The notes under the pieces: model-generated
What the model was told of the DNA's origin: nothing
The model's input: the letters and a program-made list of their open reading frames with translations, nothing else
The model's database searches: none
From: Fimbriimonadaceae bacterium
GTDB lineage: Bacteria; Armatimonadota; Fimbriimonadia; Fimbriimonadales; Fimbriimonadaceae
Reading direction: 5' to 3'
Assembly (NCBI GenBank): GCA_023957775.1
Contig: JAMLGR010000001.1
Coordinates: forward strand, 186,001 to 250,000
DNA: 64,000 bases
Translations under genes and position numbers: made by a program
Part shown: positions 1 through 64,000 of the stretch, one piece after another
Numbering within the stretch: the first letter of the stretch is position 1
How the letters are laid out: each line of letters opens with the position of its first letter

Positions 1-166
1 CGAGCGCGTTCCCGTCAAGAGGCTCGGGCTCACCCTCGAGTCCCTGGAGGAGCGCGCCGTCCCGGGGACCGACGTGACTCGGTTGCTGCCGGTGTACAGG
101 AAGGTGGAGGCGACGGCACAAACCTACCCGCGCCCGTGGGCGGAAATGCGTCGCAAACCGCTCTAG
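1..166 (+). CDS. rsmG: C-terminal fragment, probable 16S rRNA (guanine-527-N7) methyltransferase RsmG
   Basis: Only the last 54 codons are present; the gene enters from the left edge and stops at TAG 164-166. The tail has the shape seen at the end of RsmG proteins: a VPGT segment, a strand with VYRK, then a basic TYPRP...RRKPL terminus resembling the YPRRxGxPxKxPL ending of the family. RsmG methylates G527 of 16S rRNA using SAM. The catalytic SAM-binding part lies outside the window, so the call rests on the tail alone and could be another small methyltransferase. Confidence 0.5.
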   Translation, partial: ERVPVKRLGLTLESLEERAVPGTDVTRLLPVYRKVEATAQTYPRPWAEMRRKPL

Positions 167-190
167 CAGGGTGATCGAACCGCGCGGGGC

Positions 191-436
191 TTAACCCGGT
201 TGGTTGGACGTGTCCGCCGTGTCGGCCGGCTTGGCCCTTTCGGCCTCGTTCTCCTTTGCGTGGAGTTCTTCCTGGTAGGACTTCTCGATGACGTTCCGCC
301 CTTCGTGAAGGCCCTTTTGAAGCTCGCCGACACCCTTTCCGACGCCGCGAAGCAACTCGGGAATCTTCTTGCCTCCGAAGAGTACAAGAACGATTACGAG
401 GACGATGAGAAGTTCCTGGCCGCCTAATCCGAACAT
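191..436 (-). CDS. tatA: Sec-independent protein translocase subunit TatA
   Basis: 81 aa. A single N-terminal transmembrane helix (about residues 5-21) is followed by the [19 protein letters not shown] hinge and amphipathic helix typical of TatA/TatE, and a charged disordered tail. TatA multimerises to form the translocation element for folded twin-arginine substrates in the inner membrane. Two likely Tat substrates are encoded in this window (alkaline phosphatase at 23504, GH109 protein at 37425). The start is ATG 436 with an AAGGAG site 5 nt upstream and a TATACT -10 box at about 467-472. No tatC is next to it. Confidence 0.92.
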
Positions 437-466
437 GTTGGCTCCTTGCCGCTGGGTAGCGATTCA

Positions 467-472
467 GTATAC
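467..472 (-). promoter_or_regulatory. -10 box of tatA
   Basis: TATACT on the minus strand, about 30 nt before the tatA start, leaving room for a short leader with an AAGGAG ribosome binding site. No convincing -35 hexamer is seen at 17 nt. Confidence 0.5.
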
Positions 473-521
473 GTCACGCGATGACGCACCATCGCGTTCC
501 CGAGTTCAATCGTAAAGCCCA

Positions 522-1148
522 TCAGTCGATGGAAATCTTCGCCGATCCGCCACGACCGGCCTTGATCGACTGCGAGCCCTTCACGTTCACAACGATCCAA
601 TCGCGGTGCTCGTTCATGATCATGGGGCCGGTCGCGCGGTCACGCCGTTTGAACGCCTCGTGGGCGTTGGGCGACGGTTTTTCGACTTCAAAGATCAGCG
701 GCGTGCCCTCGGGGTCCTTGATGTCGGCCAACTTCTTTCCGCCGAGCGCTTCGTTGAACGCAATCCCGGTCATGCCGCTCTCCTGGGTGCAACCCCAGGG
801 TTCGTCGGCCCCCATCGGTTCGATGGGACCGAGTTCATCCTTGGCCTTCTCGGCGATCTTCCGGTAGTAGGGCCTCACGTCGTCCTGCCAAGTCGCGGCT
901 TTGGGCAGGGTTCCATCGTGCTCCTTCGCGTACTCTTCGAGGGCCTCCCGCACGTGCTCGAAAGCGATCCCGCACTGGGCCATCGGCAAGCCCTCTTTGA
1001 GTGCGAACTTGCCCACGTTGTAGAGCAGCACCGCGGGAAGGACGCAAACGCAGGCAAAAGCCACAAAGATGATCACGAGGATCAACGGCGTGTTGTTCTT
1101 CTTCCCGGGAACGGGTCCCGGCTGGGCGAAAGGAGGAGGTTGGCTCAC
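522..1148 (-). CDS. Single-pass membrane protein with pilin-like periplasmic domain, unknown function
   Basis: 208 aa from the GTG at 1148. The N-terminus is Pro-rich and cytoplasmic (SQPPPFAQPGPVPG), then one hydrophobic helix (about residues 22-44), then a soluble domain whose opening (AQCGIAFEHVREALEEYAKEHDGTLP) resembles the helix of DUF1559 or pseudopilin-type proteins that sample peptide-like extracellular domains. The frame stays open to 1355, but that would overlap selA; GTG 1148 follows a TACAAT hexamer by 6 nt, matching the leaderless pattern of this genome, so I chose it. Transcribed divergently from selA. Function not known. Confidence 0.65.
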   Translation of the reverse strand: MSQPPPFAQPGPVPGKKNNTPLILVIIFVAFACVCVLPAVLLYNVGKFALKEGLPMAQCGIAFEHVREALEEYAKEHDGTLPKAATWQDDVRPYYRKIAEKAKDELGPIEPMGADEPWGCTQESGMTGIAFNEALGGKKLADIKDPEGTPLIFEVEKPSPNAHEAFKRRDRATGPMIMNEHRDWIVVNVKGSQSIKAGRGGSAKISID

Positions 1149-1154
1149 CGTCCA

Positions 1155-1160
1155 ATTGTA
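1155..1160 (-). promoter_or_regulatory. -10 box TACAAT, leaderless-type, for the gene at 522-1148
   Basis: TACAAT on the minus strand ends 6 nt before the GTG start, so the transcript should begin at or next to the start codon. Confidence 0.5.
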
Positions 1161-1271
1161 CACTTGCAGGTCGTCGAACCCCACTCGGGGTGGGGCTTCT
1201 GGACCCTCCGGCCCCCAGGGCTGATCCCGCCGAAAGCGAAATCCCCGCCATGCGGGACCAGCGCCACCCGC

Positions 1272-1277
1272 TAAACT
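1272..1277 (+). promoter_or_regulatory. -10 box TAAACT, leaderless-type, for selA
   Basis: TAAACT followed by exactly 8 nt and the selA ATG at 1286. The same hexamer and spacing occur in front of ffh (27045-27050). No Shine-Dalgarno sequence fits in the gap. Confidence 0.6.
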
Positions 1278-1285
1278 AACTTCTG

Positions 1286-2626
1286 ATGACCGGATTACGA
1301 TCGCTCCCCAAGGTCGATGTTCTCGCACAACACCCCGCGTTGTCGTCCTACGCACCCGCCCTGCGTGCCGAGTCGGCCCGCAAGGCCATCGCTTGGGCCA
1401 GGACAGAACTCAAGGCAGGACGCGAAGTCGCGCGCGAGGCGATCGAGGCGCGGGCGGAGGCCGAGGCGGGGCGCGCCGCCCAGGCGTCTCTCAGGCCCGT
1501 CATCAACGCCTCCGGCGTGATTCTCCATACGGGGCTGGGCAGGGCGCGGCTCGCAGCAGAGGCCGTCGAGCAGATCCGAGCGGCCAGCGCTTCGCACGCG
1601 GCGGTGGAGTTCGACCTGGCGGAGGGGACTCGGGGCGACCGCCAAGCCCACGTCGAAACGATGTTGTGCTCGCTCACGGGAGCAGAGGCCGCCCATGTGG
1701 TCAACAACGCCGCCGCTGCGGTGTTCCTCTCCTTGGCCTCGGTGGCCTCGGGGAGGGAAGTGGTGCTCTCCCGCGGCCAGATGGTGGAGATCGGAGGCTC
1801 CTTCCGGATGCCCGACATCGTGCGAAACAGCGGATGCCGCCTCGTCGAAGTGGGCTGCACCAACAAGACGCGACTGTCGGACTACCGCGAAGCGCTAGGC
1901 GAGGAGACGGGCGCCATTCTCCGCTGCCATCCGAGCAACTTCCGCATCGTTGGCTTCGTCGAAGAACCTTCGCTCGGTGAGCTGGTCGCCCTCGCCGACG
2001 AGGCTGCCGTGCCCCTCATCGACGACATGGGATCGGGTTGCCTCGTGGACACCCGGCCCTACGGGCTTCCCCATCAGCCGACGCTGCAGGAAGCCGTGGG
2101 ATCGAAGGCGCACCTGGTTACTGCGAGCGGCGACAAGCTTCTCGGTGGGCCGCAGGCGGGCCTGATCCTCGGACGCAGAGAGTGGGTCGAGCGCGCCAGG
2201 CGCCACCCCTTGGCGCGCGCCGTCCGCGTCGACAAACTCACTTTGGCCGGGCTGGAGGCGACGTTGCGCCTCTACCAGCAGGGCCGCCAACAGGAGATTC
2301 CGACCCTGCGCTCGCTGGCCCGACCCTTGGACGAGGTTCGCCGCGCGGCGAGGCGACTTGCCAGGGCGTATCCCGGCGCGACCCAGGTGTCCGAGGGCCT
2401 TACCGAGGTGGGTGGCGGCTGCGCTCCCGGGATCGGAGTGCCCACCGTCCGCGTCGGGCTCCGTTGCCAAGACCCCGTCCTGCTCGCCAAGACGTTGCGC
2501 GAAGCCAACCCTCCGATCGTGGCCCGCATCGAGGACGGGCTCGTGTGGCTGGATCCCCGCACCTTGGACGACGATGAAGTCAGGCTCGCGGGGCGCACGC
2601 TGGCCGGCCTGGTGATCGCCCAATGA
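1286..2626 (+). CDS. selA: L-seryl-tRNA(Sec) selenium transferase
   Basis: 446 aa PLP enzyme that converts seryl-tRNA(Sec) to selenocysteinyl-tRNA(Sec) with selenophosphate. Visible family features: N-terminal helical region (LPKVDVLAQHPAL), the INASGVILHTGLGRA signature near residue 72, the NNAAAAVFL cofactor region, and SGDKLLGGPQAG carrying the PLP lysine at about residue 284. Length is normal for SelA. The stop overlaps the start of the next gene by ATGA, so the two are co-translated. selB, selC and selD are not in the window. SelA-like paralogues with other functions exist, but the signature is close to true SelA. Confidence 0.85.
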   Translation: MTGLRSLPKVDVLAQHPALSSYAPALRAESARKAIAWARTELKAGREVAREAIEARAEAEAGRAAQASLRPVINASGVILHTGLGRARLAAEAVEQIRAASASHAAVEFDLAEGTRGDRQAHVETMLCSLTGAEAAHVVNNAAAAVFLSLASVASGREVVLSRGQMVEIGGSFRMPDIVRNSGCRLVEVGCTNKTRLSDYREALGEETGAILRCHPSNFRIVGFVEEPSLGELVALADEAAVPLIDDMGSGCLVDTRPYGLPHQPTLQEAVGSKAHLVTASGDKLLGGPQAGLILGRREWVERARRHPLARAVRVDKLTLAGLEATLRLYQQGRQQEIPTLRSLARPLDEVRRAARRLARAYPGATQVSEGLTEVGGGCAPGIGVPTVRVGLRCQDPVLLAKTLREANPPIVARIEDGLVWLDPRTLDDDEVRLAGRTLAGLVIAQ

Positions 2627-3210
2627 ACCAACTGGCGCAGCTCAACGACCGGGTGCGGGAGTTCCTCACGACCTTGGACGCGCACAACCCCGGCGAGGCC
2701 GCCCATGCGCATCGGGTCAGCGTGTACGCGGTCGCCACGGCCGATCGGCTCGGTGTCCGCGAAGACGATCTGATCCACCTCAAGTGGGCGGCCTTGCTCC
2801 ACGACGTCGGGAAAGTGAGCGTCGATGCCCGTCTGATGCAGAAGCTCGGGAAGCTCGACGAAATCGAACTCGCGGCCCTCCGAGAGCACGCGAGCGCCGC
2901 GGAATCGGTGATCGAAGGAACTCTGTGGCTCGTGCCCGCGGCGCCCATGATCCGACACCACCACGAGTGGTGGAACGGGGAAGGCTATCCCGATGGCCTC
3001 TCTGGCGAGGCGATCCCCTTGGGCGCTCGGATCATTGGACTGGCCGAAGCCTACGACGTCCTGGTTTCGGATGTGCCTTGGCGGAACCGGCTCGATGAAA
3101 CCCTTGCTTTGGAGGAGTTGGAGCGATGCAGCGGCAAGCAGTTCGACCCGGTGGTTTTGGATGCCTTCCGCAAAATCCAACCCCTGGTTCAGCCAGCAGA
3201 CCCAGCCTAG
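2623..3210 (+). CDS. HD-GYP domain phosphohydrolase
   Basis: 195 aa, essentially one HD-GYP domain. The HD pair is in AALLHDVGKVS (about residues 57-67) and the extended motif HHHEWWNGEGYPDGLSG follows at about residue 111, then the LGARIIGLAEAYDVL helix typical of the group. HD-GYP proteins hydrolyse cyclic di-GMP (or related nucleotides) in the cytoplasm. There is no receiver or sensory domain, so activity control must come from a partner. It overlaps selA by 4 nt; the functional link to selenium metabolism is unclear. Confidence 0.85.
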   Translation: MNQLAQLNDRVREFLTTLDAHNPGEAAHAHRVSVYAVATADRLGVREDDLIHLKWAALLHDVGKVSVDARLMQKLGKLDEIELAALREHASAAESVIEGTLWLVPAAPMIRHHHEWWNGEGYPDGLSGEAIPLGARIIGLAEAYDVLVSDVPWRNRLDETLALEELERCSGKQFDPVVLDAFRKIQPLVQPADPA

Positions 3211-3237
3211 GTGGGTTCAGCCGGCCGCGGCAGGAGA

Positions 3238-3264
3238 TGCCACGCCCGCCAGACGGGCGTGGCA
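3238..3264. repeat. REP-like palindrome, copy a
   Basis: Perfect 11-bp inverted repeat (arms TGCCACGCCCG and CGGGCGTGGCA, 5-nt loop) between the convergent ends of the HD-GYP and GIN-domain genes. It belongs to a family repeated at 15288, 34585, 38618 and 42082. No U-tract follows, so it may act as an mRNA 3'-end stabiliser or a factor-dependent terminator rather than an intrinsic one. Confidence 0.75.
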
Positions 3265-3277
3265 CCTCCCCAGTGTC

Positions 3278-3958
3278 TCAGCCGGCCGCGTGGATCTCGC
3301 CCGAGCCCACGATCGATCGCTCGACCTTGCCCGGATTCCCGCTGTAGGCGATGTCGCCGCTGCCTGCGATCGCCCCCTCCAGCGATTCGGTCGCGAACAC
3401 CGAGACGTCTCCCGAGCCGCTGATCGAAACGTCGGCGTTCTTCGCCTTGAGACCCGAGAGGTCCATGTCGCCCGAGCCCGCAATGGAGGCGTCCACGCTG
3501 TCCGCGGTGCCGCGTACGGTGACGTCCCCAGAACCGGCGATGCTCGCCGAGAAGCTCGAGCACTTCACTCCGTCGATCACCGCGTTCGCCGAACCCTTCA
3601 CGGAGATCTCCTCCAGCGACGGGGCGGTGACGGTCACCTTCAGAGGCGTGCGGGACGAGTAGGACTCTTCGCACGTTATGACGAGCTTGCCGTCTTCGAC
3701 CTTGGTGATGATCTTCGGGACGATGTTGTCGTCCCCTTCGACCTTGACCGAAACCTTGGGACCGACCTTGGCGACCACATCGGTCGCCCCTTCGACGACG
3801 ATCCCCTTGAAGTCGGACACCTGCCGCACTTCGCTCGCGGCCTTGCCGGAGCCTTCGATTCGAGGTCCCCCGTCGGAGATCCGGTCGATGACGTGCACCA
3901 CGCCGCATCCTCCTGCCATCGTCGCAACCGCTGCCAGCGCAACCAAACTCTTGATCAT
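3278..3958 (-). CDS. Lipoprotein with GIN (DUF2807) auto-transporter-like beta-helix domain
   Basis: 226 aa. The start at ATG 3958 gives a signal peptide ending in a lipobox (ATMAGGC, Cys near residue 18) and is preceded by a GGGAG site; an upstream in-frame ATG at 3979 lacks both. The mature part begins GSGKAASEVRQVSDFKGIVVEG, the hallmark of DUF2807/head-GIN proteins, and then shows repeated SGSGDV or AGSGD turns spaced about 20 residues, consistent with a right-handed beta-helix. Expected at the cell envelope; function of the family is not established. Confidence 0.82.
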   Translation of the reverse strand: MIKSLVALAAVATMAGGCGVVHVIDRISDGGPRIEGSGKAASEVRQVSDFKGIVVEGATDVVAKVGPKVSVKVEGDDNIVPKIITKVEDGKLVITCEESYSSRTPLKVTVTAPSLEEISVKGSANAVIDGVKCSSFSASIAGSGDVTVRGTADSVDASIAGSGDMDLSGLKAKNADVSISGSGDVSVFATESLEGAIAGSGDIAYSGNPGKVERSIVGSGEIHAAG

Positions 3959-4050
3959 TGAAAACTCCCGCAGACACAACCGGCCCGCTCTTGGAAGTTA
4001 ACTGCATCGCGGCGAGATTCGCAATCCCGGCGGTCCCAAAGTCCCGGAGA

Positions 4051-4230
4051 TCACTCGGGAGGTTCTTCGTCCGACTCCGGAGGCAACCGGTGCCCGCGCC
4101 GCTTGAGCGCGTCGCGCAGGAGAAACTCGATCTCGCCGTTGACGCTGCGCAGATCCTGCTCCGCGAGCCGCTTCAGCTGTCGCCAAAGCGGCTCGGGAAT
4201 TCGGAGCAGGACGGATTTGCGCTCGGCCAT
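4051..4230 (-). CDS. Small Arc-type ribbon-helix-helix DNA-binding protein
   Basis: 59 aa, short enough to be missed by a 60-residue cutoff. Translation begins MAERKSVLLRIPEPLW, then RQLKRLAEQDLRSVNGEIEF and LLRDALKRRG: one beta strand and two helices as in Arc/MetJ repressors, with the RSVNGEIEFLLRDAL signature common in Arc-like proteins paired with SPFH proteins. ATG 4230 lies 7 nt after the SPFH stop and has a GGGGA site. Likely an autoregulator of the two-gene operon or a DNA-binding partner; inferred from the family and context. Confidence 0.8.
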   Translation of the reverse strand: MAERKSVLLRIPEPLWRQLKRLAEQDLRSVNGEIEFLLRDALKRRGHRLPPESDEEPPE

Positions 4231-4237
4231 GGTTCCC

Positions 4238-5119
4238 CTAGTACAGCGACCCTGTGTTCAACACGGGCTGCGCCGAATGGTCGCTGCAGAGCACGACCAT
4301 CAGGTTCGAGACCATCTGCGCCTTGCGCTCCTCGTCGAGTTTGACGATCTCGTCCTTCTCGATGTGCTTGAGGGCCATGTCCACCATGGTCACCGCGCCC
4401 TCGACGATCTTCTGCCGCGCGGCGATGATCGCGGCCGCCTGCTGTCGGCGAAGCATGGCGCTTGCGATTTCCGGCGCGTAGGCCAGGTGGGACAACCGGG
4501 CCTCGAGGACCTCCACGCCCGCTCGCGAAAGCCGCTCGCTCAGCTCCTGCGTCAGGTGCTCGGAGACTTCCGAGGTGTTGCGGCGAAGCGAGACCGTGTC
4601 GTCTTCCGCGTCGTAAGGATAGGTCGAGGCCGAGTGCCGGACGGCCGTTTCGGACTGCATCATCACGTAGTCGTCGTAGTTGTCCACCTCGAAGGCGGCC
4701 TCGAAGGTGTCGCGAACCTTCCACACAACGATCGCCGCGATCTCCACCGGATTGCCCGATAGGTCGTTGACCTTGAGCTTCTCCCCGTTCAGCGTACGCA
4801 CGCGCAGGGAAAGAGAGCGCTTGGTCATGAAGGGGTTCGTCCAGTGGAATCCGGCGGCCTTCACCGTCCCTTTGTAGCTTCCAAAGAGCAGCAGCACCTT
4901 GCTTCCGTTCGGTTCGACGATGAAGAATCCCGGGAGGGTTAGGCTCCAAAGCAGCCAGAAGCCGATCAGTCGTCCGACCTCCATCCCGCCTACCTGCCCT
5001 CCCTGATCCGCCATCTGTGCCATCGAGACAATGGACCAAACACCTCCAGCGAACAAGCCGATGCTCACCAACAGCATCAGCCATCCCGGAAGACCCCGAA
5101 CCTCATACTCGTGTTTCAT
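4238..5119 (-). CDS. SPFH/band 7 domain membrane protein
   Basis: 293 aa. Two hydrophobic segments near the N-terminus (about residues 10-32 and 50-72) precede the SPFH core ([33 protein letters not shown]), then the helical region rich in A/E/K ([23 protein letters not shown]) that oligomerises in this superfamily. SPFH proteins form membrane microdomain scaffolds. Start chosen at ATG 5119 because the two-helix N-terminus begins there; the open frame continues upstream without family similarity. It heads a two-gene operon with the Arc-like gene. Confidence 0.85.
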
Positions 5120-5137
5120 CTTTCTAGTAGGCTCCTC

Positions 5138-5156
5138 ACCTATCGATATGATATCA
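5138..5156. promoter_or_regulatory. Overlapping AT-rich palindromes upstream of the SPFH gene
   Basis: The stretch around TATCGATATGATATCA contains nested palindromes (ATCGAT, ATATGATAT imperfect, GATATC) in an otherwise GC-rich region, within the probable promoter of the SPFH-Arc operon. It is a reasonable operator candidate for the Arc-like protein, but no binding is shown. Confidence 0.35.
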
Positions 5157-5212
5157 CACTGATGGCATCCGCCCGCCAAAGGACCCATCGGATTTGCGGA
5201 ACCGCGGGGAAG

Positions 5213-5218
5213 TACACT
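5213..5218 (+). promoter_or_regulatory. -10 box TACACT, leaderless-type, for glyQ
   Basis: TACACT lies 7 nt before GTG 5226. It supports GTG 5226 over the in-frame TTG at 5220 as the glyQ start. Confidence 0.55.
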
Positions 5219-5225
5219 CTTGCGC

Positions 5226-6158
5226 GTGACGTTCCAAGAGCTGATCCGCCGACTCGACGATTACTGGGCCGCCCAAGGGTGTGCCTTGCTTCAGCCGTTC
5301 GATACCGAGGTGGGCGCCGGCACGATGCACCCGGCAACGACGCTGAACTCGTTGGGTCCGCATCCATGGAACGTGGCGTTCGTCCAACCGTCCCGCAGAC
5401 CCGCGGACGGGCGGTACACGCTGAACCCCATGCGTTCGCAGCGCTACTACCAGTATCAGGTGATCCTCAAGCCCAGCCCCGACAACGTGGTGGACCTGTA
5501 CATGGGGTCACTCGACGCCCTGGGATTCAACGTGAAGCGAAACGACGTACGGCTGGTCGAGGACGACTGGGAGTCCCCCTCGCTGGGCGCAAGCGGCGTG
5601 GGTTGGGAAGTGTGGCTCGACGGCACCGAGATCACCCAGTTCACGTTCTTCCAACAGATGGGCGGAATCGACTGCAACCCCGTGTGCGCCGAGATCACCT
5701 ACGGCCCGGAGCGGCTTTGCCTGATGGTCAACAAGCAGAACTCGTTCTGGGACGACCTGATGTGGAACGAGACGCTCTCCTACCGCGACGTCAACTACCA
5801 GCTCGAGATGCAGGAGAACGTCTACAACTTCGAGGTGGCCTCCACCGACCTCCTGTTCCAACTGTTCGACATGTACGAGGCGGAGTCGAAGCGCGTGATC
5901 GAAACGAAGGTCTTTTGGGACGACGCCAAGAGGATTCTCACTTCGCAGGAACCGGAGACTCAGGAAGAAGGAGCCCACGCGCTCGTCTATCCCGCGTTCG
6001 AGTTGGCCCTGAAGTGCTCCCACGCGTTCAACCTGCTCGACGCCCGCGGCGCGGTCTCCGCGACCGAGCGTGCGGCCTACATCAACCGTGTTCGCGCGCG
6101 GGTTCGGGCGTGCTGCCTCCGGTACGTCGAACAGTTTAAAGCACCCGCAACGACGTAG
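5226..6158 (+). CDS. glyQ: Glycine-tRNA ligase alpha subunit
   Basis: 310 aa. The sequence from GTG 5226 reads [18 protein letters not shown], matching the usual start of GlyQ, and continues with the very conserved [20 protein letters not shown] and the [21 protein letters not shown] and [12 protein letters not shown] motifs. GlyQ carries the glycyl-adenylate active site of the bacterial alpha2-beta2 GlyRS; it needs GlyS, which is not in the window. The TACACT hexamer 7 nt upstream and lack of a ribosome binding site suggest a leaderless message. Confidence 0.96.
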
Positions 6159-6162
6159 GGTG

Positions 6163-6177
6163 CGCCCGTTGCGGGCG
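6163..6177. repeat. Short GC-rich hairpin after glyQ
   Basis: CGCCCG-TTG-CGGGCG just after the glyQ stop. It shares the core of the REP-like family but has shorter arms; a degenerate copy or an independent hairpin. Confidence 0.4.
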
Positions 6178-6243
6178 TGTCGATGGTCCGAAAGCCCTGT
6201 CGCTCGACGCGGGTTTTTGCTACCCTAGTAGCGGGGTTACCAA

Positions 6244-6444
6244 ATGTCAGGACAGGGTTCGACGGGCAACGTGATCGCCGCCTTGGCGAGTTTCTTCATT
6301 CCAGGCCTGGGTCAGCTGATCCAGGGCCGGGTGCTTCCCGCGATCGCATTCTTCGTGCTTGCGGGAATCGGGTGGTTCTTCCTGCTCGGATGGGTGTTCC
6401 ATCTCTGGGCAGTGATCGACGCGGCCGTGTACAAGGGGCGTTAG
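6244..6444 (+). CDS. Small TM2-like membrane protein
   Basis: 66 aa with two hydrophobic helices and the motif ALASFFIPGLGQLIQGRVLPAIAFF, similar to TM2 or DUF5683-type small proteins. A longer protein at 33706 carries the same SVLIPGLGQM element. The start is ATG 6244 after a GGGG-containing leader; TACCCT at 6221 is a possible -10. Stop codon overlaps the convergent M32 peptidase stop by a few bases. Function unknown. Confidence 0.75.
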   Translation: MSGQGSTGNVIAALASFFIPGLGQLIQGRVLPAIAFFVLAGIGWFFLLGWVFHLWAVIDAAVYKGR

Positions 6445-7916
6445 CACCCGAATTTGGCCTGCGCGTACCCGAGCCACGCATCGGCGCGCATTTCCGATCC
6501 AGCAACACGGACCAGGAGCTCCTTGGGGGTGAAGCGCTTGCCTTGGCGGTAGATCTTCTCCGTGAGCCAACCCAGAATCGGCTTGAAGTCGCCCTGCGCC
6601 ATCCCCTCTTCGGCCTGAGGAAGGTCCTGCTTCAGGGCTTGCCACACCTGGCCGCCGATCAGGTTCCCCATGGCGTAGGTCGGGAAGTAGCCGATCGAAC
6701 CACGCGACCAGTGCACGTCCTGGAGCACGCCGAGCCCGTCGTGGGGAGGCGTGATCCCGAGATACCGCTCCATTTTCGCGTTCCAGGCGTCGGGTAGGTC
6801 ACGCACCCGGACTTGCCCGGTCAGCACGTCGCACTCCAGTTCGAACCGCACCTGGATGTGAAGGTTGTAGGTCAGCTCGTCGGAGCCGATGCGCACCGGT
6901 CCGGGCTCCACCTTGTTCACCGCGGCGGCAAACCGCTCCGGTCCGACATCGAGCCGCCCCGGAAACGCCTCCTGAAGGAAGGGAAGAGCCCAATTCCAGA
7001 AGAAGGGGCTGCGTCCGACGATATTCTCCCAAAGACGCGATTGGCTCTCGTGGATGCCAAGCGAGATGCCGCCGCACAACGGTTGTCGATCCCACTCCTT
7101 GGGCGAATTCTGCTCGTAGAGAGCGTGTCCCATCTCGTGCAGCGAGCTGAACACAATGCCCTTGAGGTGGGACGCCGGGCGCGTGGTCATGCGGACGTCG
7201 GAGACGGAGAAGTTGGAGCAGAAGGCGTTGGGAGCGACGTCGAGCCGTCCGGATTGGAAGTCAAAGCCGATGCCCTGAAGAATCCGCTCCATCGCGCCAC
7301 GGAGGACCTGGTCGTCCCAAGGTCCCTCGAGGAACGAGTCGTCCACGTTCGGTCCGGCCTCCTGAATGCGCCGCACCATCGCCGTGATCGGAGGCTGGAT
7401 CGTTTCAAACATCTTCCGGGCATCCGAGGTCTTCGCCCCCTCTTCGAAGAGGTCCAGCAACGGATCGTAGACGTGCTCCTCGTAACCAAGCGCTTCGGCC
7501 GTACGCCCGGCGATGTCGAACAGGCGGGCGTAGTAGGGCTCCATCGGAGCGAAATCGGCCGCTTCTCGAGCGGCTTTCCATACCTCGTACGCCTCGGAGG
7601 AGACCGCCGCCTTCTCGACGACCAGAGCCCGGGGCATCTTCCTCTGGAGTTCGGCTTCGCGCTGCAGCACGCGAACGGTGGCCGCATCGTCGGACCCCGG
7701 CTCTGCCTCGGACGCGGCACGTTCGAGGAGCGCGGCAAGCTCATCCGAGGTGGCCAGTTCGTGGGCGAGCCGGGCGAGCTGGCCGACGTGCGCCGTGCGC
7801 GCCGCAGCGCCGCCGGGAGGCATTCCGACTTGGCGGTCCCAATTCAGGACAGCGGCCGCTTTTTGGAGTGCGTTGAGGGTGGCGTGCCGTTCGAGGAGAG
7901 AGGTCTGAGCGCTCAC
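6441..7916 (-). CDS. Carboxypeptidase, M32 (Taq carboxypeptidase) family
   Basis: 491 aa, the usual length of M32 enzymes. The zinc motif HEMGH is at about residues 259-263 inside SSLHEMGHALYEQN; further conserved parts are the GISLGIHESQSRLWENIVGRS segment and VRIGSDELTYNLHIQVRFELE. M32 enzymes are cytosolic metallo-carboxypeptidases of broad specificity. GTG 7916 starts the protein; a TAGACT hexamer lies 7 nt upstream, so the mRNA is probably leaderless. Its gene end overlaps the convergent small TM2-like gene. Confidence 0.93.
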   Translation of the reverse strand: MSAQTSLLERHATLNALQKAAAVLNWDRQVGMPPGGAAARTAHVGQLARLAHELATSDELAALLERAASEAEPGSDDAATVRVLQREAELQRKMPRALVVEKAAVSSEAYEVWKAAREAADFAPMEPYYARLFDIAGRTAEALGYEEHVYDPLLDLFEEGAKTSDARKMFETIQPPITAMVRRIQEAGPNVDDSFLEGPWDDQVLRGAMERILQGIGFDFQSGRLDVAPNAFCSNFSVSDVRMTTRPASHLKGIVFSSLHEMGHALYEQNSPKEWDRQPLCGGISLGIHESQSRLWENIVGRSPFFWNWALPFLQEAFPGRLDVGPERFAAAVNKVEPGPVRIGSDELTYNLHIQVRFELECDVLTGQVRVRDLPDAWNAKMERYLGITPPHDGLGVLQDVHWSRGSIGYFPTYAMGNLIGGQVWQALKQDLPQAEEGMAQGDFKPILGWLTEKIYRQGKRFTPKELLVRVAGSEMRADAWLGYAQAKFGC

Positions 7917-7923
7917 GTGGCGC

Positions 7924-7929
7924 AGTCTA
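7924..7929 (-). promoter_or_regulatory. -10 box TAGACT, leaderless-type, for the M32 peptidase
   Basis: TAGACT on the minus strand, 7 nt before GTG 7916; no Shine-Dalgarno site in the gap. Confidence 0.5.
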
Positions 7930-7944
7930 CCGGCCGCCCCGGCG

Positions 7945-8427
7945 CTAGCGAATCACGATGTTTCCGAGCACCAGATCCCCATCGACGTGGAACACATGCT
8001 CGCCCGTGGGCAAGTCGCAGCGCAGGAAGAAGTGATCGGCGACCGTGCGACTGTGGCTGTCCGTCAAGGTCAGGGTGAGGACGACCGGGGTGAAATGAAG
8101 CTGGCCCTTGGTTCGAATCGTGGCTACATTCCCCTGGACGGACAGGCTCCCCAGTCTTTCGGCGCTGACCACCACGTCCGGATAGCCCCCGTCCCCCGGG
8201 GAAAGGGGGGCATAGCCATCGAGGTCGATGCCCTCCGCGGAGAACAAAAACCGACCGGCGACCCCGCGGCCGTCGGGATTGGCGGACACCTCAAAGCTCG
8301 CGGCTCCCGCGCCGTGATGTCCCTCGAACTCCAGCTTCCCGCGACCCTCCACCTGCGGGGGTCCCGCAGCCCAAACGGCGGCGGCGACGACGCCGGCTGC
8401 GGACAACAGTGCAAGCTTTTTCAACAT
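7945..8427 (-). CDS. Secreted protein of unknown function
   Basis: 160 aa with a clear signal peptide (MLKKLALLSAAGVVAAAVWA) and a small beta-rich mature domain (GKLEFEGHHGAGAASFEVSANPDG, later RTKGQLHFTPVVLTLTLTDSHS). I do not recognise a family. Start ATG 8427 has a GGGAG site 5 nt upstream; an ATG 27 nt further up (8454) overlaps a TATCAT hexamer that looks like the -10 box. The frame upstream of 8454 is an antisense shadow of the next gene. Confidence 0.7.
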   Translation of the reverse strand: MLKKLALLSAAGVVAAAVWAAGPPQVEGRGKLEFEGHHGAGAASFEVSANPDGRGVAGRFLFSAEGIDLDGYAPLSPGDGGYPDVVVSAERLGSLSVQGNVATIRTKGQLHFTPVVLTLTLTDSHSRTVADHFFLRCDLPTGEHVFHVDGDLVLGNIVIR

Positions 8428-8565
8428 CAGGGCTCCCGGTGCGGATGACAGCATGATAACCCCAGATCGTTCGGTATGGCGAACTTTTCGGGGGGTCGTC
8501 TCGTTCTGCCACTGGTCGCTTCGTTGGAAAGTTGTGTGACAATGAAGGGAGTTCGTGGGGGAGAA

Positions 8566-10158
8566 ATGTCCATTTTGAGAAGCAAACGCTTTGGGGCCCT
8601 GGTGGCCGTGGTCGGGCTGTTTGGGGCGGCGGACGCGCAGTATCCGGCGAACAACGTCGTTCTGAGGAGCCAAGTTTCGCTCAACACGTTCGGCGCCCAG
8701 TCGGGCAACGACTGCTGGGGCTACGTTTCGCCTTCGGGCCGAGAGTATGCGCTCATGGGCTGCAACAACAAGCTTGCGATCGTCGAAGTGACCAACCCGT
8801 CCGCTCCCAACTACTTCGCGTCCATTTCCCACCCCAGCAGCACGTGGGGCGACATCAAGGTCTACAAGAGTTGCGCCTACGTCGTGACGGAGACCTCCGG
8901 CACCGGCATCCAGGTGATCGACCTGTCGAACATCGACAACCACGTGGTCAACCTCGTTCGGACGTTGCCCGCCCCGGATCGATCCCACAACCTCGCCATC
9001 GATACGACCAGCGGCTTCCTCTATTCCCTCGGATCGCGTGGCGGATCGGGAACGACCACGTGCTGGGACCTCTCGGTTCCTACCAACCCGGTGCAGGTCG
9101 GCTCGGACTCGATGACCAACATCTACATCCACGACGCGCAGATCGTCACCTACACGAGTGGACCCTATGCGGGACGACAGATTTTGTTCGGGAGCGCGGC
9201 GAACTTGGGCGCGGTGATCGTGGACGTGACGGACAAGAACAACCCGAGCGTCGTTCGCACTCTGACCTACCCGAGCATCGGATACACGCACCAGGCGTGG
9301 CTTTCCGCGGACCGGCACTACCTCTACCTCGACGACGAGATGGACGAGACCGGTTCGGGTTTCACGACCCGGACGATGGTCTTCGACGTCTCCAATTTGG
9401 AGCAAGCGTCCCTGGTCACGACCTTCACCTCGGGTGAGTCGGCGATCGACCACAACCTCTATGTGCGCGACGGGTTCATCTTCCAGGCCAACTACCGGAG
9501 CGGCCTGCGGATATTCGATGCCAACGACAACCCCACCGCCCCGGTTCAAGTCGGCTTCTTCGACACGTATCCGCCGAACAACAGCACCGGGTTCGACGGC
9601 GCGTGGAGCAATTTCCCCTTCTTCCCGAGCGGCACGGTCATCATCAGCGACATCAACCGGGGCCTGTTCGTGGTGGACCCAACGCAAGCCGTCACTCGGT
9701 TCGAGGCGCCCACGTCCTATCGGGTACTTCGAGGCATTCCCGTCCAGGGCAACCTCGCCTCGCTGGTCTCCAGCGACGATTCGTACCTCCAGGTGCGCCG
9801 CAACCTCGCCGCCGACGAGATCGGCCACGAAATCTGGGTCCAGGTCGAGGGTAGGGCTGTGACGGAGCATCCGAACTCGGTCGCCTTCGTGCTCGAGGCC
9901 CGCGCGCAGGCAAGTGGATTCCGACAGGTCCTCGAGTTGTTCGACTTCTCGTCCCGCACGTGGGTCCAGGCGGACGTCCGCTTCGCCGGAACGAGCGACC
10001 AGACGATCACCGTCCAGGCGCCCGGTGGTCAGAGCCGGTTCGTCGAACCCGGAACGCGCGCGGTGCGCGCCCGCGTCGGTTGGACGAACGTGGCGGCCGA
10101 CGTCGCCCAATCGTGGTCCATCTGGATCGATCGCGCGGTCTGGAAGATCGTGCCTTAG
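8566..10158 (+). CDS. Secreted choice-of-anchor B / LVIVP-repeat protein
   Basis: 530 aa. Starts at ATG 8566 (GGGGGAG site just upstream) with a signal peptide SILRSKRFGALVAVVGLFGAADAQ. The mature part contains LVIVP-type beta-propeller blades (LAIVEVTNPSAPNYF, IQVIDLSNIDNH, VIVDVTDKNNPSVV, LRIFDANDNPTAPVQVGFFDTYP), the pattern of choice-of-anchor B proteins, followed by a C-terminal beta-sandwich-like domain ending in IDRAVWKIVP. Probably extracellular or surface-bound; such proteins are abundant in Fimbriimonadia. Precise role unknown. Confidence 0.82.
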   Translation: MSILRSKRFGALVAVVGLFGAADAQYPANNVVLRSQVSLNTFGAQSGNDCWGYVSPSGREYALMGCNNKLAIVEVTNPSAPNYFASISHPSSTWGDIKVYKSCAYVVTETSGTGIQVIDLSNIDNHVVNLVRTLPAPDRSHNLAIDTTSGFLYSLGSRGGSGTTTCWDLSVPTNPVQVGSDSMTNIYIHDAQIVTYTSGPYAGRQILFGSAANLGAVIVDVTDKNNPSVVRTLTYPSIGYTHQAWLSADRHYLYLDDEMDETGSGFTTRTMVFDVSNLEQASLVTTFTSGESAIDHNLYVRDGFIFQANYRSGLRIFDANDNPTAPVQVGFFDTYPPNNSTGFDGAWSNFPFFPSGTVIISDINRGLFVVDPTQAVTRFEAPTSYRVLRGIPVQGNLASLVSSDDSYLQVRRNLAADEIGHEIWVQVEGRAVTEHPNSVAFVLEARAQASGFRQVLELFDFSSRTWVQADVRFAGTSDQTITVQAPGGQSRFVEPGTRAVRARVGWTNVAADVAQSWSIWIDRAVWKIVP

Positions 10159-10171
10159 AAGCGAGACCCGT

Positions 10172-10534
10172 TCAGCCGAGCACGCTGAACGGGGTCATGT
10201 CGCCCAGCACTTCGTTGGACTCCCCGAGATGGAGCATCTTGGGCGTCACGGGCTCGTCGGACAGGACGAAGGCGGCGATGACCACCCGGTCGCCCGGCGA
10301 GAAGTGGTGCGCCGCGCCGCCGTTCATGCCGACTACGCCTTTCGGCCCGGCAAAGGCGTACGTTTGGATGCGGCTGGTGTGATCCACGGCCCAGACGTGC
10401 ACCAGTTCGCCGTCCTCGATCCCAATCTGGGCGAGGAGGTCGCCATCGATTTCGATGCTGCCCACGTAATCCGGGTTCGCATAGGTCACCCGTGCGTGGT
10501 GCAGCTTCGCCTTCAGGAGTTGCTTGAGTTGCAT
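10172..10534 (-). CDS. panD: Aspartate 1-decarboxylase proenzyme
   Basis: 120 aa pyruvoyl enzyme making beta-alanine for pantothenate and CoA. Self-cleavage site is Gly25-Ser26 in YVGSIEID, giving the beta and alpha chains; Lys10 in KAKLHHARVT and the NGGAAHHFSPGDRVVI core are also present. Starts 10 nt after the ccmF stop, so it is the last gene of a ccmE-ccmF-panD unit, although it has no known link to cytochrome assembly. Confidence 0.95.
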   Translation of the reverse strand: MQLKQLLKAKLHHARVTYANPDYVGSIEIDGDLLAQIGIEDGELVHVWAVDHTSRIQTYAFAGPKGVVGMNGGAAHHFSPGDRVVIAAFVLSDEPVTPKMLHLGESNEVLGDMTPFSVLG

Positions 10535-10544
10535 CGACAGTTCT

Positions 10545-12959
10545 TTAGACGTTCACCGGCGCCTTCGCGCTCGGTTCGATCGCCGGCTCGGTACGTTCGG
10601 ACGCCTCGGATGCCGAGTGCCTCCGAGGACGTCGGAACCAGGCGGCGATCGCGCAGCCGATCGCCAAGATACCCGTCCCGACCCAGACAAGGATCGTCAT
10701 CGGCTTGTAGAAGAGCTCCACCGGGTAGGCCGGGCGCTCGCGGTGCAGTTGGATCAACGCGCTCCGGCTCGCCGCATCCATGGCCTGCATCGAAACGAGA
10801 ACGCCCTGGCCCGTCGAGGCGAAGTGGGGAACCAATCCGCTCTGGGTGAGCTCGAGTTCGGGAGTCACCTCGGCCGAGAGCCCCTCGCCCGGCGCCTCGA
10901 CCTTGATACGGGCTCCAAAGCGCGTTCCGGGGACGCCGGGCGCGCCCGTGGTCACCATCTCTTCGTACGTGACGCTCAGGCCCGAGAACTGCTTGGTCTC
11001 GCCTGGTTTGAGCATCTGCGGCTCCCCGATGTCGAACTCCTCGCTCCGCAGCGTGAAGTAGATGTCGTGCGAGAGGGTTTGGTGGATCGAGGGCCAGACC
11101 ATCTGGTTCGGCGTCGCTTCGGGAGACTCGGTGTTGCGGAAGTAGAAGAGCCCTGGATCGGCGACGAACTCCTCGCCGTGCCCGCGCAAATCGAACAGCA
11201 TCTTGTTGTTGCGGTCGAAGAGGAAATCCGACGGGTCTCCCTTTTCGATGGAGCGGCCCTTGTATCGGATCACGTACCCCAAGGCCGACCCCGCGCCGTC
11301 CTTTTCGACCAGCACGACCTGCGACTTCTGCTCAAAGCCTCTGGAAACGACCAGCCCCGCCATGAGCACGGCGACGCCGACGTGCGCGAGAAAGCCACCG
11401 GCCGAAGAGCGTCCGCGCTTCCAGAGCGACCCCAGGCGCCACAAATTGGCCGCGGCGGCAAAGATGCAAAGGAAGGCGAGGAACAGCACCCACGGCTTCA
11501 ACGGAACCTGGACGCCTGCGGGAAACGCCACGGTGTCTCCGTTGTACGCGCCGGCGGTCCAATCGGAGCGGTTCATCGCCAGCATGGCCAACCCGATCGT
11601 CGCGATGGAGATGCTGAGGACGTTCACCATCTCGCCCAAGGTGGCGCGAAGGGGTTTGGGACGCCATGACAGGAACGGCCCGATCGCCATGAGCATGAGG
11701 ATCGGCACGAAGAACCAGGAGAGCACCAAGTGGTAGATGTGCTCCTCCACGACGCGGGGTTGGCGTCCCGTCAGGGCCATGAACAGCGGCACGCTCATCC
11801 CGATGGCGGTCGACGCAGCCATCGCGCTCAGCAGAAGGACTCCCCAGCGGTAACCGGCCTCGCGATGAACCCCGTCGCCCGCGAGCGGTTTGGCCTCGCT
11901 GCGCACCGTGCGGCCACGCACGACCCAAAGGGCCAGGTATCCGAGGAGCGACACGAAGAAGAAGCCCAGCAACACCTTGTGGGCGGTGCTATCCATCTGG
12001 GCGAAGCTGTGCACGCTCGCGTCGGCCAGGAACCCGCTCCTCGTGAGGAACGTGCCGTAGACGAACGCGAGGAAGGGAAGGCCCGCGAACAGCAGATTCG
12101 TCCCGCCCCAACTGGACCGGGTGCCCTGCACGATCAGGCCGTGGATGAACACCACCAGAAGGAGCCACGGCACAAAGCTCACGTTCTCGACCGGATCCCA
12201 CATCCAAAAGCCGCCCCAGCCGAGCGTCTCGTAGGCCCAGAAGCCACCCATGCAAAGGCCGACACCAAGCAGCCCCACCCCCGCGATCGCCCAAGGCCGA
12301 ACGCCCGCGATCCAGGTCGAGGTGCGCGGGCCGACCATCGCTGCGACCGCCCAGCAAAACGGCACGGCCAAACTCCCAAACCCAAGGAAGATCGTGGGGG
12401 GGTGGATGACGACCCAGTAATTCTGCAGGGAGGGTGTGAGCCCAGCGCCGGTCGGCGGGACGAGGTTGCCCGCTTCCGGAATCAGGCGAAACGGCGTCTC
12501 ATAGGCGAGGATGCCGCAGAGGGCGCCCAGAAAGAGGGCGAAGGGGATCGTGAACCAGCGACGGTGCTCCCCGGTCCGGGGCGCGGCCAGGATTCCGAAG
12601 AGGGCCGACGTCGTCGCCCAAAGCAGGAAGCTGCCCTCTTGGCCCGCCCAGATGCCCGCGATCTTGTACTTGAGCGCCGTGCTTGCGTCTCCGCGCGAAA
12701 ACACGTACTGGTACTGGAACTGATCGCCCGCAAACAGCGAGCCGAGGCAGAGGATCGCGCCGAAGACGGTGAAGCCGCCCAGCGTGAACGCCCATCCCCC
12801 GAAACGCCCGAAGCGCGCGTGTCTGGGGGCGAGGAGCCAAAAGAGAATCGACGCGGCGAAGAGAGCCAGCCCGGCAAGGACGAGAACCCGACCAGCGGCA
12901 CCTGCGAAAACCGACCACGCGGGCGCGGTCGGCCACCCAAGGTGCCCAAACTCGCCCAC
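10545..12959 (-). CDS. ccmF: Cytochrome c maturation heme lyase subunit CcmF
   Basis: 804 aa polytopic membrane protein of the heme-handling superfamily. The tryptophan-rich WWD-type heme motif is present (WGGFWMWDPVENVSFVPW, about residues 248-265), with the surrounding conserved histidine-containing loops (LQNYWVVIHPPTIFLGFGS). A large periplasmic domain precedes the last helix. CcmF takes heme from holo-CcmE and attaches it to apocytochrome c. Directly downstream of ccmE (3-nt gap) and upstream of panD. Other ccm genes are not in the window. Confidence 0.95.
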   Translation of the reverse strand: MGEFGHLGWPTAPAWSVFAGAAGRVLVLAGLALFAASILFWLLAPRHARFGRFGGWAFTLGGFTVFGAILCLGSLFAGDQFQYQYVFSRGDASTALKYKIAGIWAGQEGSFLLWATTSALFGILAAPRTGEHRRWFTIPFALFLGALCGILAYETPFRLIPEAGNLVPPTGAGLTPSLQNYWVVIHPPTIFLGFGSLAVPFCWAVAAMVGPRTSTWIAGVRPWAIAGVGLLGVGLCMGGFWAYETLGWGGFWMWDPVENVSFVPWLLLVVFIHGLIVQGTRSSWGGTNLLFAGLPFLAFVYGTFLTRSGFLADASVHSFAQMDSTAHKVLLGFFFVSLLGYLALWVVRGRTVRSEAKPLAGDGVHREAGYRWGVLLLSAMAASTAIGMSVPLFMALTGRQPRVVEEHIYHLVLSWFFVPILMLMAIGPFLSWRPKPLRATLGEMVNVLSISIATIGLAMLAMNRSDWTAGAYNGDTVAFPAGVQVPLKPWVLFLAFLCIFAAAANLWRLGSLWKRGRSSAGGFLAHVGVAVLMAGLVVSRGFEQKSQVVLVEKDGAGSALGYVIRYKGRSIEKGDPSDFLFDRNNKMLFDLRGHGEEFVADPGLFYFRNTESPEATPNQMVWPSIHQTLSHDIYFTLRSEEFDIGEPQMLKPGETKQFSGLSVTYEEMVTTGAPGVPGTRFGARIKVEAPGEGLSAEVTPELELTQSGLVPHFASTGQGVLVSMQAMDAASRSALIQLHRERPAYPVELFYKPMTILVWVGTGILAIGCAIAAWFRRPRRHSASEASERTEPAIEPSAKAPVNV

Positions 12960-12962
12960 CCG

Positions 12963-13343
12963 TTAGGCCTTTTTCTCGCCTTCGTAGCGAGACGGACACT
13001 TGACCAGCATCTTGTGCGCCTTGAAGACGCCTTCCTTCATCGAACCCACCACGACGACCTGCTTGGCCTCGTTCAGGTTCGAAACGGCGCTGCCCCGATA
13101 CTCGACCGGTGCCTCGTTGCCTTCGGCATCGCGCACCCGGAACTTCAGAACGCCCTGAGCCATCTGGTTCTCGAGGGATCCGGGAATGATCTCGCCGGCG
13201 AGATGGAGGCTCTCGCCCGAAGCGGACTTTGCCTGGGCGACGGTCACATAAGGACTTGCATTGGTGACGAAGGCCGCGACCAGACCTACGATGGCCAGCA
13301 ACGCGACGACACCGGAAACGATCGCTCCTGTACGGTTTTTCAT
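12963..13343 (-). CDS. ccmE: Cytochrome c maturation heme chaperone CcmE, CxxxY variant
   Basis: 126 aa with one N-terminal transmembrane helix (about residues 8-27) and the CcmE OB-fold (LHLAGEIIPGS, VLKFRVRDAEG, VEYRGSAVSNLNEAKQVVVVGSM). In classical CcmE heme is bound covalently through a His in an HDENY-type tail; here the tail is KCPSRYEGEKKA, so Cys116 and Tyr120 form a CxxxY motif, the variant known from archaea and some anaerobes. ATG 13343 has a GAGGAG site; TAGACT or TAAAAT just upstream can be the -10. First gene of the operon. Confidence 0.9.
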   Translation of the reverse strand: MKNRTGAIVSGVVALLAIVGLVAAFVTNASPYVTVAQAKSASGESLHLAGEIIPGSLENQMAQGVLKFRVRDAEGNEAPVEYRGSAVSNLNEAKQVVVVGSMKEGVFKAHKMLVKCPSRYEGEKKA

Positions 13344-13435
13344 CGGCTCCTCATTTTAGTCTACGACGGGGGCGCCGCGCTACGTTCTCGGGAACATTCA
13401 CAGGTTCGCCAGGCGTTGATTGGAATCGAATCGGA

Positions 13436-13441
13436 TAGAAT
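13436..13441 (+). promoter_or_regulatory. -10 box TAGAAT upstream of the gene at 13453
   Basis: TAGAAT ends 11 nt before ATG 13453, allowing only a very short leader. A TTGATT lies 14 nt further up, short of standard spacing. Confidence 0.4.
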
Positions 13442-13452
13442 GGACCGTCCCG

Positions 13453-14031
13453 ATGCAGATCTCACGCTCCTTATCTCGAATGACCGCCGGCACCGCCCTC
13501 TTGGGCGTCTGCGCGTATCTGGTGTTCGCCCAGGGCGGCGCGGGGACGCCCGCACCGGCGGCCACCCGCCCCGATTGGGGCGTTTTGAACCTGCAGACCA
13601 ACGTCGGCAGCTTTCGCATCACCGGAACGAAGGACCCCGCGGAGGGTCGTCTCGAAATCCAGTTCACCGGCTCGGTCCTGGTGAGCCAACTCGAGCCCAA
13701 CGGCACGGTCACCGCGTCCGAGGGGCTGATCAAGGAGTACGACGCCCGAGACCGGAAGGTGTTCTTCGGAACCGGCAAGCTCGTCGTCGAAGGGAAGTTC
13801 CGCAAATTCCAGTGGTTTGGCCGGGACATGCAGGCCCGTTTCGTCGGCAAAGGCATCTTCTTGATGTACGGCGAGTTCGACAAGAACCTGGATACGGGCA
13901 CGTACTGGTACGACGGCAATCCCAAACGCTTCCCCTGGGGCCAGGGCGGACGCACGTTGGCGATCCCGAACGAGGGGGCCAACGTGATCAAGCCGGTTCC
14001 CCGCGACCAGGCGGGCGGCGGCGGCGGCTAG
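13453..14031 (+). CDS. Secreted protein of unknown function
   Basis: 192 aa. ATG 13453 begins a signal peptide (QISRSLSRMTAGTALLGVCAYLVFAQ). The mature part is Gly/Ala/Pro-rich at first, then a beta-rich domain (VGSFRITGTKDPAEGRLEIQFTGSVLVSQL, GKGIFLMYGEFDKNL), ending in a Gly run. The body vaguely resembles polymer-export or LptC/OstA-like beta-jellyroll proteins but I do not assign a family. The next gene begins at the very next base after its stop. Confidence 0.6.
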   Translation: MQISRSLSRMTAGTALLGVCAYLVFAQGGAGTPAPAATRPDWGVLNLQTNVGSFRITGTKDPAEGRLEIQFTGSVLVSQLEPNGTVTASEGLIKEYDARDRKVFFGTGKLVVEGKFRKFQWFGRDMQARFVGKGIFLMYGEFDKNLDTGTYWYDGNPKRFPWGQGGRTLAIPNEGANVIKPVPRDQAGGGGG

Positions 14032-14814
14032 GTGCTTCGGCAGACCTTCCTCCACGTGCCGGGCATCGGCCGCAAGATGGAGAGGTCGCTGTGGGAACAG
14101 GGCTGCGACGATTGGGATTGTCTGCTCGCCCATCCCGAGCAGTACTCCTTCGGCACGGCTGCGCGCAACGACGTCGTTCGAGAAATCGAACGCTCGCGCC
14201 AATGCCTTGAGGAGGGCGTGCACCAGCACTTCCGGCAACCCCTGGGATTGGGGGAGGCGTGGCGCGCCTTTCCCGAGTTTCGCGATCGTTGCGTCTACCT
14301 CGACATCGAGACCGACGGCTCGAAGGGCGGCGATTCGGTCACGACGATCGGCATGTGGGACGGGCGCGCGTTCCAGTGTCTGATCAAGGGGCGCGACCTG
14401 GAGGAGTTTCGGGACCGCATCAGCCACTATTCGATGATCGTGACGTTCTTCGGGGCCGGCTTCGATCTTCCGGTGCTGGAGCAGCGATTTCCCGGCCTCG
14501 TGTTCGACCAGATCCACCTCGATCTCTGCCCGGCGCTGCGCAAGATCGGCTACCGCGGCGGACTCAAGAACATCGAGCGCGTGCTCGGCATTCCGCGTGC
14601 GCCGGAGATCGAGCACCTCACGGGTCTCGACGCCGTAAAACTCTGGCGCGCACACCAGTGGCGGGGAAGCGAACGGGCGCTCGAGACCCTGATCGCCTAC
14701 AACAAGGCGGACGTGGTGAACCTGGAACGGCTCGCCGAGTTCGCTTACGCCCGCCTCCGACGCGACACGCTCGGCGTGGTGCAGCGCACGCTCATTCCCC
14801 CTTCCGGGGACTAA
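14032..14814 (+). CDS. RNase H-like 3'-5' exonuclease domain protein (YprB type)
   Basis: 260 aa. The exonuclease signature is intact: CVYLDIETDG (acidic DxE pair, about residue 88), then a second acidic site in SMIVTFFGAGFDLPVLEQRF, LHLDLCPALRKIGYRGGLKNIERVLG, and the terminal YNKADVVNLERL acidic motif, matching the RNase_H_2/YprB family. Starts with GTG immediately after the upstream stop, so translationally coupled. An N-terminal helix-hairpin-helix-like segment (FLHVPGIGRKMERSLWEQG) may bind DNA. Likely nucleic-acid processing; exact substrate unknown. Confidence 0.82.
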   Translation: MLRQTFLHVPGIGRKMERSLWEQGCDDWDCLLAHPEQYSFGTAARNDVVREIERSRQCLEEGVHQHFRQPLGLGEAWRAFPEFRDRCVYLDIETDGSKGGDSVTTIGMWDGRAFQCLIKGRDLEEFRDRISHYSMIVTFFGAGFDLPVLEQRFPGLVFDQIHLDLCPALRKIGYRGGLKNIERVLGIPRAPEIEHLTGLDAVKLWRAHQWRGSERALETLIAYNKADVVNLERLAEFAYARLRRDTLGVVQRTLIPPSGD

Positions 14815-14818
14815 TTGA

Positions 14819-14824
14819 TATAAT
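14819..14824 (+). promoter_or_regulatory. Consensus -10 box TATAAT for the RRM protein
   Basis: TATAAT immediately after the exonuclease stop; predicted start site near 14831 gives an unusually long leader of about 105 nt before the RRM gene. No -35 match at 17 nt. Confidence 0.5.
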
Positions 14825-14936
14825 AGGGGCGTCAGGTTTCTGTTAGGGTCCGACTGAGTACGCCGCCACGGCTGTCTGAAGTTGAAGCCGAACCGCAAAC
14901 CGAGCAAACGGGGCTTGGCGGCCTCGGGAGGATTCA

Positions 14937-15206
14937 ATGGCTAACAAGTCGCTATACGTGGGCAATTTGCCCTATTCGTGCACCGAGGCGGACCTCTTGG
15001 AAGCGTTCGGTGCCTACGACGCGAGCACGGCGCGCGTGATCGAAGGCCGTGGATTTGGATTCGTCGACGTTCCCGCCGAAAAGGCGGACGACGCGATCGG
15101 CGCCATGCACGGTTCCCAACTGGGCGGGCGCACGCTCACGGTCAACGAGGCGCGTCCGCGCGACAACGACCGCGGGGGCGGTGGCGGCGGTCGTGGCCGC
15201 TGGTAA
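14937..15206 (+). CDS. RNA-binding protein with one RRM domain
   Basis: 89 aa. The two RNP motifs are present: SLYVGNLPYSC (RNP2) and GRGFGFVDV (RNP1, about residues 36-44), with the EADLLEAFGAYD helix between them, then a Gly/Arg/Asp-rich tail (RPRDNDRGGGGGGRGRW). This is the small RRM type common in cyanobacteria and some other phyla, often cold-induced. ATG 14937 has a strong GGGAGG site and a leader of about 105 nt, which could hold post-transcriptional control. Confidence 0.93.
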   Translation: MANKSLYVGNLPYSCTEADLLEAFGAYDASTARVIEGRGFGFVDVPAEKADDAIGAMHGSQLGGRTLTVNEARPRDNDRGGGGGGRGRW

Positions 15207-15227
15207 TCGCTTGACCCGCTTGGTTTG

Positions 15228-15266
15228 AAAAGGCGCCCCCATCTCTGCGAGGAACGGGCGCCTTTT
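15228..15266 (+). terminator. Intrinsic terminator after the RRM gene
   Basis: 11-bp stem (AAAAGGCGCCC / GGGCGCCTTTT) with a 17-nt loop and TTTT at the end; the AAAA on the left makes it usable in both directions. Confidence 0.8.
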
Positions 15267-15287
15267 GCATACCCAAGGCTGGGCATT

Positions 15288-15333
15288 CACGCCCGTTGAG
15301 CGGGCGTGGCACCGGCATCGACCTGCACGCCCG
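15288..15333. repeat. REP-like palindrome, copy c plus a half copy
   Basis: CACGCCCG-TTGAG-CGGGCGTG (15288-15308) followed by GGCACC; at 15326-15333 the left arm CACGCCCG with TCGAG recurs without its partner. Lies between the RRM gene and the convergent acyl-CoA dehydrogenase gene. Confidence 0.75.
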
Positions 15334-15341
15334 TCGAGCCG

Positions 15342-16547
15342 CTACACGTCTTCGCCGAACGGCCAGGTGGGCAGTTGGTGCTTCAGCGGGCGGTCTTCCC
15401 GGTAGCCAAGCTCGTACTCGGCCTGAACCACGGTGTGGATCTCGTGGGTGCCCTCGTAGATCATCGCCCCGCGGGAATTCCTGAAGTACCGCTCGACGGG
15501 GAACTCGTCGATGTAGCCGTAGGCCCCGTGGATCTCGACCGCGTCGTTCGCCGAGCGGAATGCGTTGGCGCAGTTCACCCACTTGGCGAGGCTGACCTCG
15601 CGCGTGTGGCGAAGACCCTGGTTCTTCATCCAACCAACCTTCTCGTAAAGGAGCCGGCCGATGTCCCGCGACTGCACCATGTTCGCGATCATCTGCTGCA
15701 CAAGCTGCTTGCGCCCGATCTCCTCACCCGAGACCTTGCGGGAGCGCGCGTAGGGCACGCACGCGTCGAGGCACGCCTGCACGATGCCGACCGCCCCCGA
15801 GGCGACCGTGAAGCGCCCGTGATCCAACGCGGACATCGCGACCTTGAAGCCGTCGCCCTCGTCCCCGATTCGGTTCTCCGCGCCGACGCGCACGTCCTCG
15901 AAGAAGATCTGACCCGTGTTGCCCGCCCGCACGCCCAACTTGCCCTCGAGCGGCTTGCTGTGAAAGCCCGGCATCGTTCGATCGACGACGAACGCGGTCA
16001 AACCCGCTGCCTTGGACTTGGCCTCGGGGTCGGTGACCGCGACCACCAGGAACTGATCGGCATAGTCGGCAAGGCTGATCCACGTCTTCTCGCCGTTCAG
16101 AACGTAGCTGTCTCCATCGCGGACGGCCCGGGTTCGGATGTTGACCGCATCCGAGCCGACGTTGGGTTCGGTGAGGCCGAACGCGCCGAATCGGTCGCCC
16201 TTGGCCAGAGCCGGCAGCCATCGGTGTTTCTGCTCGGACGTGCCCCACTGCATCAGCGTCAGACAGTGCAGTCCGCTGTGGACGCTCATGAACACACGCG
16301 CGCTCGTGTCCCCGCGCTCCAGCTCCTCGCACACGATGCCAAGGGAGATGTAGTCCGTGTCGGAGCCGCCGTACTTGGCGGGAATCGAGATTCCCGTGAG
16401 CCCCGCCTCCGCCAACTTCTCAAGCTGGGATCGGTCCGACGAATGGTTGCGGTCTCGTTCGCGAAGTCCCGGCAGAATCTCTTGGCGCGCGAACTTGAAC
16501 GCGCTTTCGCGCACCAGTTCGTGCTCGGGGGTGGGCTGGAAATCCAT
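15342..16547 (-). CDS. Acyl-CoA dehydrogenase
   Basis: 401 aa FAD enzyme. Conserved pieces: FGLTEPNVGSDA and LNGEKTWISLADYAD (FAD/substrate site), the DHGRFTVASGAVGI helix, and the C-terminal IYEGTHEIHTVVQAEYELGYRE, whose Glu in YEGT is the usual catalytic base. The terminus (RPLKHQLPTWPF) resembles glutaryl-CoA or short-chain dehydrogenase groups, but substrate cannot be fixed. Start ATG 16547 follows TAGAAT by 6 nt: leaderless-type. No electron-transfer flavoprotein genes nearby. Confidence 0.93.
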   Translation of the reverse strand: MDFQPTPEHELVRESAFKFARQEILPGLRERDRNHSSDRSQLEKLAEAGLTGISIPAKYGGSDTDYISLGIVCEELERGDTSARVFMSVHSGLHCLTLMQWGTSEQKHRWLPALAKGDRFGAFGLTEPNVGSDAVNIRTRAVRDGDSYVLNGEKTWISLADYADQFLVVAVTDPEAKSKAAGLTAFVVDRTMPGFHSKPLEGKLGVRAGNTGQIFFEDVRVGAENRIGDEGDGFKVAMSALDHGRFTVASGAVGIVQACLDACVPYARSRKVSGEEIGRKQLVQQMIANMVQSRDIGRLLYEKVGWMKNQGLRHTREVSLAKWVNCANAFRSANDAVEIHGAYGYIDEFPVERYFRNSRGAMIYEGTHEIHTVVQAEYELGYREDRPLKHQLPTWPFGEDV

Positions 16548-16553
16548 GTTCGG

Positions 16554-16559
16554 ATTCTA
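16554..16559 (-). promoter_or_regulatory. -10 box TAGAAT, leaderless-type, for acyl-CoA dehydrogenase
   Basis: TAGAAT on the minus strand, 6 nt before ATG 16547. Confidence 0.55.
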
Positions 16560-16644
16560 CCGGGAGCCCCTCCCCTGAAAACGAGAAGGAGGGTGGGAGT
16601 CGCTGTCGAAACTTTCTCGGGATAACGCCATGTACTACACCGTG

Positions 16645-19200
16645 ATGAAACGACTCTTGCTGTTCGCAGCGCTCCTCCCCCTCGCCGCCTTTGGCCAGAA
16701 CAACCCGTTGCTTGGCGGGACCGACAAGTGGTCGTCGGTGCTGACGAACCTCCCCGCGCGGAACCTGGGACCCACGACGATGGGCGGCCGGATCACAGAC
16801 ATTTCGGTGTACGAGAAGGAACCGCGCATCTTCTACGCAGGCTCCGCATCCGGTGGTCTTTGGAAGACGGTGAACGGCGGCATCACGCTTCAACCCGTGT
16901 TTGAAAAGGAGGTCGTTGCTTCGATCGGGGCCGTTGCCGTGTGCCAGACCAACCCGGATCTGGTCTGGGTCGGGACCGGCGAACCCACCAGCCGAAACTC
17001 CTCGTCGTGGGGTGCTGGCGTCTTCAAATCGGAGGACGGAGGCAAGACCTGGAAGATGATGGGGCTCCCGGAATCGCGCCACATCTCCCGAATCGCGATC
17101 GATCCACGGAACCCCGATACGGTGTTCATCGGAGCCCTCGGTCAACTTTGGGGCGCGAACGAAGAGCGGGGCCTGTACAAGACCACCGACGGTGGGAAGT
17201 CGTGGAAGAAGGTGCTCTCCGTGGACTCGAACACGGGCGTCGTCGACGTCAAGATCGACCCGTCCGACTCCAAAACCCTCATCGCGGCCACGTGGCAGCG
17301 GCTGCGATTCCCCTGGAACTTCATCAGCGGCGGCCCGGGAAGCGCAATCTGGAAATCGACCGACGGTGGCGAAAGCTGGCGGAAGGTCACCAAGGGCCTT
17401 CCGACCGATACGCTCGGCCGCATCGGGCTCGACTTCTTCCGCAAGGACCCCAAGATCGTGGTCGCCACGGTCGAGAGCAAGGAGGGAGGCGGCTTCTACA
17501 AGAGCAAGGACAAGGGGGAGTCGTGGGCGAGGCTGTCCAACACGAACCCCCGCCCGTTCTACTTCAGCGTTCCGCGCCAAGACCCGCAAGACGAAAACCG
17601 GGTGTACGTCGCCGCCGTCCAGCTCTACTCCAGCGACAACGGCGGGGAGCTCTTCCGCACGATGAGAACGAGCGTTCACGTGGACCATCACGCGATGTGG
17701 ATCGACCCCAACGACAGCAACCACATGCTGATCGGCGAAGACGGCGGCCTTGCCCAGACGCGCGACCGCGGGGACACGTGGGAACACCTCAACATGCCCG
17801 ACATCGGGCAGTTCTACGCCGTGGCGGTCGACATGCGCAAGCCCTACTGGGTGTACGGCGGGCTGCAGGACAACGGCAGTTGGGGAGCGCCCACCCAAAC
17901 TTCCCGCGGCGGGGTCTCTTACTTCGACTGGATCAACGTCGGCGGTGGCGATGGGTTCCACGTCCAGGTCGATCCCGAGGACTGGGCCACGGTCTACTCC
18001 GAGAGCCAGGGCGGCGCTGTCGGGCGCATCGACCTGCGTGGCGGGTTCCAACGGTCGATTCGGCCGCGAGGGCAGCGCAACGAGTACCGCTTCAACTGGA
18101 GCACCCCATTCATCATCTCGCCTCACAACGCAAAGACGCTCTATCTGGGCGGCAACAAGCTGTTCAAGTCCGTGGACCGCGGCGACAACTGGAACACGAT
18201 CAGCGACGACCTGACCACGAACGACCCCGAGAAGCAGAAACCCGGGGAAGGAAGCGTCAGCCCCGAAGACACGGGAGCGGAGCGGCACTGCACGATCATC
18301 ACGATCAGCGAGTCGCCCGCCAAGCAGGGGCTTCTGTGGGTGGGGACCGATGACGGCCTGGTCCACATCTCGCGGAACGACGGCGTGAGCTGGGAGAACG
18401 TGGTCGGCAACATTTCGGGCCTCCCGGCGAACACCTGGTGCTCGCGCGTGACGGCGTCCGCCTTCGAAGAGGGCCGCGCCTACGCCACGTTCGACGGACA
18501 CCGCTCGAACGACTACAAGCCCTATGTGTACGTGACCGAGGATTTCGGCAAGACGTGGAAGAGCCTTGCGGGCACGCTGCCCGCCGTGGGTTCGACCTAC
18601 GTGATCAAAGAGGGCACGCAGAACCCCGACCTGTTGTTCGTGGGAACGGAGACCGGGTTGTTCGTGTCCCTCGACCGAGGGGAGAACTGGACGAAGTACG
18701 CCGGCTTGCCGACCGTTCCCGTCCACGACCTCGTGATCCACCCGCGCGAGCTCGATCTTGTGATCGGCACGCACGGACGGAGCATCTGGATCGTGCCCGT
18801 GGGCGCCCTCGAGCAACTGACGACCGCCGCCAGGGAGAAGGACGTCGTGCTGTGCAAGCCCGCCGACGTCTACCTCATGGGGCGAACGTCGCGCGGAGGA
18901 GACTTCGACGGCGACCGCCTGTTCGTCTCCACCAACACGCAGCCGGGAACGATGATCTGCTACTACCTGAAGGCCGAAGCCACGGGGGTCAAGATCAACA
19001 TCTCGGATGCCGCAGGCAACTCGGTCGCGGATCTTACCGGCACGGGAGCCGCGGGGCTCAACGCCGTGTCCTGGACGGGGCGCGGAAGGCGGGGATTGGC
19101 TGCGGGGGACTACCGGGTCACCCTGACGGTCGGTGAAAACACCTTCCTCACGAGCGTCCGTGTCGAGGATCTCGGCCCCCTCTCGGGCGACGAGGAGTAA
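16645..19200 (+). CDS. Secreted BNR/sortilin-type beta-propeller repeat protein
   Basis: 851 aa from ATG 16645, which opens a signal peptide (KRLLLFAALLPLAAFGQ); an ATG at 16630 would add five residues. The mature protein contains at least seven Asp-box or BNR elements (VFKSEDGGKTWKMM, LYKTTDGGKSWKKV, IWKSTDGGESWRKV, FYKSKDKGESWARL, LFVSLDRGENWTKY), as in VPS10/sortilin-like propellers and the WD40/YVTN/BNR-like proteins of Bacteroidetes and Fimbriimonadia. A C-terminal FlgD-like Ig fold (GLNAVSWTGRGRRGLAAGDYRVTL) may anchor or sort it. Probable exported polymer-binding or peptidase-associated protein. Confidence 0.85.
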   Translation: MKRLLLFAALLPLAAFGQNNPLLGGTDKWSSVLTNLPARNLGPTTMGGRITDISVYEKEPRIFYAGSASGGLWKTVNGGITLQPVFEKEVVASIGAVAVCQTNPDLVWVGTGEPTSRNSSSWGAGVFKSEDGGKTWKMMGLPESRHISRIAIDPRNPDTVFIGALGQLWGANEERGLYKTTDGGKSWKKVLSVDSNTGVVDVKIDPSDSKTLIAATWQRLRFPWNFISGGPGSAIWKSTDGGESWRKVTKGLPTDTLGRIGLDFFRKDPKIVVATVESKEGGGFYKSKDKGESWARLSNTNPRPFYFSVPRQDPQDENRVYVAAVQLYSSDNGGELFRTMRTSVHVDHHAMWIDPNDSNHMLIGEDGGLAQTRDRGDTWEHLNMPDIGQFYAVAVDMRKPYWVYGGLQDNGSWGAPTQTSRGGVSYFDWINVGGGDGFHVQVDPEDWATVYSESQGGAVGRIDLRGGFQRSIRPRGQRNEYRFNWSTPFIISPHNAKTLYLGGNKLFKSVDRGDNWNTISDDLTTNDPEKQKPGEGSVSPEDTGAERHCTIITISESPAKQGLLWVGTDDGLVHISRNDGVSWENVVGNISGLPANTWCSRVTASAFEEGRAYATFDGHRSNDYKPYVYVTEDFGKTWKSLAGTLPAVGSTYVIKEGTQNPDLLFVGTETGLFVSLDRGENWTKYAGLPTVPVHDLVIHPRELDLVIGTHGRSIWIVPVGALEQLTTAAREKDVVLCKPADVYLMGRTSRGGDFDGDRLFVSTNTQPGTMICYYLKAEATGVKINISDAAGNSVADLTGTGAAGLNAVSWTGRGRRGLAAGDYRVTLTVGENTFLTSVRVEDLGPLSGDEE

Positions 19201-19221
19201 GCCGCCCGAAATCTTGGCCTT

Positions 19222-19247
19222 ACCCCCCGCCTAGTTCGGGGGGTTCT
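19222..19247. terminator. Bidirectional terminator hairpin
   Basis: Stem ACCCCCCG / CGGGGGGT with a 7-nt loop followed by TTCTCTT on the plus strand. The loop contains the stop codon of the convergent glycosyltransferase gene, so the hairpin overlaps its 3' end. Confidence 0.65.
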
Positions 19248-20598
19248 CTTCGTGGTCCAGCGTTGCAGGAGGTCGGGGCATGCTGACCGGGGGCCGTGGC
19301 CGCTGGGTCGCCCGCCCGGTGCTCGCCTTCTCGCGCACGTTGCGCCGGGCGGCGCGCTCCTCGGCGCCCGGCGTGACGGGCCAGAGGGTCTGGTCCGCCC
19401 AGTAGCTCTGGAGGAACTCCGCCCAGACACGCTCGTAGGTTCCCACAGTCTGCTTTGCTATCCGCTCCCAGTTGAAATCCGTTTGGAGCCGCAGTTTGGC
19501 CGCCTTCGCAAGACGGGCGGCCCGCACGGGGTCCTCCAAAACCCGGAGAATCGCCCAAGCGAGGGATTCCGAGTTGTTGGCGTAGCTTAACGTGCCGGTC
19601 TCGTCGTGCAGGACGACCTCGCTCAACCCGCCCGCGTCCGAGGTCACGACGGGCGCGCCGGCGGCCATCCCTTCGAGAGCCACGATCCCAAACGGCTCGT
19701 AAAGGGAAGGGAAGGCCGCGACGTCCGCGATCCGATACACCTGGTGCAGCGACCGGTTGGCCATGAAGCCGGTGAACAGCACCTTCTCCTTGAGCCCGTA
19801 CCAGCGGACGAAGCGCTCGAACCGCTCTCTATGACCGCCGCCGACGATCAGGAATTTGGTGTTCGGTTCGCGCGCCAGCACGGCGCCCGCGGCGTTCAGG
19901 AGGTTCTGAATCCCCTTCTCGCGAACAAATCGGCCGACGTACACTACGATGCGCTCCTCGGGAAGGGCGAACTTCGCCCGCCACGCGGCCCGCTCGGCCT
20001 CGGTCCACTCGAACTCGAACTTCGAGGCGTCCACGCCGTTGAAGATCACATCGACCTTGTCCGCGGGGCAGGAGAAGAGCCGCTCCACCTCGCCCCGCAT
20101 GAACTGGGAGCAGACGATCACGCGCCAAGCCTCGTAGGTCAGCCAGTACTCCTGCTCGTGGATGTACCGCTGGGTATCGTTGTGCACCCCCTGGTTCCGG
20201 CCCTCCTCGGTCGCATGGACCGTCGCGACCAGCGGCAGGCTGTACTCGTACTTCAACTCGCGGGCGCTGTCGAGGGAGAGCCAATCGTGCGCGTGGAAAA
20301 GGGTCGGCTCGCCACCGGGGCGGAAATCTTCCAGAAGCCGCCGGACGCGCCGCTCGGTCGCCGCGTTGAGCAACTGGATCTCGTGGATGAAATCGTTCGG
20401 CTCCTCGTCGAGGTGCACCCGATGCACATGAACCCCGCTGGGTTCCACCTCCTCGTCCGGCGCGAGCGGCGTCTCCTTGGTGACGACGTGCACGGAAACC
20501 CCTTGGGACTGGAGCTGTTGCGACAATTCGTAGACGTGCGGACTGATCCCCCCAACGATTCGGGGCGGGTACTCCCAAGAGAGCATGATCACGCGCAT
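19231..20598 (-). CDS. GT4-family glycosyltransferase
   Basis: 455 aa, GT-B fold. N-terminal domain opens with MLSWEYPPRIVGGISPHVYEL (glycogen-synthase-like glycine loop) and has FHAHDWLS; the C-terminal domain has VYVGRFVREKGI and the EPFGIVALEGMAAG nucleotide-sugar E-x7-E motif. Retaining enzyme using NDP- or ADP-sugars; acceptor unknown, glycogen or trehalose-type synthesis being possible. A Pro/Arg-rich tail (last about 45 residues) is extra. ATG 20598 has a GGAGAAGG site; a 13-codon leaderless upstream ORF overlaps it. Confidence 0.9.
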   Translation of the reverse strand: MRVIMLSWEYPPRIVGGISPHVYELSQQLQSQGVSVHVVTKETPLAPDEEVEPSGVHVHRVHLDEEPNDFIHEIQLLNAATERRVRRLLEDFRPGGEPTLFHAHDWLSLDSARELKYEYSLPLVATVHATEEGRNQGVHNDTQRYIHEQEYWLTYEAWRVIVCSQFMRGEVERLFSCPADKVDVIFNGVDASKFEFEWTEAERAAWRAKFALPEERIVVYVGRFVREKGIQNLLNAAGAVLAREPNTKFLIVGGGHRERFERFVRWYGLKEKVLFTGFMANRSLHQVYRIADVAAFPSLYEPFGIVALEGMAAGAPVVTSDAGGLSEVVLHDETGTLSYANNSESLAWAILRVLEDPVRAARLAKAAKLRLQTDFNWERIAKQTVGTYERVWAEFLQSYWADQTLWPVTPGAEERAARRNVREKASTGRATQRPRPPVSMPRPPATLDHEENPPN

Positions 20599-20630
20599 CG
20601 GCCTTCTCCATCGGTCAACGGTGCGCGCAT
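20589..20630 (-). CDS. Putative 13-residue leader peptide overlapping the glycosyltransferase start
   Basis: TAGAAT (20637-20642) is followed after 6 nt by ATG 20630, the same spacing as at other genes here. The frame gives MRAPLTDGEGRCA and stops at TGA 20589, inside the first codons of the glycosyltransferase in another frame. Translation of the leader would run across the GGAGAAGG site of the main gene. Real expression not shown. Confidence 0.4.
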   Translation of the reverse strand: MRAPLTDGEGRCA

Positions 20631-20658
20631 CGGCTGATTCTACCGGGACGAAGCGGCC

Positions 20659-21525
20659 TCACTCCGACTCCTCTTCCTCCCTGAGGCTCCCGTGCCGGTA
20701 GGCGTAGGCCCGCGACAACTCGACCCCGAAGAAGAAGAGGGAAGCGGAGAAGTACGTCCACAACAGCAGGGCCACCACGGCGCCGGCCGCCCCGTATGCG
20801 GCGGAGAAGTTCGAATACTGGAAGTAGAGGGAGACAAGGTGCCGCCCCACTCCGAACCCAAAGGAGACCACCGAGGCGCCAAGCGCCACGTCCTTGAACC
20901 GAAGGGCCGGCGCAGGCAATGCCCTCAGGAACAGCGCGAACACCACTCCCCAGAAAGCCAACCCCGCCAGGAAGCTCACTCCCCGGTACAAGGGGAAGGA
21001 GGGATCGAGATACGTCCTGGCATGGGAGACGGCCACCGCAAGCGCCGCGTCCAAGCTCATCCAAGCCACCAGGATCACGCCCATCAGCAGCACGATGACG
21101 ATCGCAGCGAGGCGTTGAAGGGCAAACCCCTTGAGCCCGCCACGCCGGTCGAACGATCCCCAGATCACATTGGTCGCTTCGTGCAGGTGGCCGAACATGG
21201 CGGAGGCTCCCCAAAGCATCACGGGCAGGCTGATCAGGGTCGCGGCAAGACCCGTGTGCTGAGAGGCGGTTTGGACGATCAGCGTGTGCAGGAAGTCGGA
21301 CTGGGCCTTGCCGAACGACTCGCTCACCATCTCGAGGACCGCGTTGCGCACGGTCGCCTCGTCCATGAACATCGAACCCACGCCGATGGCGACCAGCAGA
21401 AGCGGCGAGATCGAGAGCAGCGTGTAGAACGTAAAAGCCGCCGCCATGCGGTTCGCCCGATGGCGGCCATAGCCCTCTCCGGCATCCAGGAACACGCCGA
21501 CGAGGGGGTGATCGGCGACGCTCAC
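20659..21525 (-). CDS. YihY/BrkB-family integral membrane protein
   Basis: 288 aa with about six transmembrane helices. Family signatures: RMAAAFTFYTLLSISPLLL near the N-terminus, LWGASAMFGHLHEATNVIWG, and the end SNFSAAYGAAGAVVALLLWTYFSASLFFFGVEL. Starts at GTG 21525, whose GTGA overlaps the TGA of the upstream phosphodiesterase, so the two are translationally coupled. The family was once called ribonuclease BN in error; its role is unknown, possibly transport. Confidence 0.9.
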   Translation of the reverse strand: MSVADHPLVGVFLDAGEGYGRHRANRMAAAFTFYTLLSISPLLLVAIGVGSMFMDEATVRNAVLEMVSESFGKAQSDFLHTLIVQTASQHTGLAATLISLPVMLWGASAMFGHLHEATNVIWGSFDRRGGLKGFALQRLAAIVIVLLMGVILVAWMSLDAALAVAVSHARTYLDPSFPLYRGVSFLAGLAFWGVVFALFLRALPAPALRFKDVALGASVVSFGFGVGRHLVSLYFQYSNFSAAYGAAGAVVALLLWTYFSASLFFFGVELSRAYAYRHGSLREEEESE

Positions 21526-23459
21526 GGCCCTTTGGGCGCACCGCCCGCGAGGAGGTCCCTCCCGGTCGACTTCGGCGGCGGCGGAATCCCCATCCACTTG
21601 GCCAACGTCGGGGCGACGTCGATCTGTCTGGCTCCCGCCAAGACCGTGCCCGCCGGCACCCCGCCGCCGGACAGGTACAGAATCGCCTTCATCTTCGGCC
21701 TCATCGGCCAAAAGCCGTGCGACCCCGCACCGATGGCCGAGCCCTTCTGAACCAGGACGTCCGCAACGCGCGACGAGGGATAGTAACCGGGCGCGAACTC
21801 GAGGTAGAGGTCTCCCCCGAGCGGGCCGCCGCCACCCCATTGCGCCGCCTCCTCGCGCGTCCAAACGTGCGTGACGATGGGCTCCTGCGTCGCAGGGTCC
21901 CGGGCTGCCAGCAGGGCCTTGGCCGCCTGGTCGAGCAGCTCCGTGCGTTCTCCCGCGGGAACGATGCCGCCCTTGCGCTCCTCTCCGTTCACGACGACGA
22001 AGAAGTCGCCGTACGGCGGCGCGAAGACGCGCGTCTGGGCCAACTCGACGTTGTTGGTGATCGTTCGGACCATCAGCCCCGCTTTCTCCAGGGCGAAGTT
22101 CACGTTGAAGGTGCGGCCCGTTCCCACCATGCCGTGGTCGCTCACAAGGGCCACCATCGTGTCGCGGTCGACCGCGTCGAGCACGTCGCCCAGCCAATCG
22201 TCCTGCAGCATGTACACCTGCTCGTAGAAGGGCCAGATCTTGGCCGCCAACTCCGCGTTGTGGGAGGGGCTGTCAGGGTCCAGAATCCCCATCCACGTGT
22301 GGCCGGCGCTGTCCGTCATCGGCGTGTAGTGGGTCAGCAGGTCGGGCTTCCATCGCTTGAGCGCGTAACGGGTGCCCCGCTTGAGGAACTCGCAGTCCAG
22401 CCGCACCATCTCGACGACCCGCCGTTCCGCCTCGCCGTCTCCCCCGTTCCACAGGGGCTTTCCGAACATCCCGTTGGCATAGTCGCGGAACATGTCGTCG
22501 TGGAATCCGCCGTAAACGTCGGTGTAGCTCTCGATCTCCTCCGTCGTCGCCGCGCCTTGCAGCGCGCTGGTCTTCCGCTGGTAAAGCTCGACCTTAGAAA
22601 GGTCGGAGGCCATCGAGAAGAGCCGGAAATAGACGTTCGCCGACATCCCGTCCTCGACGACGTGGAAGGCTGGACTCCAAGCGTCGAGCTTTGTGCTCGC
22701 GGGAACGGGTTTGAGGATGCACTCCCCCCGATTGCTGCGACCCGAACGGTTGTGCTGCCGGACCAAGATCGAATCGTAGCCCTGAACCGGGTCTTTGGGA
22801 TCGTCGAAGAACAGGAAGAAGAACTCCTCGGCCCCGAGCTTTAGGCTGATCTCCCGGTAAGGCCCCTGTCCCTTCGGAAGAGAGGGCCACGACTCGAGCG
22901 GAACGACTTGCTTCGAGGCATCGAGCATCTGGCCGGGAAACAGCGGGTGTTCAAACCCTGAAAACGACACGTAGTTCCCCGCGGGCACACCCGCGGCCTT
23001 CAGTTCGGCGACGTACGGGTCCTCGGGGTAACTCTGCGTCGCCGACAGAACCACCACCTTCTTCCCAGCCTTGGCGGCCGTGAGATAGATGGGCTCGGCA
23101 AGCAACGCGGCCGAGCTGAACCCCGATTGCGTTTCGAGCTGCGTGTGTTCCGACTTGGGAAGCAGAGGCACGCTGTTGCCGGTCACGCCGTTGACATCGC
23201 CCCAAGTGCCGGTGAAGATGGCCGCGTGTCCCACGGCCGTCTTGGAGGGAAAGGCCGCGATCATCGACTCCGCGTGCGCACCCTGGCCCATCATCCGCGC
23301 GACGTTTGGGAGCTTGCCCTCTTCGAGAAGCCGATCGACGACCCAATCTGCGGCGCCGTCCCAAGAGAGAATGACCGCCTTCTTTTGGGAGAACGCGACG
23401 GGCGCGAGGGCTGCGAGGACGGCCACTCCTGCGGCAAGACGTGGGAGGACACGTTTCAT
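21522..23459 (-). CDS. Exported type I phosphodiesterase/nucleotide pyrophosphatase-like protein
   Basis: 645 aa of the alkaline phosphatase superfamily. ATG 23459 begins a signal peptide (KRVLPRLAAGVAVLAALAPVAFS). The metal and nucleophile region is AVILSWDGAADWVV and FPSKTAVGHAAIFTG (Thr nucleophile near residue 69), with later metal ligands in TPMTDSAGHTWMG and ALVSDHGMVGTG. Substrate may be a phosphodiester, phospholipid or nucleotide. Divergent from the alkaline phosphatase gene across only 44 nt; co-transcribed with the YihY-like gene. Confidence 0.87.
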   Translation of the reverse strand: MKRVLPRLAAGVAVLAALAPVAFSQKKAVILSWDGAADWVVDRLLEEGKLPNVARMMGQGAHAESMIAAFPSKTAVGHAAIFTGTWGDVNGVTGNSVPLLPKSEHTQLETQSGFSSAALLAEPIYLTAAKAGKKVVVLSATQSYPEDPYVAELKAAGVPAGNYVSFSGFEHPLFPGQMLDASKQVVPLESWPSLPKGQGPYREISLKLGAEEFFFLFFDDPKDPVQGYDSILVRQHNRSGRSNRGECILKPVPASTKLDAWSPAFHVVEDGMSANVYFRLFSMASDLSKVELYQRKTSALQGAATTEEIESYTDVYGGFHDDMFRDYANGMFGKPLWNGGDGEAERRVVEMVRLDCEFLKRGTRYALKRWKPDLLTHYTPMTDSAGHTWMGILDPDSPSHNAELAAKIWPFYEQVYMLQDDWLGDVLDAVDRDTMVALVSDHGMVGTGRTFNVNFALEKAGLMVRTITNNVELAQTRVFAPPYGDFFVVVNGEERKGGIVPAGERTELLDQAAKALLAARDPATQEPIVTHVWTREEAAQWGGGGPLGGDLYLEFAPGYYPSSRVADVLVQKGSAIGAGSHGFWPMRPKMKAILYLSGGGVPAGTVLAGARQIDVAPTLAKWMGIPPPPKSTGRDLLAGGAPKGP

Positions 23460-23466
23460 ACCCCCC

Positions 23467-23497
23467 GTTTTACCGTCCCGGCCGCCGGCGGTATCTT
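23467..23497. promoter_or_regulatory. Divergent compact promoters of the two phosphatase-superfamily genes
   Basis: On the minus strand TAAAAC (23467-23472) lies 7 nt before ATG 23459; on the plus strand TATCTT (23492-23497) lies 6 nt before ATG 23504. The whole divergent regulatory region is 44 nt. Confidence 0.45.
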
Positions 23498-23503
23498 CTT
23501 GGG

Positions 23504-25003
23504 ATGGACAAGAGGGAAGTGACTCGGCGTGAAATCCTGCTGGGAGGAGCCACCGCGTGGGGCGCGGCCGCCCTCTCGCCACTCTCCTTAGCCCAAGCAC
23601 GATCTCCAAAGCGCGCCCGCAACGTGATCTTCTGCGTTTCCGACGGCATGAGCGCAGGTGTCCCCACCATGGTCGACCACCTCTCGCTGACCAACCGCGG
23701 GCGCAACTCGTACTGGGGTTGGCTGATGCAGCAGCCGTTCGCGACCAACGGCCTCCAGGACACGCGCTCGCTGAACTCGCTCGTCACCGACTCCTCGGCC
23801 GCCAGCAGCGCGTGGGGAAGCGGGCGCCACATCTGGAACGGCCAGGTGAACATGTTCCCGGACGGCACAAAGCTGGCCACCCTGGCGCAGCTCCTGCACG
23901 ACAAGGGCGTGCGCGTGGGTCTGGCAAGCACGGCGACCATCACCCATGCGACGCCCGCCGGTTTCGCCGTCAACTGCATGTCGCGGGACGATGAAGCCGC
24001 CATCGCGGAGCGCTATCTGGCAGACGAGGCGGTCGACGTCCTTCTGGGCGGCGGGGCGCGCTTCTTCGACGCGTCCTCGCGAAAGGACAAACGCGATCTC
24101 ACGGGTGAGTTTGCCCGCCTCGGGTTCGAAGTGTGCAGGAGCCGTGGCGAACTCTTGTCGTCGACCAACCAACGGCTCCTTGGCTTGTTTGCCTCAGGAC
24201 ACGTTCCTTACACGGTTGACCGCCAGAACAGCCCGCAGCTCAACGCGACGGTCCCGACCCTTGCGGAAATGACGGGCATCGCGATCGACCGCCTGAGCTC
24301 GGGCTCGGACGGCTTCGTGCTGCAGGTCGAAGGGGCGCGGATCGACCATGGGGCCCACTCCAACGACCTCGCGGCGGCCCTTTACGACCAGATGGAGTTC
24401 GAGGAGGCCGTGAAGATCGCGGTCGACTTCGCCCAGAAGGACGGGCAGACGCTCGTCGTGGTGACCTCGGACCACGGAAACGGCAATCCGGGACTCAACG
24501 GCGCCGGTGCCGAGTACATCGACTCCACCGCGGGACTGCTGCTGGTCAACAACATGAGGGCCAGCTACGGGGAGCTCTTTGCGAAGATCCCACAGCGATT
24601 TACAGCAACTCAGTTGCAAGACGCGGTCAAAGAGTGGCTCGGCATCGAGTTGACGGCCGCCGAAGCCGACGCCGTTGTCGCCGCCGGCGGGGGCGCATCT
24701 CCCTTCAAGGAGTCCATCTTCTACAGGAGCCTCAACGCGACGCTCGCGGTGATCCTCGGCAACCACACCAAGGTGACATGGACAAGCACCAACCACACGT
24801 CGGACCACGTGCTCGTCACCGCGATCGGTCCCGGGCGCGAAGCGTTCGCCGGACTGACGCAGAACACGTCGATGTTCGACATCATCCTGGCCGCGAAGGG
24901 CCTGAAGCACTCGAACCCCACGATGACGTTCGAGCAGGCGAAGCCGCTCTACGAAAAGTGGAAGTCGGGCGGGGACGAGTGGGAAACCGCGCACTGGCTC
25001 TAA
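23504..25003 (+). CDS. phoA: Tat-exported alkaline phosphatase (PhoA family)
   Basis: 499 aa. The N-terminus DKREVTRREILLGGATAWGAAALSP carries a TRREILL twin-arginine motif, so export through Tat is likely. Core motifs: VIFCVSDGMSAGV (metal Asp), VTDSSAASSAWGSG with the phosphoserine nucleophile near residue 97, VEGARIDHGAHSND, VVTSDHGNG and the late NHTSDHV His ligand. Hydrolyses phosphomonoesters in the periplasm with Zn and Mg. The ATG at 23504 gives the Tat signal; an upstream ATG in frame does not. Confidence 0.9.
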   Translation: MDKREVTRREILLGGATAWGAAALSPLSLAQARSPKRARNVIFCVSDGMSAGVPTMVDHLSLTNRGRNSYWGWLMQQPFATNGLQDTRSLNSLVTDSSAASSAWGSGRHIWNGQVNMFPDGTKLATLAQLLHDKGVRVGLASTATITHATPAGFAVNCMSRDDEAAIAERYLADEAVDVLLGGGARFFDASSRKDKRDLTGEFARLGFEVCRSRGELLSSTNQRLLGLFASGHVPYTVDRQNSPQLNATVPTLAEMTGIAIDRLSSGSDGFVLQVEGARIDHGAHSNDLAAALYDQMEFEEAVKIAVDFAQKDGQTLVVVTSDHGNGNPGLNGAGAEYIDSTAGLLLVNNMRASYGELFAKIPQRFTATQLQDAVKEWLGIELTAAEADAVVAAGGGASPFKESIFYRSLNATLAVILGNHTKVTWTSTNHTSDHVLVTAIGPGREAFAGLTQNTSMFDIILAAKGLKHSNPTMTFEQAKPLYEKWKSGGDEWETAHWL

Positions 25004-25076
25004 GGTGACCGGGCCGCAACCGTAGGGAAGCCCCCACCTCGCGCAAGCTCTATTCTATGCGACATAATAATGATTA

Positions 25077-26705
25077 TCAGAACGCTCCTGCCGACCAGTT
25101 CTCGGCCCTACGGTCTTCTCCGATCGCCCTGAGAAACTGCTCGACTTCTTCGTAGGTGACTTCCCGCGACGCCTCAGGCCACCGTCTCATCGTGCTTTGG
25201 AGGACTTGGAGTTGGCGGTCGATATCGAGTCGAGGCCACCTTCCCGCGAGATCCGGGGCGGCAAACACCGCGCCGGCGGCGTCGAACATCACCAGTTCCC
25301 AACCCACGGCGGGCGCAACCTTCTCGGCAAAGGCGGAGTCCAGGGACACCAGGGCCGCTTGGCACCCCGTGCGCGATATCAAAGCGCGAAACGCCACGGG
25401 GTCGGATTCCGACGCGAAGCCGGACCGTAGGACTTGCTCCGAATGCACCTCCAAGCGGGGATCAAAGTACGGCGTGAGCCCATGGAATTCCAACACGCCC
25501 CCCTCCGACATCGTGTTGAAGACGCGGAGCCCCGACCCTCCCAACTCCTTCAGGTACCTCGCACAGCTCAGCGGATAGGCGTTGGGAGCCAACCCCGCGC
25601 CGAACACCCGCTTGTCGGACCTCCAGAGGCTGAGCATGTCCGACACCTCGAGCCAGGCACCTGCGGCCAAGCAAGCCAGGAGGCTCACGGCCATCGGCCA
25701 ACTCAGCCGGACGCTCCCGCCCGTGACGGGCTCCGACCGACGGAGGAGGACGAACGGGATCGCGACGAGCGCGAACAAGGGCAGGTTGCGAACCGACGAC
25801 AAGGCGAGAAACCCGTGGGTGAGCACGAGAAGCCCCAGGAACGGATCCTTCCGCTTGCGATCGAGCACCCCGATGCCGACGACCGCCGCGCCCAGCATGA
25901 AGAAGGCGACCACAGATGTGGCATCGGAGTGGGCGAAGGGGCTCTTCAGCTCCTCGATGACGCCTTGGGCGTAACTGCCCTGGGTCTGGACGAACAGGCG
26001 CAAGGGGAACAGCGCGCCCGCGATGCCGTAAGGGTTCATAAGGCATGCCGCCAGCGTCAGCGCGAGGACCCAACCCACCGTCACAATGCGACCCCGTTCC
26101 AAGAGTCGAACCGCGCGGACCCCCTCCACGATGGCAAGCTGCAGCACCATCGCAGGCCCCAGAGCGGACAGGGGATGCACGTTCGTCCAAAGCACCTGTA
26201 GGGCGGGAAGCGCCCACAGCCACTTCCCTCCCGCTTCCCGCCAACGAACGATAACCGCCAGGTAGACCGCGACGAAGAGGTACGTGGCGATTTCAGGGCG
26301 TGGGACGAAACGATCGCTGCAGGAGACGGCTGCGAGCCCGAGAATCGCCGTCCCAAGGAGCGGCGACCTCCAAGCTCGTGCGGTCCAGCCCGAGATCCCG
26401 AAGGTCGCGAGGATCGCGAGCGTTTGCAGGGCCGTGACGGCCGCGTAGCCTCCGGCGCGGCAAACGGCGAAGAGGCCCCAGCAGTAGAGCCATCGAAGCT
26501 CGAACCAGGGTGCTCCAGGGCTGCCGAAGGTCAGCGTGTCGCGCGCTGGAATCCCCGATTCGGCGACGAGTTGGCCTGTGCGGAGCTGCCAGAAGAAGTC
26601 CGCGACGTCGAACCGGTGCCAGGAGAGGGTGGCGATGAAGGCACCGAGGCACACGAAGAGCGTGCCACTCCACCAGCGCTGGCGTCCTCCCATGGGAAGG
26701 AGCAT
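25077..26705 (-). CDS. Polytopic membrane protein of the GT-C glycosyltransferase-like type, function unknown
   Basis: 542 aa with roughly ten hydrophobic helices and a soluble C-terminal third. The first loop (RFDVADFFWQLRTGQLVAESGIPARDTLTFGSPGAPWFELRWL) follows the D-x-x-W-x-L-x-x-G ... P-x-x-D-x-x-S/T-F pattern seen in many uncharacterised GT39/GT87-like proteins. The C-terminal part (GLTPYFDPRLEVHSEQVLRSG) is like their periplasmic domain. ATG 26705 or the ATG four codons on may start it; no clear ribosome site decides. Probably acts on lipid-linked sugars, by inference only. Confidence 0.65.
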   Translation of the reverse strand: MLLPMGGRQRWWSGTLFVCLGAFIATLSWHRFDVADFFWQLRTGQLVAESGIPARDTLTFGSPGAPWFELRWLYCWGLFAVCRAGGYAAVTALQTLAILATFGISGWTARAWRSPLLGTAILGLAAVSCSDRFVPRPEIATYLFVAVYLAVIVRWREAGGKWLWALPALQVLWTNVHPLSALGPAMVLQLAIVEGVRAVRLLERGRIVTVGWVLALTLAACLMNPYGIAGALFPLRLFVQTQGSYAQGVIEELKSPFAHSDATSVVAFFMLGAAVVGIGVLDRKRKDPFLGLLVLTHGFLALSSVRNLPLFALVAIPFVLLRRSEPVTGGSVRLSWPMAVSLLACLAAGAWLEVSDMLSLWRSDKRVFGAGLAPNAYPLSCARYLKELGGSGLRVFNTMSEGGVLEFHGLTPYFDPRLEVHSEQVLRSGFASESDPVAFRALISRTGCQAALVSLDSAFAEKVAPAVGWELVMFDAAGAVFAAPDLAGRWPRLDIDRQLQVLQSTMRRWPEASREVTYEEVEQFLRAIGEDRRAENWSAGAF

Positions 26706-26726
26706 AGCGTCCGCCGGTGAGAAAGG

Positions 26727-26966
26727 TTATCCGGCGAGGCTCAAACCGGAGCCGTTGGACATCCGCTTGTCGAGCTTCTGTGCCGCCTCGTCGCACCGAG
26801 CGAGGAGGTCTTCCGCGGTTTGGCCCACGGACGATTCCCGCACGCGGCGAGCGATGAGCAGGGCGGCGGTCGTGAGGCCGGCGATCGCCAGAACGGCCAT
26901 CAAGGAAGTGGCCGATCCCCGATCGCGAGTACGGCAGGTGCAGGAAGGAGAAGATTGCTCGGACAT
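26727..26966 (-). CDS. Small single-pass membrane protein
   Basis: 79 aa from ATG 26966. A Cys/Ser/Arg-rich N-terminus, one hydrophobic helix (ATSLMAVLAIAGLTTAALLIA) and a charged amphipathic tail (AEDLLARCDEAAQKLDKRM). No family recognised. Divergent from ffh across about 90 nt. Confidence 0.5.
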   Translation of the reverse strand: MSEQSSPSCTCRTRDRGSATSLMAVLAIAGLTTAALLIARRVRESSVGQTAEDLLARCDEAAQKLDKRMSNGSGLSLAG

Positions 26967-27044
26967 CGTTGTCACCTTTTTCGACGCTAATCAAAGCATC
27001 GGCGGTTCCCCTTCGCGAATTCAGGGTTCTGGACGCGAGCCCGG

Positions 27045-27050
27045 TAAACT
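27045..27050 (+). promoter_or_regulatory. -10 box TAAACT, leaderless-type, for ffh
   Basis: TAAACT, 8 nt, then ATG 27059: identical in hexamer and spacing to the selA promoter. Confidence 0.6.
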
Positions 27051-27058
27051 GCGATTCT

Positions 27059-28393
27059 ATGCTCGACACCCTTACCCGGCGACTGTCCGGCATTCTCGGC
27101 GGATTGCGCGCGAAGGGGAGGCTGACCGAGTCCGACGTCGCCGACATGCTGAGAGAGGTCCGCGTCGCCCTGCTCGAGGCGGACGTCAACTTCCAGGTGG
27201 CGAAGCAGTTTGTCGCCACCGTACGCGAGAAAGCGGTGGGCGAAGACGTGTTCGGAAGCTTGACCGCCGATCAAACGATCGTTCGCCTGGTGCGCGACGA
27301 GTTGACCGAGATGCTCGGGGGCAGCGCCGAGCGGTTCCGATGGTCCCCTTCCCCGCCGACCGTGGTGCTGATGTGCGGCCTTCAAGGTTCGGGAAAGACG
27401 ACGACGGCCGCCAAGCTCGCCAAGTGGATGGCCTCCGAGGGCAAGAAGGCCATGCTCGCCGCGTGCGATGTGCAGCGCCCTGCGGCGGTGAAGCAGCTCC
27501 AAGTGCTCGGCGAGTCCATCGACGTGCCCGTCTATGCCGGGGACGCGGGAACCCAGCCGGCGAAGATCGCTCAAGACGCTCTCGCCAGATGCCGCCACTT
27601 GATGTTGGACGTGCTGATCGTGGACACGGCCGGACGTCTCACCATCGACGAGCCGCTGATGGAAGAGCTGAAGGCCATCCGCCGGGCCGTGAACCCCACA
27701 GAGGTCCTGCTCGTCCTCGACGCGACCGCAGGCCAGGAGGCGGTGAACGTCGCGGAGGCGTTCCACAAGGCCGTCGATGTGACCGGCGCGATCTTCACCA
27801 AGCTCGACGGCGACACGAGGGGTGGTGCCGTGCTCAGCGTCCGTGCCGCCACCGGGGTGCCCGTCCGCTACATCGGTCTCGGGGAGCAAGTGGACGCGTT
27901 GGACGTCTTCTACCCGGACCGCATGGCCCAGCGGATCTTGGGAATGGGCGACATCCTGGGCATCATCGAGAAGGCCGAGACCGCGCTCGACAAGGACGAC
28001 GCGAAGGCGCTCGAGGGCAAGATCAAATCGGGCCACCTCGACTTCACCGACATGCTCTCGCAGTTCAAGACCATGCGGAAGATGGGCCCGATCCAGAACG
28101 TTCTGAAGATGATCCCCGGGCTTGGGGCGCAGATTCCCGAGGAGGCGCTCAGCCAACTCAACGAGGGGCACCTGAGCCGCATCGAGGCGATCATCCTGAG
28201 CATGACTCCCCGCGAAAGGGGCAATCCCGATGTCATCAACGGGTCGCGGCGCAAGCGCATCGCGGCGGGCTCGGGAACGACGGTCGAGGAGGTCAACTCC
28301 CTGATCAAGCAGCTCTACGAGATGCGCAAGAACATGAAGCAGCTTGGCAAGATGCAGCAGCGGATGATGAAGCGCGGACGCCGCCGACGCTAA
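27059..28393 (+). CDS. ffh: Signal recognition particle protein Ffh
   Basis: 444 aa. N domain (LTRRLSGILGGLRAKGRLTESDVADMLREVRVALLEADV), G domain with GLQGSGKTTTAAKLA, DVQRPAA, DTAGRL and TKLDGDTRGG, and the methionine-rich M domain ending MQQRMMKRGRRRR. Binds 4.5S RNA and signal peptides and docks on FtsY. Start is ATG 27059, 8 nt after a TAAACT box. First gene of ffh-rpsP-khpA-rimM; the SRP RNA gene is not in the window. Confidence 0.97.
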   Translation: MLDTLTRRLSGILGGLRAKGRLTESDVADMLREVRVALLEADVNFQVAKQFVATVREKAVGEDVFGSLTADQTIVRLVRDELTEMLGGSAERFRWSPSPPTVVLMCGLQGSGKTTTAAKLAKWMASEGKKAMLAACDVQRPAAVKQLQVLGESIDVPVYAGDAGTQPAKIAQDALARCRHLMLDVLIVDTAGRLTIDEPLMEELKAIRRAVNPTEVLLVLDATAGQEAVNVAEAFHKAVDVTGAIFTKLDGDTRGGAVLSVRAATGVPVRYIGLGEQVDALDVFYPDRMAQRILGMGDILGIIEKAETALDKDDAKALEGKIKSGHLDFTDMLSQFKTMRKMGPIQNVLKMIPGLGAQIPEEALSQLNEGHLSRIEAIILSMTPRERGNPDVINGSRRKRIAAGSGTTVEEVNSLIKQLYEMRKNMKQLGKMQQRMMKRGRRRR

Positions 28394-28421
28394 TTGTCAG
28401 GCGAAGCGGAGTGTGTTGGGG

Positions 28422-28427
28422 ATATAA
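28422..28427 (+). promoter_or_regulatory. -10 box TATAAT between ffh and rpsP
   Basis: Perfect TATAAT after the ffh stop, predicting an internal promoter with a leader of about 65 nt for rpsP. A TTGTCA upstream is 23 nt away, too far for a standard -35. Confidence 0.5.
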
Positions 28428-28497
28428 TGGGCGGTTCGCGACGCATGTCGCATCGCGAGCGTGTGCCCGCAAGGGCGATAGGAGACGAAACAGCGAA

Positions 28498-29037
28498 GTG
28501 GTAAAGATTAGATTGCGACGGATTGGCACGAAGGCGCGGCCGTTCTACCGTGTGGTGGTCACCCCGAGCACCGCGGCCCGCAACGGCCGGTTCGTGGAGA
28601 CCCTGGGCACCTACGACCCCGTTCGAAAGCCCACCCACGTCGAGATCAACGAGGAGCGAGCGCTGCATTGGCTGCTCAGCGGCGCCCAGCCGACCGAGAC
28701 CACCGCATTCCTCCTCAACCGCATCGGCGTTTTGGACCGGTTCTTCGAGCAGCGGCCCCAGGCCAAGAAGGACTACTCGTTCCTCGACAAGCGCACCGCG
28801 GCCATGACCGTGAAATCCGCCATCGAACCCGAGGCCAAGAAGGAGCCTGCGGCCCCGGCGCCCGTCGAGGCCAAGGTCGAGGAGCCGGCCGTGGCCGAGC
28901 CCGCGCCTGAAGTCGCCGAGCCGGTCGAGGCCGCGGAGCCCGTCGCAGAGGCCGCCCCCGAGCCGCCCGCGGCCGAAGCCGAAGCCGAGCCCACACCCGA
29001 GGCCGAAGCGCCCGTGGAAGAAGAGAAATCCGAATGA
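28498..29037 (+). CDS. rpsP: 30S ribosomal protein bS16 with long acidic Ala/Pro/Glu tail
   Basis: 179 aa from GTG 28498. Residues 1-80 are a normal bS16 (VKIRLRRIGTKARPFYRVVV ... GRFVETLGTYDP ... ALHWLLSGAQPTETTAFLLNRIG). The remaining nearly 100 residues are a low-complexity extension of Glu, Ala, Pro and Val (for example VAEPAPEVAEPVEAAEPV). Most bS16 proteins stop at 80-110 residues. A GGAG lies about 14 nt before the start, further than usual. Stop overlaps khpA (ATGA). Confidence 0.93.
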   Translation: MVKIRLRRIGTKARPFYRVVVTPSTAARNGRFVETLGTYDPVRKPTHVEINEERALHWLLSGAQPTETTAFLLNRIGVLDRFFEQRPQAKKDYSFLDKRTAAMTVKSAIEPEAKKEPAAPAPVEAKVEEPAVAEPAPEVAEPVEAAEPVAEAAPEPPAAEAEAEPTPEAEAPVEEEKSE

Positions 29038-29273
29038 GCTACACCCGTCTCGTCGAGCACCTGGTCAAGTCCGTGGTCGAGCAGCCCGATTCCGTGGAGA
29101 TCGAAGAGCAAGAGGATCGGGGCACGCGCACCTTCTTCGTCCACACGTCTCCCGACGACTTCGGAAAGGTCATCGGAAAGAACGGGCGCGTGGTTTCCGC
29201 CATCCGTTGCGTCGTGAGCGCCGTCGCCGCCAAAGAGCGCGAGAAGGCGTTCGTGAAAATCGTCACGGAGTAG
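29034..29273 (+). CDS. khpA: KH-domain RNA-binding protein KhpA
   Basis: 79 aa, a single type II KH domain with the GKVIGKNGRVVSAIRCVV helix-GxxG-helix. KhpA (YlqC) binds RNA, usually with KhpB/Jag, and affects cell-division and elongation genes. Its place after rpsP and before rimM is the standard arrangement. Starts inside the rpsP stop (ATGA). Confidence 0.93.
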   Translation: MSYTRLVEHLVKSVVEQPDSVEIEEQEDRGTRTFFVHTSPDDFGKVIGKNGRVVSAIRCVVSAVAAKEREKAFVKIVTE

Positions 29274-29287
29274 CGCCCCACCCGCTG

Positions 29288-29788
29288 ATGCCGCAACCGC
29301 TCGTTCGCATCGGCCAGATTGTCGGAGCCTTCGGCCTCCGCGGCGAACTCAAAGTCGAGCCCCTCACCGACTTCCCATCCCGATTTGCGCCCGGTACACG
29401 CGTGCGCGTGGGCGAACAGTGGACGTCGATCGCGGCCTGTCGCTGGCACAAGGGGCGCCCGATTCTCCGCCTCGACGGCATCATTTCGATCGACGACGCG
29501 GAGCCCTTGAAGTGGCGTTACCTCGAAGCCGAGCAGCAGCCTCCTGAACTGGAAGAGGACGAGTATCTCACCCGTGACCTCATCGGTCTGCTGGTCGTGA
29601 CCGAAGAGGGAGAAGAGCTTGGCCCCCTCGACGCCGTCGAGCGCTATCCCGCCCAGGACGTCCTGGTCGTGGGCCAGATCCAAATCCCCGCCGTCAAGGC
29701 CTTCGTCAAAAGCGTCGATCTCGTCGCGAAGAGGATCGTCGTCGCATTGGTGCCGGGGATGCGGCCTGGCGAAGCCGACGACGAGTAG
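29288..29788 (+). CDS. rimM: Ribosome maturation factor RimM
   Basis: 166 aa. N-terminal RimM domain (VRIGQIVGAFGLRGELKVEPLTDFPSRF) and C-terminal PRC-barrel (YLTRDLIGLLVVTEEGEELGPLDAVERYPAQDVLVV ... IQIPAVKAFVKSVD). Assists 30S head assembly near S19. In many genomes trmD and rplS follow; here the operon ends and a stress gene follows. Confidence 0.95.
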   Translation: MPQPLVRIGQIVGAFGLRGELKVEPLTDFPSRFAPGTRVRVGEQWTSIAACRWHKGRPILRLDGIISIDDAEPLKWRYLEAEQQPPELEEDEYLTRDLIGLLVVTEEGEELGPLDAVERYPAQDVLVVGQIQIPAVKAFVKSVDLVAKRIVVALVPGMRPGEADDE

Positions 29789-29816
29789 CCGCAGTTGCAA
29801 AGATCCCGTAGGAATC

Positions 29817-29842
29817 GGAACGCGGGTCGTCCGCTCCCCGTC
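29817..29842 (+). promoter_or_regulatory. Candidate ECF-sigma promoter of the CsbD-like gene
   Basis: GGAAC (29817-29821), 17 nt, CGTC (29839-29842): the pair typical of extracytoplasmic-function sigma promoters, about 45 nt before the csbD start. GC-rich chance matches are possible. Confidence 0.35.
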
Positions 29843-29888
29843 CGAAAGGACCACGGGCCCTCGGCGGCTCGACCAAGGAGGTCATTCA

Positions 29889-30101
29889 ATGAACTGGAAC
29901 ACGATCGAAGGCAACTGGAAGCAACTCAACGGCCGAATCAAAGAGGCCTGGGGCAAGCTGACCGACGACGAGCTCGACATCATCGGCGGGAAGCGCGATC
30001 GGCTTGTGGGGAAGCTGCAAGAGCACTATGGTTGGGCGCAGGAAGAGGCCGAGAAGAAGGTCGACGAGTGGAGCGCGAAGCTCGAAAAAGCACGACGCTA
30101 A
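29889..30101 (+). CDS. CsbD-like stress protein
   Basis: 70 aa, the full CsbD domain: MNWNTIEGNWKQLNGRIKEAWGKL, DDELDIIGGKRDRLVGKLQ and YGWAQEEAEKKVDEW. CsbD proteins are small, abundant under general stress in many bacteria; molecular role unknown. A strong AAGGAGG site precedes ATG 29889. It is followed 7 nt later by another small gene, likely co-transcribed. Confidence 0.9.
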   Translation: MNWNTIEGNWKQLNGRIKEAWGKLTDDELDIIGGKRDRLVGKLQEHYGWAQEEAEKKVDEWSAKLEKARR

Positions 30102-30108
30102 CAAGGCC

Positions 30109-30282
30109 ATGAACCCCGAAAACAAAGTCCTGAAGTTTGCCGGCCTCTCGCTCTTCCTGTTCGGCGCGCTGAGCGCGCTCGGCATCTGGAAGCAGAGTTG
30201 CCGGAAGACCAAGCGAGAAGAAAAGCTGGACAAGCGCCTGGAAGACTCGTTCCCGGCCAGCGATGCAACCGCCAAATACTAG
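30109..30282 (+). CDS. Small membrane protein with SFPASD motif
   Basis: 57 aa. One hydrophobic helix (FAGLSLFLFGALSALGIW), then a charged segment ending KRLEDSFPASDATAKY. The L-x-x-SFPASD motif recurs in small uncharacterised bacterial proteins often seen with stress genes. Pairing with CsbD suggests a stress role, by inference. Its stop overlaps the convergent aroE-like gene. Confidence 0.7.
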   Translation: MNPENKVLKFAGLSLFLFGALSALGIWKQSCRKTKREEKLDKRLEDSFPASDATAKY

Positions 30283-31127
30283 TTTGGCAAGGTGGGGCTG
30301 ACCGCCCGCAGCCCGAGCGCCTCGCGCATGGGTTCCCGAGCGACGGGATGCCCCACCCACCACTCGAACGAAATCGCGGCTTGCTCCGCGAGCAACTGAC
30401 GTCCGTCGATCGCACGGAGACCCCGCATCCGGGCGTGGCGGAGGAACTCCGTCGCCACCCGCCGATAGACGAGATCGAGAACCGTCGCCCCGCGGGCGAC
30501 GTGGGCCCACTCCAGCGGCGGCTGCTCGCCGGGCTTGGAGCCCAAAGGCGTGGCATTCACGATCAGGCGACAACCGGCGGGGTCCGGCGTCGGCATGAGT
30601 TCCACCTGCCCGTAACGCTGCATCATCGTCAAAAGCGGCCTTGCCCGAACGGCGTTCCGGTTCCAGAGGCGGACCTTCCAACCCGTCTGCATCAGGGCAC
30701 CCACGACCGAGCGCGCACCAGGGCCCGCTCCGAGGATCAAGGCCGTACCCGCTTCGAAATCCCGCATCAATTCGGTGATCGCGGCCACCTCGGTGTTCTG
30801 AGCCCAAATCCCGTTCTCAAGCAGGAGCGTGTTCGCGACGCCCAAAGCCTGAGTGGAGACAAAGAACCGTTCGGCGACCATGGCGGCGTCGACCTTCAGA
30901 GCTCCCGAAACGCTGACGCCGCGCACGCCGATTGAGGCCAGGTGCCCTAGCGCCTCGCGAAACTCGTTCTTCGGAACCTCGATGTGCTCGAGATGCAAGG
31001 ACAGACCCTCGTACCTCGCGCCTTCGCGGAACATCTGCAAGAGGGGTCCCACCTCGGGCTCAGGCCCCAACGCCGCGATCCGCAAATCGACGGGTCCAAT
31101 TCCGACAAGTTCCTTCCAGTGCACCAT
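30279..31127 (-). CDS. aroE: Shikimate dehydrogenase-like protein, divergent
   Basis: 282 aa. NADP-binding fold with LILGAGPGARSVVGAL and NATPLGSKPGEQPPL, and the C-terminal RQLLAEQAAISFEWWVGHPV typical of AroE. The substrate site is unusual: the N-V-T-x-P-x-K motif reads VSVSGALK (Lys kept), the NTD motif reads NTE, and the D-x-V-Y-x-P motif reads DLVYRR. It may still be the shikimate pathway enzyme or have another quinate/shikimate-like substrate. Start ATG 31127 chosen because conserved sequence begins there; upstream residues are arginine-rich and unconserved. Confidence 0.7.
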   Translation of the reverse strand: MVHWKELVGIGPVDLRIAALGPEPEVGPLLQMFREGARYEGLSLHLEHIEVPKNEFREALGHLASIGVRGVSVSGALKVDAAMVAERFFVSTQALGVANTLLLENGIWAQNTEVAAITELMRDFEAGTALILGAGPGARSVVGALMQTGWKVRLWNRNAVRARPLLTMMQRYGQVELMPTPDPAGCRLIVNATPLGSKPGEQPPLEWAHVARGATVLDLVYRRVATEFLRHARMRGLRAIDGRQLLAEQAAISFEWWVGHPVAREPMREALGLRAVSPTLPN

Positions 31128-31190
31128 CGAGGGGTATCCGTTAGAAGGCCGGCGTGGCCTCCAAGTTCCCCTACCATGCAAGGTTTGGGC

Positions 31191-31391
31191 CTAGCGGGAA
31201 GCAAAAGTCTGCGCCGCGACTTCCCGATCGACCTGCTCGGCCAACGCGTTGTTTTGGACGGCCATCCAGACGCAGAGGACGAGCACGATGGGAACCCACC
31301 ACACCGACAGCGTTCGTTCGCGCGAAGCGGCCGCACAGGCCTCGGCGCCCACGGGGTGACTTTCCAACCAGGGTTGCTGCACTTGTTCCAC
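31191..31391 (-). CDS. Small membrane protein of unknown function
   Basis: 66 aa from GTG 31391, which has a GGGAG site. Sequence is a polar N-terminus, one strong hydrophobic helix (LSVWWVPIVLVLCVWMAV) and a short charged end (NNALAEQVDREVAAQTFASR), so the bulk may be cytoplasmic with C-out topology or vice versa. No family recognised. It is served by the best sigma-70 consensus promoter in the window, which argues for a real and well expressed product. Confidence 0.6.
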   Translation of the reverse strand: MEQVQQPWLESHPVGAEACAAASRERTLSVWWVPIVLVLCVWMAVQNNALAEQVDREVAAQTFASR

Positions 31392-31430
31392 GGCTATCTC
31401 CCGGGCCCCCGACGGGCCCCAACAAGCACT

Positions 31431-31459
31431 AGTATACACATGTCTACTATCCGTGTCAA
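31431..31459 (-). promoter_or_regulatory. Consensus sigma-70 promoter TTGACA-17-TATACT
   Basis: On the minus strand TTGACA (31454-31459), exactly 17 nt, TATACT (31431-31436). Drives the small membrane-protein gene at 31391; predicted start near 31424. Confidence 0.8.
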
Positions 31460-31502
31460 GGGCATCGATTCGGATTCAAAGGACGGCTCCTTCCCTTCCC
31501 GG

Positions 31503-31508
31503 TACACT
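31503..31508 (+). promoter_or_regulatory. -10 box TACACT, leaderless-type, for obgE
   Basis: TACACT, 8 nt, ATG 31517. Confidence 0.6.
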
Positions 31509-31516
31509 GGAAGTTC

Positions 31517-32785
31517 ATGTTTCTCGACGAGGTCGTGGTGGAGTTCGTCTCGGGACGAGGCGGCTCGGGAGCGGCGACCTTTCATCGTGAGAAGTTCGTG
31601 CCCTACGGCGGGCCGAACGGATCCGATGGCGGGCGCGGCGGCAATGTGGTGCTGATCGCGGATCGGGCGAAGCGCACCCTTTACGACTTCAAGCTCAAGC
31701 GGCGTTTTCGGGCCGACGACGGGGAGCCCGCGCGCGGCAACAAGACCGGTCGGGACGCCCAAGACATCGAGATCCACGTGCCGGTCGGCACCCTCGTCAC
31801 GAACGAGGAGACCGGCGAGCTGATGGCCGACCTCAGCGCCGACGGGATGCGTTTCGTGGTCGCCAAGGGTGGCAAAGGCGGGTACGGAAACCTCCACTAC
31901 ACCTCCAGCGTCCGTCAGGCGCCGACCATTTCCCAAAACGGCGCGCCGGGCGCGGAAGTGGTGGCGCGTCTCGAGCTCAAACTGCTGGCCGACGTCGGCC
32001 TGATCGGGCTGCCCAACGCCGGCAAGAGCACCCTGATCGCGCAGATCAGCGCGGCCAAGCCGAAGATCGCGGACTACCCGTTTACGACCATCGTGCCCAA
32101 TCTCGGGGTCGTCTCCGTCGGCGACGAGACCTTCGTGGTGGCGGACATGCCTGGACTGATCGAAGGCGCCTCCGAGGGCCACGGGCTCGGCCACCAGTTT
32201 CTCAAGCACGTCGAACGGACGCGCGTCCTCGTGCACGTGGTCGACGCGTATCCGATCGACGGCACCGACCCCCTCGAGAACTTCGACCTGATCGAGCACG
32301 AGCTCGAGCTGTACTCGAAGGATCTGTTCGAACGCACTCGGATCGTCGCGCTCAACAAGATCGATCTCCTACCCCCCGACGCGGTCGACGAGCTTGTCCA
32401 TGCGCTGCGGGAAAAAGCCATGGACGTCTATCCGATCTCCGCGGTCACCGGGCAAGGCGTGGAGCCGATGCTCTTCGAGGTTCTGCGGTTGCTCAACGAA
32501 TCCGTGGAACCGGCGAACATCCCCGTTCTGGTCCCGTCTGGCGCGAACGACGACGACGAGGCTTGGGACGTGGAGGTTCGCGGCGACGGATACGCCGTGG
32601 TCGGCAAGCGCATCGAGCGACTCGTGGCAATGACCAAGCTCGACAACGACGAGTCCTTGCGCTACCTGCACCGCCGGCTGCAGCGGATCGGGGTGATCGG
32701 GCGGCTGCGGGATGCCGGCGCCGAGGACGGCGACACTGTTCGCGTGGGCGACTTCGAGTTCGCGTTCACCGAGGACACGCGATGA
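31517..32785 (+). CDS. obgE: GTPase Obg
   Basis: 422 aa. Obg fold (MFLDEVVVEFVSGRGGSGAATF, glycine-rich), G domain with LIGLPNAGKSTL, DMPGLIEGASEGHGLG and LNKIDLL, and the OCT domain at the C-terminus (WDVEVRGDGYAVVGKRIERLVAMT ... FEFAFTEDT). Essential ribosome-associated GTPase in 50S assembly and stress. First gene of obgE-nadD-rsfS; no rplU-rpmA in front. Confidence 0.97.
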   Translation: MFLDEVVVEFVSGRGGSGAATFHREKFVPYGGPNGSDGGRGGNVVLIADRAKRTLYDFKLKRRFRADDGEPARGNKTGRDAQDIEIHVPVGTLVTNEETGELMADLSADGMRFVVAKGGKGGYGNLHYTSSVRQAPTISQNGAPGAEVVARLELKLLADVGLIGLPNAGKSTLIAQISAAKPKIADYPFTTIVPNLGVVSVGDETFVVADMPGLIEGASEGHGLGHQFLKHVERTRVLVHVVDAYPIDGTDPLENFDLIEHELELYSKDLFERTRIVALNKIDLLPPDAVDELVHALREKAMDVYPISAVTGQGVEPMLFEVLRLLNESVEPANIPVLVPSGANDDDEAWDVEVRGDGYAVVGKRIERLVAMTKLDNDESLRYLHRRLQRIGVIGRLRDAGAEDGDTVRVGDFEFAFTEDTR

Positions 32786-33369
32786 GGATCGGCGTCTTTG
32801 GCGGCACGTTCGACCCTCCGCACGCCGGGCACCTCGCCTTCGCGATGGCGGCCCGGGACCAGTTGGAGCTCGACGAGGTCCTTTGGATGCCTGCCAACCG
32901 GAATCCGGCCAAAGCGGGGCGCAAGCAAACACCGGCCCGGCAACGCCTCGAGATGGTCGGATTGCTCGTCGGCAAGTGCGAGGGGATGGCGGCCAGCGAC
33001 CTCGAGATCTCCCGGGGAGGAGCGAGCTACGCGGTGGACACCTTGTCGGAGCTCATGCACGCCCAACCCGCCGAGTACTGGTTCCTCGTGGGGGCAGACG
33101 CCGTTCGCGAGCTTTCGACCTGGAAGCAGCCCAAGCGCCTGCTGCAACTTTGCCGCCTCGCCGTCGCGATGCGCCCGCCTCTCACGGGCGGGGACGTCCT
33201 TGCACGCGTCGATCCCGAGTTCCACTCCAAGATCGACTTCGTCACGCTGGCTGCGAACACGGCCGCGAGCACCGACATCCGGCGCCTGATCGCCACCGGA
33301 AAGCCCACGCTCGACCTCGATCCCGCCGTTGCGAGGTATATCGCACAACACAAGCTTTATCGAGATTAG
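32782..33369 (+). CDS. nadD: Nicotinate-nucleotide adenylyltransferase
   Basis: 195 aa. Nucleotidyltransferase motif GVFGGTFDPPHAGHLAFA at the N-terminus and the C-terminal NTAASTDIRRLIATGK (the S/T-x-x-R site). Converts NaMN and ATP to deamido-NAD. ATG overlaps the obgE stop (ATGA). Confidence 0.96.
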   Translation: MRIGVFGGTFDPPHAGHLAFAMAARDQLELDEVLWMPANRNPAKAGRKQTPARQRLEMVGLLVGKCEGMAASDLEISRGGASYAVDTLSELMHAQPAEYWFLVGADAVRELSTWKQPKRLLQLCRLAVAMRPPLTGGDVLARVDPEFHSKIDFVTLAANTAASTDIRRLIATGKPTLDLDPAVARYIAQHKLYRD

Positions 33370-33397
33370 ATCTTTCTAAGCGATCCAGATCAACACC

Positions 33398-33745
33398 ATG
33401 ACCTCAGCAGAAAAAACCAAATCCATCATCCATTTCGTCGAAGACATGAAGGGTGAGCAGATCGAAACGTTGGATGTCCACGAGAAGACGTCGGTGGCCG
33501 ATACGTTCATCGTTTGCAGCGGCACGAGCGACCGGCACGTCGCTTCGATCGCCGAGCGGGTGGCGGAACGCATGAAGAAGGAACACCAAGAGCCTCCGCT
33601 CCGCATCGAGGGAGACAACAGCGGGTGGGTTCTCCAAGACTACGGAGACGTCATCCTCCATGTGATGCGCGACGAGCAGCGACAGTTTTATGACCTGGAG
33701 ACGCTATGGAAGATGATGCCACGCGACCCGAGTCTGGGGGTCTAG
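33398..33745 (+). CDS. rsfS: Ribosomal silencing factor RsfS
   Basis: 115 aa Iojap family: IETLDVHEKTSVADTFIVCSGTSDRHVASIAERV ... EGDNSGWVLQDYGDVILHVM. Binds uL14 and blocks subunit joining. Standard partner of nadD. The last 40 nt overlap the start of the next gene in another frame. Confidence 0.95.
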   Translation: MTSAEKTKSIIHFVEDMKGEQIETLDVHEKTSVADTFIVCSGTSDRHVASIAERVAERMKKEHQEPPLRIEGDNSGWVLQDYGDVILHVMRDEQRQFYDLETLWKMMPRDPSLGV

Positions 33746-34572
33746 AGCCCGGTCTCGACCCGGCCGAGCGCCTCCGCCAACTCGAGGCCGAGATGCAGAG
33801 GCTCAAAGAGGCGCTCGGCGCCCAGGAAGCCGCCTCCGCCCCGAACCCCGACGAACCCGAATCTGAAGAGGCGGAAACGGAGCAAGATCCGGTGAAACTC
33901 GCGGAGGCGGAGGATCTTGTGCGACGTGCCATGGTCGCCAAAAGAAGGGGCCAGAAGGAGGAGGCCACTTCCCTGTTCAAAGCGGCGGAGGCGGTGGCCC
34001 CCCACGCTCCCGCCGTCCTCGAGGCGCTCGGAGACGATCTCTCCGAACGCGGGCAGACGAAACAGGCGATCGCGGTCTACGCGCGCGCCATCAAAGCGTC
34101 CCCTGGGAACATCGGCCTGGAACGCAAGCACGCGAACCTCGCGCTGCGCCTCTCCGGAGCGTTGACGGTGGAGGAGCAGCTCCGCAGCGGCCTCTCCGAG
34201 GGAGCTCCGGACAGCGTCGCCAGCGCGAAGGTCGCCGTGCTGCTCTCGGTCTTGATCCCCGGCCTTGGCCAGATGGTCACGAACCGCGTCGGTCTGGGAA
34301 TCACGATGCTGGCACTGTGGATTTTCGGGTGGGTCCCCGCGCTCACGGTCACCGATGCCGCCGGCCACCGCGCCTTCAGCAACCTGCCCGGCATGTTGAT
34401 GGGTCGCAGCGGAGCCGACGTTCCGGTGCTGGTCCTACTCGGAGTCGGGGTGGCCGTTCTCGTCCACCTCTCCTCGATCGCCGAGGCCAGCATGCACGTC
34501 CCCAAGGGCACGAAGGGCCGCAGACAGCCCGTGGATCGCCCCAAACCTCCGGTGGACCTCCCCTTCGAGTAG
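33706..34572 (+). CDS. TPR protein with C-terminal membrane (TM2-like) domain
   Basis: 288 aa. An acidic N-terminal coiled-coil (LRQLEAEMQRLKEAL), two TPR-like units (LVRRAMVAKRRGQKEEATSLFKAAEAV, LSERGQTKQAIAVYARAIKASP), then a hydrophobic region KVAVLLSVLIPGLGQMVTNRVGLGITMLALWIF like the small protein at 6244, and a third helix before a basic tail. Starts at ATG 33706 inside the last 40 nt of rsfS, so it is translationally coupled. Function unknown. Confidence 0.72.
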   Translation: MEDDATRPESGGLEPGLDPAERLRQLEAEMQRLKEALGAQEAASAPNPDEPESEEAETEQDPVKLAEAEDLVRRAMVAKRRGQKEEATSLFKAAEAVAPHAPAVLEALGDDLSERGQTKQAIAVYARAIKASPGNIGLERKHANLALRLSGALTVEEQLRSGLSEGAPDSVASAKVAVLLSVLIPGLGQMVTNRVGLGITMLALWIFGWVPALTVTDAAGHRAFSNLPGMLMGRSGADVPVLVLLGVGVAVLVHLSSIAEASMHVPKGTKGRRQPVDRPKPPVDLPFE

Positions 34573-34584
34573 GCCTGGTCGGAC

Positions 34585-34603
34585 ACGCCCGTCGAGCGGG
34601 CGT
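34585..34603. repeat. REP-like palindrome, copy d
   Basis: ACGCCCG-TCGAG-CGGGCGT with CGCACC after it, between the convergent TPR and translin-family genes. Confidence 0.7.
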
Positions 34604-34621
34604 CGCACCTTCTCCCGGCAG

Positions 34622-35260
34622 CTACTTCCCCAAGGCTTCGCGCGTCTTTCGCAGCTCTTCGACGAGCGCTTGCTGGGACACCGTGGCCGTCAGATCGCTC
34701 CGCGTCCTTTCGATGACCGCCCTGAGCGCATCGCACGTCCTTCGCAGCCCGCCCGTCATTGAGTCCGGGAAGTCGAACGTGATCAGCTCGTCGTAAATCC
34801 CCTCCATGAGACCCAGGATGCGCTCGGCCTCGGCGTGGTGGCCGGACCGCATCTCGTCGAGCGCGTAGCGCCGCACCTCGCTGGCGGCTTCCCCCATTCC
34901 GTTCAGATAGGCCATCGGCGTGGCGCCCAAATCCTCGGGCTTGGGAAACGGGCGACCGTGGACGATCGCCAACACGGCCGCCGCCTCGACCATCTCCTTC
35001 TCCGCATCCGGCAAGTACCCCGCGTGGTACAGCCCCTGATGCGGGCGCAGGGCCTCCCGGGCGGACTCGGCCATGGCCTTGGCCTCGGCCAGCAGGGCCT
35101 CCGCCTCGTCGAATTGGTGCCGGTGCACGTGGCGGATGCATTTGGAGGAGAGCTGAATCAGCTTGCGGCACCGCGTCAACCCGGCCTCCCGTGCCTCGTG
35201 CATGCCTTGGGCGTGCTCCCTCAGCGACTCGACGATCTGCTCCCAGCCGGTGGAATCCAT
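34622..35260 (-). CDS. Translin-family protein
   Basis: 212 aa, all helical. Conserved for translin: HRHQFDEAEALLAEAKAMAESA, HQGLYHAGYLPDAEKEMVEAA, LGATPMAYLNGMGEAASEVRRYALDEMRSG and LITFDFPDSMTGGLRRTCDALRAVIERTRSDLT, where the acidic and Arg residues map to the RNA-binding or C3PO-type interface. Translin and TRAX are eukaryotic and archaeal RNA/ssDNA-binding octamers; bacterial members are rare. ATG 35260 follows GATAAT by 5 nt. Divergence from radC side; own transcript likely. Confidence 0.83.
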   Translation of the reverse strand: MDSTGWEQIVESLREHAQGMHEAREAGLTRCRKLIQLSSKCIRHVHRHQFDEAEALLAEAKAMAESAREALRPHQGLYHAGYLPDAEKEMVEAAAVLAIVHGRPFPKPEDLGATPMAYLNGMGEAASEVRRYALDEMRSGHHAEAERILGLMEGIYDELITFDFPDSMTGGLRRTCDALRAVIERTRSDLTATVSQQALVEELRKTREALGK

Positions 35261-35265
35261 GGCTG

Positions 35266-35271
35266 ATTATC
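35266..35271 (-). promoter_or_regulatory. -10 box GATAAT, leaderless-type, for the translin gene
   Basis: GATAAT on the minus strand, 5 nt before ATG 35260. Confidence 0.45.
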
Positions 35272-35301
35272 TCCGGTTCCCTCCATCGGACGCTCGGCTG
35301 C

Positions 35302-35958
35302 CTACATCAGGCCCCGCGAACGAAGGCTCACCCAATCGGGATCGCCCAAGATCACGTGGTCGTGGACCGGGATGTCGAGCGAGCTGCCGACGTCCACGAG
35401 CCGCGCCGTCACCTCCAGGTCCTCCGGAGAGGGCGTCGGGTCGCCGCTCGGGTGGTTGTGGACGACCACAAGGCTCGAAGCGCCCTCCCTCACGGCCTCG
35501 CGGAACACTTCGCGTGGCCCCACCACGGACATCGTGAGCGTGCCGATGTGGATCGTGGAGATCTTGAGAATCCGGTTTTTTGCGTCGAGAAGCACCGCGA
35601 CGAAGTGCTCGCGCTTTTCGCTTCGGAGGTGCTCGAGGCGCGCGACCACGTCTTCGGGTCTTGAAACGGAGTCCGGAATCCCCCGGCCACCTCCCGCGGC
35701 CCGCCGGCCGAGTTCAAGGAGCGCCTGGTTGCGAAGGGACTCGAACGGCTCCAGGCCCGTCAGCTCGCGGACTTCGTCGGCACCCGCGTCCGAGAGCCGC
35801 GCCAGAGGCTCGTACCGCTTGAGGAGCCGGCGTCCGACCTCTTCCGAGACGTCGGTCTCCCTCCGCGCAAAGGCCACGGCGAGCAGATCCACCGTCGTGG
35901 AAGCGCGGCAACCCGCCGCCCGCACGCGTTCGAGAGCACCCAAGGTACGTCCATCCAT
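35302..35958 (-). CDS. radC: RadC/MPN (JAB1) domain DNA repair-type protein
   Basis: 218 aa from ATG 35958. N-terminal helix-hairpin-helix half (LARLSDAGADEVRELTGLEPFES) and the MPN+ metal site HNHPSGDPTPSPEDLEVTARL preceded by the catalytic Glu in the VGPREVFREA segment. RadC-type proteins are linked to DNA repair or transformation but their reaction is unproven. The frame runs a further 29 codons upstream through a GGCCCAA repeat array; the conserved start (MDGRTLGALERVR) is at 35958. Confidence 0.88.
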   Translation of the reverse strand: MDGRTLGALERVRAAGCRASTTVDLLAVAFARRETDVSEEVGRRLLKRYEPLARLSDAGADEVRELTGLEPFESLRNQALLELGRRAAGGGRGIPDSVSRPEDVVARLEHLRSEKREHFVAVLLDAKNRILKISTIHIGTLTMSVVGPREVFREAVREGASSLVVVHNHPSGDPTPSPEDLEVTARLVDVGSSLDIPVHDHVILGDPDWVSLRSRGLM

Positions 35959-35996
35959 AAGAGGTACCTTCGACGCACGCAAGCGCCTTCCTCCAA

Positions 35997-36052
35997 GAAC
36001 GAAGGCCCAAGGCCAAAGCCCCAAGGCCCAAAGCCCAAGGCCCAAGGCCTAA
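35997..36052. repeat. Heptanucleotide tandem repeat, GGCCCAA family (8 units)
   Basis: Period-7 array on the plus strand: GAACGAA, then GGCCCAA, GGCCAAA, GCCCCAA, GGCCCAA, AGCCCAA, GGCCCAA, GGCCTAA. It separates the radC start from the stop codon of the GH109 gene (36049-36051), which lies inside the last unit. Same family as arrays near 61879 and 63604. Confidence 0.85.
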
Positions 36053-37425
36053 CCTACGATGCCGAGAGGCTTCATCGACTTCCACTTCCCACGCGTGAAG
36101 TCCGGGAAGTCCATCGAGCGTCCCCGGTGGGCGACCGACGCCTCGCTGAGGGGGCCGACCGAGGACCAGGTGGCCGCGTCGTACACGTCCTGGTCGAGGG
36201 GCTCGCCGTTGCGCAGGCAGTAGACGATCCGCCACAGCATCACAAAGTCCATCCCGCCATGGCCGCCCGCCTTCACGGCTTCTTCGCCAACGCGGTTCCA
36301 CAGGGGGTGCTCGTACTGGTCGTAGAGAGCCTTCAAGTCGTCGCCCTCGCTCCAGTCTTCGGTCGTCTTGGTCTTCCCCTCGATCACGCAACGGTCCGGA
36401 AAGCCGCCCCAGGCTCCGGCCGTGCCCTGGATGAAATTGAGCCGCGAGTACGGTCTGGGAAGCTGCTCGTCCCACTGGATCATCAGAGTCCTGCCCAAGA
36501 CCGTCTTGGCGATCGACGTGTTGAGATCGCCGCAGACGAACTTCTGCTTCCGGCGGATGCTTCCCTCGGGAAAATTCTTCTCCGCGTAGAGGGCGCGCGA
36601 ACGCGACGGGCAGCTCACCGAGCACAGGAAGTCGAGCCGGTCCCCGCGGTTGATGTTCATGTACTGGGCCACGGGGCCGAGTCCATGCGTGGGGTAGAGG
36701 TTGCCGTTGCGTTTCGTGTAGTGCGTCGTGCGCCAGGAGCCCGTGCCCCGCTCGATCTCGTGCATCTGTCCGCGAAGGTCGTGGATGTACGCGGCTTCGC
36801 CGTGGAGGAGCTCGCCGAACACGCCTTGGCGGCACATGTTCAGCACCATGAGCTCTTCACGCCCGTAGTTGACGTTCTCCATCATCATGCAGTGCCGCTG
36901 CGTCTTCTCGGCGGTGTCCACCAGTTTCCAACAGTCTTCAATCGTGTACGCCGCAGGCACCTCGGTGAACGCGTGCTTTCCGCGCTCCATGGCCCCGACG
37001 GCCATCCGGACATGCTCCTCCCAAGGCGTGGCGATGATCACCATGTCGATATCGTCGCGATCGAGCATCCGCTTGAAGTCGTCCGGGCCCTTGGTGTAGG
37101 CGGCGGGTTCGGGGCGTCCCTTGTCCACGCAGCGCTTCACGCTGCGCATGCAGGTGGGTTCTTGCGTGTCGCAGATCGCCTTGATCTCGACTCCGTCCAT
37201 CAGCAGCATCTGCGCGACGTGCCCGCTGCCGCGCGCGCCCACGCCGATGAACGCTGCGCGCACCGTATCGAGTTTGGGGGCATTGAACCCCGCCACCGAA
37301 CGCCCTTGGGGCGCGGGCGCACCGGGTTGGGACGTGCCTTTGGCGGCGAGGCCGCCGACGGCAACCGTGGCGCCCGCGGCGCCCACGGTCTTAAGAAATT
37401 CGCGACGATCGATCTTGTTGGACAT
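36049..37425 (-). CDS. GH109-type Gfo/Idh/MocA oxidoreductase, Tat-exported
   Basis: 458 aa. Signal NKIDRREFLKTVGAAGATVAVGGLA has the RREFL twin-arginine motif. The NAD-binding part has FIGVGARGSGHVAQMLL, and the following signatures (ATPWEEHVRMAVGAMERGKHAFTEVPAAYTIEDCWKLVDTAEKT, NVNYGREELMVLNMCRQGVFGELLHGEAAYIHDLR, YPTHGLGPVAQYMNINRGDR) match GH109 alpha-N-acetylgalactosaminidases with a bound NAD. Likely a periplasmic glycosidase; substrate inferred. ATG 37425 has TATACT 10 nt upstream. Confidence 0.88.
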   Translation of the reverse strand: MSNKIDRREFLKTVGAAGATVAVGGLAAKGTSQPGAPAPQGRSVAGFNAPKLDTVRAAFIGVGARGSGHVAQMLLMDGVEIKAICDTQEPTCMRSVKRCVDKGRPEPAAYTKGPDDFKRMLDRDDIDMVIIATPWEEHVRMAVGAMERGKHAFTEVPAAYTIEDCWKLVDTAEKTQRHCMMMENVNYGREELMVLNMCRQGVFGELLHGEAAYIHDLRGQMHEIERGTGSWRTTHYTKRNGNLYPTHGLGPVAQYMNINRGDRLDFLCSVSCPSRSRALYAEKNFPEGSIRRKQKFVCGDLNTSIAKTVLGRTLMIQWDEQLPRPYSRLNFIQGTAGAWGGFPDRCVIEGKTKTTEDWSEGDDLKALYDQYEHPLWNRVGEEAVKAGGHGGMDFVMLWRIVYCLRNGEPLDQDVYDAATWSSVGPLSEASVAHRGRSMDFPDFTRGKWKSMKPLGIVG

Positions 37426-37435
37426 GGGTGGTTTG

Positions 37436-37468
37436 AGTATATCCGCGGGCGAATTGCAAGGTCATACT
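37436..37468. promoter_or_regulatory. Divergent promoters between GH109 and the orphan gene
   Basis: TATACT on the minus strand (37436-37441) for GH109 and CATACT on the plus strand (37463-37468), 6 nt before GTG 37475, share a 49-nt intergenic space. Confidence 0.45.
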
Positions 37469-37474
37469 GAGTTC

Positions 37475-38605
37475 GTGGCCACGGCCGGATCGATCGAAGG
37501 TAAGTCCAAAGAGGCGCGGGGACTCCACTCAGACGGCTTCGCACTCGCGTTCGCCTTCGCCGTTCTCCTCTTTGGGCTCGCAAGCAGCTCCATTTCTAGG
37601 CCCCCGAGGGCAGATATTCACCGTGACCTCTCAATCGGCGGCGGGTTGGCCGCCATCGTCCTCGCCTTGCTCACGGCCCGTCCAAGAAGCCGCGAATGGG
37701 TCAGCACCATCACACTGCTCCTCGCCGTTGCCGGACTATGGGGGCAATTCGACAACTACCTGGCGAACTACACTGACTATCCTTGGCTCTTTCTCGTGCC
37801 AGCACTCCTGTTCTGCACCTTCGGATCCTTGCTGAGGGGTCTCCGAGTAACCGCAACCCTGATGGCACTGATCTTTGTCGCTTGGTTTGGGCCCATCTTG
37901 GTGCCTGAAAGGACGGATCTCCCGCTCTCGCAGCGTGAAGGCGACACTGTGGCAACCCTCCGATCGCTCGCCGGGAAGACAGTGATCGAACTCCGAGGAC
38001 CCGCCGATCGAGACATCGCCGAGATCTTCAACCTCGACACGGTCGACCTCCAGGGACAAGTCGGACCGTTGATCCATTTGGACCTCAAGGGTCGGAGATT
38101 CCACATTGAACCGACGGCTCGAAACGTTGTCGTGCTGAGCCCACTCGACGCTCCGAGTTGGGTGCGCAGCATCGGGATTCGCCTGCAGGTTGCGCGATGG
38201 CCATCCCAGTCAGCCGTCTCCTTGGAGGTGCCTGCGCCCGGCTCTGGGACGCCAAAACCGCGGGAGGTTCACGAGCAAGGAGGAGGCCTCCAGCTGGCAA
38301 TTCGAGACGTCCGCATAAGCGAGACGACAAACAGATTGCCCCCGATTCCCTGCATTGCCCTCACGGCAACGACGGGCGGCCTACCCTACGGTGGTTGGCG
38401 CGCGCGCAGTCTACGCATTCGAGATCAGGAGGGTCACCTCCTCGAAGGCAACGCTGGAATGGTGATCGGGAAGCACGGGGGCGCGGACGTGTCAATCGAA
38501 ATCGCACCGATTCCCCGCAATTTGAAGTCCCTCCGGTTCGACCTCTACTCGGACGAGCAACTCGAAGCGGCCACTGTCGCGTTCTCATTTGACAGGGCCC
38601 CCTAG
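37475..38605 (+). CDS. Orphan membrane protein with soluble C-terminal domain, atypical composition
   Basis: 376 aa from GTG 37475 (VATAGSIEG). Four or five N-terminal hydrophobic helices (FALAFAFAVLLFGLAS, AAIVLALLTARP, TITLLLAVAGLW, LFLVPALLFCTFG, MALIFVAWFGPIL) then about 200 polar residues with no recognised domain. Codon choice differs from neighbours: AGA, AGG, ATA-like and A/T-ending codons are more frequent and local GC looks lower. It lies alone between a GH109 gene and a REP copy. Consistent with recent acquisition; function unknown. Confidence 0.6.
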   Translation: MATAGSIEGKSKEARGLHSDGFALAFAFAVLLFGLASSSISRPPRADIHRDLSIGGGLAAIVLALLTARPRSREWVSTITLLLAVAGLWGQFDNYLANYTDYPWLFLVPALLFCTFGSLLRGLRVTATLMALIFVAWFGPILVPERTDLPLSQREGDTVATLRSLAGKTVIELRGPADRDIAEIFNLDTVDLQGQVGPLIHLDLKGRRFHIEPTARNVVVLSPLDAPSWVRSIGIRLQVARWPSQSAVSLEVPAPGSGTPKPREVHEQGGGLQLAIRDVRISETTNRLPPIPCIALTATTGGLPYGGWRARSLRIRDQEGHLLEGNAGMVIGKHGGADVSIEIAPIPRNLKSLRFDLYSDEQLEAATVAFSFDRAP

Positions 38606-38617
38606 GCCTCGTCGAGG

Positions 38618-38638
38618 CACGCCCGTCGAGCGGGCGTG
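38618..38638. repeat. REP-like palindrome, copy e
   Basis: CACGCCCG-TCGAG-CGGGCGTG followed by GCACC, between the convergent orphan gene and ispG. Confidence 0.75.
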
Positions 38639-38657
38639 GCACCCCTCCCATACACGG

Positions 38658-39857
38658 TTAGTCCCGCATGGGGAGTCCGGTCAGCTGCTTCGGGGCGGCA
38701 TCCCCGGGCTCTTCCCAAACGCCCTCGGCCTTGAGCAGCGCGATGAGCTCCGCGACCCCCTCTTCCTGAGGGATGTTGTTCTTGACCACCTCGTGGCCCC
38801 TGTAGAGCGCGATCTTGCCGCCGGCCTGCCCCACGTAGCCGTAGTCGGCGTCCGCCATCTCGCCCGGGCCGTTCACGATGCAGCCCATCACGGCGATGTC
38901 GAGACCGCTCAGGTGGCCCGTGGCCTCCTTGACCTTGCGGAACACGCTCGGAAGGTCGAACTTCGTCCGCCCGCACGAGGGGCACGCGATGAACTCGGTC
39001 TTGGTGCGGCGCAGCCCCGTGGCCTGCAGGATGTCGTAGCACACCGAAATCTCGTTCAACGGGTCCTCGGCCAGAGAGACCCGGATCGTGTCGCCGATCC
39101 CTTCGTTGAGCAGCGTGGCGATCCCCGCGGTGGATTTGACGCGCGCGTACTGGCCGTCACCGGCCTCGGTCACACCCAGGTGGAGCGGGTAGTCGCTTCG
39201 TGAAGCGAACAACCGGTTGGCGGCGAGCATGATGGGTACGCGGCTGGCCTTGAGGGACACCACGATCTCCCGGAAATCGTGCTTCTCGCACAGGCGGATG
39301 TACTCGAGGGCGCTCTCCACCATGCCTTCGGGCGTGTCGCCCCACGTCACGAGCATGCGTTCGGCCAGCGAGCCGTGGTTCACGCCGACGCGCATCGCCG
39401 TTCCGTGCCGCTTGCACGCCTCGATCACCGGCACGAGGTTGGTCTCGATCGCCTCCAGCTCTTCCCGGTGCTCCTGTTCCGAGTACTCGACGGAGCGCTG
39501 GACCCGCTTGTTGAAGACGAACAGCCCCGGGTTGATGCGGACCTTGTCCACGTGCTTCGCCACCTCGACGGCGATCTGCGAGCCTTGGTGGTGCACGTCG
39601 GCCACGAGCGCCACGCCCGGCGTCCGTGCGCGAATCTCCTCCAGGCAACGGGCTTCGTTCAGGTTCGGGGTGGTCACTCGGACGATCTCGCACCCCACGG
39701 CGTGCAAAGCGAGAATCTGTTCGACGCACGCGCCGATGTTGCGGGTCTCCTCGGTGACCATCGATTGCACGATCACGGGATGTCCGCCGCCGATCGTGTG
39801 CGGCCCGACGCGGACGGCTCGGGTGGCGCGTCGCGGATAGTTCGACTCGAGGCTCAT
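38658..39857 (-). CDS. ispG: 4-hydroxy-3-methylbut-2-enyl diphosphate synthase
   Basis: 399 aa of the bacterial IspG type. TIM-barrel start [18 protein letters not shown], substrate-binding RINPGLFVF and RVGVNHGSL, and the 4Fe-4S cysteines in [10 protein letters not shown] and [11 protein letters not shown]. Reduces MEcPP to HMBPP in the methylerythritol pathway to isoprenoids. ATG 39857 has a GGGAG site and a CACAAT-type -10; it is divergent from the EF-G-like gene. Confidence 0.96.
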
Positions 39858-39895
39858 ACGGCTCCCATTGTGACAGGTGGGGCGGCTCCAGAGGC

Positions 39896-39901
39896 TAAAC
39901 T
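39896..39901 (+). promoter_or_regulatory. -10 box TAAACT for the EF-G-like gene
   Basis: TAAACT about 70 nt before GTG 39974, leaving a leader that carries a GGAGG site. Contrasts with the leaderless use of the same hexamer at selA and ffh. Confidence 0.45.
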
Positions 39902-39973
39902 AGGACGGGTTCCGGCAGGACCCCGCCCATCGCGGGACGAACTGGAGAACCTATTCCCTATCGGAGGATCTGA

Positions 39974-42046
39974 GTGAAGCAGTACAGCGCGGACAAGATA
40001 CGCAACATCGCCATTGTCGGACACGGCGGAGCGGGCAAAACCATGCTCGTGGAGCACCTGCTCTACACCGCCGGAGCGACCGAGCGCGTGGGGTCCGTGG
40101 ACGGCGGAAACACGCAGAGCGACTTCGATCCGCTGGAAATCCGCCGAAAGATCAGCCTGTCCGCGAGCGTGGTGCCCCTGGAGTGGAACGACACGAAGAT
40201 CAACCTCATCGACGTTCCCGGCTACCCCGATTTCATCGGCGACCTGCACGGGGTCGCACGCGTCGTCGAATCCATGATCATCGTGTGCGAGGCCAAGTCC
40301 GACCTCGACGTGGGCTTCGAACTCGCGTGGGAGGTCGCCGAGCAGTACGGCTTGGCCCGGTGCATCTTCGTCAACAAGCTGGAGCGGGACAACGCCGACT
40401 TCGACGGGCTGATGAACACGCTCCACACGATGTACGGCAAGAAGGTCGTCTCCACCCAGATTCCCATCGGCCACCAGGCCGCGTTCAGCGGCGTGCTCGA
40501 CCTGCTGAACATGAAGGTGTACAAGGGCCAGGACCGGGGCACCCAGGTCGAAGACGCCCCTGCCGGCTACAAGGAAGAGGCCGCCAAGCGCCGCGAGAAG
40601 ATGATGGATGCGGCCGCCGAGGGCGACGACGAGTTGATGCTCAAGTATCTCGAGGGCGAAGCGCTCACGACCGAGGAGATCGAGCACGGCCTGCTGGTGG
40701 GCGTCGAGACCGGCAAAGTCGTGCCGGTCCTGATCGGGTCCGCACAGACCGGCATCGGTGTGGCGACGCTCCTCGACCGAATCGTCGCAGAGCTTCCCTC
40801 CCCCGACGAGTTGCCCAAAGAGATCGACGGCAAGAAGCTGACGCCCGATCCCAAAGGCCCGCTCGCCGCGTTCATTTTCAAGAGCACGGCCGACCCCTAC
40901 GTCGGCAAGATCAGCTACGCCCGTGTCTTCAGCGGCACGATCAAGGCCGACGACCACGTGCTGAACATGAACACGGGTCAAGACGAGCGCCTGCACAATC
41001 TCTTCTATCCGCACGGCAAGGGTCAGGAGCCCGCCACCGAGGTGGTGGCAGGCGACATTTGTGCCATCGCCAAGCTCCAGGACACGCACACCGGAGACAC
41101 CCTCAGCACCTCGAAGGACAAGATTCAACTCCCCCCGCTGGAGTTTCCCGAACCGATCTACCGCATTGCCATCAAGCCGGCCACCAAGGCCGACGAGGAC
41201 AAACTGGGCGCCTCGATGCAAAAGTTGCTCGAGGAGGATCCCACGTTCCGCTACACGCGCGATCCCGTGCTGCATCAGGAGTTGCTCGAAGGGATGGGCG
41301 ACATCCACCTTGAGACCGTCATCGAGAAGCTGAAGTCGAAGTTCGGCGTGACCGTGACCACCGAGGAGGCCAAGGTTCCGTACCTCGAGACCATCCGCAA
41401 CGGTGCGAAAGCCCAGGGGCGGCACAAGAGGCAGACCGGCGGCAAGGGACAGTTCGGCGACTGCTGGCTCGAACTCGAACCTCTGGCGCGCGGCGAGGGC
41501 TTCCAGTTCGAAAACAAGGTCGTGGGCGGCGCGATTCCCAAGAACTTCATCCCAGCGGTTGAGAAGGGCGTGCGCGAGGCCATGGACCACGGATTCCTCG
41601 CGGGCTATCCCGTCGTGGACATCCGCGCCACGGTGTACGACGGCAGCTACCACGACGTGGACTCGAGCGAAATGGCGTTCAAGACCGCGGGCGCGATCGC
41701 GTTCCGGGCGGCCGCGCAGTCTGCGAACCCCGTGGTGCTCGAACCGGTGCTGAACGTCGAAGTCGACGTGCCCGACGAGTATGTGGGCGATGTCGTGGGA
41801 GACTTGAACGGCCGCCGTGGAAGGCTCCAAGGCATGGACGCGAGCGCTCCTGGCAAGCAGCGCGTCAACGCGCAGGTGCCGATGGCGACCATGACCCGGT
41901 ACGCCCTGGATCTCAGGTCGATCACCAAGGGCCGCGGCCGGTTCTCACAAAGCCTTTCGCACTACGACGAGCTGCCGCACAACGAGCAGCAGAGTCTGGT
42001 CGAAGAGTACGAGCGGCAGAAGGCCGCCCACGAGAGCGAGCACTAG
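39974..42046 (+). CDS. EF-G-like translational GTPase (EF-G2 type)
   Basis: 690 aa with all five EF-G domains. P-loop GHGGAGKT, G3 DVPGYPDF and G4 VNKLERDNADF differ from canonical EF-G, where G3 is DTPGHVDF with the catalytic His; here a Tyr is in that place, as in EF-G2/FusA2-type paralogues. Domain IV has QTGGKGQFGDCWLELEPLARGEGFQFENKVVGGAIPK and domain V HDVDSSEMAFKTAGAIAFRAAA. Start is GTG 39974 with GGAGG upstream. Probably not the housekeeping EF-G but a paralogue in translation or recycling. Confidence 0.88.
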   Translation: MKQYSADKIRNIAIVGHGGAGKTMLVEHLLYTAGATERVGSVDGGNTQSDFDPLEIRRKISLSASVVPLEWNDTKINLIDVPGYPDFIGDLHGVARVVESMIIVCEAKSDLDVGFELAWEVAEQYGLARCIFVNKLERDNADFDGLMNTLHTMYGKKVVSTQIPIGHQAAFSGVLDLLNMKVYKGQDRGTQVEDAPAGYKEEAAKRREKMMDAAAEGDDELMLKYLEGEALTTEEIEHGLLVGVETGKVVPVLIGSAQTGIGVATLLDRIVAELPSPDELPKEIDGKKLTPDPKGPLAAFIFKSTADPYVGKISYARVFSGTIKADDHVLNMNTGQDERLHNLFYPHGKGQEPATEVVAGDICAIAKLQDTHTGDTLSTSKDKIQLPPLEFPEPIYRIAIKPATKADEDKLGASMQKLLEEDPTFRYTRDPVLHQELLEGMGDIHLETVIEKLKSKFGVTVTTEEAKVPYLETIRNGAKAQGRHKRQTGGKGQFGDCWLELEPLARGEGFQFENKVVGGAIPKNFIPAVEKGVREAMDHGFLAGYPVVDIRATVYDGSYHDVDSSEMAFKTAGAIAFRAAAQSANPVVLEPVLNVEVDVPDEYVGDVVGDLNGRRGRLQGMDASAPGKQRVNAQVPMATMTRYALDLRSITKGRGRFSQSLSHYDELPHNEQQSLVEEYERQKAAHESEH

Positions 42047-42081
42047 TCCGAGTTTAGGTTGGCAAGGCGGGTGAAACGGAC

Positions 42082-42108
42082 GGTGCCACGCCCGCCCGAC
42101 CGGGCGTG
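42082..42108. repeat. REP-like palindrome, copy f
   Basis: GGTGCCACGCCCG, 6-nt loop, CGGGCGTG, between the convergent EF-G-like and HDOD genes. Same orientation as copy a. Confidence 0.7.
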
Positions 42109-42132
42109 CCCGCGTGAGCCAAATGCCAGCGT

Positions 42133-42993
42133 CTAGGCCGCCGAGTCCAGGTTGAAGGCGGCCTCGTTTTTGGCGACCTCGGCCTGGACCACGGTGCGAA
42201 TCACGGCGAGCTGCTCGTCCGGCATCCCCAAAAACGCTTGCGCCATGGGGTCCATGACCATCTCGACCCCAGGTGCTTGGTTCTCATAGCCACACTGATG
42301 GGCGAGCGTGTTGGCTGCCGAGACCAGCATCGACGCCTCCTGATGCTTGTCGTCGGCGATGGGGTTGAGGTGGAACTGGATCGCGTGCCGGATGCGCTCG
42401 CCCAAACGGAAGCGTTCGGCCATGAGACCGCTCACCTGCGCCTCGTGGAAACCCACGACCTGTTCGAGGATGTCGCACAGGGGTTTCCCCTGCTCCTGGG
42501 CGCCTATGATCGCCCGATCCAACTCCGCCGGGCAGAAACGGTCCACGATCATCAACCCCATGTCGTGCATCAACCCCGCGGTGTACGCCTCCTCGGCAAG
42601 AGCCGGCGCCTTCATCCGCGCCAAAACCCGCGCGGCGAGTGCCACGGCCAGACTGTGCTTCCAAAACTCCACCTTCGAGAAACGCTGCGAACGGCTGCGA
42701 CCCGACGAGAAGTTCTGGAACCCGATGCTCACCACCAGACTCCGCACGGTGTTGAGGCCCAACATCGTCACCGCGCGTCCCACGCTGGCAATCGGCTGGC
42801 TCGAGTACGCCGCCGAGTTCGAGACCCTCAAGATCTTCCCCGCGATGCTCGCGTCCCGCTCCAGGATGCCTTCCAGCATCCTCGGGCTCGAGGACGGATC
42901 GTCGATCGTGTTGAGAACCTCGGTCACCACAGAGGACAACACAGGCAAGTTCTCTGTGCGCGACATCGATAGGGAGAGACTCTCAAGATCCAC
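42133..42993 (-). CDS. HDOD-domain protein
   Basis: 286 aa. HDOD core: SRTENLPVLSSVVTEVLNTIDDP, LERDASIAGKILRVSNSAAYSSQPIASVGRAVTMLGLNTVRSLV, EEAYTAGLMHDMGLMI and VVGFHEAQVSGLMAERF. HDOD proteins are HD-like modules, usually non-catalytic, in signalling with cyclic nucleotides or chemotaxis. GTG 42993 is chosen because AACAAT is 6 nt upstream, but ATG 42966 is possible. Single-domain, no receiver. Confidence 0.85.
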   Translation of the reverse strand: MDLESLSLSMSRTENLPVLSSVVTEVLNTIDDPSSSPRMLEGILERDASIAGKILRVSNSAAYSSQPIASVGRAVTMLGLNTVRSLVVSIGFQNFSSGRSRSQRFSKVEFWKHSLAVALAARVLARMKAPALAEEAYTAGLMHDMGLMIVDRFCPAELDRAIIGAQEQGKPLCDILEQVVGFHEAQVSGLMAERFRLGERIRHAIQFHLNPIADDKHQEASMLVSAANTLAHQCGYENQAPGVEMVMDPMAQAFLGMPDEQLAVIRTVVQAEVAKNEAAFNLDSAA

Positions 42994-42999
42994 GTGAGA

Positions 43000-43005
43000 A
43001 TTGTT
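43000..43005 (-). promoter_or_regulatory. -10 box AACAAT, leaderless-type, for the HDOD gene
   Basis: AACAAT on the minus strand, 6 nt before GTG 42993. Weaker match than others. Confidence 0.35.
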
Positions 43006-43100
43006 GGCAGAGCGTGGCGATGTCTGGGCTGGTAAATCTACGAGTCGCGCCCGAACAGAACGCCCCTGTCTGGCCCGGGCCAAAGGAACCAGTCGATCCA

Positions 43101-43121
43101 CCTGAGCGTTGTATACTCATG
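43101..43121 (+). promoter_or_regulatory. Candidate HAIR operator overlapping the dnaJ -10 box
   Basis: CCTGAGC, 7 nt, ACTCATG: 11 of 14 positions match the HAIR consensus CTTGAGT-N7-ACTCAAG bound by HspR, and the spacing is exact. The -10 TATACT (43112-43117) lies inside, so bound HspR would block the promoter. hspR is the second gene of the operon. Confidence 0.55.
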
Positions 43122-43141
43122 TAATTGAGCATAGAGGCTTC

Positions 43142-44221
43142 ATGGCAAAAGATTACTACGCAATGCTCGGAGTGCCCAAGTCAGCGGATGAGAAGGAGAT
43201 CAAATCCGCGTACCGCAAGCTTGCCCGCAAGTACCACCCGGACGTCAATCCGAACGACAAGGCCGCCGAGGGCAAGTTCAAGGAGATCAGCGAAGCCTAC
43301 GAGGTCCTGAGCGACCCCGAGAAGAAGAAGCTGTACGACAAGTTCGGGTCGAACTGGGAGCACGCCCAGCACTTCACGGGAGGAGGCCAACCCCAAGGGG
43401 AAGGCGCCCATTTCGAAGCCACCTACGGTGCCCCTGGCGGGTTCGAGAGCATCTTCGAGCAGTTCTTCGCCAACATGGGCCACGAGCAGGGCCAGCCTGG
43501 CGTGCGCGCCACGCCGAGCCGCGACGTCGAGAAGGTCGTCGAGCTCTCGCTCGAAGAGATCGACTCCGGCACCAAGCGCACGCTGACGTACCAGTCCCCC
43601 GACGCCTGCAAGTCCTGCGATGGCTTGGGTGTCGTCACCCGCAACACCGCCCAGAAGTGCCCCGCCTGCAAGGGCGCAGGGCGCGTGAAGACCGTTTTCG
43701 GCATGTCGCAACCATGTCAGGCGTGCGGCGGCTCCGGCGAGCTGCGCGTGGAGACGTGCCCCACATGCAAAGGCGCGGGAACAGTGGCCACCACCAAGAC
43801 CGTCGAGGTGAAGATCCCCGCCGGCATCTCTGAAGGCAAGAAGCTGCGCGTCCCGGGCAAGGGCGTGGTCGGCACCGGCGGAAGAGCCGGCGACCTCTAC
43901 GTCGTCATCAAGGAGAAGCCGCACGCCAAGTTCCGCCGGGCGGGCGAGAACCTCGAAGTCGACGTGGATGTCCCCTTCACCGTTGCCGCCCTGGGCGGTG
44001 AGATCAAGGTGCCGACGCTGCGTTCCACCGTCTCCATGAAGATTCCGGAAGGCACCCAGAGCGGGCAGATGTTCCGCCTCGCCTCCCAAGGCATCGCCAA
44101 ACTCGGAGGCACGCGCGGCAACCTGATGGCCCGGATCAAGATCACGGTGCCGAAGAGCCCGACCCAAGAACAGCGCAAGCTTCTCGAGCAACTCGCCAAC
44201 CTGGAGAAGAGCAAGGTATGA
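43142..44221 (+). CDS. dnaJ: Chaperone DnaJ
   Basis: 359 aa. J domain with HPD in [10 protein letters not shown], a short G/F-type linker, four CxxCxGxG zinc motifs ([32 protein letters not shown]) and both C-terminal substrate domains. Stimulates DnaK ATPase. ATG 43142 has GAGG 5 nt upstream and a leader of about 20-25 nt. Overlaps hspR by ATGA; no dnaK or grpE adjacent. Confidence 0.96.
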
Positions 44222-44625
44222 CCGGAGACAAGCAACCTGTCTACATGATCGGCGTGGCCGCGCAGCTTTGCGGCGTGCACCCTCAAACCCTTCGCCAATA
44301 CGAGCGTCTGGGCCTTGTGGTCCCGGCACGGGCCGGCGCCAAGAACCGGCTCTACTGCGAGGCCGACATCCGCAAAGTGCGGCGCATCCAGCGCCTCACC
44401 CAGGAGATGGGCGTCAACCTCGCGGGAGTCGAGGTGATCCTCCGCCTCCTCGACGAGATCGAGGAGATCCGCAACGATCTCGAGCAGCAGATGATCGAGT
44501 ACGTCAAAGACGCCGAGCGCCGCATTCAAGACATGGCGGCGAACTCCTCGATGCCGATCCGCAAGGACGAATCGCTGCTCCCCGTTCCAAACATTCGGCT
44601 CCGCTCCAAGAATCTCGATCTGTAG
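44218..44625 (+). CDS. hspR: MerR-family heat-shock repressor HspR
   Basis: 135 aa. MerR winged-helix opening ([52 protein letters not shown]) with the [10 protein letters not shown] helix characteristic of HspR, then a dimerisation coiled-coil. Represses dnaK or dnaJ operons until titrated by DnaK. Here it is downstream of dnaJ, overlapping by ATGA, with a HAIR-like site in the operon promoter. Confidence 0.88.
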
Positions 44626-44639
44626 AGGCCGCGGGCACC

Positions 44640-45851
44640 CTACGGGGACTTCAGAAGAGGGAGACGTCTGCCTTCTGTCAGCGAGCGCCACAGCCACTCG
44701 ATCGGACCCAGATTGAAGAATCGCAGCCATACGGCGGCAAACACGAGGTCGACGCCCCAAACGCCAAGCACGATCTTCATCTGCTCGACTCGGTCCACGC
44801 TTCCAAACATCCCCAATCCCCAGGAGTAGAACACAAACGTGCACGCCACGGTCTGGAGGAGGTAAGCGCTCAGGGCCACTCGCCCAACGGCGGAAACCGC
44901 TCGCACAACGCCTGGAAGCCTCCCCGACTCGACCCACATCGCCCCGAGGACCAGGTACCCGAGGCTGAGAATGGGCCCGAAGAACAGCTCCCAGGGCAAG
45001 GTGGCGAAGTAGTTGAACGGCAACGGACGAAGGGCCAACGCGAGGGCGTTCAGCGCCAATCCGCCCCCCAATCCCACCAGCAACACCCGGCCGCGCGCCA
45101 TGGCGTGGGCCCCGGGCTTGAAAAGAAACCCGCTTCGGCCCCAAAGCACTCCCAGACAAAACAGCGGCAGCAGGAACGGCAACATGAGCACCACCGCGGG
45201 TCCTCCCGAGCCGGCGAAGACCGTGGCGCGCTGAGCCAACTGCTCGCTGTAGCTCCCCGCCGCAAAGGTCGCCACCTCGGCAGCAGGCGACATCGCTCCG
45301 GCGCTCCAAGTTTTGGGCAACGCCCTCATCCCCTCGCTCCACATGGCGACGGCTCCCAAGAAGGCACCCGCCGATGCGAGGAGCGCCAGCGCCGCGCCTG
45401 CCACGATCACCCGGCGCAGATTGCGCTCCGAAGCCGTGGCGAGAAAACAAGCAACCGCCGCGGTGCCCGAGTAGATCCAGAGGATGTCCCCGTACCACAG
45501 GAACAGGCCGTGGGCCAACCCCAGCAGCGCAAGGTACCCGGTGCGCTTCAAATAGCCCCAAGGCCAAGCGTTGGGGACGGACCTTCGCTTCTCGTACTGC
45601 ATCCAGATGCCGATCCCGAACAAGACGGCCAGCATCGATCGGAACTTGCCGGTCACCAAAAAGAGCTTGACGACCTCGATCCACTTCTCGACGCTTGTCG
45701 GCTCCGACAAGGGGAGGGCCGTACTGAACAAGGGACCGGAAGGCTCGGCGAACGCCGCGATGTTCGCGGGCAAGATGCCCAAAATGGCGATCCCGCGAAG
45801 GAAATCCAAGGCCTGGATGCGACCATGGACCGTAGGGGCGACCGCCTGCAT
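44640..45851 (-). CDS. DUF418 membrane protein
   Basis: 403 aa with around ten helices. Starts at ATG 45851 with RIQALDFLRGIAILGILPANI and contains RSMLAVLFGIGIWMQYEKR, YLALLGLAHGLFLWYGDIL and the late GRVALSAYLLQTVACTFVFYSWGLGMFG, all DUF418 hallmarks. The family resembles acyltransferase-type membrane proteins; function unknown. TACACT, 8 nt, ATG upstream: leaderless-type. Confidence 0.88.
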   Translation of the reverse strand: MQAVAPTVHGRIQALDFLRGIAILGILPANIAAFAEPSGPLFSTALPLSEPTSVEKWIEVVKLFLVTGKFRSMLAVLFGIGIWMQYEKRRSVPNAWPWGYLKRTGYLALLGLAHGLFLWYGDILWIYSGTAAVACFLATASERNLRRVIVAGAALALLASAGAFLGAVAMWSEGMRALPKTWSAGAMSPAAEVATFAAGSYSEQLAQRATVFAGSGGPAVVLMLPFLLPLFCLGVLWGRSGFLFKPGAHAMARGRVLLVGLGGGLALNALALALRPLPFNYFATLPWELFFGPILSLGYLVLGAMWVESGRLPGVVRAVSAVGRVALSAYLLQTVACTFVFYSWGLGMFGSVDRVEQMKIVLGVWGVDLVFAAVWLRFFNLGPIEWLWRSLTEGRRLPLLKSP

Positions 45852-45859
45852 ACCCCGCA

Positions 45860-45865
45860 AGTGTA
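45860..45865 (-). promoter_or_regulatory. -10 box TACACT, leaderless-type, for the DUF418 gene
   Basis: TACACT on the minus strand, 8 nt before ATG 45851, the same arrangement as at obgE. Confidence 0.6.
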
Positions 45866-45934
45866 GTGCCCCACCCCGGCGCTTGGCAAGGCCCCCGCCG
45901 CAACGTCCAGTCGCCACGGCTCGTCTGTTTAATC

Positions 45935-46789
45935 ATGCTCTTGGCGCCGCTGCTCCTGCTTCTCGCTCCGGTCGTGTCCGATAGGGGAATCGTCTACTCC
46001 CATGCAGGAGGCGAATCGCTGGAAATGGACATCCACCGGCCCGCAACTGTGGAGGGAGCCCTTCCCTGCGTCGTGGTCATCCACGGAGGGTCCTGGATCG
46101 GTGGCAAACGCGAGGACATGGATGCCCTGGCCAAGGCCCTGGCCGAGAAGGGCCTGGTGGCGGCGAACATCACCTACCGGCTCGCCAAGGCGCCGCAATT
46201 CCACCGCTGGCCCGCGATGCTCGACGATGCCCAAACCGCGGTCCGCTTCCTTCGCGCCAATGCGGCCAAATACCACGTGGATCCGATGCGCATGGGCTCC
46301 GCCGGCGCCAGCGCGGGAGGCCACCTCGCGCTGTTCCTGGGGTGCCGCGACACGCGCGATCCCGACCCGAAGGAGTACCCCGAAGTCTCAAGCCGGGTGT
46401 CGGCCGTCCTCGACCTGTTCGGCCCCACCGACATGACTCAGGACTACCCGCGCAACGTGGCGATCGACTTTCTGTACCAGACCGTTCTGGGCAAGCCGAG
46501 GGACAAGGCGGAGGCGGAGATTCGCGATGCGAGCCCCCTTCTGTTCATCGACAAGCGCTCGGCTCCCGTGTTTATCGTGCAAGGGCTCGTGGACCCTCTT
46601 GTGAACCCCCATCAGAGCCAGATGCTGGAAGCCAAGCTCAAGGAGATGGGCATCGGGGTTGAGGCGAGGTATGTCGAGGGCATGGGGCACGGAGGCGACC
46701 CGAACGACCCCAAGATCGGTGAAGCCTATGCGGCCGGCATCGACTGGATCGCCAAGGAACTTCTCGCCTCCCGCAGAAAGGCTGCCTAA
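45935..46789 (+). CDS. Secreted alpha/beta hydrolase, esterase/lipase type
   Basis: 284 aa. Signal peptide from ATG 45935 (LLAPLLLLLAPVVS), oxyanion HGGSWIGGKR, nucleophile in GSAGASAGGHLAL (near residue 127), Asp in VQGLVDPLVNPHQS and His in MGHGGDP. BD-FAE/acetyl-esterase-like. An in-frame ATG at 45866 would add 23 Pro/Arg-rich residues and hide the signal, so 45935 is preferred. Substrate unknown. Confidence 0.85.
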   Translation: MLLAPLLLLLAPVVSDRGIVYSHAGGESLEMDIHRPATVEGALPCVVVIHGGSWIGGKREDMDALAKALAEKGLVAANITYRLAKAPQFHRWPAMLDDAQTAVRFLRANAAKYHVDPMRMGSAGASAGGHLALFLGCRDTRDPDPKEYPEVSSRVSAVLDLFGPTDMTQDYPRNVAIDFLYQTVLGKPRDKAEAEIRDASPLLFIDKRSAPVFIVQGLVDPLVNPHQSQMLEAKLKEMGIGVEARYVEGMGHGGDPNDPKIGEAYAAGIDWIAKELLASRRKAA

Positions 46790-46791
46790 CG

Positions 46792-46831
46792 AAAAAAAGA
46801 AGAGCCTCCCTTCGAAGAAGGGCGGGGGCTC
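46792..46831 (-). terminator. Intrinsic terminator, minus strand
   Basis: Stem GAGCC...GGCTC plus CCCTT...AAGGG with a 5-nt loop, followed on the minus strand by seven T. Ends a transcript coming from the small gene at 46848-47066. Confidence 0.75.
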
Positions 46832-46847
46832 CAGGGCCTTTCCGAAG

Positions 46848-47066
46848 CTAGATGAACCCGATGCGATCGCGCCCGGCGCCGTCTGCGTGCCCCGATGAGT
46901 CGGGAGCGCACGCATATCCGAGAGCCAGGAGTTCGTCGGTGTCGAGCGTTTGCGCCACCTCCACACTCAACGCGTTCCGTGGCTCCGCTTTGGGTTCCCC
47001 GCTCGGCAAGACGAGTTCTCGCACTTGGATCCTTGACAATTCCTTGTCCACACTCTTTTGACGCAA
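46848..47066 (-). CDS. Small hypothetical protein after rpoC
   Basis: 72 aa from TTG 47066 or 67 aa from GTG 47051. Sequence is soluble and acidic (KELSRIQVRELVLPSGEPKAE, NALSVEVAQTLDTDELLALG) with no known domain. The rpoC transcript ends at a terminator in between, a GATAAT occurs just after it, and a strong terminator closes this unit, so it is likely its own gene or a small RNA. Confidence 0.5.
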   Translation of the reverse strand: MRQKSVDKELSRIQVRELVLPSGEPKAEPRNALSVEVAQTLDTDELLALGYACAPDSSGHADGAGRDRIGFI

Positions 47067-47162
47067 ACAATCCGGGACTTCGTTTGCCGGTTATCGAAGA
47101 ATCTGCTCCCAATGGGCCTTCCGACCTGAAAAAACCAAGATTATCCCAGGGTGAAGCACATG

Positions 47163-47197
47163 AAAAAGGGCGCCCGCCGCCGTGGCGGACGCCCTTT
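47163..47197 (-). terminator. Intrinsic terminator of rpoBC
   Basis: Stem AAAGGGCG / CGCCCTTT with an inner CCGCC / GGCGG, followed by TTTTT on the minus strand, 10 nt after the rpoC stop. Confidence 0.8.
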
Positions 47198-47207
47198 CTT
47201 GGCGAGG

Positions 47208-51905
<4,698 letters not shown>

Positions 51906-51965
51906 TCGCTTTTCTCTATCTCCTCAGTTCGCTGGAACACTCCAGCCAAGGCGTCGCGTTGAGAA

Positions 51966-52001
51966 CCTGCCGCAAGGAAGTGCGCCTCCTCCTGCGGCAG
52001 G
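51966..52001 (-). other. Hairpin in the rpoB-rpoC spacer
   Basis: 9-bp stem CCTGCCGCA / TGCGGCAGG with an 18-nt loop and no U-tract; could be an RNA-processing or partial-termination site. Confidence 0.5.
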
Positions 52002-52009
52002 GACTCGAT

Positions 52010-55000
52010 TTAGTTGAAGAACCCGACCGAACGGGCGAGGCGCATATCGTCGCCTCCTCCCAGTTCGTCCAGATCCTTGAGCGGAATCTCTTTGTTCGCC
52101 GCGTCCTCCACGGTGACCCGAAGGCACAGCGATCGCAGTTCGTTGACCAAGATCTTGAAGGACTCGGGAATGCCGGGCTCGGCCAACGTCTCGCCCTTGA
52201 CGATGGACTCGTACGCTTTCACGCGTCCGGTCACGTCGTCGGACTTGATCGTCAGCAGCTCCTGAAGCGTGTACGCCGCGCCGTACGCCTCGAGCGCCCA
52301 CACTTCCATCTCGCCGAATCGCTGGCCTCCGAACTGCGCCTTTCCACCCAACGGCTGCTGGGTGACGAGCGAGTACGGGCCGATCGATCGCGCGTGGATC
52401 TTCTCGTCCGCGAGGTGCTCGAGTTTCAGCATGTAGATGGCGCCCACCGTGATCGGGTTTGGCACCCGGTCGCCGGTTTTGCCGTCGTACACGTCCGACT
52501 TGCAGCTCGCCGGGTCGATCCCCGCGCGGCGGAGCGCGTTCTCCTCGATGCGCTTCACCGCGGCCTCGTACACCTCGTTCGCGGCCTTGGCCGGGGCGCC
52601 CATCTCGTCGGGCAGCTCTTCGGGGACCCACGTTTCGGGGTCGGCGTCCAGCAGGGCTTGCACGCTTTTCGCCGGCGGCGTGCCCACGATGCGCAGGGCG
52701 CGTTCCAGGTGCTCCTGGTCGAGTTCGCGCAACCGTGCGTCGATCTGGGAAAGCATCTCTTCGACCGTCGCGTCCTTCTCGAACGGGATCCGAAGACCCA
52801 GCTCCAGATTGGCGTACGCTCCCAGCACCTGACGCCGCATCGAGGTCGCCAGCCGCTCCATCTCTTCGAGCACCTCGTGCTCGGTGGCCCCCTCGAACGC
52901 GGGAACCACGTACCGGACGCCGAGGTTCTTCCCGGCATAACCGAGGTGGGTCTCGAGAATCTGGCCGATGTTCATGCGGCTTGGAACGCCGAGCGGGTTC
53001 AGGATGATGTCCACGGGCGTGCCGTCCGCCAGGTAAGGCATGTCCTCCACGGAGACGATGCGCGAAATGACGCCCTTGTTCCCGTGGCGGCCGGCCATCT
53101 TGTCGCCGACCATCAGCTTGCGCTTCTGGGCGATGTAGACCTGGACCGTCATGTTCGTCCCAGCCGGCAGCTCGTCCCCGGGGATCTGCAGCAGCGGCTC
53201 TTCGGTGCGGTCGCAAACGAGGCGATCGCGCTTCTTGGACTCCTTGTAGACGTGGTTGATGCTCGGGCTGAGGTACTTGTACCTGCTGAACACCTTGACG
53301 TCCACGACGGTGCCCTTTTCACCGTGCGGCAGCCGGAGCGAAACGTCGCGCGTCTCCTCCGCCTTCTTGCCGAAGATCGCGATGATCAGCCGCTCTTCGG
53401 CGGTCATCTCGACCTGGCCTTTGGGAGCGACCTTGCCGACGAGGATGTCCTCGGGCCGTACTTCGGCGCCGATGCGGATGATGCCGTTCTCGTCGAGGTC
53501 CTTGAGGGCCTCTTCACCCACGTTGGGGATGTCGCGCGTGATCTCCTCCGGCCCGAGCTTCGTGTCCACGGCCTCGGTCTCGTGACGCTCGATGTGGATC
53601 GACGTGTAGACGTCGTCCTTCACCATGCGCTCGGAGATGATGATCGCGTCCTCGTAGTTGTAGCCGCCCCACGGCATGAACGCGACGAGCACGTTCTTGC
53701 CAAGCGCGAGGTCGGCCTGATCGCAGCACGGGCCGTCCGCAAGCGGATCGCCCTTGAGCACGCGCTGCCCGGGGACCACGATCGGGCGCTGCGTGAAGCA
53801 CGTCGATTTGTTCGACTGCACCATGTGCATCAGCGGGTAGTGGTCCAGCGTCTCCTCGTCGATCCGAACGACGATCTCGGTCGAGGTGACCGACTCGACG
53901 GTTCCGTCGCGGGATGCGACGACCGCGGCGCCCGAGTCGACCGCCGCGGTGCGCTCGTAACCCGTTCCGACGATCGGCCGCTCCGACCGAAGCAGGGGCA
54001 CGGCCTGGCGCTGCATGTTCGCGCCCATCAGCGCACGGTTCGCGTCGTCGTTCTCGAGGAAGGGGATCAAGGCCGTGGCGACCGAGATGATCTGCACGGG
54101 CGAAACGTCCATGAACTGGACCGCCGCGCGCGCCACGATAGGATAGGCCGCGCCGCCGACGTCGCCGCCGGCGCATCGCACCTGGATGCGATCCTCGAGG
54201 ATGCGCGCGTGGTCGTCCGTCAACGTGTCCGCCGGAGCGACGAGCTGACCCGTCTCCTCCTGCGCCGTAAGGTAAACGATCTCATCGGTGACCACGCCGT
54301 CCACCACCCGCCGGTACGGCGTCATGATGAAGCCGAACTCGTCCACGCGGGCGTGGGTCGTGAGCTGCGAGATCAACCCGATGTTCGGTCCTTCCGGAGT
54401 CTCGATGGGGCAGATGCGGCCGTAGTGGGAGCGGTGCACGTCGCGCACTTCGAGCTTGGCGCTGGTTCGCTGGAGGCCACCCGGTCCAAGGCTGGAAAGG
54501 CGCCGCTTGTTGGTCAGCTCGCTCAGCGGGTTCGTCTGGTCCATGAACGTGCTGAGCTGGTTGGAGCTGAAGAAGCTCTTGATCGACGCGCTCACGGGCT
54601 TGACGCTGAGGATGATGCCCGGAAGCAGGTTGTCCTGGTCGGTGCTGGTCATCCGCTCGCGGGCGACCTTCTCCATCCGGACGAATCCGAGTCGAAGCTG
54701 GCTCTGGAGCAGCTCGCCGACGCTGCGCACGCGCTTGTTCTTCAGATCGTCGATGTCGTCGCGCTCCGCATCGCGGCTCAGATACGGCCGCATCGCGAAC
54801 AGGACGCCCGAAAGGTCCTCGGACGTGAGGTTCCGGACGCCCAGCGGGACGTCGTACCCCAGCTTCTGGTTGAGGAACCGACGGCCAACCTTGCCCAGGT
54901 CGTACCGCTTCACATCGAAGAACAGCCCGTAGATCAGCTGCTTGGCCGCCTCCTCGTTGGCCGACTCGCCCGGGCGAAGCCGCTTGTAGATGTCGAGGAT

Positions 55001-56029
55001 GGCTTCCCGAGTCGTGGAGGTGGGGTCCTGATCGAGCGTCGATTCGACGAGGCTGAGCACGTCGAGCACGCGCAGCGACTTGAGCTCCATCGACTCGATC
55101 TTCTTCGCCGTCTCGGGCTCGATCCGCTCGAGCCGCTTGATCACGACGCTCTTGCCGTCGGTATCGAGCAGATCCTCGAGCATGCGCTTGCCTGCAAGCT
55201 CCTCCGCGGTCGGCGGCGCGAGCTCGACGACCTTGCCGAACGTGAACAGGATCTCCTCGTTGGTCGAAAGGAGCGTGTCCACGAGCACCTTCGAGCCGCG
55301 AAGCTCCTCGGGCACCCCGGCGATCACCTCGTCGGTGATCAGGGTTCCGGCCTCGACAAGCACCTCGCCCGTCTCGGGGTCCGCCAACGGATCGACCAGA
55401 CGCCGATGCGTGGCCGACTCGAGCGGCAACGTGACCTGAACGCGGCCGCGGTCGAAACCGTGCAGGGCCTTGATCAACTGCGTGAGCGGCAGCTTCTTGG
55501 TCTGGCTGATCTGCGTCCGGACGACGCCGTTCGCGTCGGATTCGACCTCGAGCCACGGACCCTCGTTCGGGATGATGCGGGCCGAAACGACGACCTGCAT
55601 CGAACTGTCAACACCCTCCTCGAAGTAGAGGCCCGGCGATCGGGAGAGCTGCGACACGATGACGCGCTCCCGCCCGTTGATGATGAACGTCCCCTTGTCC
55701 GTCATCAGTGGCAGATCGCCCAGGTAGACCTCCGACTCGATCACCTCGCGATCCTTGCCGCCGAAGCGGACGATCGCCTTGATGGGCGCCTCGAAGGTCA
55801 TGTCGCGATCGCGACACTCCTGGAGTGAGTATTTCGGCTCGCTCAGGGTGAAACTGACGAGTTCGATGTAGTTGGTCTGCGTGAAGTCCCAGATGGGAGA
55901 GAACGTTTTGAAGAGTTCGGGAAGTCCTTCTTCCAGAAACCACTTGTAACTGTTAAGCTGAAGTTCAATAAGATTGGGTGCCTCGAGGAACCGGCCGATT
56001 CTCTTCGAGGACGGTTGGATTACTCTCAT
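52010..56029 (-). CDS. rpoB: DNA-directed RNA polymerase beta subunit
   Basis: 1339 aa, canonical RpoB including the rifampicin region [32 protein letters not shown] and the end [32 protein letters not shown]. Compared with E. coli numbering, Gln513 is Thr and His526 is Asn (codons at 54548-54550 and 54509-54511), both rifampicin contact residues. Strong SD GGAGG and its own promoter; ribosomal protein genes L10/L12 that usually precede it are absent. Confidence 0.98.
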
Positions 56030-56061
56030 CCAGGCCTCCGGACAGGTTTGCGCGAACTTAT

Positions 56062-56090
56062 ATCGTACCGAATTCGGCGTCGAAAGTCAA
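56062..56090 (-). promoter_or_regulatory. rpoB promoter, TTGACT-17-TACGAT
   Basis: On the minus strand TTGACT (56085-56090), 17 nt, TACGAT (56062-56067), about 33 nt before the rpoB start with a GGAGG site in the leader. Confidence 0.7.
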
Positions 56091-56150
56091 TGCTGCGTCG
56101 CATCTTTGAGGTTTTCCCAACGCCGCGCCGCGCGCAGACGGGTTGGAAAC

Positions 56151-56175
56151 GCTGACGCCTCACGGGCGCGTCAGC
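56151..56175 (-). terminator. Likely terminator of the thioredoxin-fold operon
   Basis: 8-bp stem GCTGACGC / GCGTCAGC with a 9-nt loop, followed on the minus strand by GTTTCC; just after the stop of the TlpA-like gene and before the rpoB promoter. Confidence 0.5.
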
Positions 56176-56182
56176 GGCTGCT

Positions 56183-56650
56183 TCAGCCCGGTTTGAATGC
56201 GGGAACGGTCTCCTCAGCCCCGATGAGGGCCACGGCGGGTTCGCCCACCGCTTCGGCGATTCTGCGCGAGACTTTTTCGGCCAGCGCGCGGTCCCAGCCT
56301 TCGCCGGCCTCGAGGACGGAGCCCGAGGCGTCGGTGAGCACGTAGGACGGCACGACCGTGAGCCCGTAGGAGCGCGTGACGGCCAGATCCTCATCGATCA
56401 CTTGGTCCATCGCAATGCCCTGCTCCAAGCAGTAGTCGGTCGTGGTTTCGCGACTGTCCTGGCTGATGCCTGCCACGGTCGCGGACGGGTAGGCGCGCGC
56501 CATCCGGTCGAAGAACGGGAGGGCGAATCGGCACGTGGGACATCCGGTGCGCCAAAAGATCACGAGAAGGGGGTGGTTCGCTCGAGCCGCCCTCGTGTCC
56601 AGCGAGCCGAGCGTGAAGTCGATGAAGGGAGATCCCTGATGGTCGGTCAT
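56183..56650 (-). CDS. Thioredoxin-fold (TlpA/peroxiredoxin-like) protein
   Basis: 155 aa, no signal peptide. Redox centre CPTC in VIFWRTGCPTCRFALPFFDRM, and the cis-Pro loop LTVVPSYVL. Probably a cytoplasmic thiol reductase or a resA/TlpA relative. Starts within the stop of the upstream small membrane-protein gene (ATGA), last gene of a three-gene unit. Confidence 0.85.
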   Translation of the reverse strand: MTDHQGSPFIDFTLGSLDTRAARANHPLLVIFWRTGCPTCRFALPFFDRMARAYPSATVAGISQDSRETTTDYCLEQGIAMDQVIDEDLAVTRSYGLTVVPSYVLTDASGSVLEAGEGWDRALAEKVSRRIAEAVGEPAVALIGAEETVPAFKPG

Positions 56651-56925
56651 GATGGGTGCAGACGCTGTTCGAGAGACTTGCCCTCGCCCAACGACTTTAC
56701 CAACTCGCGCTGCGTCGATGCCAACTGATCGATCGCGAAGGCCTGGTGCGCCAGCGATTCGCGAAGCTGCCGAACCTCGTGCTCGAGGCGTTGAAGCTCG
56801 TCGCCGCCCCCGACGTTCCGGCGGGTGATTTCGGCCATCTTCTGCTGGTGCTTCGCCAAGATCGCGACGATGGGGATCATGAACAGCAGCGACCCCATCA
56901 TGAAGGGAGCGAGATCTTCGATCAC
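56647..56925 (-). CDS. Small membrane-anchored coiled-coil protein (paralogue 2)
   Basis: 92 aa. One N-terminal helix with FMIPIVAILAKHQQKMAEI and a C-terminal coiled coil (LQRLEHEVRQLRESLAHQAFAIDQLASTQ). GTG 56925 overlaps the stop of the preceding gene. It is clearly related to the protein encoded next to it. Function unknown; the layout recalls PspB-like small regulators. Confidence 0.7.
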   Translation of the reverse strand: MIEDLAPFMMGSLLFMIPIVAILAKHQQKMAEITRRNVGGGDELQRLEHEVRQLRESLAHQAFAIDQLASTQRELVKSLGEGKSLEQRLHPS

Positions 56926-57191
56926 GGCTGCCCTCCCGAGAGCCGCTCGCCCAAATCGGTCGAGCCGCGCGATTGCACGTTGTCGAACAGAATGGCCTGC
57001 TGGTGCACCAACTCCTTCAACTCCCGGATCTCGTGGCGCAACGCCGCGATCTCGTGCGAGGCATCCGGCAACCGGGCGCTCTGATGCACGATCTCGGCCA
57101 TCCGCCTTTGGTGCGCCAAGAGAATCGCAACGATCGGAATCATCAGCGCGAGGATGGGGATGAGGAGGGCAAGGGTTTGCGGGCCAAACAT
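56922..57191 (-). CDS. Small membrane-anchored coiled-coil protein (paralogue 1)
   Basis: 89 aa from ATG 57191, which has a GGGGGAG site and a TAAAAT -10 box 12 nt before the codon. N-terminal helix IPILALMIPIVAILLAHQRRMAEI, then a coiled coil (HEIAALRHEIRELKELVHQQ). Related to the next gene; together with the TlpA-like gene they form one operon. Confidence 0.7.
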   Translation of the reverse strand: MFGPQTLALLIPILALMIPIVAILLAHQRRMAEIVHQSARLPDASHEIAALRHEIRELKELVHQQAILFDNVQSRGSTDLGERLSGGQP

Positions 57192-57281
57192 GACGTTCTC
57201 CCCCATTTTAGCGCGGCGCGCCGGCCAGGTGGGACCTCTGGCGGCTCTGAGCGAGGTGTCGGCTAGAGGCTTGGAGACAGC

Positions 57282-57869
57282 CTAGCTGGTGCCTGGGCGC
57301 CGATCCAACGGTTGCGTGGCGACCACGAGCGCGGCGCCGAACGCCTTGAAGAGGGCCTCGACGACGTGATGGTCGTTCTCGCCCGCGAGCTTCCGCACGT
57401 GGGCGCACAGCCCACCCTGCAGCACGATCCCCCGAAAGAACTCCCGGATGCTCTGCAGTCCGACGTCCGCCACGCGCTCCGTCTCGAAGGGCACGTCCCA
57501 AAAGAGCTGTCCGCGCGCACTGGTGTCCAGCGCGACCAGCACGAGGGCGTCGTCCTTCGCGACCGTCGCGCTGCCAATGCGGTTCACCGCTTCCCCGTCG
57601 GCGAGCGCTCCCTGGAGCGCCTCGCCCATCGCAATCCCCACCTCCTCGAAGGTGTGGTGCTCGTCGTCCGGCGCGCCCGTGTCCACCTGGACCCCCAAGT
57701 CGATCATCGCCTGGTAGGCCATCAGGGCCAACATGCGGTCGAAGAACGGCACGCCCGTTCCCAAATCGCGCTTCGTGCCGCCGTCGAGGTCGAGGACGAC
57801 GCGGACGCGCACGTTCGCGGCTTCCCTCTCCACTTCGGCGTACCGGATTCCGGGAGCGGTCTTGCTCAT
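57282..57869 (-). CDS. hisB: Imidazoleglycerol-phosphate dehydratase
   Basis: 195 aa. HisB signatures [52 protein letters not shown] near the end supplying metal-binding His and Glu residues. Catalyses the sixth step of histidine synthesis. ATG 57869 ([15 protein letters not shown]) follows TATAAG by 6 nt, with a G-rich heptamer array immediately upstream. No other his genes adjoin. Confidence 0.95.
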
Positions 57870-57875
57870 GGGGTT

Positions 57876-57881
57876 CTTATA
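57876..57881 (-). promoter_or_regulatory. -10 box TATAAG, leaderless-type, for hisB
   Basis: TATAAG on the minus strand, 6 nt before ATG 57869. The heptamer array begins 11 nt further upstream, so it occupies the -35 and upstream region. Confidence 0.5.
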
Positions 57882-57891
57882 CCTTGGGGGA

Positions 57892-57962
57892 CGGGAATCG
57901 GGAGTCGGGAGTCGGGAATCGGGGGGACGGGAATCGGGAGTCGGGAATCGGGAGTCGGGAGT
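57892..57962. repeat. G-rich heptanucleotide tandem repeat, CGGGAAT/CGGGAGT
   Basis: Nine 7-nt units in two blocks (four, then five) separated by CGGGGGGA, each CGGGAAT or CGGGAGT. GGG runs every four or seven bases on the plus strand make it a strong G-quadruplex candidate. Located directly upstream of the hisB -10 box. Confidence 0.9.
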
Positions 57963-58007
57963 CGGGGGGCGCATGGAATCGGGGGTGGCCGGCGGGGGGC
58001 GGAAATT

Positions 58008-58033
58008 GGGCCCCCTCGTTTCGGAGGAGGCCC
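58008..58033 (-). terminator. Terminator-like hairpin after the c-di-AMP aptamer
   Basis: 10-bp stem (one G-U pair) GGGCCTCCTC / GAGGGGGCCC with loop CGAAAC, followed by AATTTCC on the minus strand. About 150 nt beyond the aptamer and 140 nt before hisB; probable expression platform of the riboswitch. Confidence 0.5.
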
Positions 58034-58181
58034 TGCTCAACAGGAGGTGCTTTCGGATGCCGACCACCGCTGCGGGGCATGCGCCCCGGGCGTCGCCGTA
58101 CATCCTCGGCCACATTTGCGATGTCGCTCACGCCATCGTGGGCTGGGAGTTCCAGCCTGTTGAGAGACTCATGGCGACTCT

Positions 58182-58303
58182 CGCTACGTCTACGGGGTTA
58201 GCTGACGGGTTCGGGCCAAGAGTTACCCTAGCGGCCTTTCGGAAAGGCCCCATTCACCCCATGTTTCGGGTCCCCCGCTTCCCTCGAAAGGGAATTAGAC
58301 GGT
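58182..58303 (-). promoter_or_regulatory. Cyclic di-AMP riboswitch (ydaO/yuaA aptamer)
   Basis: Minus strand. All conserved parts are present in order: P1 CGTCTA pairing with TAGACG (58296-58301 with 58187-58192), a TTCCCT/AGGGAA stem, GCGGGGGACCC, GGGGTGAAT, a GGCCTTTCC/GGAAAGGCC type stem, TAGGGTAACTCTTGG, and CCGAACCCGTCAGCTAACCCCG. This is the RF00379 pattern. A TACTCT about 25 nt upstream could be its promoter. No obvious target gene other than hisB. Confidence 0.92.
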
Positions 58304-58418
58304 TGGCTTCTCAGCCAGGAGTTAGAGTACCAGCAAACAAGGATTGTTCCACGGGAAATCGCATGAAAAGTGCGAGGGGCGTCGGGAATCCCGGGAAGAA
58401 GCCCGCCCCCCTTCCCGG

Positions 58419-58424
58419 TATCAT
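58419..58424 (+). promoter_or_regulatory. -10 box TATCAT, leaderless-type, for sucD
   Basis: TATCAT, 7 nt, ATG 58432. Confidence 0.5.
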
Positions 58425-58431
58425 CGGGGCG

Positions 58432-59319
58432 ATGTCCATTCTCGTCGACAAGAACACGCGCGTCGTCGTGGCCGGCATGACGGGCCGCGAAGGCGCCTTC
58501 CACACCGAACAGATGATCTCCTACGGCACGCAAGTCGTCGCCGGGGTGACGCCTGGCAAGGGTGGAACCGAGTTTCTTGGGCGCCCCGTGTTCGATACCG
58601 TCGAAGAGGCCGTTCGGCAGACCGGTGCCGACGCGGGCCTCATCTTTGTGCCTGCGCCGTATGCCGCGGACTCGGTCCTCGAATGCGAGGCGGCCGGCCT
58701 GCCCTTCGTCTCCTTGATCACCGAGGGGATCCCCGTCCAAGACATGCTCCGCGTCGTGAATCGCCTCAAGGCCAACGGCACGTGCCGCCTGCTTGGCGGC
58801 AACTGCGCCGGCATCATCACGCCGGGCGAGTGCAAGATGGGCATCATGCCCGGGCACATCTTCGCCCAGGGACCCGTCGGGCTCGTCAGCCGGAGCGGAA
58901 CCTTGACCTACGAAATCGTGTGGGAGCTGACCCGCGCCGGTCTTGGACAGACGACCTGCGTTGGGATCGGCGGCGATCCGCTCCCCGGCCTGCGCTTCGT
59001 CGACATCCTCGAGCTGTTCGAAGCCGATCCCAAGACCGAGGCCGTCGTGATGGTCGGCGAGATCGGCGGCACCGACGAGGAAGCGGGAGCAGAGTTCATC
59101 AAGGGCATGAGCAAACCCGTCGTAGCGTTCATCAGCGGCAGGACGGCCCCTCCAGGCAAGCGCATGGGCCACGCTGGCGCGATCGTGACCGGCAACAAGG
59201 GCACCGCCGAATCCAAAGTCAACGCCCTCAACGCCGCAGGCGCGGCCGTGGCCGAGTCCACCAACGAAATCGCCCAGCTCGTCAAGGACGCCTTGGGAAC
59301 GGGAGCCGCCTCGCGGTAA
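58432..59319 (+). CDS. sucD: Succinate-CoA ligase alpha subunit
   Basis: 295 aa. Rossmann CoA-binding domain ([33 protein letters not shown]), [21 protein letters not shown], and active-site His in [11 protein letters not shown]. Interconverts succinyl-CoA and succinate with nucleotide phosphorylation. sucC is not next to it, which is unusual. Followed 5 nt later by the cysteine desulfurase gene. Confidence 0.95.
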
Positions 59320-59324
59320 GAACG

Positions 59325-60407
59325 ATGACGCCCTCGCGCGATCGCTACTTCGACCATGCGGCCACCACCCCTGTGGATCCCCGCGTGGTTCGGGAGATGC
59401 TTCCCTATCTGGGCGAGGCGTGGGGCAACCCCAGCTCGATCCACGCGTGCGGCCGCCGCGCGAAGCAGGCGGTGGAGCACGCGCGCGAACGGGTCGCCGA
59501 ACTGCTCGGGGCCGAAGATCCCTCGGAGATCGTGTTCACCGCCGGTGCCTCGGAGGCCAACAACTGGGTGCTCGAGCAGTTCCCCACGGGAGCGGTCGGC
59601 CCCTTCGAGCACCCCTCGGTCGCCGCGGTGGCGCGCAAACGCGGCTTCTCGACGTTGGGCAACGACGGCTTCGCCCTGCTCCCTCCGGAGTCGCCGGTGG
59701 AGATGGTGTCGGTGATGGCCGTCCAGAACGAGGTGGGCGCGCGCTTCGATCTCGCGCCGCTCCGCAACTGGGCGCCCGTGGCGCACTCCGACGTCACCCA
59801 GGCCGTGGGCAAGGTCGAACTGGACCTCGAAGCCGTCGATTTCGCCTCGCTCTCCGCTCACAAGTTCTATGGGCCGATGGGGGTCGGCGCGCTCTACCGT
59901 CGCGGAGCCCCGGCCCTCGAACCCCTGATCTACGGCGGCGGCCAGGAGGGTGGCCAGCGGGCCGGCACGCTCAACGTCCCGGGCATCGTGGGATTGGGAG
60001 CCGCGTGCGCCCTGGCCTTGGACGAGCGCCAGCAGGACTTCGACCACGCCTCGCACCTCCGGGCGCTGCTTCTGGACGAGTTGCAGGCCCTCGACGAGTG
60101 GCGCGCCGTGGAAGCTCCGAGCCAGAGCCCCTTCGTCCTCGCCCTCCTGTTCCACGGAACCGTGGGCGAAACGCTGGTGCTCGAGCTGGATCGGCAGGGC
60201 TTCTTCGCAAGCGCCGGCTCGGCGTGCAGCTCGGGAGAACCCCACTCCTGGGCCTCGCTCCGCGCGCTGGACGTCGACGAGTCGTGGGGACGCGGCGCGC
60301 TGAGAATCAGTTTTGGCCGTGCGAACACGACCGACTCGACCCGTGACCTCGCCGCCGCCCTCAGGAGCTCGGTTTCCAGTCTGAGGAGGCTCAAACAACA
60401 CGCTTAG
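59325..60407 (+). CDS. Cysteine desulfurase
   Basis: 360 aa class V aminotransferase fold of the NifS/IscS group. FDHAATTPVDP start, PLP Lys in SAHKFYGPMGVGALY (near residue 178), and the active-site Cys in SAGSACSSGEPH. Supplies sulfur for Fe-S clusters or tRNA thiolation. Slightly short (about 380-400 usual). Starts 5 nt after sucD, so same transcript. Confidence 0.93.
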   Translation: MTPSRDRYFDHAATTPVDPRVVREMLPYLGEAWGNPSSIHACGRRAKQAVEHARERVAELLGAEDPSEIVFTAGASEANNWVLEQFPTGAVGPFEHPSVAAVARKRGFSTLGNDGFALLPPESPVEMVSVMAVQNEVGARFDLAPLRNWAPVAHSDVTQAVGKVELDLEAVDFASLSAHKFYGPMGVGALYRRGAPALEPLIYGGGQEGGQRAGTLNVPGIVGLGAACALALDERQQDFDHASHLRALLLDELQALDEWRAVEAPSQSPFVLALLFHGTVGETLVLELDRQGFFASAGSACSSGEPHSWASLRALDVDESWGRGALRISFGRANTTDSTRDLAAALRSSVSSLRRLKQHA

Positions 60408-60722
60408 CCGTATCAATGCGAGGAATTGCGGGCACCTTGCAACGGTTGCCTGCGTAAATGCGTCTGAACAGAGTGTTGGCACACAACATGCCGTGAAGAC
60501 GTGAGTTGCCGGGATGCCGGAGGCACCATGTGGGGTCTCGCTTGACAGGAATAGGTTCGGGTGTTAGTCTAAACAGGTTTAGCAACCACTTGGTCCAGTC
60601 CTACGCTACCCCAAGAATCACGCTTCAGTCATGGGATTGGCCCGAATCGACGGCGATCAAGGCTCTTCCGAGGACCGCAACGAGGCGGGATGCCTGCGCG
60701 GTATTGGAGGACGATTTAGAGA
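60408..60722 (+). promoter_or_regulatory. Intergenic region with the sigA promoter
   Basis: 315 nt. TTGACA (60542-60547), 17 nt, TAGTCT (60565-60570) is a good sigma-70 promoter; predicted leader is about 145 nt and contains GGAGG 12 nt before the start codon. Short frames in it have no conserved content, and I see no RNA gene. Confidence 0.65.
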
Positions 60723-61868
60723 ATGGCAGGAGAAAACGGATTGGCTACGCAACCGCGTAGAGGGCGGGCGATTACGGTCAGGGCACCTGGCCGACACGCC
60801 TTCATGGATGGCGCCCCGAACCCAGCCGCCGAGGAGCAGGAGCCCGCTGAAGAGGAGCTTCTAGAATCCGAGGAGGACGAGGAAGAGGAAGAACGTCCCA
60901 CATCCGACGACTCGGAAGAGCTCGAGATGTGGATGCGGCAGACGCGCCGCGCCTCCCTTCTGACCCCCGAGCAGGAAGTGCACCTCGCCATGCTCGTCCA
61001 GGCGACGGAGTTCGCCCTCAAGGGCAAGCACCCCGAGCTGATCAAGCTGCTTCGCCGAGGCGAGATGGCCAAGTTCGGGCACCCCGAGGAGATCACCCAG
61101 CCGCTGCTGAACTACCTGTACAGCGAGGGCGAAGAGGCGAAGAAGCACCTGATCGAGTCCAACCTGCGGCTGGTCGTGTCGATCGCGAAGAAGTACAACG
61201 CGCGCGGCATCCCTCTCGCGGACCTCATCCAGGAGGGCAACCTGGGCCTGATTCGGGCGGTTGAGAAGTTCGACTGGAGCAAGGGTTTCCGCTTTTCGAC
61301 GTACGCGACGTGGTGGATTCGACGCGCCATCGCGCGCGCGATCATCAACCAGGGCCGGACCATCCGCATTCCCGTCTACGTCGCCGAACTGATCAACAAG
61401 GTCGTCAAGACCGCGAGCCGCCTCCAGCAGGAGCTTCAGCGCGAAGCCACCGAGGAGGAGATCTCCCGCGAGGTGGGTCTCTCCGTGGACCGCGTTCGCG
61501 AGATGATGCGCGTGGCCGTGGAACCGATTTCGCTCGAGACTCCCGTGGGAGAGAAGGACAACTCGTCCATCGGCGACTTCGTGCACTCGACGAACATGCC
61601 GAACCCGGGCGACGTGACCGTCACCCTGATTCGGCGCGAAGAGATCGACGGCATCCTGGGAAGGCTCACGTCCCGGGAGCGCGACGTCGTGCGCCTCCGC
61701 TTCGGATTGGACGACGGGCGCGCCCGAACGCTCGAAGAGGTCGGCACCGAGCTCAACGTGACGCGCGAGCGGGTTCGCCAGATCGAACTTCGCGCGATGA
61801 AGAAGCTGCGCCACATCGGCCAAGAGCTCTCGTCGCAAGGGTTCACGATCACGCCTAGCCCGAATTAG
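60723..61868 (+). CDS. sigA: RNA polymerase primary sigma factor
   Basis: 381 aa, sigma-70 group 1. Acidic N-terminal stretch (ESEEDEEEEERPTSDDSEE), region 1.2 (MWMRQTRRASLLTPEQEVHLA), region 2 (NLRLVVSIAKKYNARGIPLADLIQEGNLGLIRAVEKFDWSKGFRFSTYATWWIRRAI), region 3 and region 4.2 (TLEEVGTELNVTRERVRQIELRAMKKL). ATG 60723 is used; ATG 60804 would remove the first 27 residues. Has own promoter 150 nt upstream. Convergent with the lipoate ligase gene, sharing 4 nt. Confidence 0.97.
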   Translation: MAGENGLATQPRRGRAITVRAPGRHAFMDGAPNPAAEEQEPAEEELLESEEDEEEEERPTSDDSEELEMWMRQTRRASLLTPEQEVHLAMLVQATEFALKGKHPELIKLLRRGEMAKFGHPEEITQPLLNYLYSEGEEAKKHLIESNLRLVVSIAKKYNARGIPLADLIQEGNLGLIRAVEKFDWSKGFRFSTYATWWIRRAIARAIINQGRTIRIPVYVAELINKVVKTASRLQQELQREATEEEISREVGLSVDRVREMMRVAVEPISLETPVGEKDNSSIGDFVHSTNMPNPGDVTVTLIRREEIDGILGRLTSRERDVVRLRFGLDDGRARTLEEVGTELNVTRERVRQIELRAMKKLRHIGQELSSQGFTITPSPN

Positions 61869-62560
61869 TCCTTCGTTTTTGGTCCTTGGTCCTTGGGCGC
61901 TCCCCCAAGGACCAAGGGCCAAGGACTAAGAACCAACCCCAGTTGGTCGTGGAACGATTCCCAGTCCCACACGTTGGTCGGCTGCAGCATCGCCTGACGG
62001 ATCACGGTGGTGGGATCGACCAGGGCGGGGCCGCATGGGATGCTGGCTTGGAGGAGCAGCGCGCGCTTGCCGAGCAGCAGGGCGCAGCCGCACACCTTCA
62101 CGCCGGTTCGCTCGTCGACGATGTCGTTGGGCGAGACGTGCGTGAAACAGTCCGCCGTGGCACCACCCTTCCCCGCGAACCGGGTCCGCTCTCCCAAAGC
62201 CGCGGCGACGCCGCAGGCGCGGAGGGCAGCAATGATCGGGGCCGCCACCCAGCGGTAGGCGACCTTCAGCTCGCGCGGACCGGCCCCAGCCAGCGCCAGC
62301 GGGGCCGCCAGGCCCACCGTGAGGTCGTGGCCGTGCAACACGGCCTTCCCACCCGTCGGCCGCATCACCCAAGGAGTGGCTTTCGGGTCCAGCAAGTCTC
62401 GCTCCGGCCGCTGAAATCGGCCGAGGCTCACCCACGGCCCGTCCCACCGGTAGACGCGGCAACCCGGCGCCCCGACACCTTCCGCCCGTTCAAAGAGCGC
62501 TCGGTCCCGATCCATGTTCGTGCGCCCATCGAGAGGACCATCCTCGACGACCTCGATCAC
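61865..62560 (-). CDS. Lipoate-protein ligase (LplA/BPL family)
   Basis: 231 aa from GTG 62560, overlapping the TGA of the EEP-family gene (GTGA). EDGPLDGRTNMDRDRALFE, the R-x-x-x-G-G motif in VMRPTGGKAVLHGHDLT, and FAGKGGATADCFTHVSPNDIV with the Lys for acyl-adenylate are typical. Attaches lipoate or octanoate to E2 and GcvH domains; gcvPB is nearby. The last 22 residues (SPWPLVLGGAPKDQGPKTKD) are encoded by a heptamer-repeat hairpin and look unrelated to the family. Confidence 0.88.
   Translation of the reverse strand: MIEVVEDGPLDGRTNMDRDRALFERAEGVGAPGCRVYRWDGPWVSLGRFQRPERDLLDPKATPWVMRPTGGKAVLHGHDLTVGLAAPLALAGAGPRELKVAYRWVAAPIIAALRACGVAAALGERTRFAGKGGATADCFTHVSPNDIVDERTGVKVCGCALLLGKRALLLQASIPCGPALVDPTTVIRQAMLQPTNVWDWESFHDQLGLVLSPWPLVLGGAPKDQGPKTKD
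61879..61936. repeat. Heptamer-repeat inverted repeat, GGACCAA family
   Basis: Left part has TTGGTCC, TTGGTCC, TTGGGCG; right part has GGACCAA, GGGCCAA, GGACTAA, GAACCAA. Together they form a 19-bp hairpin stem (61879-61897 with 61904-61922, 6-nt loop). Works as a likely bidirectional terminator between sigA and the lipoate ligase gene and also encodes the ligase tail. Confidence 0.85.
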
Positions 62561-63582
62561 TTCACCGTCACCGTCGCGGTCGCCATGCGATGGTCCGAGC
62601 TGTGGGACTTGTGCGAGCCCGCCGCAACCACCCCCATCCCGCGCCGCACCCAAATCTGGTCCACGCGAACGACCGGCGTGTCGTTCGTGCCGGTCGCGCC
62701 CCATCCCCTGCCCGCTTCCTCGAAGGTGTCCACGAAGCCCGCGCGAAGCAGGGCCTCGATCGTGCGGTCCGGGGGGGAGTTGAAGTCCCCGCCCACGATC
62801 AGCGGAGCGTCTGGGGGCAATCGCCTCAGATAGGACACGATCTCCGCCAACTCTTTGGTCCGCGAACGCTTGTCGCGCGCGTATGCGGCCCAGCACTCCG
62901 GATTCCAGTAGTCGAACCGCAACACGGGCGGGCTCAGACGGAGACTGACCACGTAGACGGGAGAGGGGTCCTTGGGACGGGTCCACTTCGCCGCCACGAA
63001 GTTGCTCGTCTTCGCGGGAAGCTCCAGCGCCTCGAGCTTCCCCTGGGCAAAGATCGAGGCGTCGAGGCCGGTGACCACGCCCCATCCCTCTTTGCCCCAA
63101 ACCGTCTCGGCAAGCTGCCGCACCAGCGCCGGGTAGGGCGATTCCTGCAGCAGCACCAACGTGTCCGGCTGGCTGATGGCCTCGACCAGAGCCGCCCCAC
63201 TCCCCGCCTCGCAGTTGAGGGACGCCACCGAGATCGCGTTCGCGGGCGTCTCGGGCGAAGGCAGAACGGACCGAAGAAGAGGTTTCGCCTCGTCCACGAA
63301 CACAATCGCGAAAGCGAGCCAGACGACCAACGGGATGAACCCGTGAAGCCGAGACCTTCGGAACGCCCAGAGCGTGGTGACCAGAGCGAGCGGAAGCCAA
63401 ACCCAAGCCGGCCAGACCGTCAACGCGTAAAGCCCCTCGGGTTCGAGGGCATAGACCGCGGACAACGCGCCGGCAACCAGGACCGAGAGCCACGCGGCGA
63501 TCAGACCGGAACGCGACGGCGCACGGGCAGGCGTCTTCGAGGGCGTCGCCCGCTTCTTGGCCGGTTTCGCTCGCGATGCCAT
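62557..63582 (-). CDS. Membrane-anchored endonuclease/exonuclease/phosphatase family protein
   Basis: 341 aa. A basic Lys/Ala/Pro N-terminus, three hydrophobic helices (about residues 25-110) and a C-terminal EEP domain: VASLNCEAGSG, LIVGGDFNSPPDRT, RVDQIWVRRGM and SHSSDHRMATATV provide the Asn, Glu, Asp and His residues of the family. Enzymes of this fold cut phosphodiesters in DNA, RNA or lipids. ATG 63582 follows CATAAT by 5 nt, with a palindrome overlapping it. Confidence 0.85.
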   Translation of the reverse strand: MASRAKPAKKRATPSKTPARAPSRSGLIAAWLSVLVAGALSAVYALEPEGLYALTVWPAWVWLPLALVTTLWAFRRSRLHGFIPLVVWLAFAIVFVDEAKPLLRSVLPSPETPANAISVASLNCEAGSGAALVEAISQPDTLVLLQESPYPALVRQLAETVWGKEGWGVVTGLDASIFAQGKLEALELPAKTSNFVAAKWTRPKDPSPVYVVSLRLSPPVLRFDYWNPECWAAYARDKRSRTKELAEIVSYLRRLPPDAPLIVGGDFNSPPDRTIEALLRAGFVDTFEEAGRGWGATGTNDTPVVRVDQIWVRRGMGVVAAGSHKSHSSDHRMATATVTVK

Positions 63583-63587
63583 GGACG

Positions 63588-63624
63588 ATTATGGTCCCTC
63601 GAGGGACCACGGACCAAGAACCAA
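63588..63624 (-). promoter_or_regulatory. Promoter region with palindrome and heptamer repeat for the EEP gene
   Basis: CATAAT (63588-63593) 5 nt before ATG 63582. Upstream is a perfect 18-bp palindrome TGGTCCCTCGAGGGACCA (63592-63609), then plus-strand heptamers GGACCAC, GGACCAA, GAACCAA (63604-63624). Could be an operator or a terminator of gcvPB. Confidence 0.5.
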
Positions 63625-63633
63625 CAACGACCC

Positions 63634-64000
63634 TTAGACTCTGGCGACGGGCTCGCGCTGGGGGCGCCAACGGACGTCGAGGTCCTTCACGGCCTTCGTT
63701 TCGTCGAGTCGGCCCACGATCTGCGTTGTCGGTGCGTCATGAAGGAGGTCTGGGTTGTCCTGCGCTTCCCCGCAGATCGCGATCAGCGCGTCGCAGAACG
63801 CGTCCAACGTCTCCTTGCACTCCGTCTCGGTCGGCTCGATCATCAAGCACTCCGGCACAATGAGCGGGAAGTAGTTCGTGGGCGGATGGAACCCGTAGTC
63901 GATCAGCCGCTTGCTGATATCGAGCGCCCGAACTCCGTTCTCCTTCTTGTAGCGCGACGCGGTCAGCACGCACTCGTGCATGCAGTGGCGATCGTTGGCG
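63634..64000 (-). CDS. gcvPB: Glycine dehydrogenase (decarboxylating) subunit 2, C-terminal part
   Basis: The gene continues beyond the right edge; 121 codons are present. The tail reads [66 protein letters not shown], the standard end of the P-protein beta chain. PLP enzyme of the glycine cleavage system; lipoate is supplied to GcvH by the nearby ligase. Confidence 0.93.

Follow-up and report, generated by a model that had tools for sequence, protein, structure and literature searches.

The minus strand of the window, a 64,000-nt stretch of a Fimbriimonadaceae genome, probably encodes at ~58317–58004 a free-standing c-di-AMP-sensing RNA of ~315 nt that would act in trans by pairing with Shine-Dalgarno (SD) sequences. 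Judging from sequence comparison, we give this reading a probability of roughly two in three (0.68). The comparison with relatives shows a two-domain unit that is present as a single copy, is independent of the genes downstream of it and is conserved in Fimbriimonadaceae and a sister family. It consists of a c-di-AMP aptamer, a structured domain without a conserved open reading frame (ORF), the motif ACCUCCU and a strong hairpin. The original prediction had described the aptamer as a riboswitch with no recognizable target other than hisB, and had suggested an orphan left after gene loss, control of hisB by read-through, or action as a small RNA. The comparative evidence supports the last of these.

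The aptamer (58311–58173, minus strand) matches the ydaO/yuaA model RF00379 over its full length (model positions 1–134) with 84.5 bits (E = 3.1e-18), and its P1 helix is paired, as had been claimed. With a gathering score of 38 bits for the family, it is a member of RF00379 by sequence and structure, and the window contains no other Rfam match. Aptamers of this type were found in 43 of 61 relatives and in 74 of the 85 genomes of the family. The host genome encodes a diadenylate cyclase (PF02457, E = 1.1e-40) and Hfq. The predicted 5' end of the RNA is a 4-bp hairpin designated as P0 (58316–58305, GGCU-GAGA-AGCC) with a GNRA tetraloop, and many relatives have the counterpart GGCT-GCAA-AGCC. 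A strict scan for a sigma-70 promoter in front of the aptamer found none. A putative promoter is located at 58350–58324, consisting of a –35-like GGAAC (58350–58346), a 16-nt spacer and the extended –10 element TGGTACTCT (58332–58324). The sequence TGNTANNNT was present upstream of 16 of the 44 units and of none (0/44) at a control distance. The element GGAAC, unusual for a –35, recurs in front of many units as well as at some promoters of hisB; a –35 specific to the clade or an ECF-type sigma factor could account for this.

Behind the aptamer, ~120 nt of the window without a recognizable gene lead to the motif, and the conserved 3' effector domain extends over 58143–58004. No ORF in this domain keeps its start and stop across the group. 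RNAalifold applied to all 20 diverged linkers gave no consensus structure, the alignment being too poor, and alignments of subgroups worked where the global one had not. The alignment A1, comprising sequences of 11 relatives and five helices, had 87% standard pairs. In A1, two-sided changes occurred in 13 cells (mean of 5.9 in shuffled alignments), all in helices 1, 3, and 4, and the covariation score was 0.246 compared with 0.156 for shuffled alignments. None of 500 shuffles reached the score or the two-sided count, and slid controls were all lower. This covariation supports the structure but is not proof of it, as related sequences can beat such shuffles without structure. Helix 5 (UCAGCA-CCUCC-UGUUGA), which places CCUCC in a 5-nt loop, was paired in 92% of cells with one-sided changes only. 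A covariance model (R1) built from the 11 relatives gave 23 matches over 85 whole genomes, 22 of which lay at an aptamer or immediately after one. Twelve matches were in genomes outside the training set (E = 2e-11 to 0.006), and 11 of them were at an aptamer; the sole exception (G005) was the weakest and a marginal one, with E = 0.006. In the window, R1 matched 58143–58004 with 17.9 bits (E = 0.0022 over 123 kb) and the second-best match had 7.4 bits. No other Rfam family was found for the domain, the best match being at chance level (14.7 bits against a gathering score of 56.8).

Outside the aptamer, conservation is highest in GCACCTCCTGTTGAG (58050–58036, minus strand), which is located immediately before the strong hairpin. 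Like the extended –10 element, it was absent from the earlier account. The heptamer ACCUCCU within it (58048–58042) is identical to the anti-SD tail at the 3' end of 16S rRNA and complementary to AGGAGGU; the 16S 3' tail of the host contains CACCTCCT. We fetched and oriented 115 aptamer loci and counted heptamers in 114. ACCTCCT was the commonest heptamer within 270 nt behind the aptamers, occurring in 44 of 114 loci compared with 2 of 114 in the upstream control and a mean of 1.1 of 114 for the other 104 heptamers with the same composition. None of 17 aptamers from Armatimonadota that do not belong to the order was followed by it, and the form in the sister family is ACACCTCCTGAC. Exactly one copy was present in 42 of 71 genomes and two copies in one. 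Among the 30 genomes with several aptamers, the motif stood behind exactly one in 24, and in the single-copy carriers (42 of the 43 carrying genomes) it is missing from the other c-di-AMP switches.

CCUCC is the loop of a hairpin in members of the main clade. The window hairpin AGCA-CCUCC-UGUU (58051–58039) presents the anti-SD core on a 4-bp stem; the stem has 5–7 bp in many relatives and is missing in others, including the sister family. By eye, the pairing that closes the loop is kept with different letters in two genomes (AUACA/UGUAU in G031 and CAACA/UGUUG in G260). A strong hairpin begins no more than 16 nt behind ACCTCCT in all 44 loci, and shuffled sequences were as good in 6 of 880 cases. 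In the window this GC-rich hairpin is GGGCCTCCTC-CGAAAC-GAGGGGGCCC (58033–58008), with 10 pairs including G-U and a weak U-tract. The terminator-like hairpin of the original prediction is present; because just AAUUUCC follows, it goes uncalled in a strict scan for terminators. The U-tract in relatives is usually better. Two further loci (L241 in G108 and L245 in G184) have an R1-positive 3' domain with the degenerate motif GCACTTTTCC, a long-range hairpin before a T-run and hisB as the next gene. The anti-SD function was possibly lost in both.

The identity of ACCUCCU with the 16S tail points to SD pairing. The motif might instead bind a protein or the ribosome, or serve as an internal structural element of a free-standing RNA, for example by pairing with GGGGUG of the aptamer, and not act on mRNAs at all. 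We consider this rather unlikely. Its C-rich and near-invariant sequence, the different stem contexts among subgroups and the ability of CACCUC to pair with GGGGUG would be compatible with such a role, but the match to the 16S tail favors SD pairing. Moreover, the aptamer of the sister family reads GGGGCGAA (GGGGCG) while CACCTCC is unchanged, so that the pairing with GGGGUG is not kept. Pairing of the motif with CTCAACAGG at ~58164, for which a 9-nt complement was noticed by eye in the window, was not seen in relatives and was rejected.

The gene next to the RNA in the window is hisB (57869–57282, minus strand), encoding imidazoleglycerol-phosphate dehydratase (PF00475, E = 7.5e-44). The heptamer array and the separate hisB promoter that had been described are both found: an array of ~7-nt units (CCCGATT/CCCGACT, ~57963–57886) lies between the RNA and hisB, outside the RNA, and the –10 box TATAAG (57881–57876) is located 6 nt ahead of the ATG, as in leaderless genes. 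The spacers of the relatives inspected do not carry the array. In an ordinary cis riboswitch, c-di-AMP would set termination at 58033–58008 and hence read-through into hisB-hisH-hisA. Such a reading draws on a terminator-like hairpin lying between aptamer and gene, and on ~20 genomes of the family in which hisB is on the same strand 215–900 nt behind the aptamer. We regard it as unlikely, and the read-through proposal did not hold up. A GTATAA-like box is present a few nucleotides before the hisB ATG in most relatives, whether or not the gene is linked to the unit, and by its sequence the hisB promoter is leaderless and independent of the unit. Nor does the motif sequester an SD sequence of hisB, because the gene has none, and an antiterminator does not need a fixed ACCUCCU beside hairpins of varying sequence.

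Synteny also argues against control in cis. The divergent sucD-like gene on the other side of the unit (58432–59319, plus strand; relatives 58–81% identical) served as a control. Fourteen of the ~20 genomes with hisB behind the aptamer also have sucD in front; hisB is kept without sucD in 6 genomes, and sucD without hisB in ~10. As a divergent sucD cannot be a cis target and is kept as often as hisB, the latter is retained no better than a neighbor that the RNA could not control. The unit also persists without hisB or facing a convergent gene, namely upp (G243, G268, and G270), a PilZ-like gene (G269) or a cytochrome-like gene (G022). Other next genes are a same-direction sucD (G245), dnaK (G034) and a sugar-kinase-like gene (G013), and in the sister family a peptidyl-prolyl isomerase or DinB gene; apart from sucD, these varied downstream genes were named from their translations, not by family search. 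A canonical cis riboswitch has a conserved same-strand downstream gene under its control, whereas here the genes vary or converge. Hence, hisB is probably a neighbor and not the target of the RNA. The host genome has a second hisB-like gene (G000:C1:317074–317616, minus strand; L355), which is 34% identical to hisB of the window. Beyond hisB, two adjacent genes (57206–56922 and 56925–56647, minus strand) encode small proteins of 94 and 92 aa with a common N-terminal membrane-like segment (MIPIVAIL..HQ..MAEI), within which they are 41–45% identical. Their homologs occur near rpoB/hisB in relatives, and no Pfam family was above the cut-off for either protein.

An orphan switch left by the loss of its gene is very improbable. 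The window has no gene between aptamer and hairpin, as such a relic would, but none is conserved at that place in any relative examined. A lost or overlooked protein gene, or a small protein encoded in the linker, was ruled out by the lack of a conserved ORF. The non-coding stretch is itself conserved; the 3' domain, motif and hairpin extend across many genera, unlike a relic. That the motif is in fact the plus-strand SD sequence of a gene or of an N-terminal extension in the sucD frame (AGGAGGTGCTTTCGGATG at 58042–58059) is suggested by a perfect SD sequence and an open frame in the window, but can practically be dismissed, as an ATG lies 4–13 nt behind AGGAGGT in no more than 7 of the 44 loci, sucD is absent from that side of many units, and the orientation of the motif is fixed to the aptamer and not to sucD. 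The open frame in question (57733–59319, plus strand; 528 aa) is in the sucD frame and runs antisense through the whole RNA; its start is mimicked by AGGAGGTGCTTTCGGATG, and it is not conserved.

For the trans-acting RNA that we favor, we infer transcription, the direction of the c-di-AMP effect, the SD pairing and the targets as follows. The RNA (58317–58004, minus strand) would be transcribed from its own promoter and end at its own 3' hairpin. Its 5' half would sense c-di-AMP via the aptamer, and its 3' half would be a structured effector ending in ACCUCCU. This motif, which the main clade presents in the loop of a hairpin, would pair in trans with the SD regions of mRNAs and block their translation, and c-di-AMP would set the amount of RNA, or of exposed seed, that is available. 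In five of seven members of the sister family, an early terminator-like hairpin with a U-run occupies a constant position, ~50 nt downstream of P1 and ahead of the motif. The five loci of sister family f5 (L056, L066, L069, L081, and L105) have two terminator-like hairpins: besides the early one there is a late one, which follows ACCTCCT. Neither the window nor most of its family showed a consistent terminator between aptamer and effector, so the ligand would there have to act via folding, exposure or stability.

A pattern search for an extended single target found none, and none of the four additional exact CAACAGGAGGT sites in the genome has the position of a ribosome-binding site. The ordinary c-di-AMP switches of the clade often carry a GGAGGAGGU ribosome-binding site, (GGA)GGAGGU, just behind P1, and the mRNAs concerned are therefore candidate targets, though this is a guess. 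The second c-di-AMP switch of the host is of the ordinary type (L032, G000:C2:120391–120535, minus strand) and has GGAGGAGGTCGTGGATG directly behind P1. It precedes a ~100-aa protein of unknown function, and such a protein is found behind aptamers in 10 genomes. A broader reading, which we offer tentatively and hold to be less probable than not by a good measure, is that the unit is an ancestral single-copy c-di-AMP-sensing mimic of the 16S tail in Fimbriimonadales. It might regulate many SD-led mRNAs at once, possibly including those of the clade's own cis c-di-AMP switches, with their perfectly complementary GGAGGAGGU sites; leaderless mRNAs, that of hisB among them, would escape.

Several known RNAs resemble parts of the unit. 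The full-length, high-scoring aptamer is that of ydaO/yuaA riboswitches (RF00379), whereas the unit has no consistently controlled gene and adds a conserved domain with an anti-SD motif. Rli55/EutX of Listeria and Enterococcus is a small RNA controlled by a B12 riboswitch; in Rli55, the ligand sets how much effector RNA is made, and the EutV protein is sequestered via an ANTAR element (PMC8079631). As in the unit, an aptamer heads a conserved non-coding RNA domain that has a 3' end of its own (a predicted one in the unit), and the sister family shares with Rli55 a terminator between the aptamer and effector parts. The ligand differs, however, and the window unit has an anti-SD motif. Since it has no ligand-controlled terminator between the two parts, we describe it as working like Rli55/EutX and do not file it as a member. 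The SAM riboswitches SreA and SreB of Listeria act in trans, the terminated RNA pairing with another mRNA, and SreA also controls its downstream operon in cis (PMC8079631); the unit, unlike SreA, has no conserved cis gene. The NfeR1/alpha-r14 “cuckoo” small RNAs of rhizobia have a conserved anti-SD motif in unpaired hairpin regions and block ribosome-binding sites in trans (PMC10746234). The anti-SD motif of the unit is conserved too; it lies in a loop in the main clade, whereas its stem is weak or missing in other members. NfeR1 lacks an aptamer and carries CCUCCUCCC three times (PMC10746234), whereas the unit has one CCUCC element and a c-di-AMP aptamer in place of three CCUCCUCCC hairpins; it works like the alpha-r14/cuckoo RNAs and is not a member. 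The likeliest action of the unit would be SD pairing in trans, which has been shown for NfeR1 (PMC10746234), here subject to a 5' domain that senses a ligand, like that of Rli55 (PMC8079631). In the open-licence literature, which leaves subscription journals outside, we found no paper on a c-di-AMP riboswitch joined to a trans-acting small RNA, nor one on riboswitches of Fimbriimonas.

A riboswitch is generally assumed to act on the gene that follows it. The few known examples at the head of a trans-acting RNA have, to our knowledge, B12 or SAM as their ligand. If the reading proposed here is true, a second messenger would join this short list of ligands, and a nucleotide signal would act on the translation of many genes without a protein. 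A riboswitch that seems to have no target need not be a relic, and the adjoining gene, hisB in many genera, can mislead as a clue to the target. Should the global reading also be true, Fimbriimonadales would possess a second-messenger-gated regulator of translation made of RNA only.
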